Positions 1-64,000 of a stretch of DNA of 64,000 nt are shown one piece after another. Each line of letters opens with the position of its first letter. Position 1 is the first letter of the stretch. The DNA lies in assembly GCA_948465565.1 (NCBI GenBank), contig CAOJXR010000005.1, forward strand, positions 1 to 64,000, written 5' to 3'. Under the pieces are notes generated by a model. It did no database searches. It was not told the origin of the DNA and saw only the letters and a list, made by a program, of their open reading frames with translations. A program made the translations under genes and the position numbers. This DNA is from an uncultured Clostridium sp. (lineage in GTDB: Bacteria; Bacillota; Clostridia; TANB77; CAG-508).

Positions 1-53
<53 letters not shown>

Positions 54-87
54 TTTCATTTAATTAAATATATACTTATCAAAATAT

Positions 88-161
<74 letters not shown>

Positions 162-162
162 A

Positions 163-192
163 AAAAAACTCTAGTAAAAACTAGAGTTTTTT
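163..192. terminator. bidirectional terminator after the tRNA genes
   Basis: Twelve-base arms (163-174 and 181-192) with a six-base loop are rich in A on the left and T on the right. The hairpin can therefore end the tRNA transcript on the plus strand and the transcript from the minus-strand gene at 253-648. Confidence 0.85.
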
Positions 193-252
193 TATTCAAT
201 AAATAAAGCAAAGCACTTTAAATATGCCTTGCTCTGCTATGTAAATAAAAGT

Positions 253-648
253 TTACTTCTCATATAAACTTATCCATCCTAATTTCAACCACAAATCAAT
301 TTCCTCATAACATTGAACATCTTTACTTGGCATTTTCAAAACCACCAATTCAATATTTTTATTATAAACCAACTTTTGAGCCAACCCAAATGTCAACTCC
401 GCAAAAGATTCAGCACCTATATATCCTGATTTTCCATTTTTATCTTCATTCATAATAAATAACATATCAGTTTTTGTAATATTCTCAAAAAACTCCTTAT
501 GCACATTAGGATATAATTCCATAAACTCTGTCTCATCAATCTTCTTAGGATAATCTAATACCTCATAATCTTTATTTTTAAAAAGTTCTCTCCAGTTCTG
601 TATTTCTTGTTGAAGTTTCGCACTCCCCGCAATTACTACTTTTTTCAT
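253..648 (-). CDS. nucleoside 2-deoxyribosyltransferase-like protein
   Basis: A 131-residue protein beginning MKKVVIAGSAKLQ. A first strand followed by a G-S turn, and a segment near residues 77-88 (GYIGAESFAEL) ending in conserved-looking E and L, resemble the nucleoside 2-deoxyribosyltransferase/YtoQ-like fold, which cleaves N-glycosidic bonds or binds nucleotides. The assignment rests on these motifs only; the substrate is unknown. It is the last gene of a run of small minus-strand genes that includes two Nudix hydrolases and a HAD phosphatase, which fits a nucleotide-related role. Confidence 0.5.
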   Translation of the reverse strand: MKKVVIAGSAKLQQEIQNWRELFKNKDYEVLDYPKKIDETEFMELYPNVHKEFFENITKTDMLFIMNEDKNGKSGYIGAESFAELTFGLAQKLVYNKNIELVVLKMPSKDVQCYEEIDLWLKLGWISLYEK

Positions 649-683
649 AAAACTTATTTCTTTTCCAATTCCTATATTATTTT

Positions 684-1232
684 TTAAATTCTAAACAAAT
701 AAGCACATAATTCATCATAGCATTCATCTCTATTAACAAGCAAACCTTTTTCACGCATTTCATTTAACTCATTTACTGAAACAAATTTAATAGCCTGAAC
801 TTCACTATCTTGAAATTTAATATTTTCAGCAGAAAGCCCATATTGCCTCAAGATAAAGAAATCATAAAACTGTCTATCATAATGTTCATCACTTACCTTT
901 TCTTCTTTTCGATAAGAAAACATAAAACGAAAATCTCTTACTTCAACAGTATAACCCAAACTTACACTTACTTCCTCACTAATTTCACGTGTAGCAGCTG
1001 TTAAAGAATCTTGTCCGGCAGATAAATGACCAGTTACTGAAATATCCCACATATCAGGATTTTTATCCTTATTATGACTCCTTTGCTGAATTAAAATTTC
1101 ATTCTTATCATTAACAATAGCAACAACAATAATTCTATGCCATAATCCACATTTATGTACTTCTTTTCTAGGTAAAATTTGTCCTGTTTTAATTCCATTC
1201 TCGTCCAAAACATCTAAAAGTTCTTCTTTCAT
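684..1232 (-). CDS. Nudix hydrolase, IPP-isomerase-like
   Basis: A 182-residue Nudix protein. The region around residues 68-90 aligns with the Nudix box: GHLSAGQ, then REISEE. The usual Glu of Gx5E is Gln, and the Gly after the EE pair is replaced by V-S. Such changes also occur in the Nudix subgroup related to isopentenyl-diphosphate isomerase, whose N-terminus likewise reads LDVLDENG. The REISEE core keeps the metal-binding glutamates. A good GTGGAGG ribosome site precedes the ATG. The substrate cannot be deduced. Confidence 0.8.
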   Translation of the reverse strand: MKEELLDVLDENGIKTGQILPRKEVHKCGLWHRIIVVAIVNDKNEILIQQRSHNKDKNPDMWDISVTGHLSAGQDSLTAATREISEEVSVSLGYTVEVRDFRFMFSYRKEEKVSDEHYDRQFYDFFILRQYGLSAENIKFQDSEVQAIKFVSVNELNEMREKGLLVNRDECYDELCAYLFRI

Positions 1233-1329
1233 ATATCCTCCACTCTATTTTTTATTCTTAATCATTATATAATAAAGTTTTTATAAAAGTATACTTCAAT
1301 ATATATATTATATTTCAAAGTCTTTCTTT

Positions 1330-2004
1330 TTATCTCTCTTCCAATTCAGCTAAAGCTTTCTCAATTCTATTAATCAATTTTTCATCTATATCAGTTACTT
1401 TTCTTACTGAAAAAGTTCTCACTCTATTTTGCAAAACTCCTTTTTCATTAATCCAAATAGTATTTAATCCAAACTTTTTAGCAGCAATAATATCTAAATC
1501 CAAACTATCACCAATCATTATACACTCTGATGGCTTATGATTTCCTATCGCATCCAAATAAACTTGTCTATCAGGCTTAGAAACTTTTTCACCATGAAAC
1601 TCTGAAAAATATCTATCAATTCCCATGCTTTCTAATCTTCCTCTTTGAGATTGTTCAAAATAATTTGAAAGTAAAACTAACTCATACTTTTTACTCAAAC
1701 TATCTATCGTCTCAAATAATTCCTGATTATTCTCTGGAACAGCATATCTGGCTAAATTACCAAAAAGACCTTGCAAAAACTCTTCATCAAGTTCAATTCC
1801 TAGAGCATCACTAAAATGCTTTAAATATTTTTCTATTTGATAATTTCCATTAACAATCTCATATGTGCCAATTGCACTTATATACTTCTGTACATTTTCA
1901 TCTGACAACGCACCTACTCGTTCCAATGCACCCCTAATCGCTTTATCAAACGATACTCCAGTAATCAATGTCCCATCAATATCAAAAATTAATCTCTTTA
2001 TCAT
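1330..2004 (-). CDS. HAD-superfamily hydrolase (subfamily IA)
   Basis: A 224-residue phosphatase-type HAD protein. All four HAD motifs are visible: DIDGTL near residue 8 (nucleophile Asp and acid/base Asp), LLSN near residue 115 (motif II), the Lys of SKPDRQVY near residue 143 (motif III), and GDSLDLD near residue 165 (motif IV). The helical cap lies between motifs I and II, as in subfamily IA. The substrate is unknown, perhaps a sugar phosphate or nucleotide. It lies downstream of the small gene at 2021-2254. Confidence 0.85.
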   Translation of the reverse strand: MIKRLIFDIDGTLITGVSFDKAIRGALERVGALSDENVQKYISAIGTYEIVNGNYQIEKYLKHFSDALGIELDEEFLQGLFGNLARYAVPENNQELFETIDSLSKKYELVLLSNYFEQSQRGRLESMGIDRYFSEFHGEKVSKPDRQVYLDAIGNHKPSECIMIGDSLDLDIIAAKKFGLNTIWINEKGVLQNRVRTFSVRKVTDIDEKLINRIEKALAELEER

Positions 2005-2020
2005 ACTTTCAACATCTTTC

Positions 2021-2254
2021 TTATAAAATATTTTTCAAAATAATTCCCATGCAATCATTGTACAAATTATCAGCTTCTTTTTCACTCAAACCAAATTCTT
2101 GAGCAAAATCCGCAATAATCTTTTCTTTATTTTTTCTACCAATAATTCCATGTTTATCTAAAATCTTCTTTATTATATCACACTGATCAACTGCTTTACC
2201 AGTCTTTACTTGCAATTTTGTCACAAATTCATCATTACTCATTTTCATTTCCAT
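2021..2254 (-). CDS. small protein translated with the Xre regulator
   Basis: A 77-residue protein. The start at 2254 was chosen because AGGGGAG lies just upstream. It overlaps the 3' end of the Xre-DUF2975 gene by 20 bp, which suggests translational coupling. The sequence is charged and helical (KTGKAVDQCD, later EKIIADFAQEFGLSEKEADNL), with no membrane segment. It is faintly reminiscent of HU-like or helical DNA-binding proteins, but I do not recognise the family. Its placement suggests it acts with, or is regulated by, the membrane regulator. Confidence 0.6.
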   Translation of the reverse strand: MEMKMSNDEFVTKLQVKTGKAVDQCDIIKKILDKHGIIGRKNKEKIIADFAQEFGLSEKEADNLYNDCMGIILKNIL

Positions 2255-3131
2255 AAATTCTCCCCTTAGAATCCAATTGAATTTCATACCCATACTCAAA
2301 AATATAAGCCATAACATACACAATCAAACTCAATAACAAATTTACAATTTCAAGTTCAGCACCCATATCTACTTTTGTTATCATTTCAAATAATATTCCA
2401 GTCACATCTGGAAATAAAACCACTGCAATCAAAAAAATTGCAACCTTCTTAATATACTTAACATTTTCCAAAGTAAATGGTGTATCCTCATTATGAATAT
2501 TTACAAATAATTTCTCCACATACTTAAGCATTATCCACATAAATAGTAATGTTGCCCCCATTGATAAAATCACAATTTCTGTTGTAACAATATAGTATAT
2601 CGTAGAATGTCCCATCAAATACTCCTGCAAATCAGTAGTAGTTTGTATATTTATTTTCTCTTCACCAACAAAAATCACATTTTCTTTAATCTCATATTCA
2701 TAACTTTGATCAAATACTGTTATTTCATTTTCAGATATTCTTGTATTGTTCAAAACAATTGGCACAGCTATCATACACAATCCCAATACAACAATTCCAA
2801 TCATAAGTACAATTTGAGCTATTCTAGAAACAACATAAATAATCTTACTCATTCCTTTAATCTGCTTTTGTTTCTCTTCCTTAAATTTTACAACTTTCAT
2901 TTTTATTTCTTCATCTAATGAATCAATATCTAGCAAAGTATCATTCACCAAATCATTTATATTACAATGAAAAATCTCACACAATACTAAAATATTATTC
3001 ATTTCTGGATACGCCTCGCCAGTTTCCCATTTTGACACACTTTGTCTAGATACACCAACTCTTTCAGCCAATTTTTCTTGTGACATCTTTTTAGCTTTTC
3101 TCAAATTTCTTAAATTATCTCCAAACTTCAT
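2235..3131 (-). CDS. Xre-family regulator with DUF2975-like membrane domain
   Basis: A 298-residue protein starting MKFGDNLRNLR at 3131, behind GGAGGAG. Residues 1-65 are a helix-turn-helix of the Xre/Cro type (MSQEKLAERVGVSRQSVSKW). After a charged linker come four hydrophobic segments, near residues 100-120, 175-200, 225-245 and 260-280, matching the DUF2975-type layout of membrane-tethered Xre regulators. It probably represses its own promoter, because repeated operator-like elements lie just upstream (3183-3257). The signal sensed by the membrane part is unknown. Confidence 0.8.
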   Translation of the reverse strand: MKFGDNLRNLRKAKKMSQEKLAERVGVSRQSVSKWETGEAYPEMNNILVLCEIFHCNINDLVNDTLLDIDSLDEEIKMKVVKFKEEKQKQIKGMSKIIYVVSRIAQIVLMIGIVVLGLCMIAVPIVLNNTRISENEITVFDQSYEYEIKENVIFVGEEKINIQTTTDLQEYLMGHSTIYYIVTTEIVILSMGATLLFMWIMLKYVEKLFVNIHNEDTPFTLENVKYIKKVAIFLIAVVLFPDVTGILFEMITKVDMGAELEIVNLLLSLIVYVMAYIFEYGYEIQLDSKGRIYGNENE

Positions 3132-3182
3132 TAGACTACTCCTCCTATGTAAATAATTTATATTATTACTTACATTAATTCT

Positions 3183-3257
3183 ACCAACTTTCAGTTGCAC
3201 ACTAAAAAATATATAACTTTGCAACTAAAAATTGACACCTTTTAGTGCCAACTTTCA
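3183..3257 (-). promoter_or_regulatory. operator-like repeats upstream of the Xre gene
   Basis: In about 75 bp the motif AGTTG.CA next to TTTTAG occurs several times in both orientations. CAGTTGCACACTAAAA (3192-3207) is inverted to TTTTAGTGCCAACT (3240-3253), CCAACTTTCA is repeated directly (3184-3193 and 3248-3257), and GCAACTAAAAA lies between them. The arrangement between the Xre start and the convergent Nudix gene suggests an autoregulatory operator. Confidence 0.55.
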
Positions 3258-3259
3258 AA

Positions 3260-3724
3260 TTAAATCTCATCTATTCTCTTAGAAATCACATTCCAATCTT
3301 CATCAAACTCAAAAAACACATCTAGTTTCTTTCCTTCTAAAACCAAAGGTAGCCAGTACTTATCATCAACAAACATCTTATCATATGGAATCTCATTCAC
3401 TCCAACCCATTGAGGCTTCATTTCCTCACTTTCTTTAGGCTCTCCTTCCCATTCAGAAGCAGTATACAAATGAGTAACAATATTTACTTTTTCCCCCTTA
3501 TAAAACTCCACAAAGTCAAGCAACCCAACTTTTTCATACTTACTAGGAACAACACCAATCTCCTCTTCCGTTTCTCTTAACATAGCCATTTCAGGTGTCT
3601 CTCCAATTTTAAGTTTTCCACCCACTCCATTAAATTTACCAACTCCAAAACCTCGTTTTTTCATTGCCAATAAAATTTCATCATTTTTTCTCAATAACAT
3701 TAATGTAGTTTCAACTTTTTCCAT
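3260..3724 (-). CDS. Nudix hydrolase, MTH1-like (8-oxo-dGTP diphosphatase type)
   Basis: A 154-residue Nudix protein. The Nudix box is canonical: GGKLKIGETPEMAMLRETEE followed by EIGV. The preceding KKRGFGVGKFNGVGGK is the pattern of the NUDT1/MutT group that sanitises oxidised purine nucleotides. The ATG at 3724 is preferred over an upstream TTG, which would fall on the ribosome binding site. It probably hydrolyses 8-oxo-dGTP or 2-hydroxy-dATP, by family analogy. Confidence 0.85.
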   Translation of the reverse strand: MEKVETTLMLLRKNDEILLAMKKRGFGVGKFNGVGGKLKIGETPEMAMLRETEEEIGVVPSKYEKVGLLDFVEFYKGEKVNIVTHLYTASEWEGEPKESEEMKPQWVGVNEIPYDKMFVDDKYWLPLVLEGKKLDVFFEFDEDWNVISKRIDEI

Positions 3725-3903
3725 ATAAAAACTCAACCTCTCTTACTTTGCAATTACTATTCCCTATTCATAAAATTCTCATGTTTTCTTCAAAATAATT
3801 ATTACAATTAAATATTTTGTATCAATATATCACATTTCGACAAAATATGCACTACCCTTTATATATAATAAAATAAAAAACTAAACAGAAAGGTCATTTT
3901 AAC

Positions 3904-4218
3904 ATGAAACTTCTAAACCCAATTGAACAATCACCATCTCATAAACCAGCTAACAAACAATTTATCACAGAACTACAAGAACAAATTTCCGATTCCCGCA
4001 AAACACCTCGTTTTATTCTAGACCGATATGAAGGAAACTACGCCATCTGCGAAAATCAATCTACAGGTCAAATAGTACAAATCCCAAAAAATCAAATATC
4101 ACCACTCGCACAAGATGGTGACATTTTAAAGTTCAAAAAAAATCGCTATAAAATAGCCTTCAAAGAAACTCGCCTAAAAAAAGAAGAAATGAAGAAATTA
4201 CTCAATTCACTTAAATAA
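3904..4218 (+). CDS. DUF3006-like small protein
   Basis: A 104-residue protein. Residues 35-95 read FILDRYEGNYAICEN, then IVQIPKNQI and DGDILKF, which is the DUF3006 pattern (one small beta-rich domain often found near metallo-beta-lactamases). The N-terminal 30 residues are a polar extension and the C-terminus is a basic helix. Translation is from AAAGG-N7-ATG. It is the only plus-strand gene before the CRISPR locus. The biochemical role of the family is not known to me. Confidence 0.7.
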   Translation: MKLLNPIEQSPSHKPANKQFITELQEQISDSRKTPRFILDRYEGNYAICENQSTGQIVQIPKNQISPLAQDGDILKFKKNRYKIAFKETRLKKEEMKKLLNSLK

Positions 4219-4299
4219 TTTCCTCATCTCTCTAAATAAAAATTTTAATATAGCTACAGAATTATTTAGAAATATACAGTTAAGCGTAGATAAAATAAA

Positions 4300-4463
4300 A
4301 TTCATATTTTACTATATTTAAATAATTACGCTTATCAACTGAGTCAGATAAAAACTTTCAAGAATAATTTACATTCTAATATATTTAAATAATTACCAAA
4401 AGATATACAATCAGCTGATTACAAAACTGCACTCTTTACATTCTACTATACTATTTTTATATA
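4300..4463 (-). CRISPR. relic CRISPR mini-array, three repeats
   Basis: One exact 30-nt repeat (4367-4396, minus-strand orientation as in array 2) lies between two decayed copies: 4300-4329 with about four mismatches, and 4434-4463 with a degenerate far end. The two spacers (4330-4366 and 4397-4433) are 37 nt each. No leader of matching orientation lies beside it; the neighbouring leader points the other way. It looks like the stranded remnant of an older array. Confidence 0.85.
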
Positions 4464-4520
4464 TGAGTGGCAGGTGTTTTCGATATTATTTATTATTGTG
4501 TAGTATAAGTTAAATATGAT

Positions 4521-4592
4521 TACTTTGTATTTTTTTATGTGTTACCTCAATTGTAGTAATTATATCATAAGATTTTGGAGAGGAAAATGGGA
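4521..4592 (-). other. decayed copy of the 5' end of the HAD gene at 18593
   Basis: Read on the minus strand, this stretch matches the promoter, ribosome binding site and first five codons of the HAD gene at 18593, but the ATG is ATA here (4536-4538) and the similarity then stops. It marks the outer edge of the leader duplication and suggests that the right-hand copy, which retains the whole gene, is ancestral. Confidence 0.65.
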
Positions 4593-4833
4593 ATTTTGTT
4601 GTGATTTTTAAATAAACATGGAAGAGCAAGTTATTAGATTGGATATAGGAAAATAGTATCTGTCGATGTGCAATAGTGTAAAAATCCCGGTGGGTCGACA
4701 GATTAAAAAAATGGGTTTAATTGGACATTTTTTGAAAAAGTGTGGACTTAAAAGGTTGATTATGGTAAAATTTCAATGAATCGACAGATTGAGATGGAAA
4801 AAGACATGAGTTTAAGGGAATATAGATGGTCCT
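4593..4833 (+). promoter_or_regulatory. CRISPR leader 1
   Basis: This is the 241-bp leader of array 1. It matches the reverse complement of leader 2 (18297-18538) with about three substitutions and one single-base indel, right up to the first repeat. It contains the motif TCGACAGAT in three places: CTGTCGA near 4660, then GTCGACAGATT near 4694 and ATCGACAGATT near 4779. The first two form an inverted repeat. These may be anchoring sites for Cas1-Cas2 or a DNA-bending factor. High conservation of just this core suggests selection or gene conversion. Confidence 0.85.
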
Positions 4834-5591
4834 GTAATTATTTAAATATATTAGAATGTAAATCCCTTCTAATTTGCCTCTCACTTATATGGTACTTTTG
4901 TAATTATTTAAATATATTAGAATGTAAATCAATAAAGTACATCATAGGTTTGGATATGAGTTACGTAATTATTTAAATATATTAGAATGTAAATTCATCT
5001 GTAAAAATTTCTATTAGCTTTTTCAATAAGTAATTATTTAAATATATTAGAATGTAAATTTTCATACATTGTATTTATGTCATATTGTGTACTCAGATGT
5101 AATTATTTAAATATATTAGAATGTAAATAGTGTATTTTCTATTGTTTGTTTAATTAGATTACGTAATTATTTAAATATATTAGAATGTAAATTCTACATT
5201 AGGAATTGATAATAAAAAATTAGATAGTAATTATTTAAATATATTAGAATGTAAATATAAATGATGGTAAACATGTAAAAGCATGTGCATTACGTAATTA
5301 TTTAAATATATTAGAATGTAAATCTAGAGTTAGATTGCACAGAAGAACAAATTGCAGTAAGTAATTATTTAAATATATTAGAATGTAAATTTAAGCCGAC
5401 TAAGAGTAAAAAAACAAGTAATTGCTGTAGTAATTATTTAAATATATTAGAATGTAAATAAATTAGAAGGAACAGAAAAACAAATTAAATGGGCTGGTAA
5501 TTATTTAAATATATTAGAATGTAAATTTTGGATATGATAAAGTAAAATTAAAAAAAGACAAGTAGTTATTTAAATATAGTAAAATATTTGT
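4834..5591 (+). CRISPR. type I-B CRISPR array 1, 12 repeats and 11 spacers
   Basis: The repeats are 30 nt, starting GTAATTATTT and ending AATGTAAAT. They begin at 4834, 4900, 4965, 5030, 5099, 5163, 5227, 5294, 5361, 5430 and 5497 (all identical), plus a decayed last copy at 5562. Spacers are 34-39 nt. The leader side is left and the decayed repeat is right, so transcription is on the plus strand. The predicted crRNA 5' handle is AUGUAAAU. I saw no spacer shared with array 2. Spacers at 5324-5360 and 5460-5496 resemble each other (shared ACAGAA.AACAAATT). Confidence 0.98.
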
Positions 5592-5608
5592 GGGAAGTAG
5601 AAATACAA

Positions 5609-5770
5609 AAAACTGATAATGAAAGTTTTACTTATAAGTTAGAAAAAACTCTAGATTATAAAGATACAAGTATTTATATAGATAATTAGGCAAAATATAA
5701 ATTGAAAAGTATGAAAAGAAAAGGTAGTAATAAATTAAATAATAGGTTTATTTTATATAGTACATTTTAA
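5609..5770 (+). pseudogene. remnant of a ribbon-helix-helix gene
   Basis: Just beyond array 1, the plus-strand frame beginning TDNESFTYKLEK and continuing DYKDTSIYID then stop then AKYKLKSMK is clearly related to the small protein at 16679-16831 (TESFVYKIERD, YYKDTSSYIND, KYELKNMK). It lacks the start codon and about 11 internal residues and carries an in-frame TAG. It is therefore a decayed paralogue. Both copies lie beyond the leader-distal ends of the arrays. Bases 5771-5909 show nothing recognisable. Confidence 0.6.
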
Positions 5771-5909
5771 AATATTTTAATACTTTGCCTTCGTTAGAGA
5801 TATAATATGAAAATAACTTTGACGTAGGTAACCCAAAATAAGATTTCTGTTTGTCAACTGTTTATTTAGTTTTGTTTGTAATTTTTTTAAACTGTTGATA
5901 AAGCTTAAT

Positions 5910-6383
5910 TTACTTGGTTTTTAATAAAATTTCTTTCATTTCTAAAATATCATAAAACGGTATATTTATTCCTTTTTTAGCTAACTTTATAACATTAATA
6001 GAAATTTCAATAATTTCTTTTTTCAAGCTTTCCGTAATTTCAACATCTTACATTTTATTTTGATATTTGCTTTCTATGTAATCCTCAGTAGTAGGAAAAA
6101 TATTTTGAATTAAAAATGTTTTTTCTTTTCCTAAAACTTTACCAAAAACAAAATTATAAACTTTCTTTTGTTTCTTTTTCTTATTTTCATATATAGCTTT
6201 ATACTTATCTATTTTACTTGATATTGGAACAAACCATATTATCTTCTTATTTTCTGGGTCATTAAAGCAAAAATAACAAGGCCTTTTATTTCCGTTTTCT
6301 TTATTCTCCATTAGTTTGTAACTTTTAAATATTTCAAAAAAATTATCTTTTATAAAATAGAATTTTCCATTTTCTACTTTCAT
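5910..6383 (-). pseudogene. type III toxin (CptN/TenpN-like) interrupted by an in-frame TAA
   Basis: An endoribonuclease-type toxin of the ToxN/AbiQ superfamily, CptIN/TenpIN branch. Residues 1-111 show FYFIKDNFFE, KRPCYFCFND, WFVPISSKIDKYKAIY and the strongly conserved FVFGKVLGKEKTFLIQNIFP. Codon 112 (6048-6050) is TAA, but the same frame continues for 45 more sense codons (DVEITESLKKEI to GINIPFYDILEMK) to a stop at 5910. That matches the C-terminal helix of the family and gives about 157 codons in all, the usual length. Either a nonsense mutation has recently inactivated the toxin or a truncated 111-residue form is made. It is preceded by GAGGT and by its antitoxin RNA gene. Confidence 0.85.
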
Positions 6384-6401
6384 TATTACCTCATTTCTAA
6401 C

Positions 6402-6433
6402 AAAAAATCTACCTCCGAAAAGGTAGATTTTTT
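6402..6433 (-). terminator. intrinsic terminator between antitoxin RNA and toxin
   Basis: A 13-bp perfect hairpin (arms 6402-6414 and 6421-6433, loop CCGAAA on the plus strand) with a U-rich end on the minus strand. Its position between RNA repeats and toxin gene is the hallmark of type III loci: partial read-through sets the toxin to antitoxin ratio. Confidence 0.92.
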
Positions 6434-6573
6434 ATACATTTGTCCACCTACGTATTTATCTGTCGGAGGTAGGGCTCCGAGTAACATTTGTACACCTATG
6501 CACTTATACCCCGCAAATAGGGTTGCGGCTAACATTTGAATTGGACTAGATACATAAAAGTATCTATATTAGT
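6434..6573 (-). ncRNA. type III antitoxin RNA (CptI/TenpI-like), 48-nt repeats
   Basis: On the plus strand ACATTTG begins at 6436, 6484 and 6532, exactly 48 nt apart, defining two full repeats and one partial. Each repeat carries a 6-bp hairpin with a conserved [AG]TAGGG loop. The stems are TCGGAG/CTCCGA in one unit and CCGCAA/TTGCGG in the other, so most pairs differ by compensatory change. That covariation argues for a selected RNA structure. The RNA starts near 6573, carries a 5' hairpin (6548-6565), and ends at the terminator at 6402-6433. In this family the repeats are cut by the toxin and bind it. Confidence 0.88.
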
Positions 6574-6579
6574 ATATTT

Positions 6580-6609
6580 ATTATAATATGGTTTTATTCA
6601 TAATGTCAA
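6580..6609 (-). promoter_or_regulatory. promoter of the type III antitoxin RNA
   Basis: On the minus strand a perfect TTGACA (6604-6609) and a perfect TATAAT (6580-6585) are 18 bp apart, placing the start of transcription near 6573, just before the 5' hairpin and repeats. Such a strong promoter fits the need for excess antitoxin RNA. Confidence 0.85.
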
Positions 6610-6733
6610 TACATAAATTATTTTTCATTGCATAAACTTTTAACTAATTTTTATATGGAAATTTTATAAATTCTTCTCATTATAAATAAAATCAATAATA
6701 TTCACACAATTTATACTATTTCGTTTTTGAATC

Positions 6734-6869
6734 AATCTGTTCATTCAATAAAATTTTACCACTAATACCCATTTAAGTCCATCCCATTTTCAAAAAGTCT
6801 TCATTTAAAGCCCTTCCCAATCTGTCAACCTCCCATACTTTTTACACTATTCCACATCGACAGATACTA
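6734..6869 (-). promoter_or_regulatory. decayed third CRISPR leader beside cas2
   Basis: This stretch aligns with the middle of leader 2 over its whole length in the same orientation, including AATCTGT, AAATTTTACC, TTTAAGTCCA, TTTTTACACTATT and TCGACAGATACTA, with many scattered differences. The last three bases are the cas2 stop codon. No repeat follows it. It is probably the original array leader of the cas operon, now without an array. Confidence 0.75.
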
Positions 6870-7151
6870 CAAGAAATTATCAGTCTTATCATCTTCTACC
6901 TTCCCCAAAAACTCCTTATCTAACCATTTCAAACTTCTACTTTTAAACAAAATAACACTATCCTTATCAGACCTTATAAATCTATCTAACTCCTTCTTCA
7001 TCTTCAAAGCCTGTGACTCCAATAACTCTCCTTCAAAAACAGAATTTTGAATATGCACTAAATACTTCTTACAAGTCTTAAACACATTTCTAAGAACCTT
7101 CTGCCCTTCCTTCTCTTCTAAATTAATATCATAAACCAAAATAACATACAT
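6867..7151 (-). CDS. cas2: Cas2, adaptation endonuclease subunit
   Basis: A 94-residue Cas2. With Cas1 it forms the complex that integrates new spacers at the leader-proximal repeat. The first strand YVILVYDI holds the conserved Asp, followed by a ferredoxin-like pattern ending near SLKWLDKEF. The start at 7151 (MYVILVYD) follows GGTGGT and lies one base after the cas1 stop. Longer upstream reading would overlap cas1. It is the last gene of the cas operon. Confidence 0.95.
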   Translation of the reverse strand: MYVILVYDINLEEKEGQKVLRNVFKTCKKYLVHIQNSVFEGELLESQALKMKKELDRFIRSDKDSVILFKSRSLKWLDKEFLGKVEDDKTDNFL

Positions 7152-7152
7152 A

Positions 7153-8145
7153 TTACCACCACATCTTAAAACCTTCATACTCATCATCGCCAAGCAAATG
7201 CTTAATCAACTTATACACTTCCAGACGAATTAAATACTCATAACTAACCTCTCTATCAAGTTTTTTATGTTTAATTTTAGTCTGCAATCTCAAATCAATC
7301 TCACGAGTTATCTGTTTTCTTGCACTATCCCTTATATAAGTAAAATTCAATCCTTCCTCAAAATCCTTCTCTGTAATCTGTTTCTTATTCAACATAGAAA
7401 AAATAAGTCTATCAGCAATAATAGGTTTAAAAATCTCAGCAATATCCAAACAAAGTGAAAATCTTCTCTCAGAAGGCTCATGTAAATAACTAATTGTAGG
7501 ATTAAGTTGAGTTTTATATATCTCACCCAAAACCCTAGTATAAATAATCGTATTAACATATGAAATCAAAGAATTTATAGCATTATCTGGCGGATTTTTA
7601 ACCCTTTTCTCAAAAGCAATATCCTGATTAATAATCACATTCCAAGAATCATAATAAACCTTCCTAATATTGCCTTCAATTCCCATAAGTTCTTGAACAT
7701 CATTGCATAATCCAATCTGCCTTCTTAAATATTCAATCTCCTTCATATACAAAGACACATCTTTGCCACGATTATTATAATAATTCAAATTTCTATAAAT
7801 ATTATATGACGCCGCATCAATAAAAGCTTTAGCAATCTTCAATCTCTTACTTGAGTCTGAATAGTTTTCAACTTGCTTAATCAAAAGCTTTCCAGAAACC
7901 AAAGCCTCTTTAGGATAATATGTACCAGTATAAAAACCATAATAGTTAAAAAAATGAACACTAATTCCAAACTGACACAAAAAATTTAACAAATTAGTAT
8001 TAAAATCAAATTCTGTCATAACATAAATATCATCAACTCTCTCAACAGGAATACTCTTTTTCGTACCATCCTTATACACAATTTCCAACGTATTATCTTT
8101 CCTCTGCAATCTACCACTATTATATAAATAATATGACTGTTTCAT
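7153..8145 (-). CDS. cas1: Cas1, CRISPR integrase
   Basis: A 330-residue Cas1, the metal-dependent integrase of spacer acquisition. The N-terminal beta domain covers about 90 residues. In the helical domain the three metal ligands are visible: Glu in MGIEGNIRKVYY (about residue 145), His in LHEPSERRF (about 222), and Asp in LDIAEIFKP (about 235). It is preceded by GAGGTG and sits between cas4 and cas2, the standard type I-B order. Confidence 0.97.
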   Translation of the reverse strand: MKQSYYLYNSGRLQRKDNTLEIVYKDGTKKSIPVERVDDIYVMTEFDFNTNLLNFLCQFGISVHFFNYYGFYTGTYYPKEALVSGKLLIKQVENYSDSSKRLKIAKAFIDAASYNIYRNLNYYNNRGKDVSLYMKEIEYLRRQIGLCNDVQELMGIEGNIRKVYYDSWNVIINQDIAFEKRVKNPPDNAINSLISYVNTIIYTRVLGEIYKTQLNPTISYLHEPSERRFSLCLDIAEIFKPIIADRLIFSMLNKKQITEKDFEEGLNFTYIRDSARKQITREIDLRLQTKIKHKKLDREVSYEYLIRLEVYKLIKHLLGDDEYEGFKMWW

Positions 8146-8156
8146 CTCTCAACACC

Positions 8157-8645
8157 TCACACATAACACAAATCAAAATAAGCACATTTCTTGCAAATTT
8201 TAGAGTTCTTAACCCCTATAGGCTTATCCATTTTAGCTATTTCTTCAATATTTTTTATAACATTCTCTAACACATCTCTATCTCCATCCTCCAGCATAAC
8301 AATCTTCTTCTCTCTCAAAAGCGGAAAATCAATCTCTGCACTTATATCCTTTACACCCTTCTGTTCCAAATAATACATATAATACTTAAGTTGCCATATC
8401 CCCGCTTCTTCAATAGCCTTCGTCTTCTTAATTTCATGCAACACAGCCTTATCTCCAATAAAATCAACATTTATCGTATCATCAATTAAAACTCCCTTAT
8501 CTTCTCTATCATAAGAAGTCTCATCAAGTATTTTACCAATACTCACAAGTTCACTATTCTGTTCCATACCAATCTGGTTCAAAAAATACCATAACTTTCT
8601 CTCACACACAAAATAATAATACACCATAATTCCAGTAATCTTCAT
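8157..8645 (-). CDS. cas4: Cas4, Fe-S exonuclease of spacer processing
   Basis: A 162-residue Cas4 of the RecB nuclease fold, which trims and selects prespacers by PAM. The N-terminal Cys in CERKLWYF and the C-terminal cluster KICKKCAYFDLC provide the four cysteines for the iron-sulfur cluster. DFIGDKAVLHEIKKTK matches the nuclease D and E-x-K motifs. It lies 11 bp upstream of cas1 and is probably co-translated with it. Confidence 0.95.
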   Translation of the reverse strand: MKITGIMVYYYFVCERKLWYFLNQIGMEQNSELVSIGKILDETSYDREDKGVLIDDTINVDFIGDKAVLHEIKKTKAIEEAGIWQLKYYMYYLEQKGVKDISAEIDFPLLREKKIVMLEDGDRDVLENVIKNIEEIAKMDKPIGVKNSKICKKCAYFDLCYV

Positions 8646-8708
8646 CCTTCAATTCACCTCTTTTACCATACCCAATGCAACTTATCTCACTCCATAAATA
8701 AAATTATC

Positions 8709-10928
8709 TCAAAACTCTCTCAACTCAATCTCGTATCCTTCATCTTTCTTTATTAGTAGTCCAACATTTTTATCATACTTACAATCCACAATATATTTTC
8801 CTTTAATCGCTTTAACAGCCTCAAATTTTTGTAACTGATCTCCAAGTCTCCTTATATTAGCTGCAGGAATAGATATAAACAAATTCTCAATCTTTCTTTT
8901 AAGCTCAGCCTTCTTCTCCACATTCTTCTCTTTTTTATATTCATCAATCAATTTACTATTATCATCAAATACAGACCTTGGAATAACATCAATATTATCA
9001 ATATTTCTAAACATTCGTTGAGCTTCTTTCTTACTAGAATCATAATCAACAATATTATCTAAAAATTTAAAGGACTCTTTAAATTTCTCATAAAATTTTG
9101 TTTTCTCAATCCTTTCCCTAGAATATAACTTCTTAACAAGCTCAATTTTAACACCTTCGCTCAAAAACTCATTATCAAAGCCTTTGTCCTCACCTTCTCC
9201 TTTAAGTAATTTCAAACTTATCTCATGTATATCCTTATCATATATTGCTGTAAGCCCACTCAAATTCTCTGTATATATCCTTATATTAGCATCATCCCCT
9301 GTATACTCTCTCTTCCTATAACATCTTCCCATTCTCTGAAACAAACTATCCAAAGTAGACATCTCAGTGTACAAAACATCAAAATCAATATCCAAAGAGG
9401 CCTCCACAATCTGAGTAGTAATCCAAATTCCAGATTCCCCTTCAGTCTCAGAAAACTCCTTAATCATTCTTTCCTTTTCCACTCTATCCTCTTGTAAAAA
9501 TCTCGAATGAAGAACATTTACATTATTAGCCCCTATATTTTCAAGCACTTTATACATTTCTAAAGCCTTATTTACAGTATTAACAATAACTAAAACTTTC
9601 TTCTCCTTCGCCATTTCGCACATTTCATCAATATCTTCTAAAATTCCAGTATCCAATAGCTTAATCTTATGTCTATCCATCTTCTTCGTATACTCACCGT
9701 ATTCATATTTAATCCCCATCTCCTCAAGCTTATCAGTATATATACTAGGCAAAGTCGCAGTCATAACCATAAATTTTCCATTAATCTTATAAATCATCTC
9801 AAGTCCCTTCAAAATAATCGCAACCATCTCTGGAGAATATGCCTGAATCTCATCAATAATCACCTTCGAATAACTCAATGTCGCATACATTTTCTCATAA
9901 CCCCTATACTTAAAAACAAAAGGAAAAATCTGGTCAACAGTACATGCAGTTATCTTATTATACAAATTCCTAGCTTCATCTATCTTATCCATTTCATTTT
10001 GAATATCAGACTTATTCTCCAAATAATCAAAAGCACTAGAATGCAACAAACCGACATGTTTATATCCAATCTCTTTACACTCTCTAATCCTATCAAAAAT
10101 CGCATTAATGCTAATTCTCAATGGCAATGTAAAAAATGTTTTATCAGCACCACTCCATATCAAACCAGCCTCAGTCTTTCCAACACCAGTAGAACCAATA
10201 ACAACCAAGTTCTCATCTTGTCTATCTTCGCAAAATGCCTGTAAATCATTTAAATCAGACTTTCTCCTTTCTCTCAAAAACTTCTTTACAAATATTTGTA
10301 CTTCCTCTTCAGTATCATCCTCAATATCAAGCTCAGCAGAACTAGAATGATCCAACCTATGTAATAGCCCCTTCATCATACAATAATCATTATACAATCT
10401 ATGACCTTCTGTAATTCTTGCCTGTCCCTCAACTAACCTCAAATAAAAAGTCTTAAGCTCACCTATTTCTATTCCCAATTCAAACTTTATCATTTCCAAA
10501 TTAGGCTTAATATCTTCCTCAATAACTTTCTTCAATATCTCTCTATCTACATTAGAAATATCCCTTTCATGATGATAATAAATAGCTTGATAAACCAAAG
10601 TTCTCTCATCCTCAGTCATTTCATATAACTTATTAGGAATAAAAGCAGGAGAAATCTGTTCATGTTTAAGTAATTCATTCGAAAACTTTGTCTCAATCAA
10701 TGGCTCCTTTAACTTTTTTCTTATCATATTTTGAAAACCCGAAAAAACTTTCCCAGCATCATGATAAAGACAAATTATCCTCATCAACTCCCAAAATCTA
10801 TTCTCTTCAATATCAACTACCTTAATAATCTTACTACCATATTTATTTTTCAAAATTTCTAAATTCTTTAGCAACTTATCCGAATGTTCCCTTATACTCT
10901 GCTTCGGATCTGATTTAGCATAATACAT
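8709..10928 (-). CDS. cas3: Cas3, HD nuclease-helicase
   Basis: A 739-residue Cas3 that shreds DNA after Cascade has opened it. The HD nuclease domain is N-terminal (REHSDKLLKN; LYHDAGKVFSGFQ near residue 80). The helicase follows: Walker A STGVGKTEAGL, DEAH-like box IIDEIQAYSPEM, VMTATLP, and QRMGRCYRKRE as motif VI. The start at 10928 was chosen because a GGAGGAG site precedes it; an upstream extension to 10991 would run into cas5. All catalytic motifs look intact, so interference should work. Confidence 0.95.
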   Translation of the reverse strand: MYYAKSDPKQSIREHSDKLLKNLEILKNKYGSKIIKVVDIEENRFWELMRIICLYHDAGKVFSGFQNMIRKKLKEPLIETKFSNELLKHEQISPAFIPNKLYEMTEDERTLVYQAIYYHHERDISNVDREILKKVIEEDIKPNLEMIKFELGIEIGELKTFYLRLVEGQARITEGHRLYNDYCMMKGLLHRLDHSSSAELDIEDDTEEEVQIFVKKFLRERRKSDLNDLQAFCEDRQDENLVVIGSTGVGKTEAGLIWSGADKTFFTLPLRISINAIFDRIRECKEIGYKHVGLLHSSAFDYLENKSDIQNEMDKIDEARNLYNKITACTVDQIFPFVFKYRGYEKMYATLSYSKVIIDEIQAYSPEMVAIILKGLEMIYKINGKFMVMTATLPSIYTDKLEEMGIKYEYGEYTKKMDRHKIKLLDTGILEDIDEMCEMAKEKKVLVIVNTVNKALEMYKVLENIGANNVNVLHSRFLQEDRVEKERMIKEFSETEGESGIWITTQIVEASLDIDFDVLYTEMSTLDSLFQRMGRCYRKREYTGDDANIRIYTENLSGLTAIYDKDIHEISLKLLKGEGEDKGFDNEFLSEGVKIELVKKLYSRERIEKTKFYEKFKESFKFLDNIVDYDSSKKEAQRMFRNIDNIDVIPRSVFDDNSKLIDEYKKEKNVEKKAELKRKIENLFISIPAANIRRLGDQLQKFEAVKAIKGKYIVDCKYDKNVGLLIKKDEGYEIELREF

Positions 10929-10987
10929 ATAATTCTCCTCCTCCAAAATCATTTTCCCTACATCTCTTAATATACAAGAAACCACAC

Positions 10988-11653
10988 TCATATTAAGTGT
11001 GGTAATTCTTGACTATAAAAATATATTTGGTCTCCATCCTCATCAATCAGTGCAAAATATACACCCATATTAGTACTCTTCTCTACATATTTAACATTAA
11101 CCTTATTCCAATACCTCAAATCATTCTTAATTTTATATGTAGTATTCAATCTATAACTTATTCCACTAACTCCTGCATCAATCCACTCAGGAATATATGC
11201 ACTATTTACAACATCCACTTCTTCCTCTTCACTAACATCACCAAGAATCTTAATACTGTCAACTCTAACCAAATCCTCATTTCTTCCCAAAGTAAACGTC
11301 TCAACTCCATTAACAATATTATTATAAATTTTTTCTATAATCTCATCCTCAGCTTGAACGTGAATAATTAAATGAACACCCAACAATTGATGCACATTTC
11401 TAGGCATAGAAGTAACCTTATCCTTACCTTTATACATTCTCAAATTTTGATAATTACTAAAAATACTCTCATAATCACCTTGAACAGACACATTCATAGG
11501 AAAATACTCACCAGACTCAGCCTGCAAAATTTTATGAAACATCCCAATAATAGTAGAATACGGTGGCAAAGGATATGTTTCTGCAACCTTAGTTGCAAAA
11601 GGCTTCTTATAACATGCAGTCTCTTGATACAACTTAAGTTTTAAAATCTTCAT
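10988..11653 (-). CDS. cas5: Cas5, Cascade subunit (type I-B)
   Basis: A 221-residue Cas5, which caps the crRNA 5' handle in Cascade. The N-terminal RAMP fold is recognisable from LKLYQETACYKKPF then ETYPLPPYSTIIGM, a typical Cas5b pattern. The start at 11653 (MKILKLKL) follows AAAGGATTGGGG. It lies between cas7 and cas3, 20 bp after cas7. Confidence 0.93.
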   Translation of the reverse strand: MKILKLKLYQETACYKKPFATKVAETYPLPPYSTIIGMFHKILQAESGEYFPMNVSVQGDYESIFSNYQNLRMYKGKDKVTSMPRNVHQLLGVHLIIHVQAEDEIIEKIYNNIVNGVETFTLGRNEDLVRVDSIKILGDVSEEEEVDVVNSAYIPEWIDAGVSGISYRLNTTYKIKNDLRYWNKVNVKYVEKSTNMGVYFALIDEDGDQIYFYSQELPHLI

Positions 11654-11672
11654 TAACCCCAATCCTTTCTAT

Positions 11673-12584
11673 TTAGGATTTATAATACTCAGCCACTTTC
11701 ACTTTTAAATCTTTAAAGAAATCCTCTATATTAGATACTTTACCATCAAATACTTTCTCTATCTCTTCCTCATTTTTAAAAGAATTTTTAAGAACACCAA
11801 CATTTGTATCATCAAAAATTGAATTATCACCAATAGTCAAAGTAGCTGTATCTTTCAACATATCAGTATCCAATGCAAACTCGCCATCTTTTCCATTAAG
11901 TTTAATTCTGCCCAAATAGAAAGGTGAATTTAAATCATACATTCCACCAATTACAAAAACTGGACTCAAATTTTCTTCTCTACCTCTAATATCTCTATTT
12001 AAAATCTTAACAACATCTAATAATTGATGAACTCTCTTAACTTTCTCATCATTTGAAATCTCTACACTACCATCAACACCAATCTTCTCTAAATCAATTG
12101 TAATCGTATATGTATAATAACTTAAATGTTGTTCAATATTAGCAAGGTTAGGAAATTCAGGAATTCTATCAGCCAATCCCTTATTGTTTAATAATTCAAT
12201 ATCACTCTTATATTCTTCTAATGAAATAGCATTACTCAATCTAACAGCAGCGCTTCTTATATTAGAACCTCCATCTTTACCATCGCCACTTCCTTTAACT
12301 GTCTTCATATATCCAAAAAGATCCATTTCTTCAGAATCTTTTATTGTTAAATCATCTCTAAACTGAACTGTTCCTTTAGACTTATCTACAACTTCCAAAT
12401 TCCAGCCAAACATCTTATTAGCAATTCTAACAATATCATATCTCAAAGCCTGTCTTGAAGCAAAAGTATAAACATTACCATCACCTCTTGTAAGCTTCTT
12501 TAATTCTGAAATATTTCCAATACCTTCTCCATAGTTCAAACTCTGAGCCTTAAAAATCATTGTCATTGACAAACCTTTTTTCAT
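11673..12584 (-). CDS. cas7: Cas7, Cascade backbone (Cst2/DevR-like)
   Basis: A 303-residue Cas7 that polymerises along the crRNA spacer. TRGDGNVYTFASRQALRYDI near residues 30-50 is the type I-B Cst2/DevR signature. A Gly-rich stretch (KGSGDGKDGGSN) near residue 100 may be part of the thumb loop. The start at 12584 follows GGAGGT by five bases; the upstream ATG is part of that ribosome site. Confidence 0.95.
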   Translation of the reverse strand: MKKGLSMTMIFKAQSLNYGEGIGNISELKKLTRGDGNVYTFASRQALRYDIVRIANKMFGWNLEVVDKSKGTVQFRDDLTIKDSEEMDLFGYMKTVKGSGDGKDGGSNIRSAAVRLSNAISLEEYKSDIELLNNKGLADRIPEFPNLANIEQHLSYYTYTITIDLEKIGVDGSVEISNDEKVKRVHQLLDVVKILNRDIRGREENLSPVFVIGGMYDLNSPFYLGRIKLNGKDGEFALDTDMLKDTATLTIGDNSIFDDTNVGVLKNSFKNEEEIEKVFDGKVSNIEDFFKDLKVKVAEYYKS

Positions 12585-12611
12585 ACTAACCTCCATAATT
12601 TAATTAATTTT

Positions 12612-14474
12612 TTATTTCTCTTCTTCATCTGTATCTTCATCATTCTTCTTTTTATCTTGATATCTATTTGAAATCAAACCAGACAAAAAGCTATGTCCTA
12701 CTGCTTCAAAATCTAATCCTTCTTCACTCATAGCATCTAAAAACGGAACAGGCACACCCTTTTTTAATTCCGCATGTATTCTAACTACAATATCCATAAA
12801 ATCTCCAACATTACCTGTCTTAATGCTATTTAACATCTTATATACATACCCATTTATTTTATTTTCTTTCTTTTGTTCTAACAAATCCATGTGCATCTCT
12901 ACACCCAAATTATACAAAGTATATAATTTAGAAGTATTTTTCTTAATCTGCTCTTTTTTATCCATCACATCATCCTCCTTTTTTAAATCATTCAAAATAC
13001 TTCTTGCCATTGAAACAAAAAACGAATCTGTAGCAATATCTTCAGCATTTGAAGTAGTCATCACCATTCTAAGTCTATCATTAATAACGTATTTCATATC
13101 CTTATTTTTCAAAATATAATCAACTACCTGCATCTTATATCTATAATCTCTCATTCTGGAAATAGATCTCTTAGAATACTGACTAAAAAATTCTGCAACA
13201 TGCTTTCTAATATTAAAATACTCAATTCTGCTATACGCTCCATATTCTGTATCAAACTCAACAACAAAAATATTCTGTAACTGCCACTTACTTATCTTTA
13301 CATCCTGTCCCACAATATCTAAGATCATCTGAGCAAATACATTCTTAGTCCTATTCTCATATCTAGAATTATTCTGAAAACTATTATTAATTTTAAGCAA
13401 ATCATCAACACAAGTATCATAATTAACAAAATTTAATACAGGCTTTTCCTTATACTCCCCACTATCTTTCACAATTTTTCTAATATTAGAAACACCAGCA
13501 GGAATACAAAACAAAATCAACTTACACACATCGCAAATTGGAAACTTAACATTTTGGTTCCAAAAGAAATTTCTAGCATTATCATTACTAATCGCAAGAG
13601 GAACAAAATTACTTTCAGAATAATTACTTGTCAATCCAAAATCATTCTCACACATGCAACAATGCTGTAATACGTTTTCATTCAAATAACTCTTGATATC
13701 ATCAATAGTTTTATTCTTATCAATATACGATTTCTTAATTTTCTCATAAACTTTCTCAATATCTTTAGTAATTCTCTTACTCTCTAATCTCTTCTTCAAT
13801 TCCTTATCAAGTTCTTCTAAATTAAACTCTCCATCAACAATATCATGTAAAAATCCAGTCTCAACAATATTACTAACATAGTCAATATACATAACCTCTT
13901 GTTGTTCCTCATAAGACAGAGCAGTCTTAACAACATTAAGGAATGACGGTTGGCCGTAATAAGTATTACTCAAAATACTTTTAAACAAATTTAATGTTAA
14001 TCTCCTATTTATCTTCTCATTACCAATTCCATCAAATAAAGCTTGTCTAATCTGTTCTATACCTTCTCTACTATCTTCTTTATCAAGCTTATCATAGGCT
14101 TCTTTCATACTGTCATAAATTTGCTCATCAATTTTCTTAATCTTGTCCAATTGTTTTTTAATTACATCTTTAATATATTTTTTATTTGCTTTTACTGCAT
14201 CCTTTACTGCCTTATCATCCGCCCTCTCTATATTCTCAAGCAAATAACTAAAATAATTTTCCGTTCTCTCTTTAACACTCTTAGCAACATCATATCTATC
14301 AAAAAAATAATTAAAATAGTATTCATCAAAATTCTTTAAATCATCTGTATCAAACTCAATATAATTATCTTTCTTCTCAATAACAGCACTTGCATTATTT
14401 TTATTCATTATTCTTAAAAAGCCTATAATACCTGCATTATAAAACCACTCACCAAGATATACCTTTACCTTCAA
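12612..14474 (-). CDS. cas8b: Cas8b1/Cst1, Cascade large subunit
   Basis: A 620-residue large subunit that recognises the PAM in type I-B. VYLGEWFYNAGIIGFLRIM at the N-terminus is the Cst1-type opening. A zinc-finger-like pair, CCMCEN near residue 275 and CDVCKL near 315, is kept. The C-terminus is acidic. The likely start is the TTG at 14474, seven bases after GGAGG; the GTG two codons earlier abuts the ribosome site. It follows cas6 by 18 bp. Confidence 0.93.
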   Translation of the reverse strand: MKVKVYLGEWFYNAGIIGFLRIMNKNNASAVIEKKDNYIEFDTDDLKNFDEYYFNYFFDRYDVAKSVKERTENYFSYLLENIERADDKAVKDAVKANKKYIKDVIKKQLDKIKKIDEQIYDSMKEAYDKLDKEDSREGIEQIRQALFDGIGNEKINRRLTLNLFKSILSNTYYGQPSFLNVVKTALSYEEQQEVMYIDYVSNIVETGFLHDIVDGEFNLEELDKELKKRLESKRITKDIEKVYEKIKKSYIDKNKTIDDIKSYLNENVLQHCCMCENDFGLTSNYSESNFVPLAISNDNARNFFWNQNVKFPICDVCKLILFCIPAGVSNIRKIVKDSGEYKEKPVLNFVNYDTCVDDLLKINNSFQNNSRYENRTKNVFAQMILDIVGQDVKISKWQLQNIFVVEFDTEYGAYSRIEYFNIRKHVAEFFSQYSKRSISRMRDYRYKMQVVDYILKNKDMKYVINDRLRMVMTTSNAEDIATDSFFVSMARSILNDLKKEDDVMDKKEQIKKNTSKLYTLYNLGVEMHMDLLEQKKENKINGYVYKMLNSIKTGNVGDFMDIVVRIHAELKKGVPVPFLDAMSEEGLDFEAVGHSFLSGLISNRYQDKKKNDEDTDEEEK

Positions 14475-14492
14475 ACTCACACCTCCAATCTA

Positions 14493-15206
14493 CTAAATTA
14501 TTTGAAACATACCAAAACCAGCAGAATGATTACTTCCCATTCCTGCTTTATACAAATATTCAAGTAACTCCCTATCACCACTAATTTTAAACGTTCCTGT
14601 AGAACACTCAAGCTGTTTTTCATAATATTTAACAATAATCTTCTTAGCACTTATTGGTGTTATACTAAACGTATCCACTATTGTCTCTGGAAAATCTGTT
14701 ATTTTCAACTGTTCTCTAATATTAACTCTAACAGTATCCTCAAACTCATCATCCGCATATGAAAAATAATAATCCTTATAATTTCTTCTGCTTCTAGCAC
14801 ACAAAGGAGATAAAAATTTTATAGTAACACTATCCTCCTCAATCTTCTTTTCTGGAACTATCTCAATATCTCGTAATACCCAAGAATTTCTATAAAGAGA
14901 AAACATCTTATTTCGTTGATGATTAAATGCATTATATAAAATAATCGCATCTTCATAATTTTGAACAGAAACTGTCAAATTAAAACACTTATCATTAACA
15001 ATAACTTTATCATCCTCAATCTTCATATTCTTAAAATATGTTGAAAATGTATATCCTTTAATAATAGTATCTCTTTCATTGTAAAACTTCTTATAAAATT
15101 CTGGATTATATTCAGACAAAGACAATTTGAAGAAACTCAAAATACTTTTTCTATATTGAATTGGTAACTCTGGATTCTCTAAATTAAAATACAACTTAAA
15201 TCTCAT
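14493..15206 (-). CDS. cas6: Cas6, crRNA-processing endoribonuclease
   Basis: A 237-residue Cas6 that cuts the precursor inside each repeat to leave the AUGUAAAU handle. The protein has two RAMP-like halves and the typical C-terminal glycine-rich loop AGMGSNHSAGFGMF. The ATG at 15206 follows GGAGGTG. It is the first gene of the cas operon and should also process the crRNA-like unit at 15835-15984. Confidence 0.95.
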   Translation of the reverse strand: MRFKLYFNLENPELPIQYRKSILSFFKLSLSEYNPEFYKKFYNERDTIIKGYTFSTYFKNMKIEDDKVIVNDKCFNLTVSVQNYEDAIILYNAFNHQRNKMFSLYRNSWVLRDIEIVPEKKIEEDSVTIKFLSPLCARSRRNYKDYYFSYADDEFEDTVRVNIREQLKITDFPETIVDTFSITPISAKKIIVKYYEKQLECSTGTFKISGDRELLEYLYKAGMGSNHSAGFGMFQII

Positions 15207-15254
15207 CTTCTCACCTCCATTTTATCTCAAATTCCTTTAATTCTATATTTTATA

Positions 15255-15283
15255 TTTTTAAATATTTTGTCATCTTTTGTCAA
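15255..15283 (-). promoter_or_regulatory. probable promoter proximal to cas6
   Basis: A perfect TTGACA (15278-15283) on the minus strand is followed 17 bp later by TAAAAA (15255-15260), a weak -10. It could drive the cas operon by itself, or add to transcription coming from the promoter at 15708-15734. Confidence 0.5.
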
Positions 15284-15339
15284 ATTCTATCATTATGGTT
15301 TTAAAAAGTAAAGCTTTCAAAAAACTTTTTATTATTTTC

Positions 15340-15366
15340 TTAAAGGAGATATATAATCTCCTTTAA
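15340..15366. other. perfect 11-bp hairpin between the small gene and cas6
   Basis: TTAAAGGAGAT (15340-15350) and ATCTCCTTTAA (15356-15366) enclose ATATA. It begins two bases after the stop codon of the 42-codon gene. Neither strand has a clean T run after it, so it may be an imperfect terminator, an mRNA-stabilising hairpin, or a protein site upstream of the cas promoter. Confidence 0.6.
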
Positions 15367-15368
15367 AC

Positions 15369-15497
15369 TCATTTCTTAGCTCTATTCCTTAATGTACTGG
15401 CTGCAACAGATTTTTGCTCATCAGGAACTTTTGGATCTCTCAGCTGTTTCGCTGCTTTTGTTGCTACTTCTTTAGAAGTCCTAATTTTATTTTTCAT
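15369..15497 (-). CDS. 42-residue conserved-type basic protein
   Basis: A small gene with a GAGAGGAG site 11 bases before its ATG. The product is basic and Ala/Lys-rich: RTSKEVATKAAKQLRDP in the first half, then SVAASTLRNRAKK. The VATKA..LRDP...KS.AAS.L pattern recurs in small unannotated proteins of many bacteria, as far as I recall, but I know no function. It lies behind a structured leader and immediately upstream of cas6 on the same strand, so it may be the first gene of the cas transcript. Confidence 0.7.
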   Translation of the reverse strand: MKNKIRTSKEVATKAAKQLRDPKVPDEQKSVAASTLRNRAKK

Positions 15498-15517
15498 AAT
15501 CCTAATATCTCCTCTCT

Positions 15518-15641
15518 AAGAGCCATTTCATATGATACAGCTATTTACAAAACTTAAATTTTAGTCTATAATATTAGTGTATAATATGCTACAAATATTT
15601 TATACACTAACAAGGGGCTGTATTTCTACAATATGGCTCTT
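15518..15641 (-). ncRNA. nested RNA structure in the leader of the 42-codon gene
   Basis: Three nested inverted repeats enclose each other: AAGAGCCAT/ATGGCTCTT (15518-15526 with 15633-15641), ATACAGC/GCTGTAT (15535-15541 with 15617-15623), and TTAGTGTATAA/TTATACACTAA (15574-15584 with 15600-15610). The closing stem ends two bases before the ribosome binding region, so the fold could control translation or transcription. No known riboswitch class was recognised. Confidence 0.6.
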
Positions 15642-15707
15642 TTGGTTTCTTTAAAACAACTAACTCTTAAAAGTTGCAATCTTAATTATTATTAAGCTCA
15701 TGTAAAT

Positions 15708-15734
15708 ATTATACTTATTTTTTATGTTTGTCAA
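15708..15734 (-). promoter_or_regulatory. minus-strand promoter toward the 42-codon gene and cas6
   Basis: TTGACA (15729-15734) and TATAAT (15708-15713), both perfect, are 15 bp apart, shorter than the usual 17. The long 5' leader then carries the nested structure. The 46-bp palindrome starts eight bases upstream of the -35 box. Confidence 0.65.
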
Positions 15735-15742
15735 TAGTCCGA

Positions 15743-15788
15743 TTATAGTTAATATAATATCCACTAGTGGATATTATATTAACTATAA
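15743..15788. promoter_or_regulatory. perfect 46-bp palindrome between divergent promoters
   Basis: Twenty-three bases are mirrored without a loop around CCACTAGTGG (15761-15770). It lies between the minus-strand promoter (15708-15734) and the plus-strand promoter (15802-15830). On both strands the centre reads CCA followed by CTAGTGGATATTATAT, which matches the first pseudo-spacer of the crRNA-like RNA. It may be a Cascade-crRNA target, a dimeric repressor site, or both. Confidence 0.85.
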
Positions 15789-15801
15789 CGTAGTATATTA
15801 A

Positions 15802-15830
15802 TTGACAAAACGCATAGTATAAAGTATAAT
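15802..15830 (+). promoter_or_regulatory. consensus promoter of the crRNA-like transcript
   Basis: TTGACA (15802-15807), 17 bp, TATAAT (15825-15830): a full consensus promoter. Transcription should start near 15837, inside the first degenerate repeat. Confidence 0.85.
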
Positions 15831-15834
15831 TTGT

Positions 15835-15984
15835 TCATTATATAAATTATATTAGAATGTAAATCTAGTTGGATATTATATGGTAAACTTTTATCTAAGT
15901 ATAGTAGAATGTAAATCGAATTGATAAAATTGAAATATTAGCCCATTATTTTGAGTAGTTATTTAAGTATAGCAAAATGTAAAT
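15835..15984 (+). ncRNA. crRNA-like RNA: three degenerate CRISPR repeats, two pseudo-spacers
   Basis: Pseudo-repeats end at 15864, 15916 and 15984, each with an intact AATGTAAAT end that yields the crRNA handle. The first keeps the last 16 bases exactly, the second has about seven mismatches, and the third (15955-15984) has five. Pseudo-spacer 1 is short (15865-15886, 22 nt); pseudo-spacer 2 is 38 nt (15917-15954). It has its own consensus promoter and no leader. This layout is that of CreA/CreR regulatory crRNA-like RNAs rather than of an ordinary array. Pseudo-spacer 1 matches the palindrome upstream. It runs without a gap into the tRNA-like gene. Confidence 0.75.
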
Positions 15985-16058
<74 letters not shown>

Positions 16059-16133
16059 CACTATAAAACTTTGTAAAAATGATAAAACTGTATAAAATAC
16101 TTAAAATTAGTCATATAAAATTTTACATTATAT

Positions 16134-16162
16134 TTGACAATTTCAAATATTTCAAATATAAT
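16134..16162 (+). promoter_or_regulatory. promoter of the type I antitoxin RNA
   Basis: TTGACA (16134-16139), 17 bp, TATAAT (16157-16162): a perfect consensus on the plus strand, giving a start near 16168. Confidence 0.85.
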
Positions 16163-16167
16163 AAAAA

Positions 16168-16253
16168 TAGGAAATGGAGAATCCACAAACGTGGTTTGCC
16201 AGTTAATATGTAAAAAAACACATTGAACAGCCAAGTTACAGATGTGTTTTTTT
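16168..16253 (+). ncRNA. antisense RNA of a type I toxin-antitoxin pair
   Basis: A short transcript from the promoter at 16134 to the bidirectional terminator. It contains CCAC-AAAC-GTGG as an internal hairpin. It converges with the toxin mRNA and overlaps it at the 3' ends over about 45 bases, the layout of txpA-ratA and bsrG-SR4 type modules. Its 5' part (ATAGGAAATG, then GTGGTTTGCCA) also occurs in inverted orientation at the 5' end of the toxin mRNA. Confidence 0.75.
16212..16253. terminator. shared bidirectional terminator
   Basis: AAAAAAACACAT (16212-16223) pairs with ATGTGTTTTTTT (16242-16253) around an 18-base loop. U runs are present for both strands, so it ends both the antisense RNA and the toxin mRNA. 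Confidence 0.85.
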
Positions 16254-16258
16254 ATTGT

Positions 16259-16360
16259 CTATTTGCTTAAAATTATAACCAATATAATTAAGGCAAATAC
16301 TATAATAGTTTCGACAACTAAACCAAATAAAAGTAAGTATAATAAAACCGCTTCTATCAT
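16259..16360 (-). CDS. small hydrophobic toxin-like peptide (type I system)
   Basis: A 33-residue peptide with a strong GGAGG site seven bases before its ATG. After MIEA almost every residue is aliphatic (LLYLLLFGLVVE, then TIIVFALIILVIIL) and it ends SK: a single membrane helix like Fst, TxpA or holin-like type I toxins. Expression is probably limited by the antisense RNA from the other strand and by the hairpin CACAAC-ATAA-GTTGTG (16378-16393) just upstream of the ribosome site. The sequence family is not certain; the call rests on size, hydrophobicity and locus architecture. Confidence 0.7.
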   Translation of the reverse strand: MIEAVLLYLLLFGLVVETIIVFALIILVIILSK

Positions 16361-16443
16361 AGCACCACCTCCTCACTCACAACATAAGTTGTGGATTAAA
16401 AGTGGCAAACCACATCCGCTTATTCTCATTTCCTATATTATTC

Positions 16444-16471
16444 AGTATATCATAGAAAAATAAAAAAGCAA
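16444..16471 (-). promoter_or_regulatory. promoter of the type I toxin mRNA
   Basis: On the minus strand TTGCTT (16466-16471) and TATACT (16444-16449) are 16 bp apart. The 5' leader of about 75 nt includes the inverted repeat shared with the antisense RNA. Confidence 0.65.
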
Positions 16472-16598
16472 CACTAACAAAACAAATTTTCGCAAATTAA
16501 TTTTAACCCATTATATTGTAAACATAAATTTTTAACAGATTTATTAATAGAATTCAAAAGAATAGATATGACATACTTTAAAAGCCAATAATCCAAAC

Positions 16599-16630
16599 GA
16601 GTTAACCAAAATTCTCTCCTAGTTAACTCG
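16599..16630. other. inverted repeat CGAGTTAAC/GTTAACTCG
   Basis: Nine-base arms (16599-16607 and 16622-16630) enclose 14 bases, downstream of the ribbon-helix-helix gene. There is no strong T run, so it is a weak terminator or a protein site. The rest of 16472-16646 shows nothing recognisable. Confidence 0.45.
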
Positions 16631-16678
16631 CCTAAAAATAACTCTATTATTTTCCATTATCATTATTTATTAATTTCT

Positions 16679-16831
16679 CTATAGCATTATTTTCATATTT
16701 TTCAATTCATATTTTGTACAATCATTTATATAACTACTTGTATCTTTATAATATACAGCCTTTCTTTTAACTTGCTCTAATACATCCCTTTCTATTTTAT
16801 AAACAAAACTCTCTGTACCAATTTTATCCAT
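16679..16831 (-). pseudogene. ribbon-helix-helix (CopG/Arc-like) antitoxin-type gene, frameshifted end
   Basis: A 50-codon frame behind GAGGGG. TESFVYKIERDVLEQVKRKA and TSSYINDCTKYELKN fit a ribbon-helix-helix fold: a strand, then two helices with a Ser/Asn turn. After NMK the frame shifts: dropping one base gives NNAIEKLINNDNGK and a stop at 16647, a more natural ending, so the last residues are probably altered by a deletion. Such proteins are usually DNA-binding antitoxins; no partner toxin is adjacent now. A more decayed copy lies at 5609-5770. Confidence 0.6.
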
Positions 16832-16905
16832 TTTTGACCCCTCACAAATATTTTAAAATTAACTAATTACTTTATCAAAAATATACTTGCTAATATTTAT
16901 ATAAC

Positions 16906-16939
16906 AAAGGAAACTCCTACCCTAGTAAGAGTTTCCTTT
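16906..16939. terminator. hairpin, possible terminator
   Basis: AAAGGAAACTC (16906-16916) pairs perfectly with GAGTTTCCTTT (16929-16939). The T-rich flank is modest on both strands. It separates the structured stretch at 16942-17029 from the ribbon-helix-helix gene. Confidence 0.55.
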
Positions 16940-16941
16940 AT

Positions 16942-17029
16942 TATAGGACATTGGCAGGTGTGCCCCTTCCTGCATTTCTTTTGACCTTTTCAGGTGTGTG
17001 GCAGCACAGTCTCCACTTCAATTCCTATA
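16942..17029. ncRNA. structured, G+C-richer stretch, possible small RNA
   Basis: TATAGGACATTG at the left can pair with CAATTCCTATA at the right, closing about 65 bases. Inside are GCAGG/CCTGC and ACCT/AGGT stems and two copies of CAGGTGTG. It is clearly richer in G and C than its surroundings. The strand cannot be decided, and no known RNA family was recognised. Confidence 0.4.
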
Positions 17030-17040
17030 CTTTTATTATA

Positions 17041-17202
17041 TTATAATTCCTTAAAATATAGTTCAAAATTCTGTTTATATCTCTCTATTATATGATTATA
17101 TCTTTCAAGTGTTATTATTACTTCATATGTTACTATCTTAGCTGATATATTTTTAAATTTCTCCACATCTATTTCGCCTATATTAATATACTTTTCTTCC
17201 AT
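17041..17202 (-). pseudogene. truncated PBECR-like (phage barnase/colicin-E5) gene
   Basis: A 53-residue frame behind AAGGG: YINIGEIDVEKFKN, then EVIITLERYNHIIERY. This resembles the N-terminus of PBECR-type nuclease domains carried by phage and mobile elements, in which the helix is followed by E(I/V)(I/V)ENPDYI. Here the frame stops before any catalytic part and nothing homologous follows in frame. It looks like a phage-derived remnant between array 2 and the structured stretch. Confidence 0.5.
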
Positions 17203-17272
17203 TATTATACCCTTCATTAAAATTTTACTATCTTATCCTTAAACAACTATAACATTTTGCATATTTATCTTA

Positions 17273-18296
17273 ATGTTCATTCTAATATATTTAAATAACT
17301 ACCTTGTTTTTTATAGCTTGAAGCTCATCTCCAGCAAAATTTACATTCTAATATATTTAAATAATTACTTTCTACTTCTTCTTTTTTTTGGTCTTCTGGT
17401 ATATTTACATTCTAATATATTTAAATAATTACTTACAGCTTGCGAAAAGTGTCATAGCGAGCAAGATAAATTTACATTCTAATATATTTAAATAATTACC
17501 TCATCTGTATTTGCTTCAACGCCTACTCCTACGCCAGAATTTACATTCTAATATATTTAAATAATTACTTGGCTTAGGTGTACTTTTCACAACAGCAGGA
17601 GTATTTACATTCTAATATATTTAAATAATTACTTATATCGAACGAAAAAAGGTCAGTTTTTTGTACGTGATTTACATTCTAATATATTTAAATAATTACG
17701 TATAAACTAACAAGAAACAAAAGTGAGCTGTATAAATTTACATTCTAATATATTTAAATAATTACTAAAAATGCAAAAAAACAACGCTCTAAAATATTCT
17801 TATTTACATTCTAATATATTTAAATAATTACGCTTTTAGCTTTCTGCGTTCTCGAGTAATTGCCTTATTTACATTCTAATATATTTAAATAATTACTACA
17901 GGATTAAAAGATGAAAATGAAGTTGAGATATATGAATTTACATTCTAATATATTTAAATAATTACATATTGCTTCAACTTCATGTTCTAAGAAATGTATA
18001 TTTACATTCTAATATATTTAAATAATTACCTAGATTTCCAATAACTTTAATTGTATTATCTGTATTTACATTCTAATATATTTAAATAATTACGTAATGC
18101 TGTTGCAACTGCTTTTTCCCATGTAGAAACATTTACATTCTAATATATTTAAATAATTACTTAATGCACCAGATAGAACACCCATAAGGTTTGTTAAAAT
18201 TTACATTCTAATATATTTAAATAATTACTTGTATGTTCTGTCCTTAATTCTCTTTTTATCATCATCATTTACATTCTAATATATTTAAATAATTAC
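17273..18296 (-). CRISPR. type I-B CRISPR array 2, 16 repeats and 15 spacers
   Basis: Same 30-nt repeat as array 1 on the opposite strand (plus-strand form starts ATTTACATTC and ends AATAATTAC). Repeats start at 17273 (decayed), 17339, 17403, 17470, 17539, 17603, 17670, 17736, 17802, 17867, 17936, 18000, 18064, 18131, 18199 and 18267. Spacers are 34-39 nt. The leader is on the right and the decayed terminal repeat on the left, so transcription is leftward, toward the cas genes. Confidence 0.98.
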
Positions 18297-18538
18297 AGGA
18301 CCATCTATATTCCCTTAAACTCATGTCTTTTTCCATCTCAATCTGTCGATTCATTGAAATTTTACCATAATCAACCTTTTAAGTCCACACTTTTTTCAAA
18401 AAATGTCCAATTAAAGCCATTTTTTTAATCTGTCGACCCACCGGGATTTTTACACTATTGCACGTCGACAGATACTATTTTCCTATATCCAATCTAATAA
18501 CTTTCTCTTCCATGTTTATTTAAAAATCACAACAAAAT
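18297..18538 (-). promoter_or_regulatory. CRISPR leader 2
   Basis: The inverted copy of leader 1, near-identical up to the first repeat, with the same three TCGACAGAT-type elements. Beyond 18538 the similarity to the left side falls off but continues into the first codons of the HAD gene. The outer part therefore doubles as the promoter region of the operon that starts at 18593. Confidence 0.85.
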
Positions 18539-18592
18539 CCCCCTTCTCCTCTCCCCAATCTTATGATATAATCACCCCAAGTGAGGTAACAC

Positions 18593-19324
18593 ATGAAAAA
18601 ATACAAAATAATAATATTCGATTTAGACGACACACTAATAGATAACACCGAAAACATACGCCATGCATACGCAAAAATGATGCAATCAGTTGGTGAGCCC
18701 TACACAGAAACAGAATTCCAAAGATGGTACTCAATAGACCATAAATTCTGGGAAGATTGGCAAGAAGGACTAATCGAACTACCAGAAAACCTAAAAAGTG
18801 AAACAGGCAAAAAAAGCGAAACTTTTCTAAACTGGCTACGTGCACAAAGAGTCTTAATATACTTTAACAACCAAATAACCTTAGAAAAAGCAATTGAACT
18901 AAACTACCTTTTTATGAACGCACTAAAAGAAAACGTAATCGCAATAAACAACGCATATAATACATTACAATACCTTTCAAATAAATACCAAATTATAATA
19001 GCAACAAACGGACCACAAATTGCAACAAAAGAAAAGCTATCCAAAATAAATTGCTTGCAATTCGTAAACAACATCTTATCAGCCGATATGTTTGGATATG
19101 TAAAACCAAGAAAAGAATTTTTCGAAGGGATACAACACACACTAAATAACTACCAAACCGAAGAATACTTAATTGTAGGCGACTCCCTATCATCCGACAT
19201 TGCCTTTGCAATGAACTGTAATTTTGATAGTTGTTGGTTCAATCCCAATAAAGCCCCATTACCAAGCAAATACAAACCAACCATAATTATCAATGACTTA
19301 ATTGAATTAACTCAAAAATTATAA
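18593..19324 (+). CDS. HAD phosphatase, YjjG/YfnB-like
   Basis: A 243-residue subfamily IA HAD enzyme: DLDDTLIDN (nucleophile) near residue 9, ATNGPQ (motif II), the Lys of KPRKEFF (motif III) and GDSLSSD (motif IV). Length and helical cap fit YjjG/YfnB nucleotidases, which dephosphorylate nucleoside monophosphates; the substrate here is unproven. TATAAT at 18567-18572 and GTGAGGT precede the ATG. It is the first of four tightly spaced genes. A decayed copy of its start lies at 4521. Confidence 0.85.
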   Translation: MKKYKIIIFDLDDTLIDNTENIRHAYAKMMQSVGEPYTETEFQRWYSIDHKFWEDWQEGLIELPENLKSETGKKSETFLNWLRAQRVLIYFNNQITLEKAIELNYLFMNALKENVIAINNAYNTLQYLSNKYQIIIATNGPQIATKEKLSKINCLQFVNNILSADMFGYVKPRKEFFEGIQHTLNNYQTEEYLIVGDSLSSDIAFAMNCNFDSCWFNPNKAPLPSKYKPTIIINDLIELTQKL

Positions 19325-19339
19325 AAAGGAAATCAATAA

Positions 19340-20215
19340 ATGGAAAGTAAAATCAATGATAAAGACTATGAAGAAATAAGTCCCACGGCCATTGTCACAT
19401 CATACCCAAGAACCTTTACAGACATACCATATGAAAAAGAAATTTACTCTTGGCTTAGTACTCACTGCAATCAAGAAGTAACTCTACAAAAAAGATTAGC
19501 ACCCGAAATAGAAGCCAGATACAAACTAACAAATAAACTTCTTGATAAATTAAATGTCAAGCAAGTACTAGAATTAGCAGCTGGCTATTCTTCAAGAGGA
19601 CTTATTTATTCACAAAAAGGTTACAACTATGTCGAAATGGACTTAACAAACGTAAGTAAAAACAAATCATCTTTAATACAATCCATTCACTCTCACATCC
19701 CTGATAATTTAAAAATAATTTCTGGAAACGCATTAAGAAAAAGTGACTTCAATAATTGCATGAACTACTTCAATTCCAACGAACCCATTACAGTAATAAA
19801 TGAAGGATTACTCAGATATTTAACATTTGAAGAAAAAAAGCAAGTTGCTGAAAACATACACAATATACTCTCTCAATGTGGCGGATTTTGGATTACAAGT
19901 GATGTAACACCTAAAAAGTTTATACAATCACAAAATAAATCACTTCTTAATTTCAACAAAAATCTAAACACTATAACTTCAAGAAATAATCTCAATGATA
20001 GATTCGAAGACATCAACCACATTCAAACCTTCTTTGGAGATATCGGTTTAGAACTTATTGAAGTTCACAAATTCAGTGAAGTAAAAAACGACCTATACTC
20101 TGTAAATAAACTAAACATTATAGACGATAAAATAAACCAAACCCTTGAAGACGCCATCGTTGTCATAATGAAAGCAAAAATAAATTCCATTCAGCATAAA
20201 AGGAGCTCAATATGA
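19340..20215 (+). CDS. LCMT-family SAM-dependent methyltransferase
   Basis: A 291-residue methyltransferase. LELAAGYSSRGL (about residue 77) is the SAM-binding motif I in the form seen in leucine-carboxyl-methyltransferase-type enzymes, followed by YVEMDL and, near residue 155, EGLLRYLTFEEK, another hallmark of that family. The acceptor is unknown; in this family it is often a carboxylate or hydroxyl of a small molecule or protein. It starts 15 bp after the HAD gene and overlaps the kinase gene by four bases. Confidence 0.8.
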   Translation: MESKINDKDYEEISPTAIVTSYPRTFTDIPYEKEIYSWLSTHCNQEVTLQKRLAPEIEARYKLTNKLLDKLNVKQVLELAAGYSSRGLIYSQKGYNYVEMDLTNVSKNKSSLIQSIHSHIPDNLKIISGNALRKSDFNNCMNYFNSNEPITVINEGLLRYLTFEEKKQVAENIHNILSQCGGFWITSDVTPKKFIQSQNKSLLNFNKNLNTITSRNNLNDRFEDINHIQTFFGDIGLELIEVHKFSEVKNDLYSVNKLNIIDDKINQTLEDAIVVIMKAKINSIQHKRSSI

Positions 20216-20802
20216 ACAAATTAATCATAATAACAGGAATAAGTGGTACGGGCAAAAGTACACTAGCCAAAAAACTATACAACAAAATTGAAAACAGCAC
20301 TCTCCTATCTTTCGACATCTTAACCGAAAACATTTATGACATAGTAGGTTTTAAAAATAAAGCAGAAAAGAAATCACTACAGCAATTAAATGCAAACATC
20401 TACAAAAATCTAATTGAAGAATGTATGAAAAGAAAAGATGAAATAATAATATTAGAAAAACCGTTTAAAATAGAATGGAAAGATTATCTAGACCAAATCA
20501 GTAAAAAGTACAAATATAAGATATTAACAATAAACCTCTTTACAAACGATTTTGACAAACTTTTCGACAATTTACTAAAAAGAGAAATGTCAAAAGCAGA
20601 CAGACATCCTTCACATTACCTAACATCTTACTCTCTCAAGGAAAAAGAATTATATGAACCATACTTCGAATATGAATATAATACATTAAAACAAGAATAT
20701 GACTTTTTAGAATCAAATAACATAAACTTAGGCAAAGTTATAAATATAAACGACATAACAGAACTCAACTTTGATAACCTGATCCAAACTATATCACAAT
20801 AA
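20212..20802 (+). CDS. P-loop kinase-like NTPase
   Basis: A 196-residue protein with Walker A GISGTGKST at residues 8-16 and a lid-like basic region (LLKREMSKADRHPSHY). It has the size and layout of small-molecule or polynucleotide kinases of the AAA_33/zeta-like group. Its start overlaps the methyltransferase stop (ATGA), showing translational coupling. The substrate is not deducible; being linked to a phosphatase, methyltransferase and HD hydrolase, it probably acts on the same compound or RNA end. Confidence 0.75.
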   Translation: MNKLIIITGISGTGKSTLAKKLYNKIENSTLLSFDILTENIYDIVGFKNKAEKKSLQQLNANIYKNLIEECMKRKDEIIILEKPFKIEWKDYLDQISKKYKYKILTINLFTNDFDKLFDNLLKREMSKADRHPSHYLTSYSLKEKELYEPYFEYEYNTLKQEYDFLESNNINLGKVININDITELNFDNLIQTISQ

Positions 20803-20815
20803 TAAGGAGATATTT

Positions 20816-22216
20816 ATGAATTGTATTGGCATTCAAAACATCACAGAAAAAGAACTAAACTATAGTTATGACAAACACTATCGCGAAACCGCCCTATCTT
20901 TAAAAAAAGCAAAAACAGAAAACGAAAAAAATGAAATCAAAAACGCTTCTAAACAAACCTTACAAAAATTATTAAAAAATATTTCTATCAATATAAACTA
21001 CATAAGTTCAAACTTCATAAACTTACTTTTAAGCAAAAATTCAGCACAATATCTATGGATTTTATATAGCAAATATGACAACGAAGAAAACTATCTTGAT
21101 AAAATAAGCAGCATCTTAAAGCAACAAAACACTGTAATACGTGGAGGAACTAATACATACAAAGTAAATGGTTGGATGGCACACACTTTATATGTATATC
21201 AAATTACAAACTATAACATTCCAGAAAACATAGGTCTATTGAATTTTAACCAAAGTGAAGAAAATATAAATCAAGTAAACATACTAAATCAAATATATAA
21301 AACATTAACTAATGAATCAAAATTCATTTTAAAAATATTTGCCCTAATCCATGATATTGGTGTTATCGAAGACATTAATCAACACGCTAACACAGGAATT
21401 AAATACGTAAAACAAGTTTTAGAAGAAATAGGTTTAACTCAAAATATCTTAGATAAAAACAACATTAACCTTAGTCTTTCTGATTTAATAACAACTCTAA
21501 AAATATTGATAAAAGACCATATTTTAATAACACTTTTATCTGCCGAAAGTAACGATAAATATGTAGAAAATAAATATAAAAGCCTACTTCATTTACTTCC
21601 CGAATTAGGTAACTCCAAAAATGACATACCCAAAATATTATTTCTACTAGCATATGCAGACGTAATTGGCGTAGACGAAAGTTTAATGAATTCTGAAAAA
21701 TTTAATCGAATTAATGATTGTTACAATTTCTTCAAACAAATAACTGAAGGAATTTCTGTAAAAAGAAACAAAGAAAAAGTAGCAATTGAAAGAATTTGCG
21801 ATATGACTGGAGAAAGTAGTATTCAAAATCTAAGTACAATATTTGACTCTATTTTAGAAAAGCAAGACATTAACAAAGCACAATTTGTTGAAGACATGTA
21901 CAATATAAAACTTATGCGATTTACAGGAGTCCTATTAAAAAATCTAAAAGATATTAACTTTTCAATAAAAATATATTATGAATTATTTGAGCTATTAGGA
22001 GAACTTTCAGGAAAAAATGAACTAACCAACTATACTATTACATTCCTTCCAGATAAACACGAAAGTCTATTTATAGAACAATTTAAAAACGGAAACTTCT
22101 TCAAATGCATAAATAAAATGAAAAAAGAAAAACAAAATAACTGTACATATGAAAACATAAATATCATAAATGGGACAGACTCAGATGGAAAGTTTTTAAA
22201 CATCCGAATTATATAA
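20816..22216 (+). CDS. HD-domain hydrolase
   Basis: A 466-residue protein. An HD phosphohydrolase core is visible: WMAHTLYVYQ (first His), ALIHDIGVIEDINQH (His-Asp and following His) around residue 180, and FLLAYADVIGVD (last Asp). Large flanking regions are Lys/Asn-rich helices without recognised domains. A GGAG site precedes the ATG, 13 bp after the kinase gene. It probably hydrolyses a phosphoester or nucleotide. It is the last gene of the operon, followed by a bidirectional terminator. Confidence 0.75.
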   Translation: MNCIGIQNITEKELNYSYDKHYRETALSLKKAKTENEKNEIKNASKQTLQKLLKNISININYISSNFINLLLSKNSAQYLWILYSKYDNEENYLDKISSILKQQNTVIRGGTNTYKVNGWMAHTLYVYQITNYNIPENIGLLNFNQSEENINQVNILNQIYKTLTNESKFILKIFALIHDIGVIEDINQHANTGIKYVKQVLEEIGLTQNILDKNNINLSLSDLITTLKILIKDHILITLLSAESNDKYVENKYKSLLHLLPELGNSKNDIPKILFLLAYADVIGVDESLMNSEKFNRINDCYNFFKQITEGISVKRNKEKVAIERICDMTGESSIQNLSTIFDSILEKQDINKAQFVEDMYNIKLMRFTGVLLKNLKDINFSIKIYYELFELLGELSGKNELTNYTITFLPDKHESLFIEQFKNGNFFKCINKMKKEKQNNCTYENINIINGTDSDGKFLNIRII

Positions 22217-22256
22217 ATAATCATCTACCAATACATCTATAACCTTACCACACCAA

Positions 22257-22286
22257 AAATCCCCCATACAACCGTATGAGGGATTT
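22257..22286. terminator. bidirectional terminator between HD gene and rplS
   Basis: AAATCCCCCATAC (22257-22269) pairs with GTATGAGGGATTT (22274-22286), with one mismatch, around AACC. It lies between convergent transcription units. Confidence 0.85.
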
Positions 22287-22292
22287 CTCAAA

Positions 22293-22805
22293 TTATTCTT
22301 TATCTTCTTTAACTTCCTCTGAAGCAGCTGTCTCAGCTACTGGAGCCTCTGTTTCAGCAGTTTCAACAACTTCTGGAACAATCTCTGTAACTTCTTCTAC
22401 AACCTCGTTCTCACCAGGAACGATTTCTTCTTTAACAACGATTTCGTTAGTTTCAATTCTAGCACCAACTTTTTCTTTAGTCTTAGCAGCCTTACCAACT
22501 CTATCTCTTAAATAATATAATTTAGCTCTTCTTGCTTTACCAACTCTAGTTACTTCAACCTTCTCAACGTTTGGTGAGTGAATTAAGAAAGTTTTTTCAA
22601 CACCAACACCATAAGAAATTCTTCTTACAGTAAATGTCTCATTAACTCCTCCACCTTGTTTTTTAATTATGATTCCTTCGAAAACCTGGATTCTTTCTCT
22701 GTTTCCTTCTTTTACTTTTGCATGAACTTTAACAGTATCACCAATACGTAAATCTGGAATCTTATTCTTTAGTTGTTCATGTTCTATTGATTTAATAATA
22801 TCCAT
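22293..22805 (-). CDS. rplS: 50S ribosomal protein L19 with acidic tail
   Basis: Residues 1-115 are a normal L19 ([52 protein letters not shown]). About 55 further residues form a Glu/Val/Ala/Thr-rich acidic tail (repeats of VVE, ETAE, EEV) that standard L19 lacks. It closes the rpsP-khpA-rimM-trmD-rplS operon, sharing one base with trmD. Confidence 0.97.
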
Positions 22806-23530
22806 TACTCTTGGACCTCCTTCTTTAAACTTTGTATATAGTCTTTCTCTTTATCCGTTAGCACTATATTCTCTAACATATCTGGTCGTTTTCTAAACGT
22901 ATTTTCTAAAGATTTCAATCTTCGCCAATTGCGAATATTTTCATGATGTCCAGAAATCAAAACTTCTGGAACCCTCACACCATCAAAGACTTCTGGTCTA
23001 GTATATTGCGGATACTCTAAGCATCCATTTGAAAAAGACTCCTCATCAGTTGACTCATTAGAAATAACTCCATCAACATATCTGCAAACACTATCAATCA
23101 ATACCATTGCAGGAATCTCTCCACCAGTCAAAACATAATCACCAATAGAAATTTCCTCATCAACAATCTTATCTATCACTCTCTGGTCAATACCTTCATA
23201 ATGACCACAAAGCAATATCAAATGTTCCTCTTGAGACAATTCCTTAACTATTTTCTGATTCAATGTCTTTCCTTGTGGTGACAAGTAAATAACCTTAGAC
23301 TTCTCAGATTTTACAGACTCATAAGCTCTATCTACAACATCAGGTTTCATAAGCATTCCTGCCCCTCCACCATAAGGAGTATCATCAACCTTATTATGCC
23401 TGTTTTCTGAAAAATCCCTAATATTAACTAAATTAATATTAATAATTTCACTCTCAGTTGCTCTTTTTATAATGCTTTGTTTTAGTGGCTCAAACATTTC
23501 TGGAAACAATGTCAAAACATCAAATTTCAT
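22805..23530 (-). CDS. trmD: tRNA (guanine-N1-)-methyltransferase TrmD
   Basis: A 241-residue SPOUT enzyme that methylates G37 of t[44 protein letters not shown] and [14 protein letters not shown] with RPEVFDG are the trefoil-knot and SAM-site motifs. An AGGAG site precedes the ATG. It sits in the usual operon between rimM and rplS. Confidence 0.98.
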
Positions 23531-23573
23531 ATCATTTCTCCTTCTTCATAATTCGAAAACATAAGCAATACTT

Positions 23574-24083
23574 TCAAATTAACCCCTCTAACAAATGAAC
23601 AACCATCTTCCTGTTATGCATATCAATATCTTTTATAACATCACCAATAGCTGGCAATAAGACATCTTTTTCCCCAGTTTCCACAACATAAACATCATGG
23701 TTACCTGACTGTACTGGAAAAACCTCTTTCAAAATTCCAAGTTTCTCACCAGTATCTAAAAATACATCCAAACCAATCAAATCAACAATAAAATATGTAT
23801 CCTCTGGAAGTTCTGGCTCATCCTCACGCCTAACTTTAATCAAGCAATTGCGTAAAACCTCAGCCTTATCAATATCATCAATTCCTCTAAACTTAATCAA
23901 AGCTTGATTCTTATGATACTTAACCTCTTCAACTTCATACTCTGTCAATTTCTTGTTTTTTTCAATTAATACTTTTTCAAACGATTCAATCTTTGTAATA
24001 TCATCTGTAAAAAGATTAGCTTTCACAACACCTTTCAAACCAGACGTATTCACAATTTGACCAATTTCAAAATAATCTTGCAT
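23574..24083 (-). CDS. rimM: ribosome maturation factor RimM
   Basis: A 169-residue RimM, which helps assemble the 30S head around S19. The N-terminal domain reads EIGQIVNTSGLKGVVKA and the PRC-barrel part reads YFIVDLIGLDV then LPAIGDVI. The start at 24083 (MQDYFEIG) follows TAGGAATAG. It slightly follows the khpA stop and precedes trmD. Confidence 0.95.
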   Translation of the reverse strand: MQDYFEIGQIVNTSGLKGVVKANLFTDDITKIESFEKVLIEKNKKLTEYEVEEVKYHKNQALIKFRGIDDIDKAEVLRNCLIKVRREDEPELPEDTYFIVDLIGLDVFLDTGEKLGILKEVFPVQSGNHDVYVVETGEKDVLLPAIGDVIKDIDMHNRKMVVHLLEGLI

Positions 24084-24093
24084 TTTTCTATTC

Positions 24094-24324
24094 CTAATCA
24101 ATAAATTCAACTACTACTTTTTTATTTTCTTTTGCAGCAACAGCCTTCATTACTGTTCTGATTGATTGTGCAATTTTTCCTTTTTTTCCAATAACTCTAC
24201 CCATATCATTTTGAGCAACTCTTACCTCATACTTCATTTCTGAATCACTAGTAATCTCCTCAATAGATACAGAATCCGTATCTTGGACAAGATTTTTAAT
24301 AACAACCTCTAAGATTTCTTTCAT
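24094..24324 (-). CDS. khpA: KhpA-like KH-domain RNA-binding protein
   Basis: A 76-residue single KH domain. GRVIGKKGKIAQSIRTV contains the GxxG RNA-binding loop. It is invariably found between rpsP and rimM in Bacillota, where KhpA (with KhpB) binds RNA and affects cell elongation and division. GAGGAGG precedes the ATG. Confidence 0.95.
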   Translation of the reverse strand: MKEILEVVIKNLVQDTDSVSIEEITSDSEMKYEVRVAQNDMGRVIGKKGKIAQSIRTVMKAVAAKENKKVVVEFID

Positions 24325-24358
24325 CTTACTCTAGACCTCCTCTTGGAGTAAATAAAAA

Positions 24359-24592
24359 CTATTTTGCTTCATCAATAAGTCTTTTAACTGTATCTGTTGG
24401 TTTAGCACCATTCTTAATCCATTTTTCAACTAATTCTTTGTCTAAAGCAACTGTTGAAGGTTCTGTCATAGGATCATAAGTACCTATTTGCTCAATTATT
24501 CTTCCATCTCTAGCACGTCTTGAATCAGCAACAACTATATGGTAGAATGGAGCTTTTTTCTTTCCAACTCTTTGTAATCTTATTTTTACCAT
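24359..24592 (-). CDS. rpsP: 30S ribosomal protein S16
   Basis: A 77-residue S16: [37 protein letters not shown], and a C-terminal [12 protein letters not shown]. Normal length. Strong AGGGGGTG ribosome site. It is first in the rpsP-khpA-rimM-trmD-rplS set and follows ffh. Confidence 0.98.
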
Positions 24593-24645
24593 AATTTCAC
24601 CCCCTGAAAATTTTTATATATAAACTTAAAAGTTTAATAACAACA

Positions 24646-26010
24646 CTATTTTAGATTTGTAAAATCTTTCAAATCAAGATTTCCATCATCTAAACCTTTC
24701 ATCATCTTTCTCATGGCACCCTTATTATTAGTAAATTTCTTCATCATTTTTTGTGTCATCTCAAAAGAATTCATAAATTTGTTAATATCTTGAACCTTAG
24801 TACCACTACCTTTAGCAATTCTAAGACGTCTACTACCATTTAAAACCTTTGGATTCCTTCTCTCCTCTTTAGTCATAGAACAAATAATAGCCTCAACCTT
24901 ATCGAATTCTTTATCATCAATTTGAATATTCTTCAAATTCCCCATTCCAGGCAACATCTTTAATATAGAAGAAAAAGAACCCATCTTCTTCATCTGCCTC
25001 AATTGGGTCAAATAATCATCTAAATCAAAGCTCTGCTTTCTAAGCTTTTGTTCCATCTTCAAAGCTTCTTCTTCATCAAAAGCCTCTTCCGCCTTCTCAA
25101 TAATAGAAAGAACATCACCCATACCTAAAATTCTTGAAGCCATTCTCTCTGGATGAAATTCCTCAATATCACTAAGTTTCTCACCAGTAGCAGCAAACTT
25201 AATTGGTCTGCCAGTAACCTTTTTAACAGATAACGCAGCACCACCTCTTGTATCACCATCCAACTTAGTAAGAACAACACCGTCAACACCTAAATCTGTA
25301 TTAAATTTCTCAGCAACATTAACAGCATCTTGACCAGTCATAGAATCAACAACTAATAAAATTTCATGAGGATGCATACTAGACTTCAAGTCTTTCAACT
25401 CTTGCATTAAATCTTCATCAACATGCAATCTACCAGCCGTATCTAAGATAATAACATCATTCAATTTTGAAATTGCTACACTTTTAGCTTGTTTAGCAAT
25501 CATTACAACATCCTTGGTCTGTTCGTTAGCATATACAGGAATATTAAGTTGTTTACCAACCACCTGTAACTGCTTAATAGCAGCAGGCCTATAAACATCA
25601 CAAGCAACTAACAAAGGATTTTTTCCTTGTTTACGAATTAAATTCGCAAGTTTACCAGCTGTAGTAGTCTTACCAGAACCCTGAAGACCAACAAGCATAA
25701 TAATTGTTGGTGGGTTTGATGAAAAAGAAATCTTACTCTCTTCTCCACCTAACAATTGAACTAACTCATCCTTAACAATTTTTACAACTTGCTGTCCTGG
25801 AGTTAATGACTTAAGAACATCTTGACCCAAAGCTTTTTCCTCAATTATCTTAACAAAATCTTTAACAATTTTGTAGTTAACATCAGCCTCAAGTAAAGCT
25901 ATTTTTACTTCACGTAAAACCTCTTTCAAATCACTCTCAGTAATTCTCGCTTTACCTTTTAACTTTCTAGTTATTTCTTGTAGTCTTGATGATAAACCTT
26001 CAAAAGCCAT
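24646..26010 (-). CDS. ffh: signal recognition particle GTPase Ffh
   Basis: A 454-residue SRP54: N domain, G domain with GLQGSGKTTTAGKLA, DTAGRLHVDE and TKLDGD, and a methionine-rich M domain (MTQKMMKKF-type stretches) that binds 4.5S RNA and signal peptides. It lies directly downstream of ylxM. Confidence 0.98.
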   Translation of the reverse strand: MAFEGLSSRLQEITRKLKGKARITESDLKEVLREVKIALLEADVNYKIVKDFVKIIEEKALGQDVLKSLTPGQQVVKIVKDELVQLLGGEESKISFSSNPPTIIMLVGLQGSGKTTTAGKLANLIRKQGKNPLLVACDVYRPAAIKQLQVVGKQLNIPVYANEQTKDVVMIAKQAKSVAISKLNDVIILDTAGRLHVDEDLMQELKDLKSSMHPHEILLVVDSMTGQDAVNVAEKFNTDLGVDGVVLTKLDGDTRGGAALSVKKVTGRPIKFAATGEKLSDIEEFHPERMASRILGMGDVLSIIEKAEEAFDEEEALKMEQKLRKQSFDLDDYLTQLRQMKKMGSFSSILKMLPGMGNLKNIQIDDKEFDKVEAIICSMTKEERRNPKVLNGSRRLRIAKGSGTKVQDINKFMNSFEMTQKMMKKFTNNKGAMRKMMKGLDDGNLDLKDFTNLK

Positions 26011-26041
26011 TGCTTTCCTCCTTATTACCTCATATCAAAAA

Positions 26042-26398
26042 TTAAACTAAACAATTTAACTCATTCTTAATATGTTCAAGTATTCTTTCAACTTCCTTAT
26101 CTGATGACTTAGACTTAATCTTAGTAATCTCAGATAAAATAACAGCAATCTTTTCTTCTTGCTCCATAACTTTCTTCATAATCCCAAGCTTTTCCTCGTA
26201 TTCGAGAAGCTTATTTTCCCCCTTCTTAATATTATCTCTAACTGCCTGTCTAGTAATCTCTAAGTTTTCTGCAATCTCAGATAGAGACAAATCGTTGTTG
26301 TAGTAGTCATCAAGAACTTCATATTGCTTTTCAGTTAACAACTTACCATAAAGCTGGCAAAGTATACTAATTTTAACTTTCTCTTCTATGATAACCAC
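26042..26398 (-). CDS. ylxM: YlxM-like helix-turn-helix protein
   Basis: A 118-residue protein with a sigma-70 region 4-like helix-turn-helix (LTEKQYEVLDDYYNNDLS, LEITRQAVRDNIKKGE). YlxM is always paired with ffh and can modulate SRP activity in some Gram-positives. It has a good GGGTGG site and a 31-bp gap to ffh. Confidence 0.92.
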   Translation of the reverse strand: MVIIEEKVKISILCQLYGKLLTEKQYEVLDDYYNNDLSLSEIAENLEITRQAVRDNIKKGENKLLEYEEKLGIMKKVMEQEEKIAVILSEITKIKSKSSDKEVERILEHIKNELNCLV

Positions 26399-26493
26399 CC
26401 TTTCTTTTGTAATGCTAATATACTTTACAACATTTTTTCGAATTTGTCAAGCATTTTAGCTTTATTTAGGGAAATAAATGAATTTTATATAAC

Positions 26494-26534
26494 AAAAATC
26501 CGAAAAACAAATATTATTTATTTTTCGGATTTTT
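26494..26534. terminator. terminator after the cyclophilin gene
   Basis: A perfect 14-bp hairpin, AAAAATCCGAAAAA (26494-26507) with its complement at 26521-26534. A and T runs make it active on both strands. It separates the peptidyl-prolyl isomerase gene from ylxM. Confidence 0.9.
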
Positions 26535-26548
26535 ATATTTATAAAATT

Positions 26549-27433
26549 TTATTGATTTGTTGTATTACCAGTTTGGTCAGTTGTTGAATTTTGAGATTGC
26601 ATATAATTTTGAATTAAGAAATTAAATATTGCCTCAAAATCATAAGCAGACTCAGTCTCAGGAATGCCATAATCAACACCATAAGTATCAACTGTAACAT
26701 TCTTAATAACTGGAGCATTCACAATACCTGTGCCAGTAGTTTCCTTACCATCACTATCAGTATTCTTCTCTAATTCCAATTTTGAAATAGTATCAATAAT
26801 ATCCATACCATCAACTACTCTACCAAAAGCAGAATAAGTACCATCATAACCAATCTCATCCTCAGTTAAAATGAAAAATCCAGCAGCCTGAGAATCATAC
26901 ATCTTATCAACAACACCATTAATATAATCACTATAACCAATCATTTGAATCATAGCAATCTCTTGTTGGTAATCATTATAAGTAGTTCTTGTCATAGAAA
27001 TAACACCTCTCTGATGAGACAACATATTTTTATGACCTTTTTCAATAAACTCACCTGGAATACTATATTCTTTATCCTCGTTTTCTGCAACGCCATCCTT
27101 AATATCACTCAACTTTGGTGCAACCATCTCTTTCTTCTCTTCACCAGAAACATCATCAAGTCCACCAACAACTAACCCCTCTTGAACATCACTAAAAGTC
27201 TTACCATTATAATATCCTCTTTGAGCCAATCTAATAAAATTCTTAACAGTATTAGGAGCAGCCTCAGGGTCAAGTTCTAATTTAACATTTCCATACCCTT
27301 CAATCTCCATAGTAACAACTGGATTATGCTTTTTATCATTTTTAGCCAAAACAATATTAATCACAGTAGCAACAGTAGCAGCAATCAATGCCAAAACAAG
27401 CACTACAGCAATTATTTTCTTAAAATTCTTCAT
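26549..27433 (-). CDS. membrane-anchored cyclophilin-type peptidyl-prolyl isomerase
   Basis: A 294-residue protein with an N-terminal membrane anchor (about residues 7-30) and an extracellular cyclophilin domain: VTMEIEGYGNVKLELDPEAAP, TVKNFIRLAQRGYYNGKTF, GVISMTRT and AAGFFIL then FGRVVDGMDIID. It probably assists folding of exported proteins at the outer face. The usual GTGGPG-type loop is diverged (QRGVISM). AAAGGATG precedes the ATG. Confidence 0.88.
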   Translation of the reverse strand: MKNFKKIIAVVLVLALIAATVATVINIVLAKNDKKHNPVVTMEIEGYGNVKLELDPEAAPNTVKNFIRLAQRGYYNGKTFSDVQEGLVVGGLDDVSGEEKKEMVAPKLSDIKDGVAENEDKEYSIPGEFIEKGHKNMLSHQRGVISMTRTTYNDYQQEIAMIQMIGYSDYINGVVDKMYDSQAAGFFILTEDEIGYDGTYSAFGRVVDGMDIIDTISKLELEKNTDSDGKETTGTGIVNAPVIKNVTVDTYGVDYGIPETESAYDFEAIFNFLIQNYMQSQNSTTDQTGNTTNQ

Positions 27434-27468
27434 CTAATCTTCATCCTTTCTCGAAGTAAATTAAAACA

Positions 27469-28827
27469 TTATCTTAACTTCAAAAACTTCATCGCATCAA
27501 TAATATCTTTGCAGCCTATTATATCTAATTTAAAATTTTCTTTCAATAGTTTTTTATTAGTTTCCGGAATAATAACTTTTTTAAATCCCATCTTCTGAGC
27601 CTCCTTAATACGCTTCTCAATCATATTAACTCTACGAATTTCTCCAGTCAAACCAACTTCACCAATTACAACCACATCATCAGGAATACTCACATTCTTA
27701 AAACTAGAAGCCACAGCCAAAATAATTCCCAAATCCAAAGCAGGCTCATTAACTCTAATACCACCAACAATATTCATATACACATCTTGACTACCCAAAT
27801 TCATTTTACCAATTTTCTCTAAAACCGCAATAAGCAAAGTAATCCTATTATAATCAATACCATTAGCAGTCCTTCTAGGCATACCAAAAACAGTAGTACT
27901 AGTCAATGCTTGAAGCTCAAGAAGCATAGGTCTTGTCCCCTCTAAACTTGCAACAACAACAGATCCAGCAGGATTGCCCTCCCTTTCAGTAATCAAAACA
28001 CTAGAAGGATTATCAATCTCCTGCATTCCTTCACCTTGCATCTCAAACATACCAATCTCATTTGTAGAACCAAACCTATTTTTAACACCTCTAAGCACTC
28101 TATAGGAAAAATACCTTTCTCCCTCAATATACAAAACAGTATCAACCATATGTTCCAAGACTCTAGGACCAGCAATAGTTCCATCTTTCGTAACATGACC
28201 AATTATAACAGTCGTAATCCCCTTCATCTTACACATCTTCATAATTCTTGCAGTAATCTCTCTAACCTGACTCACACTACCAGGAGCAGACGAAATATCA
28301 TCAGAATACATCGTTTGAATAGAATCAACAATAACAAACCTAGGCTCAACATTCTCAATAGCACTCTCAACCGAATTAATATCAATCTCACCAAGAAACA
28401 TAATATTATCATTCTTTATACCAAGTCTATCAGCACGAAGCTTAATCTGTTCCCCAGATTCCTCACCAGAAACATACAAAACCTTACCATCAGCCTTAAT
28501 CTTATCACAAATCTGTAAAACCAAAGTAGACTTACCAATACCAGGCTCACCACCAAGCAAAGTAAGTGACCCCTTAACAAATCCACCACCAAGAACCCTA
28601 TCAAGTTCCGCAAAACCTGAGCTTATTCTCAAAATATCCGTCTGCTCAATCTCAAGCAATTTAACAGGATTAGAATTTCGCTTTAATTCACTCTTTCCAC
28701 CAGAACCCTTTGTAACCTTCTCCTCAACAAACGTATTCCATGCATTACAAGCTGGACACTTTCCAAGCCACTTAGGCGACTCATATCCACATTCATTACA
28801 AAAAAACACAGTACTACTTTTAGCCAT
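27469..28827 (-). CDS. radA: DNA repair protein RadA (Sms)
   Basis: A 452-residue RadA, which drives branch migration in recombination. The N-terminal zinc finger (CNECGYESPKWLGKCPAC), Walker A GGEPGIGKSTLVLQ, the RadA-specific KNRFGSTNEIG motif and the C-terminal Lon-like domain (GLTGEIRRV) are all present. The start is the second ATG, after GGAGGAAGTTG. Confidence 0.97.
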   Translation of the reverse strand: MAKSSTVFFCNECGYESPKWLGKCPACNAWNTFVEEKVTKGSGGKSELKRNSNPVKLLEIEQTDILRISSGFAELDRVLGGGFVKGSLTLLGGEPGIGKSTLVLQICDKIKADGKVLYVSGEESGEQIKLRADRLGIKNDNIMFLGEIDINSVESAIENVEPRFVIVDSIQTMYSDDISSAPGSVSQVREITARIMKMCKMKGITTVIIGHVTKDGTIAGPRVLEHMVDTVLYIEGERYFSYRVLRGVKNRFGSTNEIGMFEMQGEGMQEIDNPSSVLITEREGNPAGSVVVASLEGTRPMLLELQALTSTTVFGMPRRTANGIDYNRITLLIAVLEKIGKMNLGSQDVYMNIVGGIRVNEPALDLGIILAVASSFKNVSIPDDVVVIGEVGLTGEIRRVNMIEKRIKEAQKMGFKKVIIPETNKKLLKENFKLDIIGCKDIIDAMKFLKLR

Positions 28828-28880
28828 CAACTTCCTCCTTTTTCATCATGCTGGAAAAAGATTGCTCATCTTACCAGCGC

Positions 28881-30770
28881 CTATTTATATAATCTAGTCG
28901 CCACAGAAACAAACATTGCATGAGACCAAGTAAGACCAATTATCCACGAAGGTTTCATCGTCTCGTTGTTAACCTGCTCTCCCAAAAATCCATGCTCAGA
29001 TGCACTCTTAACAACAAACTCAAAGCACTCTCTCGCCTGCTTTCTCTGTCCATTCTCCAAATAGAAATTAGCCATCCACAAATTCGCAATAACCCACGGA
29101 TTATAACCACCATTATAAGTATCACCCTCATAACGAATATAACCACCAGTATAAGTTCTAAGAGTCATATTCATTCTCTCCACAGTAGTAAGAACCCTCT
29201 TCTCCTTAGAAGTAAACAATTTAAAAGGATACACCGCACCCAAAATACTAATATCAATTCTACCATCATTCAGATTTCTAACAAAACTCTTCTTTCCCTC
29301 ATCATAAAAATGATGTAAAACAAAATCCTTAATCTCTCTTTGTCTCTTTTCAAGTACCTTCTTACGTTTCTCAATAGCCTCTATTTTAAGCCTATTATTA
29401 GAAAACTCATTTGTAACTTCCTTATACATCTCAAGCATAGCACCATAAGCACCAAAAATTGCAGCCAAAGAATACAAACTCACACCCTCATACTCTTCCC
29501 ACAAATCATAGCTCTTAGGAAAATCATCATTCCCATTCAAAACAGAAACAACATACTTATCTAAAAAGTCAACTGCATTCTCACACATCTTTAAGCAATC
29601 CTTCAAAAACTTAACATTCCTTGTCTTCTCAAAATGCTTATACAATCCAAAAACAACACTAGCAGTCTCATCGATTTGGTACCCCCAACAAGGTGCCAAA
29701 CGACCATCAGTATAAAACCTCTGCTCCCAGCCACCATTCTTATTTTGAGTCATCTTACAAAAAACTTTATAAAACTTATCAACTTCCTTTTCCATACCAA
29801 TCTCATCAAAAGCAGCAGTTATAAAAGCAGCATCTCTAGGCCAACAATAAGAATATCTGCCACACTTAGTCTTATACTCATCACTCTCAACGCCAGCAGA
29901 AATACCACCAGTATTCTCATTTATAATAAGAGGCATCATCAAAATACTTCTATCATAAATCTTCTTCAAACTAACTCCAGCATCATCAGCTTCAAACTGT
30001 AATTTAGAATGATCCTTCAAATACTTTCTCCAATACTTCTTAGTATCCTCAAGCTCCTTTTTCAAATCAATCTTCCTAAATCTCTCAATCTCTGTATCCA
30101 AATCATTCAAAATATTCTTCTCTTTGTTATCATTAACATGAATACACAAATTAAAAACTCTCTCCTCATCAGGTTTTAAAGTCCCCAAATTATATTGAAT
30201 AGCAGAATCAGCAGACATACCAATATAATCTTTTCCACCAACTTGCCCATTCATAATATCACTATCCGCATTATTAATCTGACAACTATCTATTTTCTCC
30301 TTTGAAAAAGTACAAACAGTATAATCATGTGTATATTGAAGCAAAGCATTATTCTTAAAAAAACCACATGCATCATTATTTATATTAGTAAAAAGTTTAG
30401 AATAAGCCAAAAAATGCAAATTCAAATCAATATTATTATTATTTTTAAAATGATATCTTCTAACCAAAAGATTATCCTTCAAAAGAACAAAATCAATCTG
30501 AGTAACCCTCAAATTAAAATATGTATTCGTAATCTCTGTAACCAAAACATTAGTCCCATCAACATACCATTGCTTAAAAACATTATTAATGTCATTATGA
30601 AGATAAATCATAGCAGAATCATTAATCTTAACCCCAGTATGAAAAAACTCAAAAAACTGTTTATAATCAGGAGCTTGATTAAACAATCTAAGAAGCTCCC
30701 CCTTTTTTGAAAAACTAGCTGTCATAGTCTTATTTCCAATAATAGCATCATTAAAATATTTCGTAACCAT
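28881..30770 (-). CDS. glycoside hydrolase family 15-like (glucoamylase or trehalase type)
   Basis: A 629-residue protein. The N-terminal super-beta-sandwich (about 1-260) is followed by an alpha/alpha barrel with the GH15 signatures GRYSYCWPRDAAF near residue 310, GWEQRFYTDG, and DLWEEYEG (catalytic acid region) near 420. No signal peptide, so it acts in the cytosol, perhaps on glycogen-type alpha-glucans or trehalose. It follows the beta-CASP nuclease gene by 14 bp. Confidence 0.87.
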   Translation of the reverse strand: MVTKYFNDAIIGNKTMTASFSKKGELLRLFNQAPDYKQFFEFFHTGVKINDSAMIYLHNDINNVFKQWYVDGTNVLVTEITNTYFNLRVTQIDFVLLKDNLLVRRYHFKNNNNIDLNLHFLAYSKLFTNINNDACGFFKNNALLQYTHDYTVCTFSKEKIDSCQINNADSDIMNGQVGGKDYIGMSADSAIQYNLGTLKPDEERVFNLCIHVNDNKEKNILNDLDTEIERFRKIDLKKELEDTKKYWRKYLKDHSKLQFEADDAGVSLKKIYDRSILMMPLIINENTGGISAGVESDEYKTKCGRYSYCWPRDAAFITAAFDEIGMEKEVDKFYKVFCKMTQNKNGGWEQRFYTDGRLAPCWGYQIDETASVVFGLYKHFEKTRNVKFLKDCLKMCENAVDFLDKYVVSVLNGNDDFPKSYDLWEEYEGVSLYSLAAIFGAYGAMLEMYKEVTNEFSNNRLKIEAIEKRKKVLEKRQREIKDFVLHHFYDEGKKSFVRNLNDGRIDISILGAVYPFKLFTSKEKRVLTTVERMNMTLRTYTGGYIRYEGDTYNGGYNPWVIANLWMANFYLENGQRKQARECFEFVVKSASEHGFLGEQVNNETMKPSWIIGLTWSHAMFVSVATRLYK

Positions 30771-30784
30771 TCTAAATATCCCTT

Positions 30785-32440
30785 CTATTGCTCAATTAAA
30801 TTCTTAATTTGATCTTCCAATTTTTTAACCTTATCATGTAACTTCTCAATCTCACTGTCAGAGTTCTCCTTCATAAGTTTCTCCTCTTTAACAGTATCAG
30901 TCATATCATTAATTTCATCCTTAATCCTATCAAGTTTTTCAAGAATCTGCAATCTCAAGAACTGATCTTCAAGCTTCTTAGAATATTCAATTCTATCTTG
31001 AAGTTCTGGAACATCAGAAACCTCATATTTCTCACCAAACTCAGGAATTGTAACAGGAATTTTAGCATTAGACTCTATCAATTCCTTCAAAACTTCCTGT
31101 GATTCCTCTTCACCATGAACCAAAAATATATGTTTAGGCTTTGAAATAAATGAATACACAAAATTCATAAGCCACTCTTGGTCAGCATGACCAGAATACC
31201 CCTCAATATATTCAATACGACTATTTATAGAAATATCCTCACCAAAAATCTTAACCTTATCAGCACCATCAACAATAGTTCTACCAAGAGTTCCAGGAGC
31301 CTGATATCCAACAAACAAAATCGTACTAGAAGGGTTCCACAAATTATGTTTCAAATGATGTTTAATTCTACCAATATCACACATTCCACTAGCAGAAATA
31401 ATAATAGAAGGATAATACGTCTCATTTAAAGCCTTAGACTCATCAGCAGTTCTTGTAAACTGCAAACCATTAAATTCAAGCGGATTATCTCCATGTCTCA
31501 ATTTTTCTTGAGTCTCCTCCTCAAACAAATCCATATTTTTTTGGAAAATCTCAGTAGCAGAAATAGCTAGTGGACTATCCACAAAAACAGGTGTCTCCAT
31601 CAATTGCTTATACCTTCTTTGGAATTCCTCATCCTCTTTATGACTATCCTTTATTTTATCAATCTCATACAAAATCTCCTGAGTTCTACCAACAGCAAAA
31701 GAAGGAATAACAACACGTCCACCCTTATCTAACGTCTCAGAAACAATATCCAAGAAAAGATTAGCCTTATCATCATTTCTCATATGTAACCTACTACCAT
31801 AAGTAGACTCCATAACCAAATAATCAGCAGACTCAATCATAGTAGGAGAATCAAGAAGAGGAATATCATTATTACCAAGATCACCAGTAAAAACAATTTT
31901 TTCCGTCTTACCATTCTCAGTAACCCAAATCTCAATAATACTAGACCCAAGCATATGACCAGCATCATTAAACCTAACTTGAATATTCTCTGCAACATCA
32001 ATAATAGTATCATATTCAACACTCTTAAATATCTCCATAGACTTAATCGCATCTTCAGCCGTATACAAAGGAGGCAAAGCCTCTAAACCAGCTCTAAGTC
32101 TTTTTCTATTCTTCCATTCAATCTCAGTCTCTTGAATATGGCCACTATCAGGAAGCATAATAGAACACAAATCCACAGTAGCTCTATGCGCATAAATTGG
32201 AGCCCTAAAGCCCTCATTATATAATTTAGGAATTCTACCTGAATGATCTATATGAGCATGAGTCAAAAGCATAAAATCAATCTCTTTAGGATCATATAAA
32301 AAATCCTCAGAATTCTCAATCTCTTGAGCCGCCTTTCCTTGATACATACCACAATCAACTAAAAACTTCTTTCCAGCAGCCTCAACCAAAAAATTAGAAC
32401 CAGTCACTGTCTTAGCAGCACCCAAAAACGTAATATTCAT
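30785..32440 (-). CDS. beta-CASP metallo-beta-lactamase RNase-like protein
   Basis: A 551-residue protein. LLTHAHIDHSGRIPKLY is the HxHxDH metal motif; the GHMLGS, VFTGDLG and SGHADQEWL motifs and the beta-CASP insertion (SASGMCDIGRI, GYQAPGTLGR) point to the YhfI/CPSF73-like RNA-processing group. About 90 C-terminal residues form a charged coiled coil. The start at 32440 follows AAAGGAGAG. It is a single-stranded RNA or DNA endo/exonuclease by family. Confidence 0.88.
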   Translation of the reverse strand: MNITFLGAAKTVTGSNFLVEAAGKKFLVDCGMYQGKAAQEIENSEDFLYDPKEIDFMLLTHAHIDHSGRIPKLYNEGFRAPIYAHRATVDLCSIMLPDSGHIQETEIEWKNRKRLRAGLEALPPLYTAEDAIKSMEIFKSVEYDTIIDVAENIQVRFNDAGHMLGSSIIEIWVTENGKTEKIVFTGDLGNNDIPLLDSPTMIESADYLVMESTYGSRLHMRNDDKANLFLDIVSETLDKGGRVVIPSFAVGRTQEILYEIDKIKDSHKEDEEFQRRYKQLMETPVFVDSPLAISATEIFQKNMDLFEEETQEKLRHGDNPLEFNGLQFTRTADESKALNETYYPSIIISASGMCDIGRIKHHLKHNLWNPSSTILFVGYQAPGTLGRTIVDGADKVKIFGEDISINSRIEYIEGYSGHADQEWLMNFVYSFISKPKHIFLVHGEEESQEVLKELIESNAKIPVTIPEFGEKYEVSDVPELQDRIEYSKKLEDQFLRLQILEKLDRIKDEINDMTDTVKEEKLMKENSDSEIEKLHDKVKKLEDQIKNLIEQ

Positions 32441-32457
32441 AAACTCTCCTTTCAAAA

Positions 32458-33429
32458 TTAAAACGAACAAAGTGGAACATGCTTCCTCATCTTAACCGCA
32501 AAATCCTTAATCTCAACCTCTAACTCAAATTCCTCTTGTTTTTCTAAAATTTCATTATCATAAATACTAACTTCAAGCTTACCATCAACAATATTAAGCT
32601 CAATATCAACATCCTCATAATTTGAAATCATCGAATTTAAAGCAATAGCAATAATTTTATAATTAAACTCAACATCATTACAGAAAATATTAAAAATAGA
32701 ATCCTTACAAGATTTAGTAACAACAAATCTCAAAATCTTCTCAACCTGATTAAACAAAATCGGAATATCCTCAATCTTCTCATTCTCAGTCATTCTAAGT
32801 TTTCTATAATATCTCATTTTATAAATCACATCAATCGTTTCCTCTTTAGAAGAAATATTCTCAATACTTTTAACAAAACACTTAATAACTTCATTTTGAT
32901 AATCAATAGCCGCATCTCGAACACTTTTATTCTCTACAACAATCGACATAATTTGAATTTTCTCAGCCAATTCATTCTTAAGCCCAGTATAACTTGCAGG
33001 TTTAACAAGTTCATTAAGTTCTGTAATTCTCTTAACACATCTTTCCCTTTCAGCCTGTAGCCTTTGAGTCAAATCACTAATACTAAAAATCTTCTTATCA
33101 TCAGGTAAACTCTTGTTTCTCTCCTCAAACTCCTTATACAACCTATTTCTATCCTTCATAATAAAATCTTTTTTCTCAATTTCATTAGCAAGTCTCTTCT
33201 TCTCCTCAGAAACACGAAAAATATAAGCAGTCTTATCTTTCATATTATCATAAGCCTTTTGCACCCTTGCATATTCAAGCCTCAATTTCTCCTTATCCTC
33301 CTCAGTAGAAGAAGCAACAATAAGTCTTGCCAATGCAATATACAAGCTTCTGCTAAGTTCCTTACCATAATACTCTAAAATATATTTTCTAAATTCATAA
33401 ATATAATCAACTTTTCCGAGAAGCATCAT
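32458..33429 (-). CDS. unknown coiled-coil protein
   Basis: A 323-residue soluble protein I do not recognise. Residues 50-170 are strongly heptad-like (EEDKEKLRLEYARVQ, EEKKRLANEIEKKD, RLQAERERCVKRITEL). The C-terminal third is mixed alpha/beta and acidic. Its start overlaps the upstream gene by 23 bp, so the two are translated together and probably act as a pair. No membrane segment or signal peptide. Confidence 0.75.
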   Translation of the reverse strand: MMLLGKVDYIYEFRKYILEYYGKELSRSLYIALARLIVASSTEEDKEKLRLEYARVQKAYDNMKDKTAYIFRVSEEKKRLANEIEKKDFIMKDRNRLYKEFEERNKSLPDDKKIFSISDLTQRLQAERERCVKRITELNELVKPASYTGLKNELAEKIQIMSIVVENKSVRDAAIDYQNEVIKCFVKSIENISSKEETIDVIYKMRYYRKLRMTENEKIEDIPILFNQVEKILRFVVTKSCKDSIFNIFCNDVEFNYKIIAIALNSMISNYEDVDIELNIVDGKLEVSIYDNEILEKQEEFELEVEIKDFAVKMRKHVPLCSF

Positions 33430-34012
33430 CTTCCCATTCTTTCAAAAACTCCTCATCAATCAATATTCTAATAGTTTGATAAATTATATTAGAAACATGA
33501 TTTATACCTGTATCCTCAGCAACATTCCATGACCATCCATTAAAATTTCTAATAACCTCTGTTGAATCCAAAATAGTTCCCTCAACTAAAAGTTTCTGAA
33601 ACTGTTTTTTAATATAATAATAATTATTTGGAATATAAAAATACTTAGGTTTAATATCCATAATCCCATACAAAATAGCTTGTTCCGTAGGATATGAATA
33701 AATACGCTGTTCCTTCTCATCAGTAAGAGCCAGAACATTCTCCTTTTTAAGTAATTGCACTCCATCCTTTTTAGGATCTACTAAAAAAATATACTTACAA
33801 TTGTTAGAAACAATATCAATAATATCATCAATAAACTCCTTCTGCTTCTGAAAGATTCCTTTAATTTGAGCATAATCATTATACGAATTTTCTATTTTAT
33901 AAATCATGCTTAAAAGAAGGTTCTTCGCATCCTCTGAAAAATTCTTCTCTTCTAACATTTTGTCCAAAATATGATTGTAATCTTTTAATTTAGAAAATAT
34001 CTTTCCCTTCAA
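33407..34012 (-). CDS. unknown protein, partner of the coiled-coil gene
   Basis: A 201-residue soluble protein without a family I recognise. Helical N-terminus (KLKDYNHILDKMLEEK), central beta-rich part (CKYIFLVDPKKDGVQLL), and an aromatic, Asn-rich segment (PNNYYYIKKQF; FNGWSWNV). It lies between ftsK and the coiled-coil gene and overlaps the latter by 23 bp. Its conservation elsewhere could not be judged. Confidence 0.72.
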   Translation of the reverse strand: MKGKIFSKLKDYNHILDKMLEEKNFSEDAKNLLLSMIYKIENSYNDYAQIKGIFQKQKEFIDDIIDIVSNNCKYIFLVDPKKDGVQLLKKENVLALTDEKEQRIYSYPTEQAILYGIMDIKPKYFYIPNNYYYIKKQFQKLLVEGTILDSTEVIRNFNGWSWNVAEDTGINHVSNIIYQTIRILIDEEFLKEWEDDASRKS

Positions 34013-34058
34013 ACGAAAAACCTCCTTCTTTTGTAACTTTCTTTAACTTTCATATGTA

Positions 34059-36491
34059 CTACTCTTCGTTATTTCCTCCAACCATAGTCATCTTAAGTTC
34101 TTGCCATCTCTCTTTTGACATTAAAACCTCACGAGGCTTACTACCTTGATAACCAGAAATAATACCTCTAGCCTCCATTTGGTCAATAATTCTACCAGCA
34201 CGTGCATATCCAACTTTAAATCTTCTTTGGATAAGTGAAGCAGACGCAGAACCAATCTCAATAACAGCCTCAATAGCCTCTTCTAAAAATGGATCAGTAT
34301 CATCTTCTTCCATATTTTCATCAATTTCCTTATCAGTAGAATTAGCCTTCTCAATAGACTCAATTATATCATCACTATAAACAGCCTCTCCATCCTTTTT
34401 CAAGAAATCAACAATTTTCTCAACATCACCATCAGAAATAAACGCACCTTGCACCCTAGTAGCCTTTGACGCACCAGCAGGATAAAAAAGCATATCACCT
34501 TTACCAAGTAATTTTTCAGCACCCATACTATCAAGAATAGTTCTAGAATCAACCTGAGAAGAAACCGCAAACGCAATTCTTGAAGGAATATTAGCCTTAA
34601 TAATACCAGTAATAACATCTACAGAAGGTCTCTGAGTAGCAATAACCAAATGCATACCAGCAGCTCTAGCCATCTGAGCTAATCTACAAATAGCATCCTC
34701 AACATCCTTAGGTGAAACCATCATCAAATCAGCAAGCTCATCAATAATAATAACAATTTGAGGAAGCTTTCCTTCTGACCCCTCTTTATCAAGAGCAGCA
34801 TTATATCCCTTAATATCTCTTACATTCTTTTGAGCAAATAAACTATAACGATTAACCATCTCTTGAACAGCCCAAGCAAGAGCGCCAGCAGCCTTTTTAG
34901 GGTCTGTTACAACAGGAATAAGCAAATGTGGAATACCGTTGTATACAGACAATTCAACAACTTTAGGATCAACCATTATTAGCTTAACCTCACTAGGTTT
35001 AGCCTTATATAAAATACTTGTAATCAAAGTATTAATACAAACAGACTTACCAGAACCAGTAGAACCAGCAATCAAAACATGAGGCATCTTACCAATATCA
35101 GTCACAACTGTATCACCTGAAACACTCTTACCCAAAGCAAAAGCAAGCTTAGACTTAGACGCGTTAAACTCATCAGAATCAATAATGTCTCTCAAAGGAA
35201 CAATCTCCTTTTCCTTATTAGGAATCTCAATACCAACAGCCTGTTTGCCAGGAATAGGAGCCTCAATTCTTATAGACTCAGCAGCCAAATTAAGAGCAAT
35301 ATCATCAGCAAGCTTAGCAATTTTACTAACTCTAACACCCTCAGCAGGTTTTAATTCATAACGAGTAATAGCAGGTCCAACAGAAACATTCTCAACCTTA
35401 GCAGAAACGCCAAAACTATACAAAGTCTTTTGTAATCTAGTAGCAGTATCTGTCAAAGCCTTTTTACTTCCCTTAACAACCTTTCCATCTCCCATAGATA
35501 ATAAATCAACAGGAGGTGTCTCATAATTCTCATCATCAACTGTATGAGTATAATGTTCTAATTGTAAAACAGCCTTTGTCTTCTCCTCTTTCTCCTCTTG
35601 AACCTCTTTAAAAATATTCTCAAGTTCACCAGGATTTGAAGAAGCTTTAACTTCCATACTAGTATCACTATCTATATCCTCATCAAATTCTTTTCTATTA
35701 AACAAACTAAACTTCTTTTTCTCTTCTTTTACAGGTTTCTCATCATTAAAATGATTTATAACAATCTCATCTTGTATCAAATCAACCTGTGGTTCCTTTA
35801 TCTTAGACTCTTTAACTTCATGTTCACGCCTAGCCTCAGCAACAGCATGTCTATTCTTTCTTCTCTCATCACGTCTCTCTTCAAAAGCTTGACGTTCCTG
35901 TTCACGTCTCTCAAGTTTCTCCTGCTTTCTTTCCTCACGACCTTCAATAAAATCAATAAGCAAATCTGTAGGTCTTACACCAATCAAATACATAAACGTA
36001 ATTAAACCAATCGCAATAGCAAGAATACTTGTACCAAGTGAACTAATCAAATTTACAAGAGGAGTACCAATTATCGCACCAATCGCACCACCACCTTGAT
36101 TAGATGTTCCCAGCTCATATGCCTCATTAATAATTTCCTCAAAAGTTATATTAGGAGCCAAATCAATTTTTGAAAATTGATAAACATGCATAAGAACACT
36201 AATACAAATTGTAAAAGCAACAAATTGGGTTACTTTTGTATTAACATAACTAGAATTCTCTTTTATCAAAGAAATAGCTGTAATAAATATTCCAACAGGA
36301 ATAACATATTTAATTACACCAATCAATCCTCCAAGTACAGGACTAATAACCGCCCCAATCTGCCCAGCATTAGTATATATTAAAACGCCCAACAATATAC
36401 TTACAACAATCATCGAAATAATTAATATATCTGGGCTTAACTTAGTTTTTGTTTTTTTAGTTTGTACATTTTTCTTTATTCTCTTAGCCAA
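34059..36491 (-). CDS. ftsK: DNA translocase FtsK/SpoIIIE
   Basis: A motor that moves DNA across the division or sporulation septum. About four membrane segments occupy the first 180 residues, followed by a Lys/Glu-rich linker, a RecA-like motor (Walker [26 protein letters not shown]) and the C-terminal gamma winged helix ([20 protein letters not shown]). GGAGGG lies 7 bases before a TTG at 36491, which I take as the start (MAKRIKKN). An ATG five codons earlier overlaps that ribosome site. Confidence 0.95.
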
Positions 36492-36593
36492 AGCGTATCC
36501 CTCCATTTAATAATCATACACATTATATCAAAACAAATAAAATATGAACAGATTTTTGTAAAAAATAATTAAAAATTTTTCAACCTGTTCATA

Positions 36594-36621
36594 CAAAAAA
36601 GAGCAATCCTAAAATCGCTCT
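36594..36621 (-). terminator. terminator downstream of the coiled-coil gene at 36620
   Basis: AGAGCAAT and ATCGCTCT (plus strand) form an eight-pair stem with one G-U pair when read on the minus strand, followed by a U run. It separates this gene from ftsK. Confidence 0.75.
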
Positions 36622-37099
36622 ATTTTAATTCATTTCTATTATTTTTAATTGTATTAGCAGCATCCTCTACAGTAGCTTGAGCAGCACTAATATTACTCTT
36701 AAGCACTAAAATTGTATTCTCTATCTCTGCCAAAATATTATCAGCATACTCTTTTGTTCCTTCAGACATCTGTCTAGCCATCTCATTTGCACCCTCAATA
36801 ATTTTTTGTTTCTCATCATAAGCCTTTTTAGTAATTTCATGCTCATCAATCATAGCAATAATTCTATTCTCAGCTTCCTTAACAATGTCCTCTCCCTCTT
36901 TTTTAGCCTCTTGAATAATCCTATTGCGCTCTTCTCTAACCCATTTAGCCTGTTTTAAATCATCAGGCAACTTAAGTCTAATTTCTCTTACAATATCCAA
37001 AATTTCATCTTTATCAACAATTCTCTTATTAGAAAATGGTAACGTTTTACAATTTTCTAACACATCCTCTATCGCCTCTAGAAGAGTAAATATCTCCAT
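36620..37099 (-). CDS. coiled-coil protein, ATP-synthase-subunit-like
   Basis: A 159-residue Ala/Glu/Lys-rich protein, nearly all helix: REERNRIIQEAKKEGEDIVK, then KAYDEKQKIIEGANEMARQM. It resembles the DivIVA- or F0-b-like coiled coils found beside rsmD/coaD genes in Clostridia; the function is not known to me. GGGAGG precedes the ATG. It lies 17 bp downstream of rsmD. Confidence 0.75.
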   Translation of the reverse strand: MEIFTLLEAIEDVLENCKTLPFSNKRIVDKDEILDIVREIRLKLPDDLKQAKWVREERNRIIQEAKKEGEDIVKEAENRIIAMIDEHEITKKAYDEKQKIIEGANEMARQMSEGTKEYADNILAEIENTILVLKSNISAAQATVEDAANTIKNNRNELK

Positions 37100-37116
37100 T
37101 TTGTACCTCCCTCAAG

Positions 37117-37671
37117 CTATTGTTGCATAAATAGCAAACTAACGCGTCCATATTTTCTTATATCAAAAATTTTTACACTTAAATCTTTTATTTCATCTTG
37201 AATCCTTACTGGATCATCTGTCTCAAGCACAATAATAGCATCCTCATTCAAAATCTCCAAATCTATAATCAGTTTAATAGATTTATAAATTAAATCAGTT
37301 TTATAAGGTGGATCTAAAAAAACAATATCCACTTTAGTTCCATCTTTCTTAATTTGCTTTAATGCTACCTCAAACTCACCTTTTATCAATAAAGATTCAT
37401 CCTTAAATCTAGTTTTTTCAATGTTTTTTTCAATAATATTTGCTGCATTTCTATCATGTTCACAAAATATAGCCTTAGTTGCTCCTCTACTAATAGCCTC
37501 TAGTCCTAAAGCTCCAGAACCCGCAAATAAGTCCAAAACAATTGCATCCTGCAATCTAAAATTAAGTATATTAAATAAAGGTTCCTTCACTCTATCCAAT
37601 GTTGGTCTTGTATTAGTCCCATCTAATGTGAATAACTTAGTACCTCTAGCTGTTCCACTAATGATTCTCAT
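37117..37671 (-). CDS. rsmD: 16S rRNA (guanine966-N2)-methyltransferase RsmD
   Basis: A 184-residue methyltransferase. MRIISGTARGTKL is the typical opening; VLDLFAGSGALGLEAISRG is the SAM-binding loop and FLDPPYKTD the DPPY catalytic motif. The start at 37671 follows GAGGATTG; longer versions add a hydrophobic stretch without a ribosome site. Confidence 0.96.
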   Translation of the reverse strand: MRIISGTARGTKLFTLDGTNTRPTLDRVKEPLFNILNFRLQDAIVLDLFAGSGALGLEAISRGATKAIFCEHDRNAANIIEKNIEKTRFKDESLLIKGEFEVALKQIKKDGTKVDIVFLDPPYKTDLIYKSIKLIIDLEILNEDAIIVLETDDPVRIQDEIKDLSVKIFDIRKYGRVSLLFMQQ

Positions 37672-37804
37672 ATAAGTACAATCCTCGATAATTTTATATT
37701 TATATTTTATTTTAAATAAATAATAAGTCAATATGATTAACAAAAATGTAACCAATACTTAATTTTGTAACATTCTCTTAATTTTTTTGTAAATCGACAA
37801 AAAA

Positions 37805-37829
37805 ATAGTTGATTTACTAAACCAACTAT
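37805..37829 (-). terminator. terminator after divIVA
   Basis: ATAGTTG and CAACTAT around 11 bases, followed on the minus strand by a run of seven U, just downstream of the divIVA stop. Confidence 0.8.
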
Positions 37830-37841
37830 CTTCATCTTTCG

Positions 37842-38291
37842 TTAATCTTCTTTCATATCTTTAAGCAATTCTAATTGCGAAATCAATAAAGCTTCCATTT
37901 TAGCTCTATAAATATCAAATTGTTTCTTAGTATCAGTAAACTCTCTTCTTCTTGTCTCTAAATCTTTTGTTAATTCATCTACTTGGTCTTGCATTTTTGA
38001 CCTAGCATTTTTAATAATATTGTCAGCTTCATCTTGAGCATTGCTCTTAATATCATCAGCTGTCTTTTGAGCAATAACTAAAGTATTTTGCAGCGTCTGT
38101 TCAATATTTTTGTATCTCTCCAAATCAGATTTTGATTTTTCTATTTCGGCACGTAACTCTGTATTTTCTTTGTAAAGTTTTTCATAGTCAACAGTAATCT
38201 CATCTAAGAAATCGTCTACTTCGTCAACATTATACCCATTCATCATTTGTTTTTGAAATTTTTTATTTTCAATGTCTAGTGGTGTAAGCAT
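37842..38291 (-). CDS. divIVA: DivIVA-domain division protein
   Basis: A 149-residue DivIVA: LTPLDIENKKFQKQMMNGYN then VDEVDDFLDEI is the membrane-curvature-sensing N-terminus, followed by a long coiled coil. It marks poles and division sites. A GGAGG site precedes the ATG, 20 bp after sepF. Confidence 0.95.
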   Translation of the reverse strand: MLTPLDIENKKFQKQMMNGYNVDEVDDFLDEITVDYEKLYKENTELRAEIEKSKSDLERYKNIEQTLQNTLVIAQKTADDIKSNAQDEADNIIKNARSKMQDQVDELTKDLETRRREFTDTKKQFDIYRAKMEALLISQLELLKDMKED

Positions 38292-38311
38292 TACTATTCC
38301 TCCTATTTTGT

Positions 38312-38788
38312 TTATTTAAGCCATGAAACAGAAAGTTTATTTTTTATTTCCTCTCTTGTCATATCATTAACTATATCATAATTAAATGGTGCAACTATAA
38401 ATATAGAATTAGAAACTTTTTCAAAGTGTCCATCAAGAACTTTAACAGCTCCACTAATAACGTCCAAGATTCTTCTTGCAACATCTTTATTTACATATTC
38501 TAAGTTTACAACTATAGCATTTTTTTCTCTTAATAAGATACAAATATCTTCAGCTTGTTCAAAAGTTGTTGGCTTAGCAATCTTCATTTTAATTTGTTGT
38601 TGTGTCATTCCATATACTTTGCCTTTTTTTCTTCCACCAAAAATTCCTTTGTCTTCTTCATCTTCCTGCTCTTCTTCATCCTCATAAGAATATGTATATT
38701 CATTATCTAGAACTTCTTCATCTTCTTGTTCTGCTCCATTATCTACACCTAAAAAATCTAATATTTTATTTACAACTGCGTTAGCCAT
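38312..38788 (-). CDS. sepF: cell division protein SepF
   Basis: A 158-residue SepF, an FtsZ membrane anchor. The N-terminal amphipathic helix (VVNKILDFLGV), an acidic linker and the conserved core (TFEQAEDICILLREKNAIVV, then GAVKVLDGHFEKVSNSIFIV) are present. GGGAGG precedes the ATG. Paired with divIVA. Confidence 0.96.
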   Translation of the reverse strand: MANAVVNKILDFLGVDNGAEQEDEEVLDNEYTYSYEDEEEQEDEEDKGIFGGRKKGKVYGMTQQQIKMKIAKPTTFEQAEDICILLREKNAIVVNLEYVNKDVARRILDVISGAVKVLDGHFEKVSNSIFIVAPFNYDIVNDMTREEIKNKLSVSWLK

Positions 38789-38918
38789 TTAATTTCCTCC
38801 CAAAATCAATGTTTAAATTTTAATTACTGCATATAGTATCCTTCTTTTCATGTAATATGTCAAGAAGTTTTAAATCTTTGTTATACAAAAATAATCTTTT
38901 TGTAATATAAACGTAATA

Positions 38919-40151
38919 TTATTTATTATTTATATTTATCTTATCATATTGTTTAATCGTATATCTGTTTTGTATCTCCTCTGAAGAATATCCCATTTCC
39001 TGCAATTCATTACTTGAATAATTATCAACTATTGAATATGAATCATTCTGTTGTAAAACTTTCACTAAAACTTCTGCACTATATCCAGACCTATTTCTCT
39101 GAATATATTTTTTACCATCCCTATCAATCAAAGCAGAATTAGGCACCTTTAATCCACTAGTCTCCCACCAAATAACACTAATACTTATTTTTCTATAATT
39201 TATAAGTCTTTCAGGTAAATCATTAATCTTAAAAACAATTATTCTACAATCATTATCTTCATTTATAGCCACGACCTCTGCATTAAACCTATTCTCAACA
39301 TCTAACTCAATTTTTACTTTGCTACCAATAGTTGCTGATTTAGCAGCATTAGAATTCATTTCAACAGCCAAATAACACGCAAATTCAGTTATAACTTTTC
39401 CCTTTTCATTATTAGTTTCAATCAGTTGACCTGTTCTTAAATTTAGTCCATCCAAAAAATTCTTCTTCAAATAGGAAAAATCATTAGCAGTAAAGACATT
39501 CTCCAAATTATCTATTCTATATGAAATTGTCCCACTATAATCAGACCTTATTTCTTCAGCACCATCAGTAAGCTTTTTTAAATAAGCCGTTTTCTGTCCA
39601 ACCAAATCCTTCAAATAAGAACTCGCCTGACTAGAACTTCCCATTATTGTAGAAATCTTATACGAATAATCATCAATTTCCTTTTTATAATTATTTATTT
39701 CCTCAATATTATTAGTCTGATAAATCTTCTCCTCTAAATCCTTAATTCTACCTTTCAAGACCTCAATATCAGTATTATAAAATGTAGGTTCATTCCTCTG
39801 TACCTCTACAATCTTTTTATCCAGTTCAGCAATCTCATTTTTTATAGTACTCTCACCATTAACATAATAGTGAAATACAGGGTCACCCTTTGCAACTCTT
39901 TTTCCTTCCGCAACAACCTTCTCCATACCATTCATATAGTTTGCTCCCTGCATGACTATTTCATTTCTAATAACATATGCCTCCGCATTCTCCTTTAAAT
40001 TAAGTACACCTTTTTCAACAACATATGTATCTGTAGGACTCATAACAAGTCTAACCGTATTAAATATCAAATACGCAATCACAACAACACCCAGAAGAAT
40101 TAACAAAATCTTAACTAATACACTCTTAAAACCTTTTTTTTCCTCACTCAC
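38919..40151 (-). CDS. HlyD-like membrane-fusion-type protein
   Basis: A 410-residue protein with one N-terminal membrane helix (about residues 12-32), two coiled-coil stretches (ENEIAELDKKIVEVQ region; IKDLEEKIYQTNNIEEIN) flanking a central hairpin, and barrel-like flanks, as in HlyD/periplasmic adaptor proteins. In Clostridia such genes accompany sepF. It begins at a GTG (40151) whose ribosome site is weak, so the exact start is uncertain. It lies 20 bp after miaA. Confidence 0.7.
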   Translation of the reverse strand: MSEEKKGFKSVLVKILLILLGVVVIAYLIFNTVRLVMSPTDTYVVEKGVLNLKENAEAYVIRNEIVMQGANYMNGMEKVVAEGKRVAKGDPVFHYYVNGESTIKNEIAELDKKIVEVQRNEPTFYNTDIEVLKGRIKDLEEKIYQTNNIEEINNYKKEIDDYSYKISTIMGSSSQASSYLKDLVGQKTAYLKKLTDGAEEIRSDYSGTISYRIDNLENVFTANDFSYLKKNFLDGLNLRTGQLIETNNEKGKVITEFACYLAVEMNSNAAKSATIGSKVKIELDVENRFNAEVVAINEDNDCRIIVFKINDLPERLINYRKISISVIWWETSGLKVPNSALIDRDGKKYIQRNRSGYSAEVLVKVLQQNDSYSIVDNYSSNELQEMGYSSEEIQNRYTIKQYDKININNK

Positions 40152-40171
40152 TGTATGCTCTTCAATCCTTT

Positions 40172-41098
40172 CTAAGCCTCTAAAGCTTTCAAAATAATAT
40201 CAATATTTTCTTCCTTTTGAAGTAATCCATCAAGCCAAACAATATCCTTATTTTTTCTAAACCACGTTAATTGTCTCTTAGCATATCTTCTAGTTTCTTG
40301 TTTAATTTTTTCAATCATTTCTTCATATGTCACTTTATTATCTAGAAATTCAACAACCTCTTTATATCCTAACCCCTGCATTGCAGTAGGAAATTTATCA
40401 TACTTAGCAACTATTCTCTTAACCTCATCAACTAAACCAGCTTCAATCATTAAATCCACTCTCAAGTTAATTCTCTCATAAAGTTTCTCTCTATCCATAT
40501 CAATAGCAAAAACCTTATAATCATACTTAGGACCATTCAATCTTGAAATCTTCTCCATCTCAGTCTTATTCTTACCAGTAGCCTTATATATTTCAAGAAT
40601 TCTAGTAATTCTTTTTATATCATTCTCACTAATTTTCTTAACTGCCTCTGGGTCAAGTTTTTTAGCCTCTTCATATAACATAGCCAATCCCTGTTCAGTC
40701 TCAGCTCTCTCAAGTAGCTCATTTCTATACTTTTCATCAAATTCTATCTCAGGATACTCAATCCCATAAACCAAAGTATCTATATATAAGCCTGTCCCAC
40801 CAACAACTATTGGAACTTTGCCCTTAGCTAAAATCTCTGCAATTTTCTCCTCTGCATCCTTCTTAAATTCAGCAACAGAATATCTCTCATCAGGAGAAAC
40901 AAAATCAAGCAAATAGTGCTTAATCCCATCCATCTCCTCTGTAGTCGCCTTCGCAGTACCAATATCCATATCCTTATAAATCTGCATTGAATCAGCAGAC
41001 ACAACCTCACCATTTACCATTTTAGCAAGCTGAACACCGAGCCCAGTCTTACCAGAAGCAGTAGGTCCACCAATCACAATAACCCTATCTTTCTTCAT
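40172..41098 (-). CDS. miaA: tRNA dimethylallyltransferase MiaA
   Basis: A 308-residue enzyme that prenylates A37 of tRNAs reading UNN codons. GGPTASGKTGLGVQLA is the P-loop; DSMQIYKDMDIGTAK, HYLLDFVSPDE and VGGTGLYIDTLVYG are conserved MiaA motifs. An AGGAG site precedes the ATG. It is downstream of mutL, the usual pairing. Confidence 0.97.
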   Translation of the reverse strand: MKKDRVIVIGGPTASGKTGLGVQLAKMVNGEVVSADSMQIYKDMDIGTAKATTEEMDGIKHYLLDFVSPDERYSVAEFKKDAEEKIAEILAKGKVPIVVGGTGLYIDTLVYGIEYPEIEFDEKYRNELLERAETEQGLAMLYEEAKKLDPEAVKKISENDIKRITRILEIYKATGKNKTEMEKISRLNGPKYDYKVFAIDMDREKLYERINLRVDLMIEAGLVDEVKRIVAKYDKFPTAMQGLGYKEVVEFLDNKVTYEEMIEKIKQETRRYAKRQLTWFRKNKDIVWLDGLLQKEENIDIILKALEA

Positions 41099-41145
41099 AC
41101 AATCTCCTAACTATCCATTCGCAAATTAGTACTTATTTGTGAACC

Positions 41146-43443
41146 CTATTTCCTGGCAAATTTACGTTCTATCTCATACTTAGACATCTTAATCGCTGTA
41201 GGTCTACCATGAGGACAAGTAAATGGATTAGGAAGTTCCAAAAGTCTCTCCATCAATTTATCAACCTCAGACTCAGCAAGTTTCATCTTAGCCTTAACAG
41301 CAGACTTGCAAGCAATAGTAGCAATAAATCTATCTTCTTTATCTTGTCTATCAGTTCTTGAATAATTATCAATCTCATCAAGCAATTCCAAAAACAATTG
41401 CTTAGTATTCATATCCATACAAATATTAGGAACACCAGTAAGTTTAATCGTACTATCACCAAACGCCTCCAATGTAAAGCCAGCTTTTTCAAACATCTCA
41501 ACATTTTCAGTAATAATCTCTTTTTCCTTATGAGTAAGATTTATAATATCAGGCAAAAGCATAAGCTGAGAATCTTTATCAGTTGAACTATAATAATTGT
41601 TTTTAACCTTTTCATACATAATTCTCTCATGTGCAGCATGTTGGTCAATTATATACATCTCATTTTCTATTTCTACAATAATATAAGTTGAAAAAGCAAT
41701 ACCTAAGAACTTATAATTCTTACCAGTCATATTCTTAAATTCTTCCATTTGTTCTGTATCAGCAAGAGTAATAACATTTTCAGGTTGCTTCTCTTTTACA
41801 ACTGTTACCTCTTCTTCTACAGAAGCAACTTTAGGCTCACTCTCCCCTTTAACAGATCCCTTTATTTCTTCCAAAACCTTTTTCTCAGAATTAGAAATCT
41901 CTTTCTCAGAATCAATAACTTGTCCTGGTTTACAACCAAAAACTTTAGAATACATATCATCAAAACTATTTTCTTTTGATTTCAAAGGATTTTCTAATTT
42001 ACTATTCTTTATAGCCTCATCTAAAATCTCCTTTGTCTCCCTCTCTTTTATAAGTTCCTCTGTTTTCTGTTCAACTTTAGCCTCAGAAGGAATAGTACTT
42101 TCTTGATCAACCCTATGTTCACCAATAGGAATAATAGGTGTATATACAGAAGAAGTTTCAGCAACGCCAAGCTCCTTCAAGCCCTTTCTAAACTTATAAA
42201 CTTCCTCAAGCAAATTCTCTCTATCCGAAAAATTTTCCTCTGAATCAGTATGTTTATTTTTCTTAAAAAATTTATTTTCTTTTTTCTGTTCTTTATCATC
42301 TTTTATCGCATCACGAACAACATCTGATTTAAAAGCCATATTCTCTTGCAATGATAAATCTGGAGCTTTAATTTGTTTTTCTAACATAGCCTCCTGCTTT
42401 TTAGCAAATTCATCTACAAGCGTCTCTTTCTCTGTTTTAACACTTTCCACCAATTCCTTCTTAGAAAGAGACTCTTTTATTGCATAATACACAGCTTTAA
42501 AAATTCTACTATCCTCCTCAAATCTAACTTCCAACTTAGCAGGATGAACATTAACATCAACCAAACCAGGATCCATCTCAATATTCAAAATCAAAAATCC
42601 ATATTTATTTATTGGAATCATACCCTTAAAAGCTTGTTCAGCAGCTGCTGTCAAAGTTTTATGCTTTATATATCTTCCATTAACAAAATACAATTGATTA
42701 GTACGATTTGACCTAGCAATCTCTGGCTTTCCAACACATCCTCTAACTCGAATTCCATCTAACTCATAATCTGTCTCAATTATAGCCTCAGCAATATCCT
42801 TACCATAAATACTATATATAACACTTTTCTCATCATCATTTCCATTAGTTTGAATTATAGTTTTTCCAGAATTAATAAGCTTAAAAGATATATTCTTATT
42901 AACAAGAGCCAAACGAGTAATCGCATCCTCAATATATCCAGATTCTGTATAATCTTTCTTCAAAAATTTATAACGAACAGGAGTATTATAAAACAAATTT
43001 TTAACAGTTATAGTAGTACCAATAGGAGCACCAACATCAGTCTGCTCAAGAACTTTGCCACCTTCAACTACTATCTTGTGTCCTATATCACTATCAGCAG
43101 TTCTCGAAATCATCTCCACATTAGCAATAGCTGCAATACTCGCCAAAGCCTCACCTCTAAACCCCATAGACATTACTTTCAAAATATCCTCTGCTTTTCT
43201 AATCTTGCTAGTAGCATGTCTCTCAAAAGCAATCTCCATATCATCTTCTGCAATACCTTTTCCATTATCAGAAATACGAATAAAAGAAATTCCTCCATTC
43301 TTAATCTCAACAGTAATCTTTGTTGCCCCAGCATCTATTGAATTCTCAACCATCTCTTTTACTACAGACGCAGGTCTTTCAATAACCTCACCAGCAGCAA
43401 TTTGGTTAATAGTTAAATCATCTAATAATACAATATTTCCCAT
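41146..43443 (-). CDS. mutL: DNA mismatch repair protein MutL
   Basis: A 765-residue MutL. The GHKL ATPase opens with INQIAAGEVIERPASVVKEM, ENSIDAGAT and DNGKGI; then GFRGEALASI. A long charged linker (about 340-560) precedes the dimerisation/endonuclease domain with DQHAAHERIMYEK (DQHAxxER-type motif) and a CPHGRPT zinc-site motif at the C-terminus. The start at 43443 follows GGAGGAG. Confidence 0.97.
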   Translation of the reverse strand: MGNIVLLDDLTINQIAAGEVIERPASVVKEMVENSIDAGATKITVEIKNGGISFIRISDNGKGIAEDDMEIAFERHATSKIRKAEDILKVMSMGFRGEALASIAAIANVEMISRTADSDIGHKIVVEGGKVLEQTDVGAPIGTTITVKNLFYNTPVRYKFLKKDYTESGYIEDAITRLALVNKNISFKLINSGKTIIQTNGNDDEKSVIYSIYGKDIAEAIIETDYELDGIRVRGCVGKPEIARSNRTNQLYFVNGRYIKHKTLTAAAEQAFKGMIPINKYGFLILNIEMDPGLVDVNVHPAKLEVRFEEDSRIFKAVYYAIKESLSKKELVESVKTEKETLVDEFAKKQEAMLEKQIKAPDLSLQENMAFKSDVVRDAIKDDKEQKKENKFFKKNKHTDSEENFSDRENLLEEVYKFRKGLKELGVAETSSVYTPIIPIGEHRVDQESTIPSEAKVEQKTEELIKERETKEILDEAIKNSKLENPLKSKENSFDDMYSKVFGCKPGQVIDSEKEISNSEKKVLEEIKGSVKGESEPKVASVEEEVTVVKEKQPENVITLADTEQMEEFKNMTGKNYKFLGIAFSTYIIVEIENEMYIIDQHAAHERIMYEKVKNNYYSSTDKDSQLMLLPDIINLTHKEKEIITENVEMFEKAGFTLEAFGDSTIKLTGVPNICMDMNTKQLFLELLDEIDNYSRTDRQDKEDRFIATIACKSAVKAKMKLAESEVDKLMERLLELPNPFTCPHGRPTAIKMSKYEIERKFARK

Positions 43444-43631
43444 ATCTACTCCTCCAAATTTAAACATCCCATTATTTTCATTTGCATTATATCACTAAAT
43501 TGTAAATTTTGTATAGAATTTTATTTATTTTTAAGTAACACTTTTTAAAAAAAATCATAGTATATAACATACTAAGGATCAAGAAAAAAGAGCTTAGAAG
43601 CTCATATATACTTAAAAGGAGGGATTTCAAG

Positions 43632-43748
43632 ATGCCAGAAAATAGAGGTTGCGGATGCGGATTTGGTGATGATAACTGCTTATGGATAATAATTCTATTA
43701 ATCATAATCTTCTGTTGCTGTGGTGGAAACAGAAACTGCGGTTGCTAG
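43632..43748 (+). CDS. 38-residue cysteine-rich membrane peptide
   Basis: A small gene with an excellent GGAGGGATTTCAAG-ATG start. Its product is CGCGFGDDNCLWIIILLII, then IFCCCGGNRNCGC: a short Cys/Gly-rich head, one membrane helix and a Cys-rich tail (nine cysteines). It resembles the YjcZ-like small Gly/Cys proteins of spore-forming Bacillota. It lies alone between divergent mutL and convergent groEL and ends before a bidirectional terminator. Confidence 0.8.
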   Translation: MPENRGCGCGFGDDNCLWIIILLIIIFCCCGGNRNCGC

Positions 43749-43767
43749 TTAAATTCATCTAATAAGA

Positions 43768-43795
43768 AAAACCTCCAGAAAATCTGGAGGTTCTT
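43768..43795. terminator. bidirectional terminator between the Cys-rich gene and groEL
   Basis: AACCTCCAGA and TCTGGAGGTT with a three-base loop, flanked by A and T runs. Confidence 0.9.
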
Positions 43796-43830
43796 TTATT
43801 TCCATGTCATCAGTTTTGAAAAATAATCGC

Positions 43831-45758
<1,928 letters not shown>

Positions 45759-45777
45759 TTTACCACCTCCTATAATT

Positions 45778-45804
45778 TTAGCACTCTTATATTGAGTCTG
45801 CTAA
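45778..45804 (-). promoter_or_regulatory. CIRCE-like operator of groES-groEL
   Basis: TTAGCACTC, nine bases, then GTCTGCTAA. The left half is perfect; the right half differs from GAGTGCTAA at two positions. This is the binding site of HrcA, so heat-shock derepression is expected. Confidence 0.8.
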
Positions 45805-45879
45805 TAATTTATACCTTTTCATATAAAAAGTCAATAGCCTTCTTATAATTTTATTCAGCTCGTACAAAAATAGAACAAA

Positions 45880-45903
45880 AAAATGCAGGGCATCCCCCGC
45901 ATT
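45880..45903 (-). terminator. terminator after the gene at 45910
   Basis: On the minus strand AATGCGGG, a short loop and CCCTGCATT form a hairpin (one bulge), followed by a run of seven U. Confidence 0.75.
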
Positions 45904-45909
45904 CATAAA

Positions 45910-46539
45910 TTATTCCGTATAAGGCACACTATCTATCATCTCAAATTTAATAATATTATAAGCCCCATCTCTATGTAATAACAAAAATTCCAAAGTATCA
46001 ACCTGATCAATATTCTCAACTTGAGAAACAGTCCTAATCTTAGCCGTCATTTTTGATAAATATTTAGATACATCAGTAATTTCAGAATTTTCAATCAAAG
46101 TAAGCTCAACGCTACTATTGTTCTCAACACCACTTATAATACCAGTTTCTTCTTTTTTCAAACTATATTGCATAAGTATTAATTCCTGTGTATCAAGATT
46201 CCTAGACAATTTATCAACATATTTTGTATCAAACTCACTCTCATTCTCACAATCAGAATATATATAAGTCGCAACCAAATCCATCACCTGAGCCAACATT
46301 TCACCATTTTTATTATTATAAGCCCCAACAAAATCTTGAATAATAGGTCCTGCCTCACCATAACTAATCTGTGTAACCGCACTATCATAATAAATATCTT
46401 TTAACACAACCTGCTCATTCACACGGGCTGTCTTTTCTTTTTCATTACCAATCCTTACTTTCAAGTAATAGGCACCCAAAGCCAAAGCAATGAAAACCAA
46501 TATCATCAGCAAATTCACTAAAAAATTCTTCCTACTCAT
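45910..46539 (-). CDS. membrane-anchored extracellular protein, unknown
   Basis: A 209-residue protein with an N-terminal membrane helix (FLVNLLMILVFIALALGAYY) and a polar extracellular part without cysteines. Segments such as GPIIQDFVGAYNNKNGEML recall NTF2-like or SnoaL-like domains, but this is a weak impression. AGAAGGTG precedes the ATG; it lies 31 bp downstream of proS. Confidence 0.7.
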   Translation of the reverse strand: MSRKNFLVNLLMILVFIALALGAYYLKVRIGNEKEKTARVNEQVVLKDIYYDSAVTQISYGEAGPIIQDFVGAYNNKNGEMLAQVMDLVATYIYSDCENESEFDTKYVDKLSRNLDTQELILMQYSLKKEETGIISGVENNSSVELTLIENSEITDVSKYLSKMTAKIRTVSQVENIDQVDTLEFLLLHRDGAYNIIKFEMIDSVPYTE

Positions 46540-46570
46540 TCAAAACACCTTCTCTTCTGTAAGTTTCTTT

Positions 46571-48013
46571 CTAATACTGTCTCCCCCAGACAACCATAGT
46601 ATCCGCTGGCTTTCCACAAACAGGACAAACATCCCCCAAATGCTCCTGCTCAAAAGGAATACATCTTGAATGAGCACCAGTAACTTCCTTAATCTTATTC
46701 TCACAATCAACATTGCCACACCACATAGTCTTAACATACCCCTGATTCTCATCCAAATTCTTAAGAATTTCATCCAAACTATGTGCAACAGTCGTTCTCT
46801 CATCACGTCTCTTAGCACATTCATCATACATGTTTTTCTGAATTGCCTCCAAAACCTCAGCCAATCTTGACTCTAACTCATCCAATTTAACAATTTCTTT
46901 TTCCAAATTATCTCTTCTAACCAAAACAGCTTGCGCCTTTTCAATATCCTTTGGACCAATCTCAATACGAACAGGAACACCTCTCATTTCCCAATCATTA
47001 AACTTAAAACCAGTAGAATAATTATCACGTAAATCAAGCTTCATTCTAAAATTCTTTTTAAGCATATCATGTAATTCTTGAGCCTTCTCTACCACACCCT
47101 CCTTATGAGCTGCAACTGGAACAATAACAGCCTGAATTGGAGCAACCATAGGAGGTAATTTCAAACCTCTATTATCCCCATGAGCCATAATAATAGCACC
47201 AATAAGTCTAGTACTAATTCCCCAAGAAGTTTGATATCCATATTCCTCTTTACCTTCTCTATTTTGGAACTTAATTTCAAAAGGTTTAGAAAAGTTTTGA
47301 CCAAAGTAATGAGCAGTTCCAGCCTGAAGAGCTCTACCATCATGCATCAAAGTTTCTACAGTATATGTCTCCACAGCCCCTGCAAATTTTTCCTTCTCAG
47401 TCTTTCTTCCTTTCAAAACTGGAATAGCAAGCAGTTCCTCAATAACATCAGCATACACATCATGAATTTTCAAAGTAAACTCCCTAGCCTCTTTCTCAGT
47501 CTCATGAACAGTATGTCCCTCTTGCCATAAAAACTCTCTAGAACGCAAAAATGGTCTAGTCTCCTTCTCCCATCTCAAAACATTACACCATTGATTTCCA
47601 AGTACAGGTAAATCCCTCCAAGACTTAATCCACTTAGCATACATAGTAGACATCATAGTCTCAGAAGTAGGACGAATACAAAGCCTCTCCTCAAGTTCTT
47701 CTTGCCCACCAATAGTAACCCAAGCAACTTCTGGAGCAAAACCTTCAACATGGTCCTTCTCTTTATTTAACAAACTCTCTGGAATTAAAAGTGGCATAGA
47801 TAAGTTAGTAACCCCAAGCTCCTTAAATTTCTTATCAGCATAATTCTGAATATTCTCCCAAATAGCATAACCATAAGGACGAATAGCAATACATCCCTTA
47901 GTATCAGCATAATCAGCAAGTTCTGCTTTAAGTACAACATCAGTATACCATTGTGTAAAATTATCTTCTATATTAGTAATCTCTTTAACAAAATCATTTT
48001 TATTATTACTCAT
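46571..48013 (-). CDS. proS: prolyl-tRNA synthetase (archaeal/eukaryotic-like form)
   Basis: A 480-residue class II synthetase of the short ProS type used by many Clostridia. [19 protein letters not shown] (motif 2 region), [12 protein letters not shown], and the C-terminal zinc-binding domain ([24 protein letters not shown]) are diagnostic. It attaches proline to tRNA-Pro. The start overlaps scpB by eight bases; AGGAG precedes it. Confidence 0.95.
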
Positions 48014-48602
48014 TTTCATCAATCTCCTCGTTTTCTTTATTTTCATCAATTTCCAAATCATCTATAACAATTTGTTCATTCTCATCTAATTTATAACGCG
48101 GAAGTTCTGGTAGTTCATCAAGAGAAGAAAGACCAAACATCTTCAAAAACTCATCAGTAATTGTATACATAGTAGGTTTTCCAGGCAAATCAGCCTTTCC
48201 AGCCTCTTCCACTAAATGATTCTCCATAAGTCTATATAAAGTACCATCTGAGTTAACCCCTCTAATAGCCTCTATTTCTGCACGAGTAATTTTAGGATTA
48301 TATGCAACTATAGACAAAATTTCCAAAGCAGCAGAAGACAAAGATGGTTTCGAACGATTATCAAAAATCTGAACTACATAATCATAATATTCAGTTTTTG
48401 TAGATAATTGATACCCATCATTAACTTTTAATATTTCAATTCCTCTTAATCCATTCTTATAATCTTCTTTTAAATTATTCATCACAACATCAACATCTTC
48501 TGGTGTCATTTCTAAAACACTAGCTAACTCACTAGTTTTAACTACTCTACCAGCTGAAAATAATATTGCCTCAATTATTGCTTTAGTTTCTTCTAATTTC
48601 AT
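48006..48602 (-). CDS. scpB: segregation and condensation protein ScpB
   Basis: A 198-residue winged-helix protein of the SMC-ScpAB complex: [57 protein letters not shown]. The C-terminus is very acidic. GAGGAG precedes the ATG. No scpA is beside it in this window. Confidence 0.95.
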
Positions 48603-48724
48603 TACAAATTTATCTCCTCGTTAAAGTGAAAACACTCCTCATTATTATTACATGAAAACCACTAACAGTCAAGAACAACAGCGGACTTTTCTTAACATAA
48701 TAACCAATATATTATGTTATATAA

Positions 48725-48760
48725 ATAAAGCTTGCTTTATAAGGTTTTTCATGTTATAAT
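48725..48760 (+). promoter_or_regulatory. promoter with palindromic operator for the gene at 48794
   Basis: TTGCTT (48732-48737), 17 bp, TATAAT (48755-48760). The palindrome ATAAAGC-TT-GCTTTAT (48725-48740) covers the -35 box, so a dimeric repressor could block it. Confidence 0.7.
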
Positions 48761-48793
48761 AGATATGTAATTTTCCTATGAAAGGATAAAAAA

Positions 48794-49177
48794 ATGAAAA
48801 CAATAGAAACATTAGAGAAAAAAACTCTATTATCAAAATTAATAGATGCATTTAAAAATACTGCTTTTTATAATATATTTTTAAATGAAAACTCTGGTCT
48901 TGCCATCGATCCAGATGAAATAGACCCAGAACAACAAATTGAATATCTTGCACAAAACTCTGATTGTTCAAAAGACGAAATAAGAGCGATTGAAGCCGCT
49001 TTTAAAAGTGCAACAAAAAGCATAGAACCTTTACAAGAAAGAGTATACAGTATTCCGCAAGAATCAAAACATTCAACAAACCCATTCAAAGTAGACGATA
49101 AAGACCTAAATCATGATGTATTAACATCACAAGTTCAAATGAACCATGACCAAAAAGGTCGCGAACGTGATGAATAA
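48794..49177 (+). CDS. unknown acidic protein
   Basis: A 127-residue soluble protein with no family I recognise. Helical N-terminal half (LSKLIDAFKNTAFYNIF; DPEQQIEYLAQN; IRAIEAAFKSATKSI), then a polar, disordered-looking tail ending KGRERDE. GAAAGGAT precedes the ATG. It is monocistronic, with its own promoter and strong terminator, opposite in direction to all neighbours. Confidence 0.7.
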   Translation: MKTIETLEKKTLLSKLIDAFKNTAFYNIFLNENSGLAIDPDEIDPEQQIEYLAQNSDCSKDEIRAIEAAFKSATKSIEPLQERVYSIPQESKHSTNPFKVDDKDLNHDVLTSQVQMNHDQKGRERDE

Positions 49178-49230
49178 ACTTAACTATAATATTGACTACT
49201 TGTACAACATTCTATAATAAAATTTTTCCT

Positions 49231-49269
49231 GTAAAAAGCTCCTCTAGAATATCTAGAGGAGCTTTTTAC
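49231..49269. terminator. perfect 18-bp bidirectional terminator
   Basis: The arms (49231-49248 and 49252-49269) match base for base around a three-base loop, with A and T runs at the ends. It serves the convergent gene at 48794 and rimO. Confidence 0.93.
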
Positions 49270-49274
49270 GCACT

Positions 49275-50573
49275 TTAAACAACTTCCGCAATTAAATCAT
49301 AACCATCTACAGCCACAATTTTACATCTTACAAATTTATCCATTAAATCTTCACCATTATTCGCAACAAATATAACACCATCAGTATCAGGAGAATCCAT
49401 ATATGACCTACCAACATAAAAATCACCATTAGGAGTAATATCCTCAATTAACACATCATAATCATTCCCTACCTTAGAAGTCAAAAATTCATCAGAAATA
49501 TCCTTTTGAAGTTCCATAACAATAGAATGTCTCTTCTTTTTAGTAGCTGAATGAATCTGCCCTTCAAACTTAGCAGCAGGTGTACCATCCTCTTTTGAAT
49601 ACATAAAACACCCCAATCTATCAAACTTCAAATCAGAAACGCAGTTCTTAAGTATTTCAAAATCTTCCTCTGTCTCACCTGGGAAACCAACAATCAAAGA
49701 AGTTCTCAAAATTGCATTAGGAATCTCTCTTCTAATTTTAGAAACAACCTTTGAAATATTCTCACCAGTAGTCTTTCTATTCATCCTCTTCAAAATTCCA
49801 TCAGAAAAATGCTGTATAGGAATATCAAAATACTTACAAATCTTCTTTTCCCTTGCAACAACATCAATCAATTCATCAGTAATGCTCTCTGGATAAGCAT
49901 ACAAAAACCTAACCCATCTAATTCCATCAATCTCACACAATTTAGTTAGCAATTCAGGCAATTTAGACTCCCCATAAATATCAATACCATATTTAGTAGT
50001 ATCTTGGGCAATAACAATAATCTCCTCATACCCATCTTTAGCCAAAGCCTCCGCTTCTTCCAAAACATCCTCTATCTTTCTGCTAACAAATCTACCTCTA
50101 ATATATGGAATTGCACAATATGTACAAAAATTATCACACCCCTCAGCAACTTTCAAATATGCCATTTTCTTACCAGTAGTAATAACTCTATTCCTATAAT
50201 TCATATAATCATTTTCCACACTTTTTCCAATCATAGTGGAAATCTTTTTCCAAAAATCATCATATTCATCAACTGATATCCATAAATCCACTTCAGGAAT
50301 AGCCTTCTCCAAATCGCTCTTATACCTCTTAACTAAACATCCCATCGCAACCAAATACTTACATTTATTATTCTTATACTCTGCCATTTCCAAAATAGTA
50401 TTAATCGCCTCTTCTTTAGCAGACTGAATAAAACCACAAGTATTTACAACAATAATCTCTGCATCTTCTGGATTAGCCACAATCTCAAAATCATGATTCT
50501 TAAAAACAGAAATCCCCATTTCAGTATCAATTAAGTTCTTACTACAACCCAATGAAACGAATCCAACTTTCAT
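49275..50573 (-). CDS. rimO: ribosomal protein S12 methylthiotransferase RimO
   Basis: A 432-residue radical SAM enzyme: N-terminal UPF0004 domain (SLGCSKNLIDTEMG), radical SAM cluster CDNFCTYCAIPYIRGRFVS, and a C-terminal TRAM-type domain. It thiomethylates Asp of S12. GAGGGAG precedes the ATG; it lies 12 bp after the RNase G gene. Confidence 0.96.
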   Translation of the reverse strand: MKVGFVSLGCSKNLIDTEMGISVFKNHDFEIVANPEDAEIIVVNTCGFIQSAKEEAINTILEMAEYKNNKCKYLVAMGCLVKRYKSDLEKAIPEVDLWISVDEYDDFWKKISTMIGKSVENDYMNYRNRVITTGKKMAYLKVAEGCDNFCTYCAIPYIRGRFVSRKIEDVLEEAEALAKDGYEEIIVIAQDTTKYGIDIYGESKLPELLTKLCEIDGIRWVRFLYAYPESITDELIDVVAREKKICKYFDIPIQHFSDGILKRMNRKTTGENISKVVSKIRREIPNAILRTSLIVGFPGETEEDFEILKNCVSDLKFDRLGCFMYSKEDGTPAAKFEGQIHSATKKKRHSIVMELQKDISDEFLTSKVGNDYDVLIEDITPNGDFYVGRSYMDSPDTDGVIFVANNGEDLMDKFVRCKIVAVDGYDLIAEVV

Positions 50574-50585
50574 ATATTACTCCCT

Positions 50586-51764
50586 CTATTCACTACAAAT
50601 ATGCTTACGAGTAAGCTCAAGCAAATTAAGCTTCGTAAACCCCTCTATCTGAATTTTCGTTCTCTCTTTCTTTAGTTCCTGCTTAAAAATATTCATCAAT
50701 TCCCTTTTATTTTCATCATTTTTCAAATCAATAAAATCAATAACAATAATACCACCAATATCTCTAAGTCTAATTTGTTTAGCAATCTCAATTGCAGACT
50801 CCTTATTAATAGCTAAAGCTGTATCCTCTAAACTATCATTTCCAATAAACTTAGCAGAATTAACATCAATAGCAGTCAAAGCTTCTGTCTTATCAATTGT
50901 AATAAATCCACCACTCTTAAGCCAAATCTTTCTATTTTCAGAAACCTCAATCTGTTTCGACAAATCATAATACTCAGACAATTTCCTATTATCCAAAATA
51001 ACCTCAATATCACTCTTATTCCACATATTAAGTTTATCTAAAATCTTCTTCTGAACCTCTTTACTATTAACAACTATTTTCTGTAATCCCTTATCCATGA
51101 CATCAACAAGCAATTTATCCAAAATCTCATTAGCCTTGTAAATAAGCTTAGGAAAATCTGAGGCATTAAACTCAACACTTATAATCTCTTCCCACTTAGC
51201 AAGCAATCCCTTCAAATCTTGCTCAAGCTCTTCTTTTTCCTTTCCCACAGCAGATGTCCTTATAATAGCTCCCATATTCTCAGGAATTATAGATTTAACA
51301 ATATCAACTAACCTTTCTCTCTCTGCACTATCCTCAATCTTTTGAGAAACAGTAACAAAGGTAGCATTAGGCAATAAAACTAAATATCTTCCAGGTAAAT
51401 TTATATGAGTAGACGCTCTCGCACCTTTTTTATTATAACTATCCCTCTTTATCTCAACAATTATAGGATCTCCAACCTTTAGAACATCCCTAATATCACA
51501 TTCTGAAAAATCATACGAATTCTCTTTAACAACATCCCTTTTAATCAAAACGTCCTTTAAATGTATAAAAGCATTCCTATTCTCTCCAACATTAACAAAA
51601 GCCGCCTGTAATCCAGGAATAATATTCTGCACCTTACCAATATATATATTACCTTCAAGTCTCTTTTTATACTTAGAATCTATATACTTCTCCGTTAAAA
51701 TTCCATCCTCTAATAAAAAGATTTTTTGCACATCTTCCTCAATGTTAATAATTAATTCCTTCAT
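50586..51764 (-). CDS. rng: ribonuclease E/G family protein, short form
   Basis: A 392-residue RNase G. The S1 insert (GNIYIGKVQNIIPGLQAAF, VGENRNAFIHLKD), the metal-binding DVNSAKF and DFIDLKNDENKRE motifs are present. It ends at LLELTRKHICSE, just where the zinc-link and small domain usually begin, so it is a catalytic-domain-only form. The start at 51764 follows AAAGGAA. It lies 11 bp after pth. Confidence 0.92.
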   Translation of the reverse strand: MKELIINIEEDVQKIFLLEDGILTEKYIDSKYKKRLEGNIYIGKVQNIIPGLQAAFVNVGENRNAFIHLKDVLIKRDVVKENSYDFSECDIRDVLKVGDPIIVEIKRDSYNKKGARASTHINLPGRYLVLLPNATFVTVSQKIEDSAERERLVDIVKSIIPENMGAIIRTSAVGKEKEELEQDLKGLLAKWEEIISVEFNASDFPKLIYKANEILDKLLVDVMDKGLQKIVVNSKEVQKKILDKLNMWNKSDIEVILDNRKLSEYYDLSKQIEVSENRKIWLKSGGFITIDKTEALTAIDVNSAKFIGNDSLEDTALAINKESAIEIAKQIRLRDIGGIIVIDFIDLKNDENKRELMNIFKQELKKERTKIQIEGFTKLNLLELTRKHICSE

Positions 51765-51775
51765 ATCCAATTCCT

Positions 51776-52333
51776 TTAATTAAATTTATTCATTGCAAAA
51801 TCTATACCATGTTCCAAAATAGCGCAAACAGCATCAGCAGCCTTCTCAACACCATTCTCTAATTTCTCTTTATCTTCAGTATCAATAGCACCAATCACAT
51901 ACCCTATAACATCCTCATTAGCCTTTGGTTTCCCTATTCCAACCCTAACTCTTGGAAAATTCTGTGAATTTAAACAATGAGTAACTGACTTAATACCATT
52001 ATGTGTGCCAGGGCTTCCACTTTTTCTAATACGAATTTTTCCTGGCTCAATATCCATATCATCATATATAACTAAAATATTATCCATATCAATCTTATAA
52101 TAATTAACAACCTCATTAACAGACTCCCCACTCAAATTCATAAAAGTCTGAGGTTTCAAAAAAATAACCTTCTCGCCATTAACACTACCCATTCCATATA
52201 AAGCCTTAAACTTACTTTTGTTAATGCTAACATCATATTTCTCTGCCACTCTATTAACAACATTAAATCCCATATTATGACGAGTATTAGAATAATCATT
52301 TTCCGGATTTCCAAGTCCCACAATTAAATACAT
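51776..52333 (-). CDS. pth: peptidyl-tRNA hydrolase
   Basis: A 185-residue Pth. MYLIVGLGNPENDYSNTRHN carries the conserved Asn and His; FLKPQTFMNLSGESV, DDMDIEPGKIRIRKSGSPG and HNGIKS follow. It releases peptidyl-tRNA from stalled ribosomes. AGGGAG precedes the ATG at 52333. Confidence 0.97.
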   Translation of the reverse strand: MYLIVGLGNPENDYSNTRHNMGFNVVNRVAEKYDVSINKSKFKALYGMGSVNGEKVIFLKPQTFMNLSGESVNEVVNYYKIDMDNILVIYDDMDIEPGKIRIRKSGSPGTHNGIKSVTHCLNSQNFPRVRVGIGKPKANEDVIGYVIGAIDTEDKEKLENGVEKAADAVCAILEHGIDFAMNKFN

Positions 52334-52504
52334 TTTATTCTCCCTATTAACCATATTTATATATTTTACTACATTTTACACGTTTTAACAAGTATACAGA
52401 GCTAAAAGTATTTAATAACATAAAACAACATTATTCCTCTTTATTTTTAATCTTATTAATTGTATAATTATTTTATTATCTATTTACACGGAGGAAAAAA
52501 CAAA

Positions 52505-53605
52505 ATGAATGATCCACAAATCAGTATTATAATGCCAGTATTTAATGTAGAAGAAAACATTTACCCAACTCTCAAAAGTATTCTTGACCAGAGTTTAGAA
52601 AGTATAGAAGTAATAATAATCGATGATGGCTCAGTAGATAATACAAACAAAATACTAAAAAGATATTTAAGATTTGACTCAAGAATAAAATTATTAGAAA
52701 CAGACGCTGAAGGAGAAGCCTTTGCACAAAATTTAGGACTGCAAAAGGCAAAAGGAAAATATATCATGTTCTTTAAAGTAGGAATGCTCATGAGTTCAAA
52801 CCTTTTAGAATATTTTCTGCAAATACTAAACACACACAAATGCGGAATTCTAACTTGCGACTACTTTACAATAACTGAAAAAGCCTTTCACAACTACTCT
52901 CCCATAGAACCACCATTACAAGCCCAAGAAAAATTAATGCAATTAGATTCCAATCAATACTTAGAAAATCTTTCTTTAGAAAGCACTCATGATTTCATTC
53001 ATACTTGTGTACTTTGGAACAAACTTATAGACAAATCCTTATTAACAAATTTTGAATTCGATACAAATAAAGACCTTCCAAACCCATTTGCCATTCAAAA
53101 ATTACTAACATCTCATATTCCAATAATCACAAGTACCCAGAAATTAGTTGCAACAGCACCAATAGACGAATACTTAGAACAAATTTGCTTTAGCTATAAT
53201 GAACTTGATAAAATAGAATTTTTACAAAATTTATTAGCATACTTCAAAAAAGCCAACAATACAACTGCACTAAAAAATATCGCAATAAAATTATTAGACC
53301 TCTTATACAAAATAAGATTAAAATTAAATAATAGTCGTTTAGATATATACGATTTAGATGAACAAAAAACAGCTATAAACCATAAATTTAGCAGTGTACG
53401 AAAATTCCTAAAATCACGTTATCCAGAAAATCAAGCAGAATACTCAGACTACTTTGATAAATACAAAAAAATTTTAGATTTAGAAAATTACATAGCTAAT
53501 CATCCAAAATTATACAATCCTATACCTACATTACAGGAACTAGTTTACAATGAAGATGAAGAATACAATGAGGACGACGAAAAGTTAAAAACAGACGAAC
53601 TATAA
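52505..53605 (+). CDS. family 2 glycosyltransferase with long helical tail
   Basis: A 366-residue protein. Residues 1-110 are a GT2 nucleotide-sugar-binding domain (ISIIMPVFNVEENIYPTLKS, IIIDDGSVDNT), but the usual second DxD is replaced (MFFKVGML instead of FLDSDD), so activity is doubtful. The C-terminal 200 residues are helical and acidic (NEDEEYNEDDE near the end). The start at 52505 follows GGAGG. Single gene convergent with another GT2 gene. Confidence 0.75.
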   Translation: MNDPQISIIMPVFNVEENIYPTLKSILDQSLESIEVIIIDDGSVDNTNKILKRYLRFDSRIKLLETDAEGEAFAQNLGLQKAKGKYIMFFKVGMLMSSNLLEYFLQILNTHKCGILTCDYFTITEKAFHNYSPIEPPLQAQEKLMQLDSNQYLENLSLESTHDFIHTCVLWNKLIDKSLLTNFEFDTNKDLPNPFAIQKLLTSHIPIITSTQKLVATAPIDEYLEQICFSYNELDKIEFLQNLLAYFKKANNTTALKNIAIKLLDLLYKIRLKLNNSRLDIYDLDEQKTAINHKFSSVRKFLKSRYPENQAEYSDYFDKYKKILDLENYIANHPKLYNPIPTLQELVYNEDEEYNEDDEKLKTDEL

Positions 53606-53622
53606 TAGTTCATCTGTTTTTA
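53587..53622. terminator. bidirectional terminator between the two GT2 genes
   Basis: AAAACAGACGAACT and AGTTCATCTGTTTT around AATA (one mismatch), overlapping both stop codons. Confidence 0.85.
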
Positions 53623-54396
53623 CTCCATCATATCTATCATTCTATTAACATAATCATTACTTCTCTTTATCGCCTGAACAATATATTTTTTATACTTTTC
53701 TTCAACTTCATTATATAAGTCAAGTAATTCTTCCATATTAAAATACAAATCTTTAATTTTTTTATAATTAACAAAAGTAGTCATACTATCAGGTCTTCCA
53801 CTCTGATATACTATTGAAACAAAATCTATAAATTTATAGCTAGAAGATTTCAAAACACCCTTATAATAAAACATAAAATCTTCAAAATACTTACCTTCTA
53901 CAAATCTAATTTTATTTATATCTAAATATTCTTTTCGCCAGCATACATCCCAAACATTTTCATACTTCCACTCTACAATCCTATTCTCTTTAATAGAATT
54001 GTGCTCATTTGGAATAAATTCACCCTGCAATGCCTCTCCAATTGACTTAAACCCCAAATAAATAATATCTGGTGCATCCTTACCTATCTTTTCATCGATT
54101 TTAGCAAGAACATTTTGATCTGCCAAAATATCGTCCGAATCAAGAAAAATAATATACTCTCCACTAGCATTATCAAGTCCAGTATTTCTAGCACCACCTG
54201 CTCTTTTATTTTCAATGTGACTTATTAATTTAACATCACCATATCTTGAAACAATTTCAGCAGTAGTATCTGTAGAAGCATCATTAACAACTATAAACTC
54301 AAAATTCTTAAATGTTTGATTCAATACACTCTTTATTGCATTTTCTATTTCTTTTTCTGCATTATATGCAGCCATTATGATACTGAATCTCTTCAT
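53620..54396 (-). CDS. family 2 glycosyltransferase
   Basis: A 258-residue GT2 enzyme: FSIIMAAYNAEKEIENAIKS, FIVVNDASTDTT and YIIFLDSDDIL (DxD metal site) with ARNTGLDNASG. It is probably involved in surface polysaccharide synthesis. Its ATG overlaps the last base of the upstream gene's stop (TAATG), so the two are translated together. Confidence 0.88.
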   Translation of the reverse strand: MKRFSIIMAAYNAEKEIENAIKSVLNQTFKNFEFIVVNDASTDTTAEIVSRYGDVKLISHIENKRAGGARNTGLDNASGEYIIFLDSDDILADQNVLAKIDEKIGKDAPDIIYLGFKSIGEALQGEFIPNEHNSIKENRIVEWKYENVWDVCWRKEYLDINKIRFVEGKYFEDFMFYYKGVLKSSSYKFIDFVSIVYQSGRPDSMTTFVNYKKIKDLYFNMEELLDLYNEVEEKYKKYIVQAIKRSNDYVNRMIDMME

Positions 54397-55649
54397 TATT
54401 CTTCTTCCACTCTCTTCTTCAATTTTTTCCATACTCTATTAGTATCCAAAAAAGCACGATAATGTTTTTCAACATCACTATCATATTTCTCTAAAGCATC
54501 TAATAAATCATAAAAATTATAATTATCATATAAAGCATCAATCTTCTTAATACTTCTCTTCAATTTTCTATGAGTAACTTCCATTTTCTTTTTATAATTT
54601 TCTGTATCCATCAAATACATCAATAATGGTTTATATTTTATCCATCCAAGGCAAGCCTTATAAAATCTTTTCTCAACCGCCTTATCAGATGCTTTAACTA
54701 ACTTCAATTTTTGAGGAAAATCCCCATCCATTATCTCTCTATACTTCAAAAAGCCATCATGAAAATGATATTCAGGAACCTTAATAACCTTTAAATCACC
54801 TATACCCATAGAGAAAAATGTATCCTCTCCTCGAGCCTCTGGTGGATTATAAAAAGCTGGTATATTCTTAATATGTCTCAAATTCAAACATAACGTCGAA
54901 CCTGCAACAAACTTCCTACCATTTACCTTTTGCATTTCATAAGCACCCTCACCATTAGAAATACTATCATCTGCAAAAGTAACACCATTATTCTCTTCAA
55001 AAGTAGCCTTAATACTCTTCCATGAAACAAGTTCATTACTTATAGACTCAATAAAATCTGTAACAATTTCCTCCTCTTCAGGAGTCTCATAACTCATATA
55101 TGGAATAGGTGAAATATACCCACAATGATATCCAATCGTTACATCAGCCTTCTCTTTCTCCATATATTCAATATGTTTCAAAACATTATCTTGCATTTTC
55201 CATTCAATTGTTCCATCTTCTTTTTTCACACAAGCGACAGGATACTCATCATCATCCCAGAAAAGAAGATAATCCATTTTATCATGATAAGCAAAATACA
55301 TTACCGTATTTCGTCCTCTAGCATGTCCATTTCCAAATATTAAGTCAACCTCATCATCATCCAATTTATAATATGATTTTACAATCTCTTTTCTCTCAGC
55401 TATATCTTCAGGTGTAATATACTTAACATTTATACCATCTTCATCAAAAACCTCTTGATTTAATTGATAAAAATCCTCTCTAGAAGCACCTTGATATTTT
55501 AAATCAAACAAAATATAAAAAGTTATATTAACTTTTCTATCTAAGTTTGTCAATTGCCCTTTTATATAAGAATAATAACTATTTATTACGCTACATACAT
55601 TTGATCTTCCTGTTACAAAACCTATTCCTATATTTAGATCTTTTTTCAT
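54396..55649 (-). CDS. putative glycosyltransferase with WDDDE motif
   Basis: A 417-residue soluble protein. IGIGFVTGRSNVCSVINSYY at the start and YLLFWDDDEYPVAC near residue 135 suggest a GT-A fold with a DDD metal site; EARGEDTFFSMGIGD near 275 fits the downstream ED motif of such enzymes. The C-terminus is a basic coiled coil. GGAGG precedes the ATG. With the GT2 gene after it, it likely modifies a cell-surface glycan. Confidence 0.7.
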   Translation of the reverse strand: MKKDLNIGIGFVTGRSNVCSVINSYYSYIKGQLTNLDRKVNITFYILFDLKYQGASREDFYQLNQEVFDEDGINVKYITPEDIAERKEIVKSYYKLDDDEVDLIFGNGHARGRNTVMYFAYHDKMDYLLFWDDDEYPVACVKKEDGTIEWKMQDNVLKHIEYMEKEKADVTIGYHCGYISPIPYMSYETPEEEEIVTDFIESISNELVSWKSIKATFEENNGVTFADDSISNGEGAYEMQKVNGRKFVAGSTLCLNLRHIKNIPAFYNPPEARGEDTFFSMGIGDLKVIKVPEYHFHDGFLKYREIMDGDFPQKLKLVKASDKAVEKRFYKACLGWIKYKPLLMYLMDTENYKKKMEVTHRKLKRSIKKIDALYDNYNFYDLLDALEKYDSDVEKHYRAFLDTNRVWKKLKKRVEEE

Positions 55650-55740
55650 AGTTCCTCCTACATTTAGATATGCTTAAAGCCAAAATAAGCTATATCCCCA
55701 CAAATATAATTATACTAAATATAAATTATAAAGTCAATTT

Positions 55741-56763
55741 TTAGCCATTAGAAATAACATTATAATCACACGTTCTAATCAATCTATTCATAATAGCAAG
55801 TCCTAATCCCTCTGTAGACATTCCCTCAATTACAATAAGTTCACATCGCAATAAATCCGCTTTTCTAAGAAGCATAAAAATATTTTTAGAAACATCCTCT
55901 AAAGAATCTCCCATACTTAAAAACTTAGAAGTATGTATCTCTTTCCTATGTCTCTCAAATCCAATAACACAAATATTATCATTCAAAATATCATTTATTT
56001 TATTTACTCTCTCTCTCTCATCTTCAATATCTACTAAAACACATTTTGTCTTAGGCGCATAATGCTTATGCTTCATTCCAGGGCTTTCAACCTTTTCACT
56101 ATCTGAAACCTTATTCAAAATATGATTATCAATACTAACCTTCCCAACTAACTTTTGAATATCCTCAGCAGTAATCCCACCTGGTCTTAATATTCTAGGA
56201 ACACCATCAATAACCTTAACAACAGTTGACTCCAAACCTATGTCAGTATTTCCACCATCAATCAAAACAAACACTTTATCCTCAAGTTCATTTCTAATAT
56301 CTTCAATTCTTGTACCACTAGGTTTACCAGACACATTTGCACTAGGCGCAGCAATTGGTCTTCCAAATTCACTAATTATCTTTCTAGCAATCTTATCACT
56401 AGGCATACGAATAGCAACTGTGTTCAAATTAGCTGTAACCTCATTTGGAATAATCTCAGATTTCTCCAAAATCAAAGTAAAAGGTCCTGGCATAAATGCA
56501 TTTATAAGTTTTCTCTCAACATCAGAAATCTTGGAAACACACTTTTCTAACATCTCTACATCTGAAACATGTGCTATAAGTGGATTATCTGATGGGCGAC
56601 CTTTTGCCTTATAAATATTTTTAACAGCCTCAATGTTAAAAACATCTGCACCAATCCCATATACAGTCTCTGTTGGAAAAACAACTAACTCTCCCCTTAC
56701 CAAAGCCTTAACCACACTATTCAATTCATCATTATCAATAGATTCCTTCCAATTATATAACAT
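55741..56763 (-). CDS. tsaC: L-threonylcarbamoyladenylate synthase (YwlC/Sua5 type)
   Basis: A 340-residue enzyme for the first step of t6A37 synthesis in tRNA. The YrdC domain (VFPTETVYGIGADVFN, KGRPSDNPLIAHV, SANVSGKPSGT, RPGGIT) is followed by a C-terminal Sua5 domain (about 220-340; SPGMKHKHYAPKT linker). The length is that of the long YwlC form. Confidence 0.95.
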   Translation of the reverse strand: MLYNWKESIDNDELNSVVKALVRGELVVFPTETVYGIGADVFNIEAVKNIYKAKGRPSDNPLIAHVSDVEMLEKCVSKISDVERKLINAFMPGPFTLILEKSEIIPNEVTANLNTVAIRMPSDKIARKIISEFGRPIAAPSANVSGKPSGTRIEDIRNELEDKVFVLIDGGNTDIGLESTVVKVIDGVPRILRPGGITAEDIQKLVGKVSIDNHILNKVSDSEKVESPGMKHKHYAPKTKCVLVDIEDERERVNKINDILNDNICVIGFERHRKEIHTSKFLSMGDSLEDVSKNIFMLLRKADLLRCELIVIEGMSTEGLGLAIMNRLIRTCDYNVISNG

Positions 56764-56903
56764 TGCTATATCTTCTTTCTTTTTTAGACTACTTTTTACA
56801 TTATACTACATTTTTCCACAATATGCAAAAAAATAATATACAAACTAAAAATTTGGGTATATAATACCTTCATAATAACCATATCGTGAGAGGAGGATTA
56901 ACT

Positions 56904-58406
56904 ATGAATTTAAACAAAATTTTAGAAGGTCTTGAAATAAAAGAAACTGTTAACAATCTAAATTTAGATATAACAAACATACATTCAGACTCTCGAAAAA
57001 TCAAACAAAACGGACTATTTGTCGCAATAAATGGTTATCTGCAAAAAGGCATCGATTATTTAGATTCTGCAATAGAAAATGGTGCAATTGCAGCAATCGT
57101 AGAAAACGATACAGACATATCAAAACTACCCGACTCACTTACCTACATAAAAGTAGACAATACTAGAAAAGCCTTAGCTATATCAAGCTGTAATCTATAC
57201 GATAATCCATCTAAAAAATTCAAGCTAATAGGTGTTACAGGAACAAAAGGAAAAACAACAACAACTTTTATGATAAAATCATTGCTTGAAGCACATGGAC
57301 TGAAAGTCGGACTAATTGGAAGCATTGCCGTATACATAGGTAATAAAAAAATCGAAGACACAGACAGAACAACACCAGAAAGTGTAGAAATACAAAAACA
57401 CTTTGCACAAATGGCAGAAGAAAATGTAGATGTAGTCATAATAGAAGTCTCTTCACAAGCATTAAAATTAGAAAGAGTAACAGGCTGTGACTTTGACATA
57501 GGTCTATTCACAAACCTAACCGAAGACCACATCAGCAAAAACGAACATGCAGACATGCAAGAATATTTTGATTGCAAATGCAAACTATTTGATAAATGTA
57601 ATATCGGTTTCTTAAACGCAGACGACCCAACTGTTATAACATTAAAAGATAAAAACAAAACATGCACATTCAAAACATTTGCAATTGACAATAAAGCCGA
57701 CATAATCGCAGATGAAAAAACTCTAAAAATAACTCCAAACTATATAGATTTCACTATTCATATGGATGGTAAAAGCGAAAACTTTGAAGTACCAATCCCA
57801 GGAAAATTCAGTGTTTATAATTCATTAGGTGCAATTAGTGTAGCACACGAATTTGGAGTAACACCTGAAGAAATGCGAACAGCTCTAAATGACCTAAGAG
57901 TATTAGGAAGAAATGAACTCGTTCCAAACAAATTAGGGCTAACAATTTTAATAGACTATGCTCATACTTCATCAAGCCTACAAAGCATCCTAGAATCAGT
58001 AAAATCATACGCAAAAGGACGAGTAATCTGTGCTTGGGGCGTTGGTGGTGATAGAGATAGCAAAAAAAGACCAATAATGGGTGAAATCTCTGGTCGCTTA
58101 GCAGACTATACAATACTAATGTCAGACCAAGTCCGCACAGAAGACCCATTAAAAATACTTCAAGAAATCGAAGTTGGTGTAAAAAAATCTGGTGGCGACT
58201 ATACAATCATTGTAGATAGAACAGAGGGAATAAAACACGCAATCGAAATCGCTACACCAAATGACATAATCATTATTCCAGGCTTAGGACACGACTTATA
58301 CTTAGAAAGAAATCACATAAAATACCCATATGACGAAAGAAAAGTCATTGCACAGCTAATCGATGAAATGATTGCCTCAGGCAAAAAGAAACCTGTAAAA
58401 CAGTAG
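56904..58406 (+). CDS. murE: UDP-MurNAc-tripeptide synthetase MurE
   Basis: A 500-residue Mur ligase adding the third amino acid of the peptidoglycan stem. GVTGTKGKTTTTFMIKS is the ATP loop; DSRKIKQNGLFVAING, VIIEVSSQALKLERV and IDYAHTSSSL follow. The substrate motif that reads DNPR in meso-diaminopimelate enzymes is SDQVRTEDP here, so another residue (for example lysine or ornithine) may be used. The start at 56904 follows GGAGGA. Confidence 0.92.
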   Translation: MNLNKILEGLEIKETVNNLNLDITNIHSDSRKIKQNGLFVAINGYLQKGIDYLDSAIENGAIAAIVENDTDISKLPDSLTYIKVDNTRKALAISSCNLYDNPSKKFKLIGVTGTKGKTTTTFMIKSLLEAHGLKVGLIGSIAVYIGNKKIEDTDRTTPESVEIQKHFAQMAEENVDVVIIEVSSQALKLERVTGCDFDIGLFTNLTEDHISKNEHADMQEYFDCKCKLFDKCNIGFLNADDPTVITLKDKNKTCTFKTFAIDNKADIIADEKTLKITPNYIDFTIHMDGKSENFEVPIPGKFSVYNSLGAISVAHEFGVTPEEMRTALNDLRVLGRNELVPNKLGLTILIDYAHTSSSLQSILESVKSYAKGRVICAWGVGGDRDSKKRPIMGEISGRLADYTILMSDQVRTEDPLKILQEIEVGVKKSGGDYTIIVDRTEGIKHAIEIATPNDIIIIPGLGHDLYLERNHIKYPYDERKVIAQLIDEMIASGKKKPVKQ

Positions 58407-58434
58407 AAATACTAATTTAGTATTTCTACTGTTT
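58398..58434. terminator. perfect 17-bp terminator overlapping two stop codons
   Basis: Arms 58398-58414 and 58418-58434 with loop ATT. It contains the murE stop (58404-58406) and the stop of the convergent FAD gene (58412-58414), so both coding regions end inside the hairpin. Confidence 0.93.
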
Positions 58435-59920
58435 CTAAATCCTTAATCCCTGGATTATACAAATTCTTTCCCCTATAATCGAACCTAGACCCATGACAAG
58501 GGCAATCCCACGTCTTATCAAGATTATTCCAACTCAATAAACAACCAAGATGAGTACAAATTGGTTTTACAGCAAAAATCTCACCATTAACATCTTTGTA
58601 TATCCCCATTTTCTCTCCATCATACTCAATAACATGACCAGTATCCTTTTTAATCTCACTAAAGTCTAATTCCTTAACCTTAAACTTATTTATTACAAGC
58701 GAATTAACTGTTTCCTTTACCATATTTGCAAGTTCTTCTCTATTCTTTATAGGATGCAATCTCTTAGATTTAAAAACATCCTCATATTTATTATCTATCC
58801 CAAAAATTTTATCAACAATAATATTAGCAGCAACATTTGAAGAAGTCATACCCCATTTATTAAAACCAGTTCCAACAAACACATTAGGCATAAAATCTGA
58901 AAATTCACCTATATACGGTATCTTATCTAAACTAATACAATCCTCTGTATTCCATTTATATAAAACCTCACAATTAGGATAATACTTTCTAACCTCCATT
59001 TCCAAATTATCGTATGCTTTTGACAAATCAATCTTACTACCAGTCTTATGGTCAGAACCACCAACCAACAAAATATCCCTATCTCCATCTTTTGCAAAAC
59101 GATATGAAAAAATTGGATCCTTCGAATTTATATACATTCCTTCAAAACCCTTTTTATGAATATCAACACCAATCACATAAGAAGTAGATTGATACATTTT
59201 CAAAAAATAATACCCAAGTTTATCAACAAATGGATAATGAGAAGCAATAATAACAAACTTTGCACGAACTACATTTTCCCTCTCTGTATAAACATTATAA
59301 AAATCCTCATCCATCTTAATATCAATAACTTTTGTATCAGTATAAATTTTCCCCTGGTTTTCAACAATCTTATCAGTCAAACCTCGAACATACTTTACAG
59401 GATTAAACTGTGCCTGATTCGGAAACTTAATTGCGCCTAACACATCAAAAGGAAGTTCCATCCTCTCCACAAACTCGCTCGTCCCCCCAAGGCTATTAAC
59501 CGCTTCATTCTCATGTTTTATTTTATCAAGCTCATCAATATCAGTCGTATACACAAAAGCATCTTGCTTCTCAAAATCACAATCAATTCCTTCATCTTCA
59601 ACTATTCTTTGAATATTCTCTATTGCCTTCTCATTTGCCTTGTAATATTGCTTAGCTTGTTCCTCACCAACAGAATCAATCAAATATTTATAAATCAAAT
59701 TATGCTGACTCGTAATCTTAGCAGTAGTATAACCACTCACCTTCTCGCAAACCTTTCCTTGTTCCAAAACAGTAACATCAATCCCCTGCTTACTCAAATA
59801 ATAAGCACATGTAATACCAAAAATACCTCCACCTATAACACATACCTCAGTATCTATATCTTTATCTAATTTCATAAAACTATTATTCATAGAAATACTA
59901 TCTAACCAAAAAGAACTCAT
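58412..59920 (-). CDS. FAD-dependent oxidoreductase with C-terminal Rieske domain
   Basis: A 502-residue fusion. Residues 25-370 are a DAO-type FAD oxidoreductase (VCVIGGGIFGITCAYYLSKQ, GYTTAKITSQH, GFNKWGMTSSNVAA). The last 90 residues are a Rieske [2Fe-2S] domain: CTHLGCLLSW and CPCHGSRFDYRG provide two Cys and two His. Related YhfW-like proteins exist in Gram-positives; the substrate is unknown. The start at 59920 follows GGAGGAT. Confidence 0.9.
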   Translation of the reverse strand: MSSFWLDSISMNNSFMKLDKDIDTEVCVIGGGIFGITCAYYLSKQGIDVTVLEQGKVCEKVSGYTTAKITSQHNLIYKYLIDSVGEEQAKQYYKANEKAIENIQRIVEDEGIDCDFEKQDAFVYTTDIDELDKIKHENEAVNSLGGTSEFVERMELPFDVLGAIKFPNQAQFNPVKYVRGLTDKIVENQGKIYTDTKVIDIKMDEDFYNVYTERENVVRAKFVIIASHYPFVDKLGYYFLKMYQSTSYVIGVDIHKKGFEGMYINSKDPIFSYRFAKDGDRDILLVGGSDHKTGSKIDLSKAYDNLEMEVRKYYPNCEVLYKWNTEDCISLDKIPYIGEFSDFMPNVFVGTGFNKWGMTSSNVAANIIVDKIFGIDNKYEDVFKSKRLHPIKNREELANMVKETVNSLVINKFKVKELDFSEIKKDTGHVIEYDGEKMGIYKDVNGEIFAVKPICTHLGCLLSWNNLDKTWDCPCHGSRFDYRGKNLYNPGIKDLETVEILN

Positions 59921-59997
59921 AAAATTATCCTCCAATAATAGTAGTATGAACAAACATACACAAGTTAATTCTGTAAATATAAATTTTTATACGCCAG

Positions 59998-60025
59998 AAG
60001 GCGACGGAGATTACTCCGTCGCCTT
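59998..60025. terminator. G+C-rich terminator after the gene at 60053
   Basis: AAGGCGACGGAG and CTCCGTCGCCTT with loop ATTA, a perfect 12-bp stem. Its G+C content matches the gene at 60053 rather than the surrounding DNA, so both probably arrived together. Confidence 0.85.
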
Positions 60026-60052
60026 CCAAAGGGATACGCTATTGCACCAATA

Positions 60053-60601
60053 TTAGCTCTTCATTGCCATCAGCAGCTTGCGAACATACTTCCGGTACTC
60101 CTTGAGGTAACAGACCTCCTCATAGCTAAAGCCCATCTGCCTCAATCCACCACAATAGTTCTCAGGTTCTTCGCTACCCAGCAGATTTAGAACTCTATGC
60201 ACGATACGCTTATCCATCCAAAGCGTAATCTTGCAGCGCCGCAATACAGCCCTTGCAATAATCGGGTCAGTCTGCTTCACCAAATCCTTATAGGCAACAA
60301 GCCAGTTCTCCAAGACCTTCTTAGTCGAAAAACAGCCCTTATGCGCCTTCGCATACTGGTACCGCAGTTCATTTCTAAGAAGCTCAAGGTTTTCTCTCGG
60401 CCAGCTCTCCAAGCCCATACGATTAAGCGTAGCAGCAATCGCCTTCTCATCGCAGGTCAGGTACCACAACCGTCTGTAAGCCTCATCCAGTTCCAAAGAG
60501 CAGAACTCCTCAAACGCTGTATCTACAGCCTGCCGGTTGCCGTCGTTCAAGACCTTCTCGAACTTCTTGTGATAGGGAATATTGCTGATACTCGGTTGCA
60601 T
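60053..60601 (-). CDS. orphan gene of foreign composition, unknown function
   Basis: A 182-residue soluble, mostly helical protein I do not recognise: SLELDEAYRRLWYLTCDEKA, SWPRENLELLRNELRYQYAK, CYLKEYRKYVRKLL. It uses G+C-rich codons (CAG, CTC, AAG, GCC) throughout, about half G+C by eye against far less in its neighbours. An AAGGAGGG site precedes the ATG. This suggests recent transfer. No integrase or transposase remains beside it. Confidence 0.8.
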   Translation of the reverse strand: MQPSISNIPYHKKFEKVLNDGNRQAVDTAFEEFCSLELDEAYRRLWYLTCDEKAIAATLNRMGLESWPRENLELLRNELRYQYAKAHKGCFSTKKVLENWLVAYKDLVKQTDPIIARAVLRRCKITLWMDKRIVHRVLNLLGSEEPENYCGGLRQMGFSYEEVCYLKEYRKYVRKLLMAMKS

Positions 60602-60680
60602 AAACAACCCTCCTTATAAAGAATGTAATAGCATTATATCCTCTTTCTATCATTATGTCAACTTTTACCCCAATATTAAT

Positions 60681-61547
60681 CTAAAAATTTTCCCTAGCCC
60701 AATAAAACAAATACTGTTGCGCCATTCCCCTAATATCACCAAAAAGCTCATTAGCAGCATTATTTATATCCTTTTTACTAACCTTGGTCTCATCCTCATT
60801 ATGTATATAAAGTGTATTCATAACACGTCTAACCCACACATCAATAGGAAAACTATCAAATCTCTTAAGTGCAAAAAGCATAATACAATCAGCCACCTTC
60901 TCACCAACACCATCAAGTTTCAAAAGCTCCTCTCTAATCAAAGCTGTATCGTTACACTTCTCCAAAAACTCTAAACTAACTTCCCCATTCAAAATCATCT
61001 GAGTTGTTTTATACAATCTTTTATCTCTAAAACCAGCACCAAGCTCACGAAAATCAGCCACAGACAAACTTGCCATCTCCGAAATTGTAGGAAACAAATA
61101 ATACTCTTTACCTCTCCACTCAAGTCTTTTTCCAACTCTCTTAGAAATCCTATCAATAATCCCCTTAATTCTAGGAATATTATTATTTGCAGAAATAATA
61201 AAAGAAATAATCATCTCCCATAAATCCTGATTTAAAATACGAATTCCGCTTCCAAACTCGATACTTTTCTTCATATTATCATCAATCTTCGAAAGTTCAT
61301 TCTTAAAAACATTATAATCCGTTCCCAAATCAAAATAATCATAAACAATCGAATTTATATCTCCATCAATAACACCTTCAAAACAAACATTATTCTTATT
61401 TTTAGAAACTTGTAGAACTCCACTACCAATAACCCCAATATACGAACCATCCTCTTGTTTATTCCATCTAAAGCATTGTCCACAATCAAAAATATGGTCT
61501 AGTTCAAAACAATCTACATCTTTTAAAATCAACTTCTGTTCTTTCAT
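60681..61547 (-). CDS. 8-oxoguanine DNA glycosylase (OGG1-like)
   Basis: A 288-residue base-excision enzyme. FDCGQCFRWNKQEDGSYIGV is the OGG N-terminal signature. The HhH-GPD part reads LKLDGVGEKVADCIMLFALK with FPIDVWVRRVM carrying the catalytic Asp region; the catalytic Lys lies in GVGEKVADC. It removes 8-oxoguanine and nicks the strand. GAGGTG precedes the ATG. Confidence 0.93.
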   Translation of the reverse strand: MKEQKLILKDVDCFELDHIFDCGQCFRWNKQEDGSYIGVIGSGVLQVSKNKNNVCFEGVIDGDINSIVYDYFDLGTDYNVFKNELSKIDDNMKKSIEFGSGIRILNQDLWEMIISFIISANNNIPRIKGIIDRISKRVGKRLEWRGKEYYLFPTISEMASLSVADFRELGAGFRDKRLYKTTQMILNGEVSLEFLEKCNDTALIREELLKLDGVGEKVADCIMLFALKRFDSFPIDVWVRRVMNTLYIHNEDETKVSKKDINNAANELFGDIRGMAQQYLFYWARENF

Positions 61548-61635
61548 ATCAAACGCACCTCTTACTATTAGCTTTTATCGATAAAAATATATCATAAAAA
61601 AAACTAATAGTAAACATTATTCATTATAGTAAAAA

Positions 61636-62481
61636 TTATTCAATAGATTTAAACCCAAGACCATATACCTCTCTTGCATTAGAAACAATCAAAAAAGCAT
61701 CCCTATCAATCTCATACACATTTTCACAAAGAATAGGAATCTCTCTTCTATTCATAACACTCATAATAACAACTTTATTCTGATTCAAATATGTCCCCTT
61801 ACCATAAATCTCGGTAGCACCAGCCTTAAGATTCTCATGAATCATATTAACAATCTCAGTATTCTTATTAGAAACAATAAAAACAAGTTTAGAGAAATTT
61901 ATGCCCTCAAAAACAATATCAATCAAAACACCATCAAGGAAAATCGCAATAGCAGAATATAAACCAATCTCAAACTCCCTAAAGAAAACAACATTTAAAA
62001 CAACAACACAAATATCAATCAAATTCAAAAGTTTACTACTTGATATTCTAACCTTAAAAGAACGTACAATCTGGACAATCAAATCAGTACCACCAGTAGA
62101 CGTATGTGCCTTAAAAGTAAGACCTGTACCAATACCAATAAGAACACCACCATAAATAGATGCAAGCAATCTATCATTTGTAAGCAAAGGCAAATACTCA
62201 AAAATATCAATAAAAAATGAAAGTAAAAAAGTAGCAATAACAGTCTTAATCAAAAATTTCTTACCAATTCTAACAAATGCATAAATAAAAAAAGGAATAT
62301 TAAGAATAATCACAGTAAAACCAACATTCCACCCAAAAAAATAATAAAAAACAGTAGCAATACCTGTAAAACCACCAGACGAAAGTTTATTCGGTAATAA
62401 AAAGCTTGCCATACCAAAACCAGCAAACATCGTACCAAAAACAATAAGTATAATATCTTTTAAAAAACTATTCTTCTTCAT
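61636..62481 (-). CDS. YitT-family membrane protein
   Basis: A 281-residue protein with five or six membrane segments in the first 200 residues (FLLPNKLSSGGFTGIATVFYY; STGGTDLIVQIV) and a C-terminal DUF2179 domain (ATEIYGKGTYLNQNKVVIMS; IPILCENVYEIDRDAFLIV). Function unclear in the family. The ATG at 62481 follows directly on the T run of the terminator at 62482-62511, whose 3' arm supplies the GGGTG ribosome site. Confidence 0.9.
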   Translation of the reverse strand: MKKNSFLKDIILIVFGTMFAGFGMASFLLPNKLSSGGFTGIATVFYYFFGWNVGFTVIILNIPFFIYAFVRIGKKFLIKTVIATFLLSFFIDIFEYLPLLTNDRLLASIYGGVLIGIGTGLTFKAHTSTGGTDLIVQIVRSFKVRISSSKLLNLIDICVVVLNVVFFREFEIGLYSAIAIFLDGVLIDIVFEGINFSKLVFIVSNKNTEIVNMIHENLKAGATEIYGKGTYLNQNKVVIMSVMNRREIPILCENVYEIDRDAFLIVSNAREVYGLGFKSIE

Positions 62482-62511
62482 AAAAAACACCCATACATCT
62501 AGTATGAGTGT
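62482..62511 (-). terminator. terminator abutting the yitT start codon
   Basis: On the minus strand ACACTCATAC, a five-base loop and GTATGGGTGT (one G-U pair) are followed by six U, then immediately the ATG of the YitT gene. It ends the radical SAM transcript and, if folded, would hide the ribosome site of the next gene. Confidence 0.85.
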
Positions 62512-62522
62512 TTTCAAAAACT

Positions 62523-63593
62523 TTATACATTTTCATTTTCATCAAGAAAATTTGTATACACTTTAGTAACACGTATATCAATCTTTCCCTTTTTCATCTT
62601 TTCATCCTGTTTAATCTTAGCATCAACATCATAAAAATCCTTCAACTTCAAAACATTTTCTCTCTTATAACCAACAACATTATTAACATTATCAGGACTT
62701 GTTGTAATCTCAACCTCTTTAACCTTTGTATTAAAAGACCTTATCTTTTTAACAATCATATCATAATTAATCGAAGCCTCAACAAGCTGTCTAAAAGTCT
62801 CATGATATGGCCCCGCAACAACCTGACTATCTTCATTCTTTGACAAATCAGAAATTGTATCTGTAGACTGTAATCCAACACGAATAACATTTATCTTCTT
62901 CTTTGCAAAGAAATAACACAATTCCTTACATCTTTCCACAGCTTGCTCAACAGATAGTGGAAAATATGTACCATCTAAATATTCTCTTTCAAGCTCTGTA
63001 CCCTTTAAAACTAAAACAGGATATATTCTCATAATCTTCGGTTTCAAACGAGCCAAATCTTTAGCAGTACGCAACTCATCAAGCAATGTACTCTCAGGCA
63101 ATCCAATCATCATTTGATGTCCCAAAGTAAAACCATGCCATCTAATAAGCTTAGAAGCTCTTTTAACATCATCAAAAGTATGATTTCTCTTACACTTTCT
63201 CAAAATATAGTCATTAGTAGACTGAACACCAAGTTCAATCGTCTTAACCTTATATTTTTTAAGCAGCTTTAGCCTATCCTTATCAATATAATCTGGTCTA
63301 GTTGAAACACGAATACTATTAACCCTCTTACACTTAACAAACTCATATGCAGCATGTAATAAAGCCTCTTGCTTCTCTATTTCAATACCAGTAAAACTTC
63401 CACCAAAAAAAGCAATCTCAGTATAAATATTTCTCTCTTTAAAACTATTTAAATAATATTCCACTGTCTCCTTAACATCTTTAGGCGTAACCTCTTTAGT
63501 TTGTCCACTAATCGTCTTCTGATTACAAAAAGTACAACTATTAGGACAACCTAAGTGGGGAACAAATATAGGAATAATATATTGTTTCTTCAT
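62523..63593 (-). CDS. radical SAM protein, Elp3-like
   Basis: A 356-residue radical SAM enzyme: FVPHLGCPNSCTFCNQ holds the CxxxCxxC cluster, followed by FFGGSFTGI, TRPDYID, IELGVQSTNDYIL and HQMMIGLPEST. It has the ELP3/HemN-like layout but no acetyltransferase domain. Clostridia carry it beside rnc. The substrate is not established. GGAGGAG precedes the ATG. Confidence 0.9.
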   Translation of the reverse strand: MKKQYIIPIFVPHLGCPNSCTFCNQKTISGQTKEVTPKDVKETVEYYLNSFKERNIYTEIAFFGGSFTGIEIEKQEALLHAAYEFVKCKRVNSIRVSTRPDYIDKDRLKLLKKYKVKTIELGVQSTNDYILRKCKRNHTFDDVKRASKLIRWHGFTLGHQMMIGLPESTLLDELRTAKDLARLKPKIMRIYPVLVLKGTELEREYLDGTYFPLSVEQAVERCKELCYFFAKKKINVIRVGLQSTDTISDLSKNEDSQVVAGPYHETFRQLVEASINYDMIVKKIRSFNTKVKEVEITTSPDNVNNVVGYKRENVLKLKDFYDVDAKIKQDEKMKKGKIDIRVTKVYTNFLDENENV

Positions 63594-63615
63594 ATAAAGC
63601 TCCTCCTATTGCTAT

Positions 63616-64000
63616 TTATATGTGTTCAAGTGCTGCCTTTGCAGCCTCCATTTCCGCATTCTTCTTATTTTTACCTTTTCCTGTAGCCAAAACATTTCCA
63701 TTACAAGAAACATTAACAATAAAAGTCTTATCATGGTCAGGCCCCTCTTCAGCAATAACCTCATACTGTATCTTAACTTCACCATGAACCTGCAATTTTT
63801 CTTGTAGAACCGTTTTATAATCTTTCATACCAACATTCTTACTTGCAATCTCTACAGTATCTTTCAAATTATCGATAATAAACTTCTTACTATTCTCTAA
63901 ATTACTATCTAAAAAAATAGCCGCAATAACAGCCTCAACACTATCTGCCAAAATTGCCTTCTTACTATTCTGCGAATGTTGCTCACTTCTTCCTAAATAT
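63616..64000 (-). CDS. rnc: ribonuclease III, N-terminal part outside the window
   Basis: The frame is open to the right edge. From the edge it reads YLGRSEQHSQNSKKAILADS, then VEAVIAAIFLD (end of the nuclease domain with conserved Glu), then a double-stranded RNA-binding domain (DYKTVLQEKLQVHGEVKIQY; GKGKNKKNAEMEAAKAALEH). It is therefore the C-terminal 127 residues of RNase III, cut by the window. Confidence 0.95.
   Translation of the reverse strand, partial: YLGRSEQHSQNSKKAILADSVEAVIAAIFLDSNLENSKKFIIDNLKDTVEIASKNVGMKDYKTVLQEKLQVHGEVKIQYEVIAEEGPDHDKTFIVNVSCNGNVLATGKGKNKKNAEMEAAKAALEHI

Follow-up and report, generated by a model that had tools for sequence, protein, structure and literature searches.

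A degenerate mini-CRISPR joined to a tRNA-Gly gene as a candidate RNA-guided regulator of a clostridial type I-B system

Background

Beside the type I-B cas operon of an uncultured gut clostridium, three decayed CRISPR repeats follow a consensus promoter, and the first guide that they hold resembles a palindrome just upstream of that same promoter. The question raised by this locus is whether the CRISPR system could use such a guide to control itself. So far, haloarchaea and a few model systems have been the main subjects of work on RNA-guided CRISPR self-control. The primary paper on CreR is reportedly Liu et al. 2023. CreR are cas-regulating crRNA-like RNAs of type I and type V-A systems (review PMC12737573), while CreA of the CreTA pairs is found in the type I-B systems of Haloarcula and Halobacterium (PMC8501985, PMC9458426) and CrePA designates a protein toxin repressed by Cas-CreA (PMC12737573). 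The window analyzed here, a stretch of 64,000 nucleotides, belongs to contig C5 of an AT-rich 1.74-Mb genome.

Results and discussion

Anatomy of the unit

The unit sits between cas6 and the second of the canonical arrays, which carry the 30-nt CRISPR repeat GTAATTATTTAAATATATTAGAATGTAAAT of this genome at about 4.8-5.6 kb and 17.3-18.3 kb. Comparison with this repeat identified three degenerate copies (psiR1 to psiR3; Table 1), all of which end in AATGTAAAT, at 15864, 15916 and 15984, so that, as in CreR, the first guide stands between degenerate repeats in which the Cas6 handle is preserved. The predicted transcription start falls inside the 5' end of psiR1. The perfect palindrome, the promoter matching the consensus at 12/12 and the three degenerate repeats with their handles had all been placed correctly in a preliminary description made from the sequence.

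Table 1. Features of the mini-array unit and its surroundings (positions in the window)
Feature	Position	Strand	Remarks
cas1	7153..8145	-	
cas4	8157..8645	-	
cas3	8709..10991	-	
cas5b	10988..11662	-	
cas7 (Cst2/DevR)	11673..12596	-	
cas8b1/cst1	12612..14480	-	
cas6	14493..15206	-	
42-codon gene	15369..15497	-	phrog_5079 family, mobile; between left-facing promoter and cas6
Structured leader of 42-codon gene	15498..15698	-	z = -3.6; long-range stem near ribosome-binding site
Left-facing promoter	15706..15734	-	TTGACA-17-TAATAT (or TATAAT, 15-nt spacing); 10/12; toward 42-codon gene and cas6
Perfect palindrome, 46 bp	15743..15788		2 x 23 nt; CCA PAM and target on each strand; putative operator
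Guide 1 target, minus strand	15752..15770	-	PAM CCA 15770-15768 plus 16 nt
Guide 1 target, plus strand	15761..15779	+	PAM CCA 15761-15763 plus 16 nt
Consensus promoter of mini-array/tRNA transcript	15802..15830	+	TTGACA-17-TATAAT; 12/12
psiR1, degenerate repeat	15835..15864	+	intact handle ATGTAAAT; 22/30 to repeat, last 14 nt identical
Guide 1, regulatory candidate	15865..15886	+	22 nt, CTAGTTGGATATTATATGGTAA
psiR2	15887..15916	+	23/30 to repeat
Guide 2, antiviral spacer	15917..15954	+	38 nt; 31/38 to phage repressor genes
psiR3	15955..15984	+	25/30 to repeat; adjoins tRNA directly
tRNA-Gly, anticodon TCC	15985..16058	+	conserved in genus

The unit does not stop at 15984, where the preliminary description had ended it, because a tRNA-Gly(TCC) gene overlooked there begins at 15985, on the base after the last one of psiR3. 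Since promoter-like sites from 15830 to the tRNA scored at most 9/12, compared with 12/12 for the site at 15802-15830, the mini-array most likely lies on the tRNA transcript, so that the two would be co-transcribed from one promoter. Thirteen other members of the genus were examined, and most have the same tRNA-Gly variant, never with a CRISPR unit in front. The tRNA fusion was also considered as a recurrent feature and rejected: among 380 genomes of the family, the exact handle was joined to a tRNA-Gly in the window only, and the other handle/tRNA-Gly matches were AT-rich leaders with 2-3 mismatches. A literature search found no paper on natural crRNA-tRNA transcripts of comparable kind.

The tRNA-Gly(TCC) variant, which is genus-wide, is distinguished by an anticodon-stem mismatch and G37 (CATGCTTCCGACCTG), and standard tRNA-Gly(TCC) copies are present at 1-161 of the window beside this variant. 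Downstream of the tRNA, a short and very hydrophobic peptide resembling type I toxins (MIEAVLLYLLLFGLVVETIIVFALIILVIILSK) is encoded at 16236-16376 on the minus strand; similar DNA also adjoins the same tRNA-Gly in another genome (G001, locus L014). A skipping-rope RNA (Rfam RF02924) lies at 16946-17026 on the minus strand, between the unit and the CRISPR array.

The cas operon and the 42-codon gene

An intact type I-B gene set reads leftward from the unit in the order cas6, cas8b1, cas7, cas5, cas3, cas4 and cas1. The cognate Cas6 and the Cascade proteins that a CreR would need (Cas6, Cas8b, Cas7 and Cas5) are thus present, as is Cas3; no Cas6 was found in viral contigs. The left-facing promoter is on the same strand as cas6, with the 42-codon gene in between, and a possible separate cas6 promoter with a 10/12 match is located at 15283-15254. 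The 42-codon gene has a strong ribosome-binding site and encodes a basic, hydrophilic protein, for which no toxin family was matched in Pfam, NCBIfam or PADLOC. A homologous leader and 42-codon gene occur together in a further genome (G113, locus L101) with no CRISPR repeat within about 1.5 kb; this module therefore behaves independently. On the plus strand, a promoter (15544-15572) followed by a terminator-like hairpin (15612-15642) could yield a transcript antisense to the leader of the 42-codon gene.

Match of guide 1 to the palindrome

The palindrome carries CCA followed by CTAGTGGATATTATAT on both strands. Alignment of guide 1 (CTAGTTGGATATTATAT) with CCA plus CTAGTGGATATTATAT gives 16 identities, as previously described, and leaves a single base of the guide, nt 5 or nt 6, bulged. 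The first base after the handle aligns with the first base after the PAM, and pairing stops after guide nt 17, an extent compatible with Cascade binding to a partial match and not proceeding to interference. When the upstream region was randomized 3,000 times with a second-order Markov model and one bulge was permitted at any position, the longest match to guide 1 next to a CC PAM was 9, compared with the 16 observed; the match together with its CCA is far beyond chance. The PAM could be read from an array spacer, 18130(-), which matches two gut-virus contigs at 37/37 next to CCA and one viral contig at 36/37 next to CCT. CCA is the verified PAM of the window's type I-B system, confirmed by this spacer independently of the palindrome. 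The literature search found no data on bulge tolerance in type I Cascade.

Two other origins of these sequences were considered. Derivation of guide 1 from a phage was rejected, its single viral match having the PAM AAA and an identity of 22/35. An inverted duplication of the promoter region extending beyond the palindrome is marginal and is not claimed, as 27 of 2,000 shuffles were equally good and the likeness consists mostly of the shared promoter hexamers.

With regard to the promoters, a protospacer of the full 36 nt would extend to 15799 on the plus strand, 3 bp short of the -35 at 15802, and to 15732 on the minus strand, within the -35 (15734-15729) of the left-facing promoter. This minus-strand arrangement had been anticipated for a full-length guide; by the spacing of the repeats, however, the actual guide 1 has 22 nt, compared with the usual ~36 nt, and its R-loop would end 11-16 bp before either -35, so that blocking would depend on the protein footprint. 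A shorter guide usually weakens binding, as described for a type I-F1 system (PMC7296934). The two target sites have four base pairs in common, and the PAM of either one falls on protospacer positions 5-7 of its counterpart. That two Cascades bind at the same time, as the preliminary description had envisaged, is unlikely because each PAM lies inside the protospacer of the other site, where one R-loop would destroy it as duplex DNA.

Guide 2 matches phage genes

Both guides had initially been taken as pseudo-spacers with a regulatory function, and this holds as a candidate function for guide 1, which matches the palindrome, but not for guide 2. For the latter, phage contigs have matches of 31/38 in CI/S24-type repressor genes, next to a CCA or CCT PAM and with differences mostly at third codon positions, which marks it as an ordinary antiviral spacer. 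A role as a second regulator was rejected, since the genome offers no convincing CC-PAM seed target for guide 2 and phage repressor genes match instead.

Co-variation of guide and target in related loci

If guide 1 serves regulation, related loci could be expected to keep guide and target matched to each other, and co-variation of this kind had been proposed as a check. Searches of the family and the order gave 40 distinct regions upstream of cas6, window included, and in these we looked for a degenerate handle and, after it, a guide with a second copy of its seed preceded by CC at most 130 nt upstream. CreR-like units were found in 7 of the 40 I-B loci (the window, G165, G295, G276, G242, G130 and G450), and in each of these the first ~11 guide nucleotides recur after CCA, near a promoter. 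The same scan detected none in 4,000 Markov-shuffled regions, and none of 513 canonical spacers had such a target in its own cas6-upstream region. The PAM was CCA in all seven units, although the scan had fixed only CC. All seven guides differ from one another, each matching its own target at 9-10 of 10 core positions and the targets of the others at 2-7; guide and target thus co-vary between related loci, as is characteristic of CreR, and the proposed check came out positive, each guide fitting only its own target. Mismatches were often located at nt 6, 12 and 18. CreA pairs at nt 1-5 and 7-11, with nt 6 and 12 irrelevant (PMC8501985), and the mismatches seen here at nt 6 and 12 are in line with this rule. 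The window holds the sole unit of the seven with a bulge.

The seven units are arranged in several ways. In G165 (L065/L110), G276 (L076), G242 (L080) and G450 (L114), the unit lies 79-99 nt upstream of cas6 (overall stretch about 80-130 nt) with no intervening gene, in the order CCA plus 11-nt target, psiR1, guide and cas6; as the unit is inside the apparent cas6 leader, the cas mRNA itself may yield the repressor RNA. G295 shares the order of the window (target, TTGACA-17-TATAAT, psiR1, guide), with a short ORF separating the unit from cas6. In G130 (L083), where the unit lies ~700-60 nt upstream of cas6, mismatches are confined to positions 6, 7 and 24 of 24; a DUF3892 gene and then a terminator-like hairpin stand between unit and cas6, and this gene could possibly be a guarded one. 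At least six relatives thus carry independent versions of a self-targeting guide, for which repression is predicted. No palindrome comparable to that of the window was found in the other cas6-upstream regions examined, and no such unit was detected in G008, the only genus mate with a type I-B system.

Proposed mechanism and alternative explanations

Taken together, the anatomy of the unit, the PAM, the non-chance match, the co-variation and the intact cas genes suggest that the unit is a CreR-like mini-CRISPR whose RNA represses both the cas-facing promoter and its own promoter, a reading to which we assign a probability of roughly 0.7. Of the crRNA-like autoregulator that had been proposed, the guide, its PAM, the divergent promoters and the intact I-B operon are retained; its two simultaneous Cascades and its two regulatory guides are not. 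Through guide 1, the CRISPR complex would probably throttle its own production. Transcription from the promoter at 15802-15830 would produce one RNA comprising psiR1, guide 1, psiR2, guide 2, psiR3 and tRNA-Gly, which Cas6 would cleave within each degenerate repeat, 8 nt from its end. The expected products are a crRNA-like RNA 1 with a 22-nt guide, an antiviral crRNA 2 and a tRNA precursor whose remaining 8-nt leader would be left for RNase P. RNA 1 is predicted to read 5'-AUGUAAAU-CUAGUUGG..., with AUGUAAAU as the 5' end before both guides. Cascade loaded with RNA 1 would bind CCA plus CTAG(T)GGATATTATAT in the palindrome, presumably without destruction of the target because pairing ends after ~17 nt and has a bulge, and the bound complex would hinder RNA polymerase. 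In the minus orientation the left-facing promoter, which points toward the 42-codon gene and cas6, would be blocked, giving negative feedback on Cascade, and in the plus orientation the unit's own promoter, which is also that of the tRNA, would be blocked. RNA processing, Cascade binding, repression and the gene whose control matters are predictions from sequence at each of these steps. Points against the CreR-like reading are the bulge unique to the window, the 22-nt guide with an R-loop short of both -35s, the 42-codon gene before cas6, the possible separate promoter of cas6 and the fact that no such unit was found in G008.

The two orientations of Cascade would be mutually exclusive, and the palindrome would accordingly act as an either/or operator. 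A further, more tentative and rather doubtful proposal is that the locus forms a two-way RNA-guided switch, in which one guide, a palindromic operator and two exclusive Cascade orientations tie the CRISPR level to tRNA transcription. If this were true, one orientation would shut the cas-facing promoter and the other that of the guide and tRNA-Gly, so that the repressor would be balanced against the effector.

Three alternatives to cas autoregulation need to be weighed. By the logic of CrePA and CreTA, guide 1 could be a CreA-type guard that silences the 42-codon gene as a toxin, released when Cascade is lost, instead of tuning cas expression. The left-facing promoter does enter this gene first, with its strong ribosome-binding site and structured leader, and small unrelated genes also precede cas6 in G130 (the DUF3892 gene) and G295 (the short ORF). 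We nevertheless consider a guard unlikely, given that the unit of four relatives directly precedes cas6 with no gene between, that homologues of the 42-aa protein occur with no CRISPR repeats within ~1.5 kb and so need not be kept by CRISPR, and that the protein itself, basic and hydrophilic, lacks a match to any toxin family in the three databases; in addition, a rare-codon RNA resembling CreT was not noticed on a non-systematic look. It is comparably improbable that the unit represents a decayed regulator, that is, a former CreR disabled by the base inserted into guide 1 and by its short length and kept only for the tRNA promoter and the antiviral spacer. The bulge, unique among the seven units, the length of only 22 nt and the resemblance of guide 2 to a normal spacer are what such decay might leave, but the guide keeps its remaining 16 of 17 positions, neither arm of the palindrome is damaged, and the bulge sits where type I guides flip out a base.

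Perfect palindromes are typical operators, and this one could serve an ordinary dimeric repressor, the likeness of the guide being coincidental or due to local duplication. The perfection of the palindrome itself would agree with that; however, the guide match begins exactly at the PAM and handle boundaries and exceeds all shuffles, and the relatives show the guide-target relation without palindromes, which makes a protein operator very improbable.

Relation to known systems

CreR regulation is already known, and the window unit resembles it as a degenerate mini-CRISPR near a cas operon, with a short candidate seed match next to a PAM at the promoter that faces cas and with Cascade-dependent repression expected. 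Unlike CreR, it is oriented divergently to cas, has a tRNA gene at its end and holds a second, antiviral spacer, and its match has a 1-nt bulge and a perfect-palindrome target between two promoters. With CreA it shares at least two degenerate repeats, the kept 8-nt handle, predicted seed pairing at 1-5 and 7-11 and a target at the unit's own promoter, whereas no rare-codon RNA toxin of the CreTA kind was noticed on a non-systematic look. As in CrePA, the putatively targeted promoter is followed by a small protein gene, but the 42-aa protein carries no signature of a toxin and also occurs at other loci with no CRISPR repeats nearby. An ordinary type I-B mini-array would likewise contain a phage-derived spacer with the correct PAM, as guide 2 is; unlike in such an array, guide 1 matches a host promoter region and all three repeats are degenerate. 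As far as the literature searched goes, three features are new: the fusion to a tRNA, the presence of a putatively regulatory guide beside an antiviral one within a single degenerate array, and a palindrome as the target for two divergent promoters.

These loci extend candidate self-control to an uncultured gut Clostridia family, where at least 7 of 40 I-B loci have it in various layouts, with the unit located in the cas6 leader, ahead of a small gene, or pointing away from cas and fused to a tRNA. The co-varying guide/target pairs represent natural sets for studying partial-match binding. What the window contributes further is a guide probably transcribed naturally together with a tRNA, a mini-array that mixes a candidate regulatory guide with an antiviral one, and a putative palindromic operator usable in two orientations. 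With its natural bulge at guide position 5/6, it also allows the strictness of the 5+1 pairing rule to be tested directly.

A second mini-array is also present in the window, at 4300-4452 on the minus strand, with two spacers and a degenerate first repeat (TATATAAAAATAGTATAGTAGAATGTAAAG). Matches of its first guide next to a CC PAM in its own genome were no better than chance-level near-matches, and the same guide has a 19-nt exact match in one viral contig.
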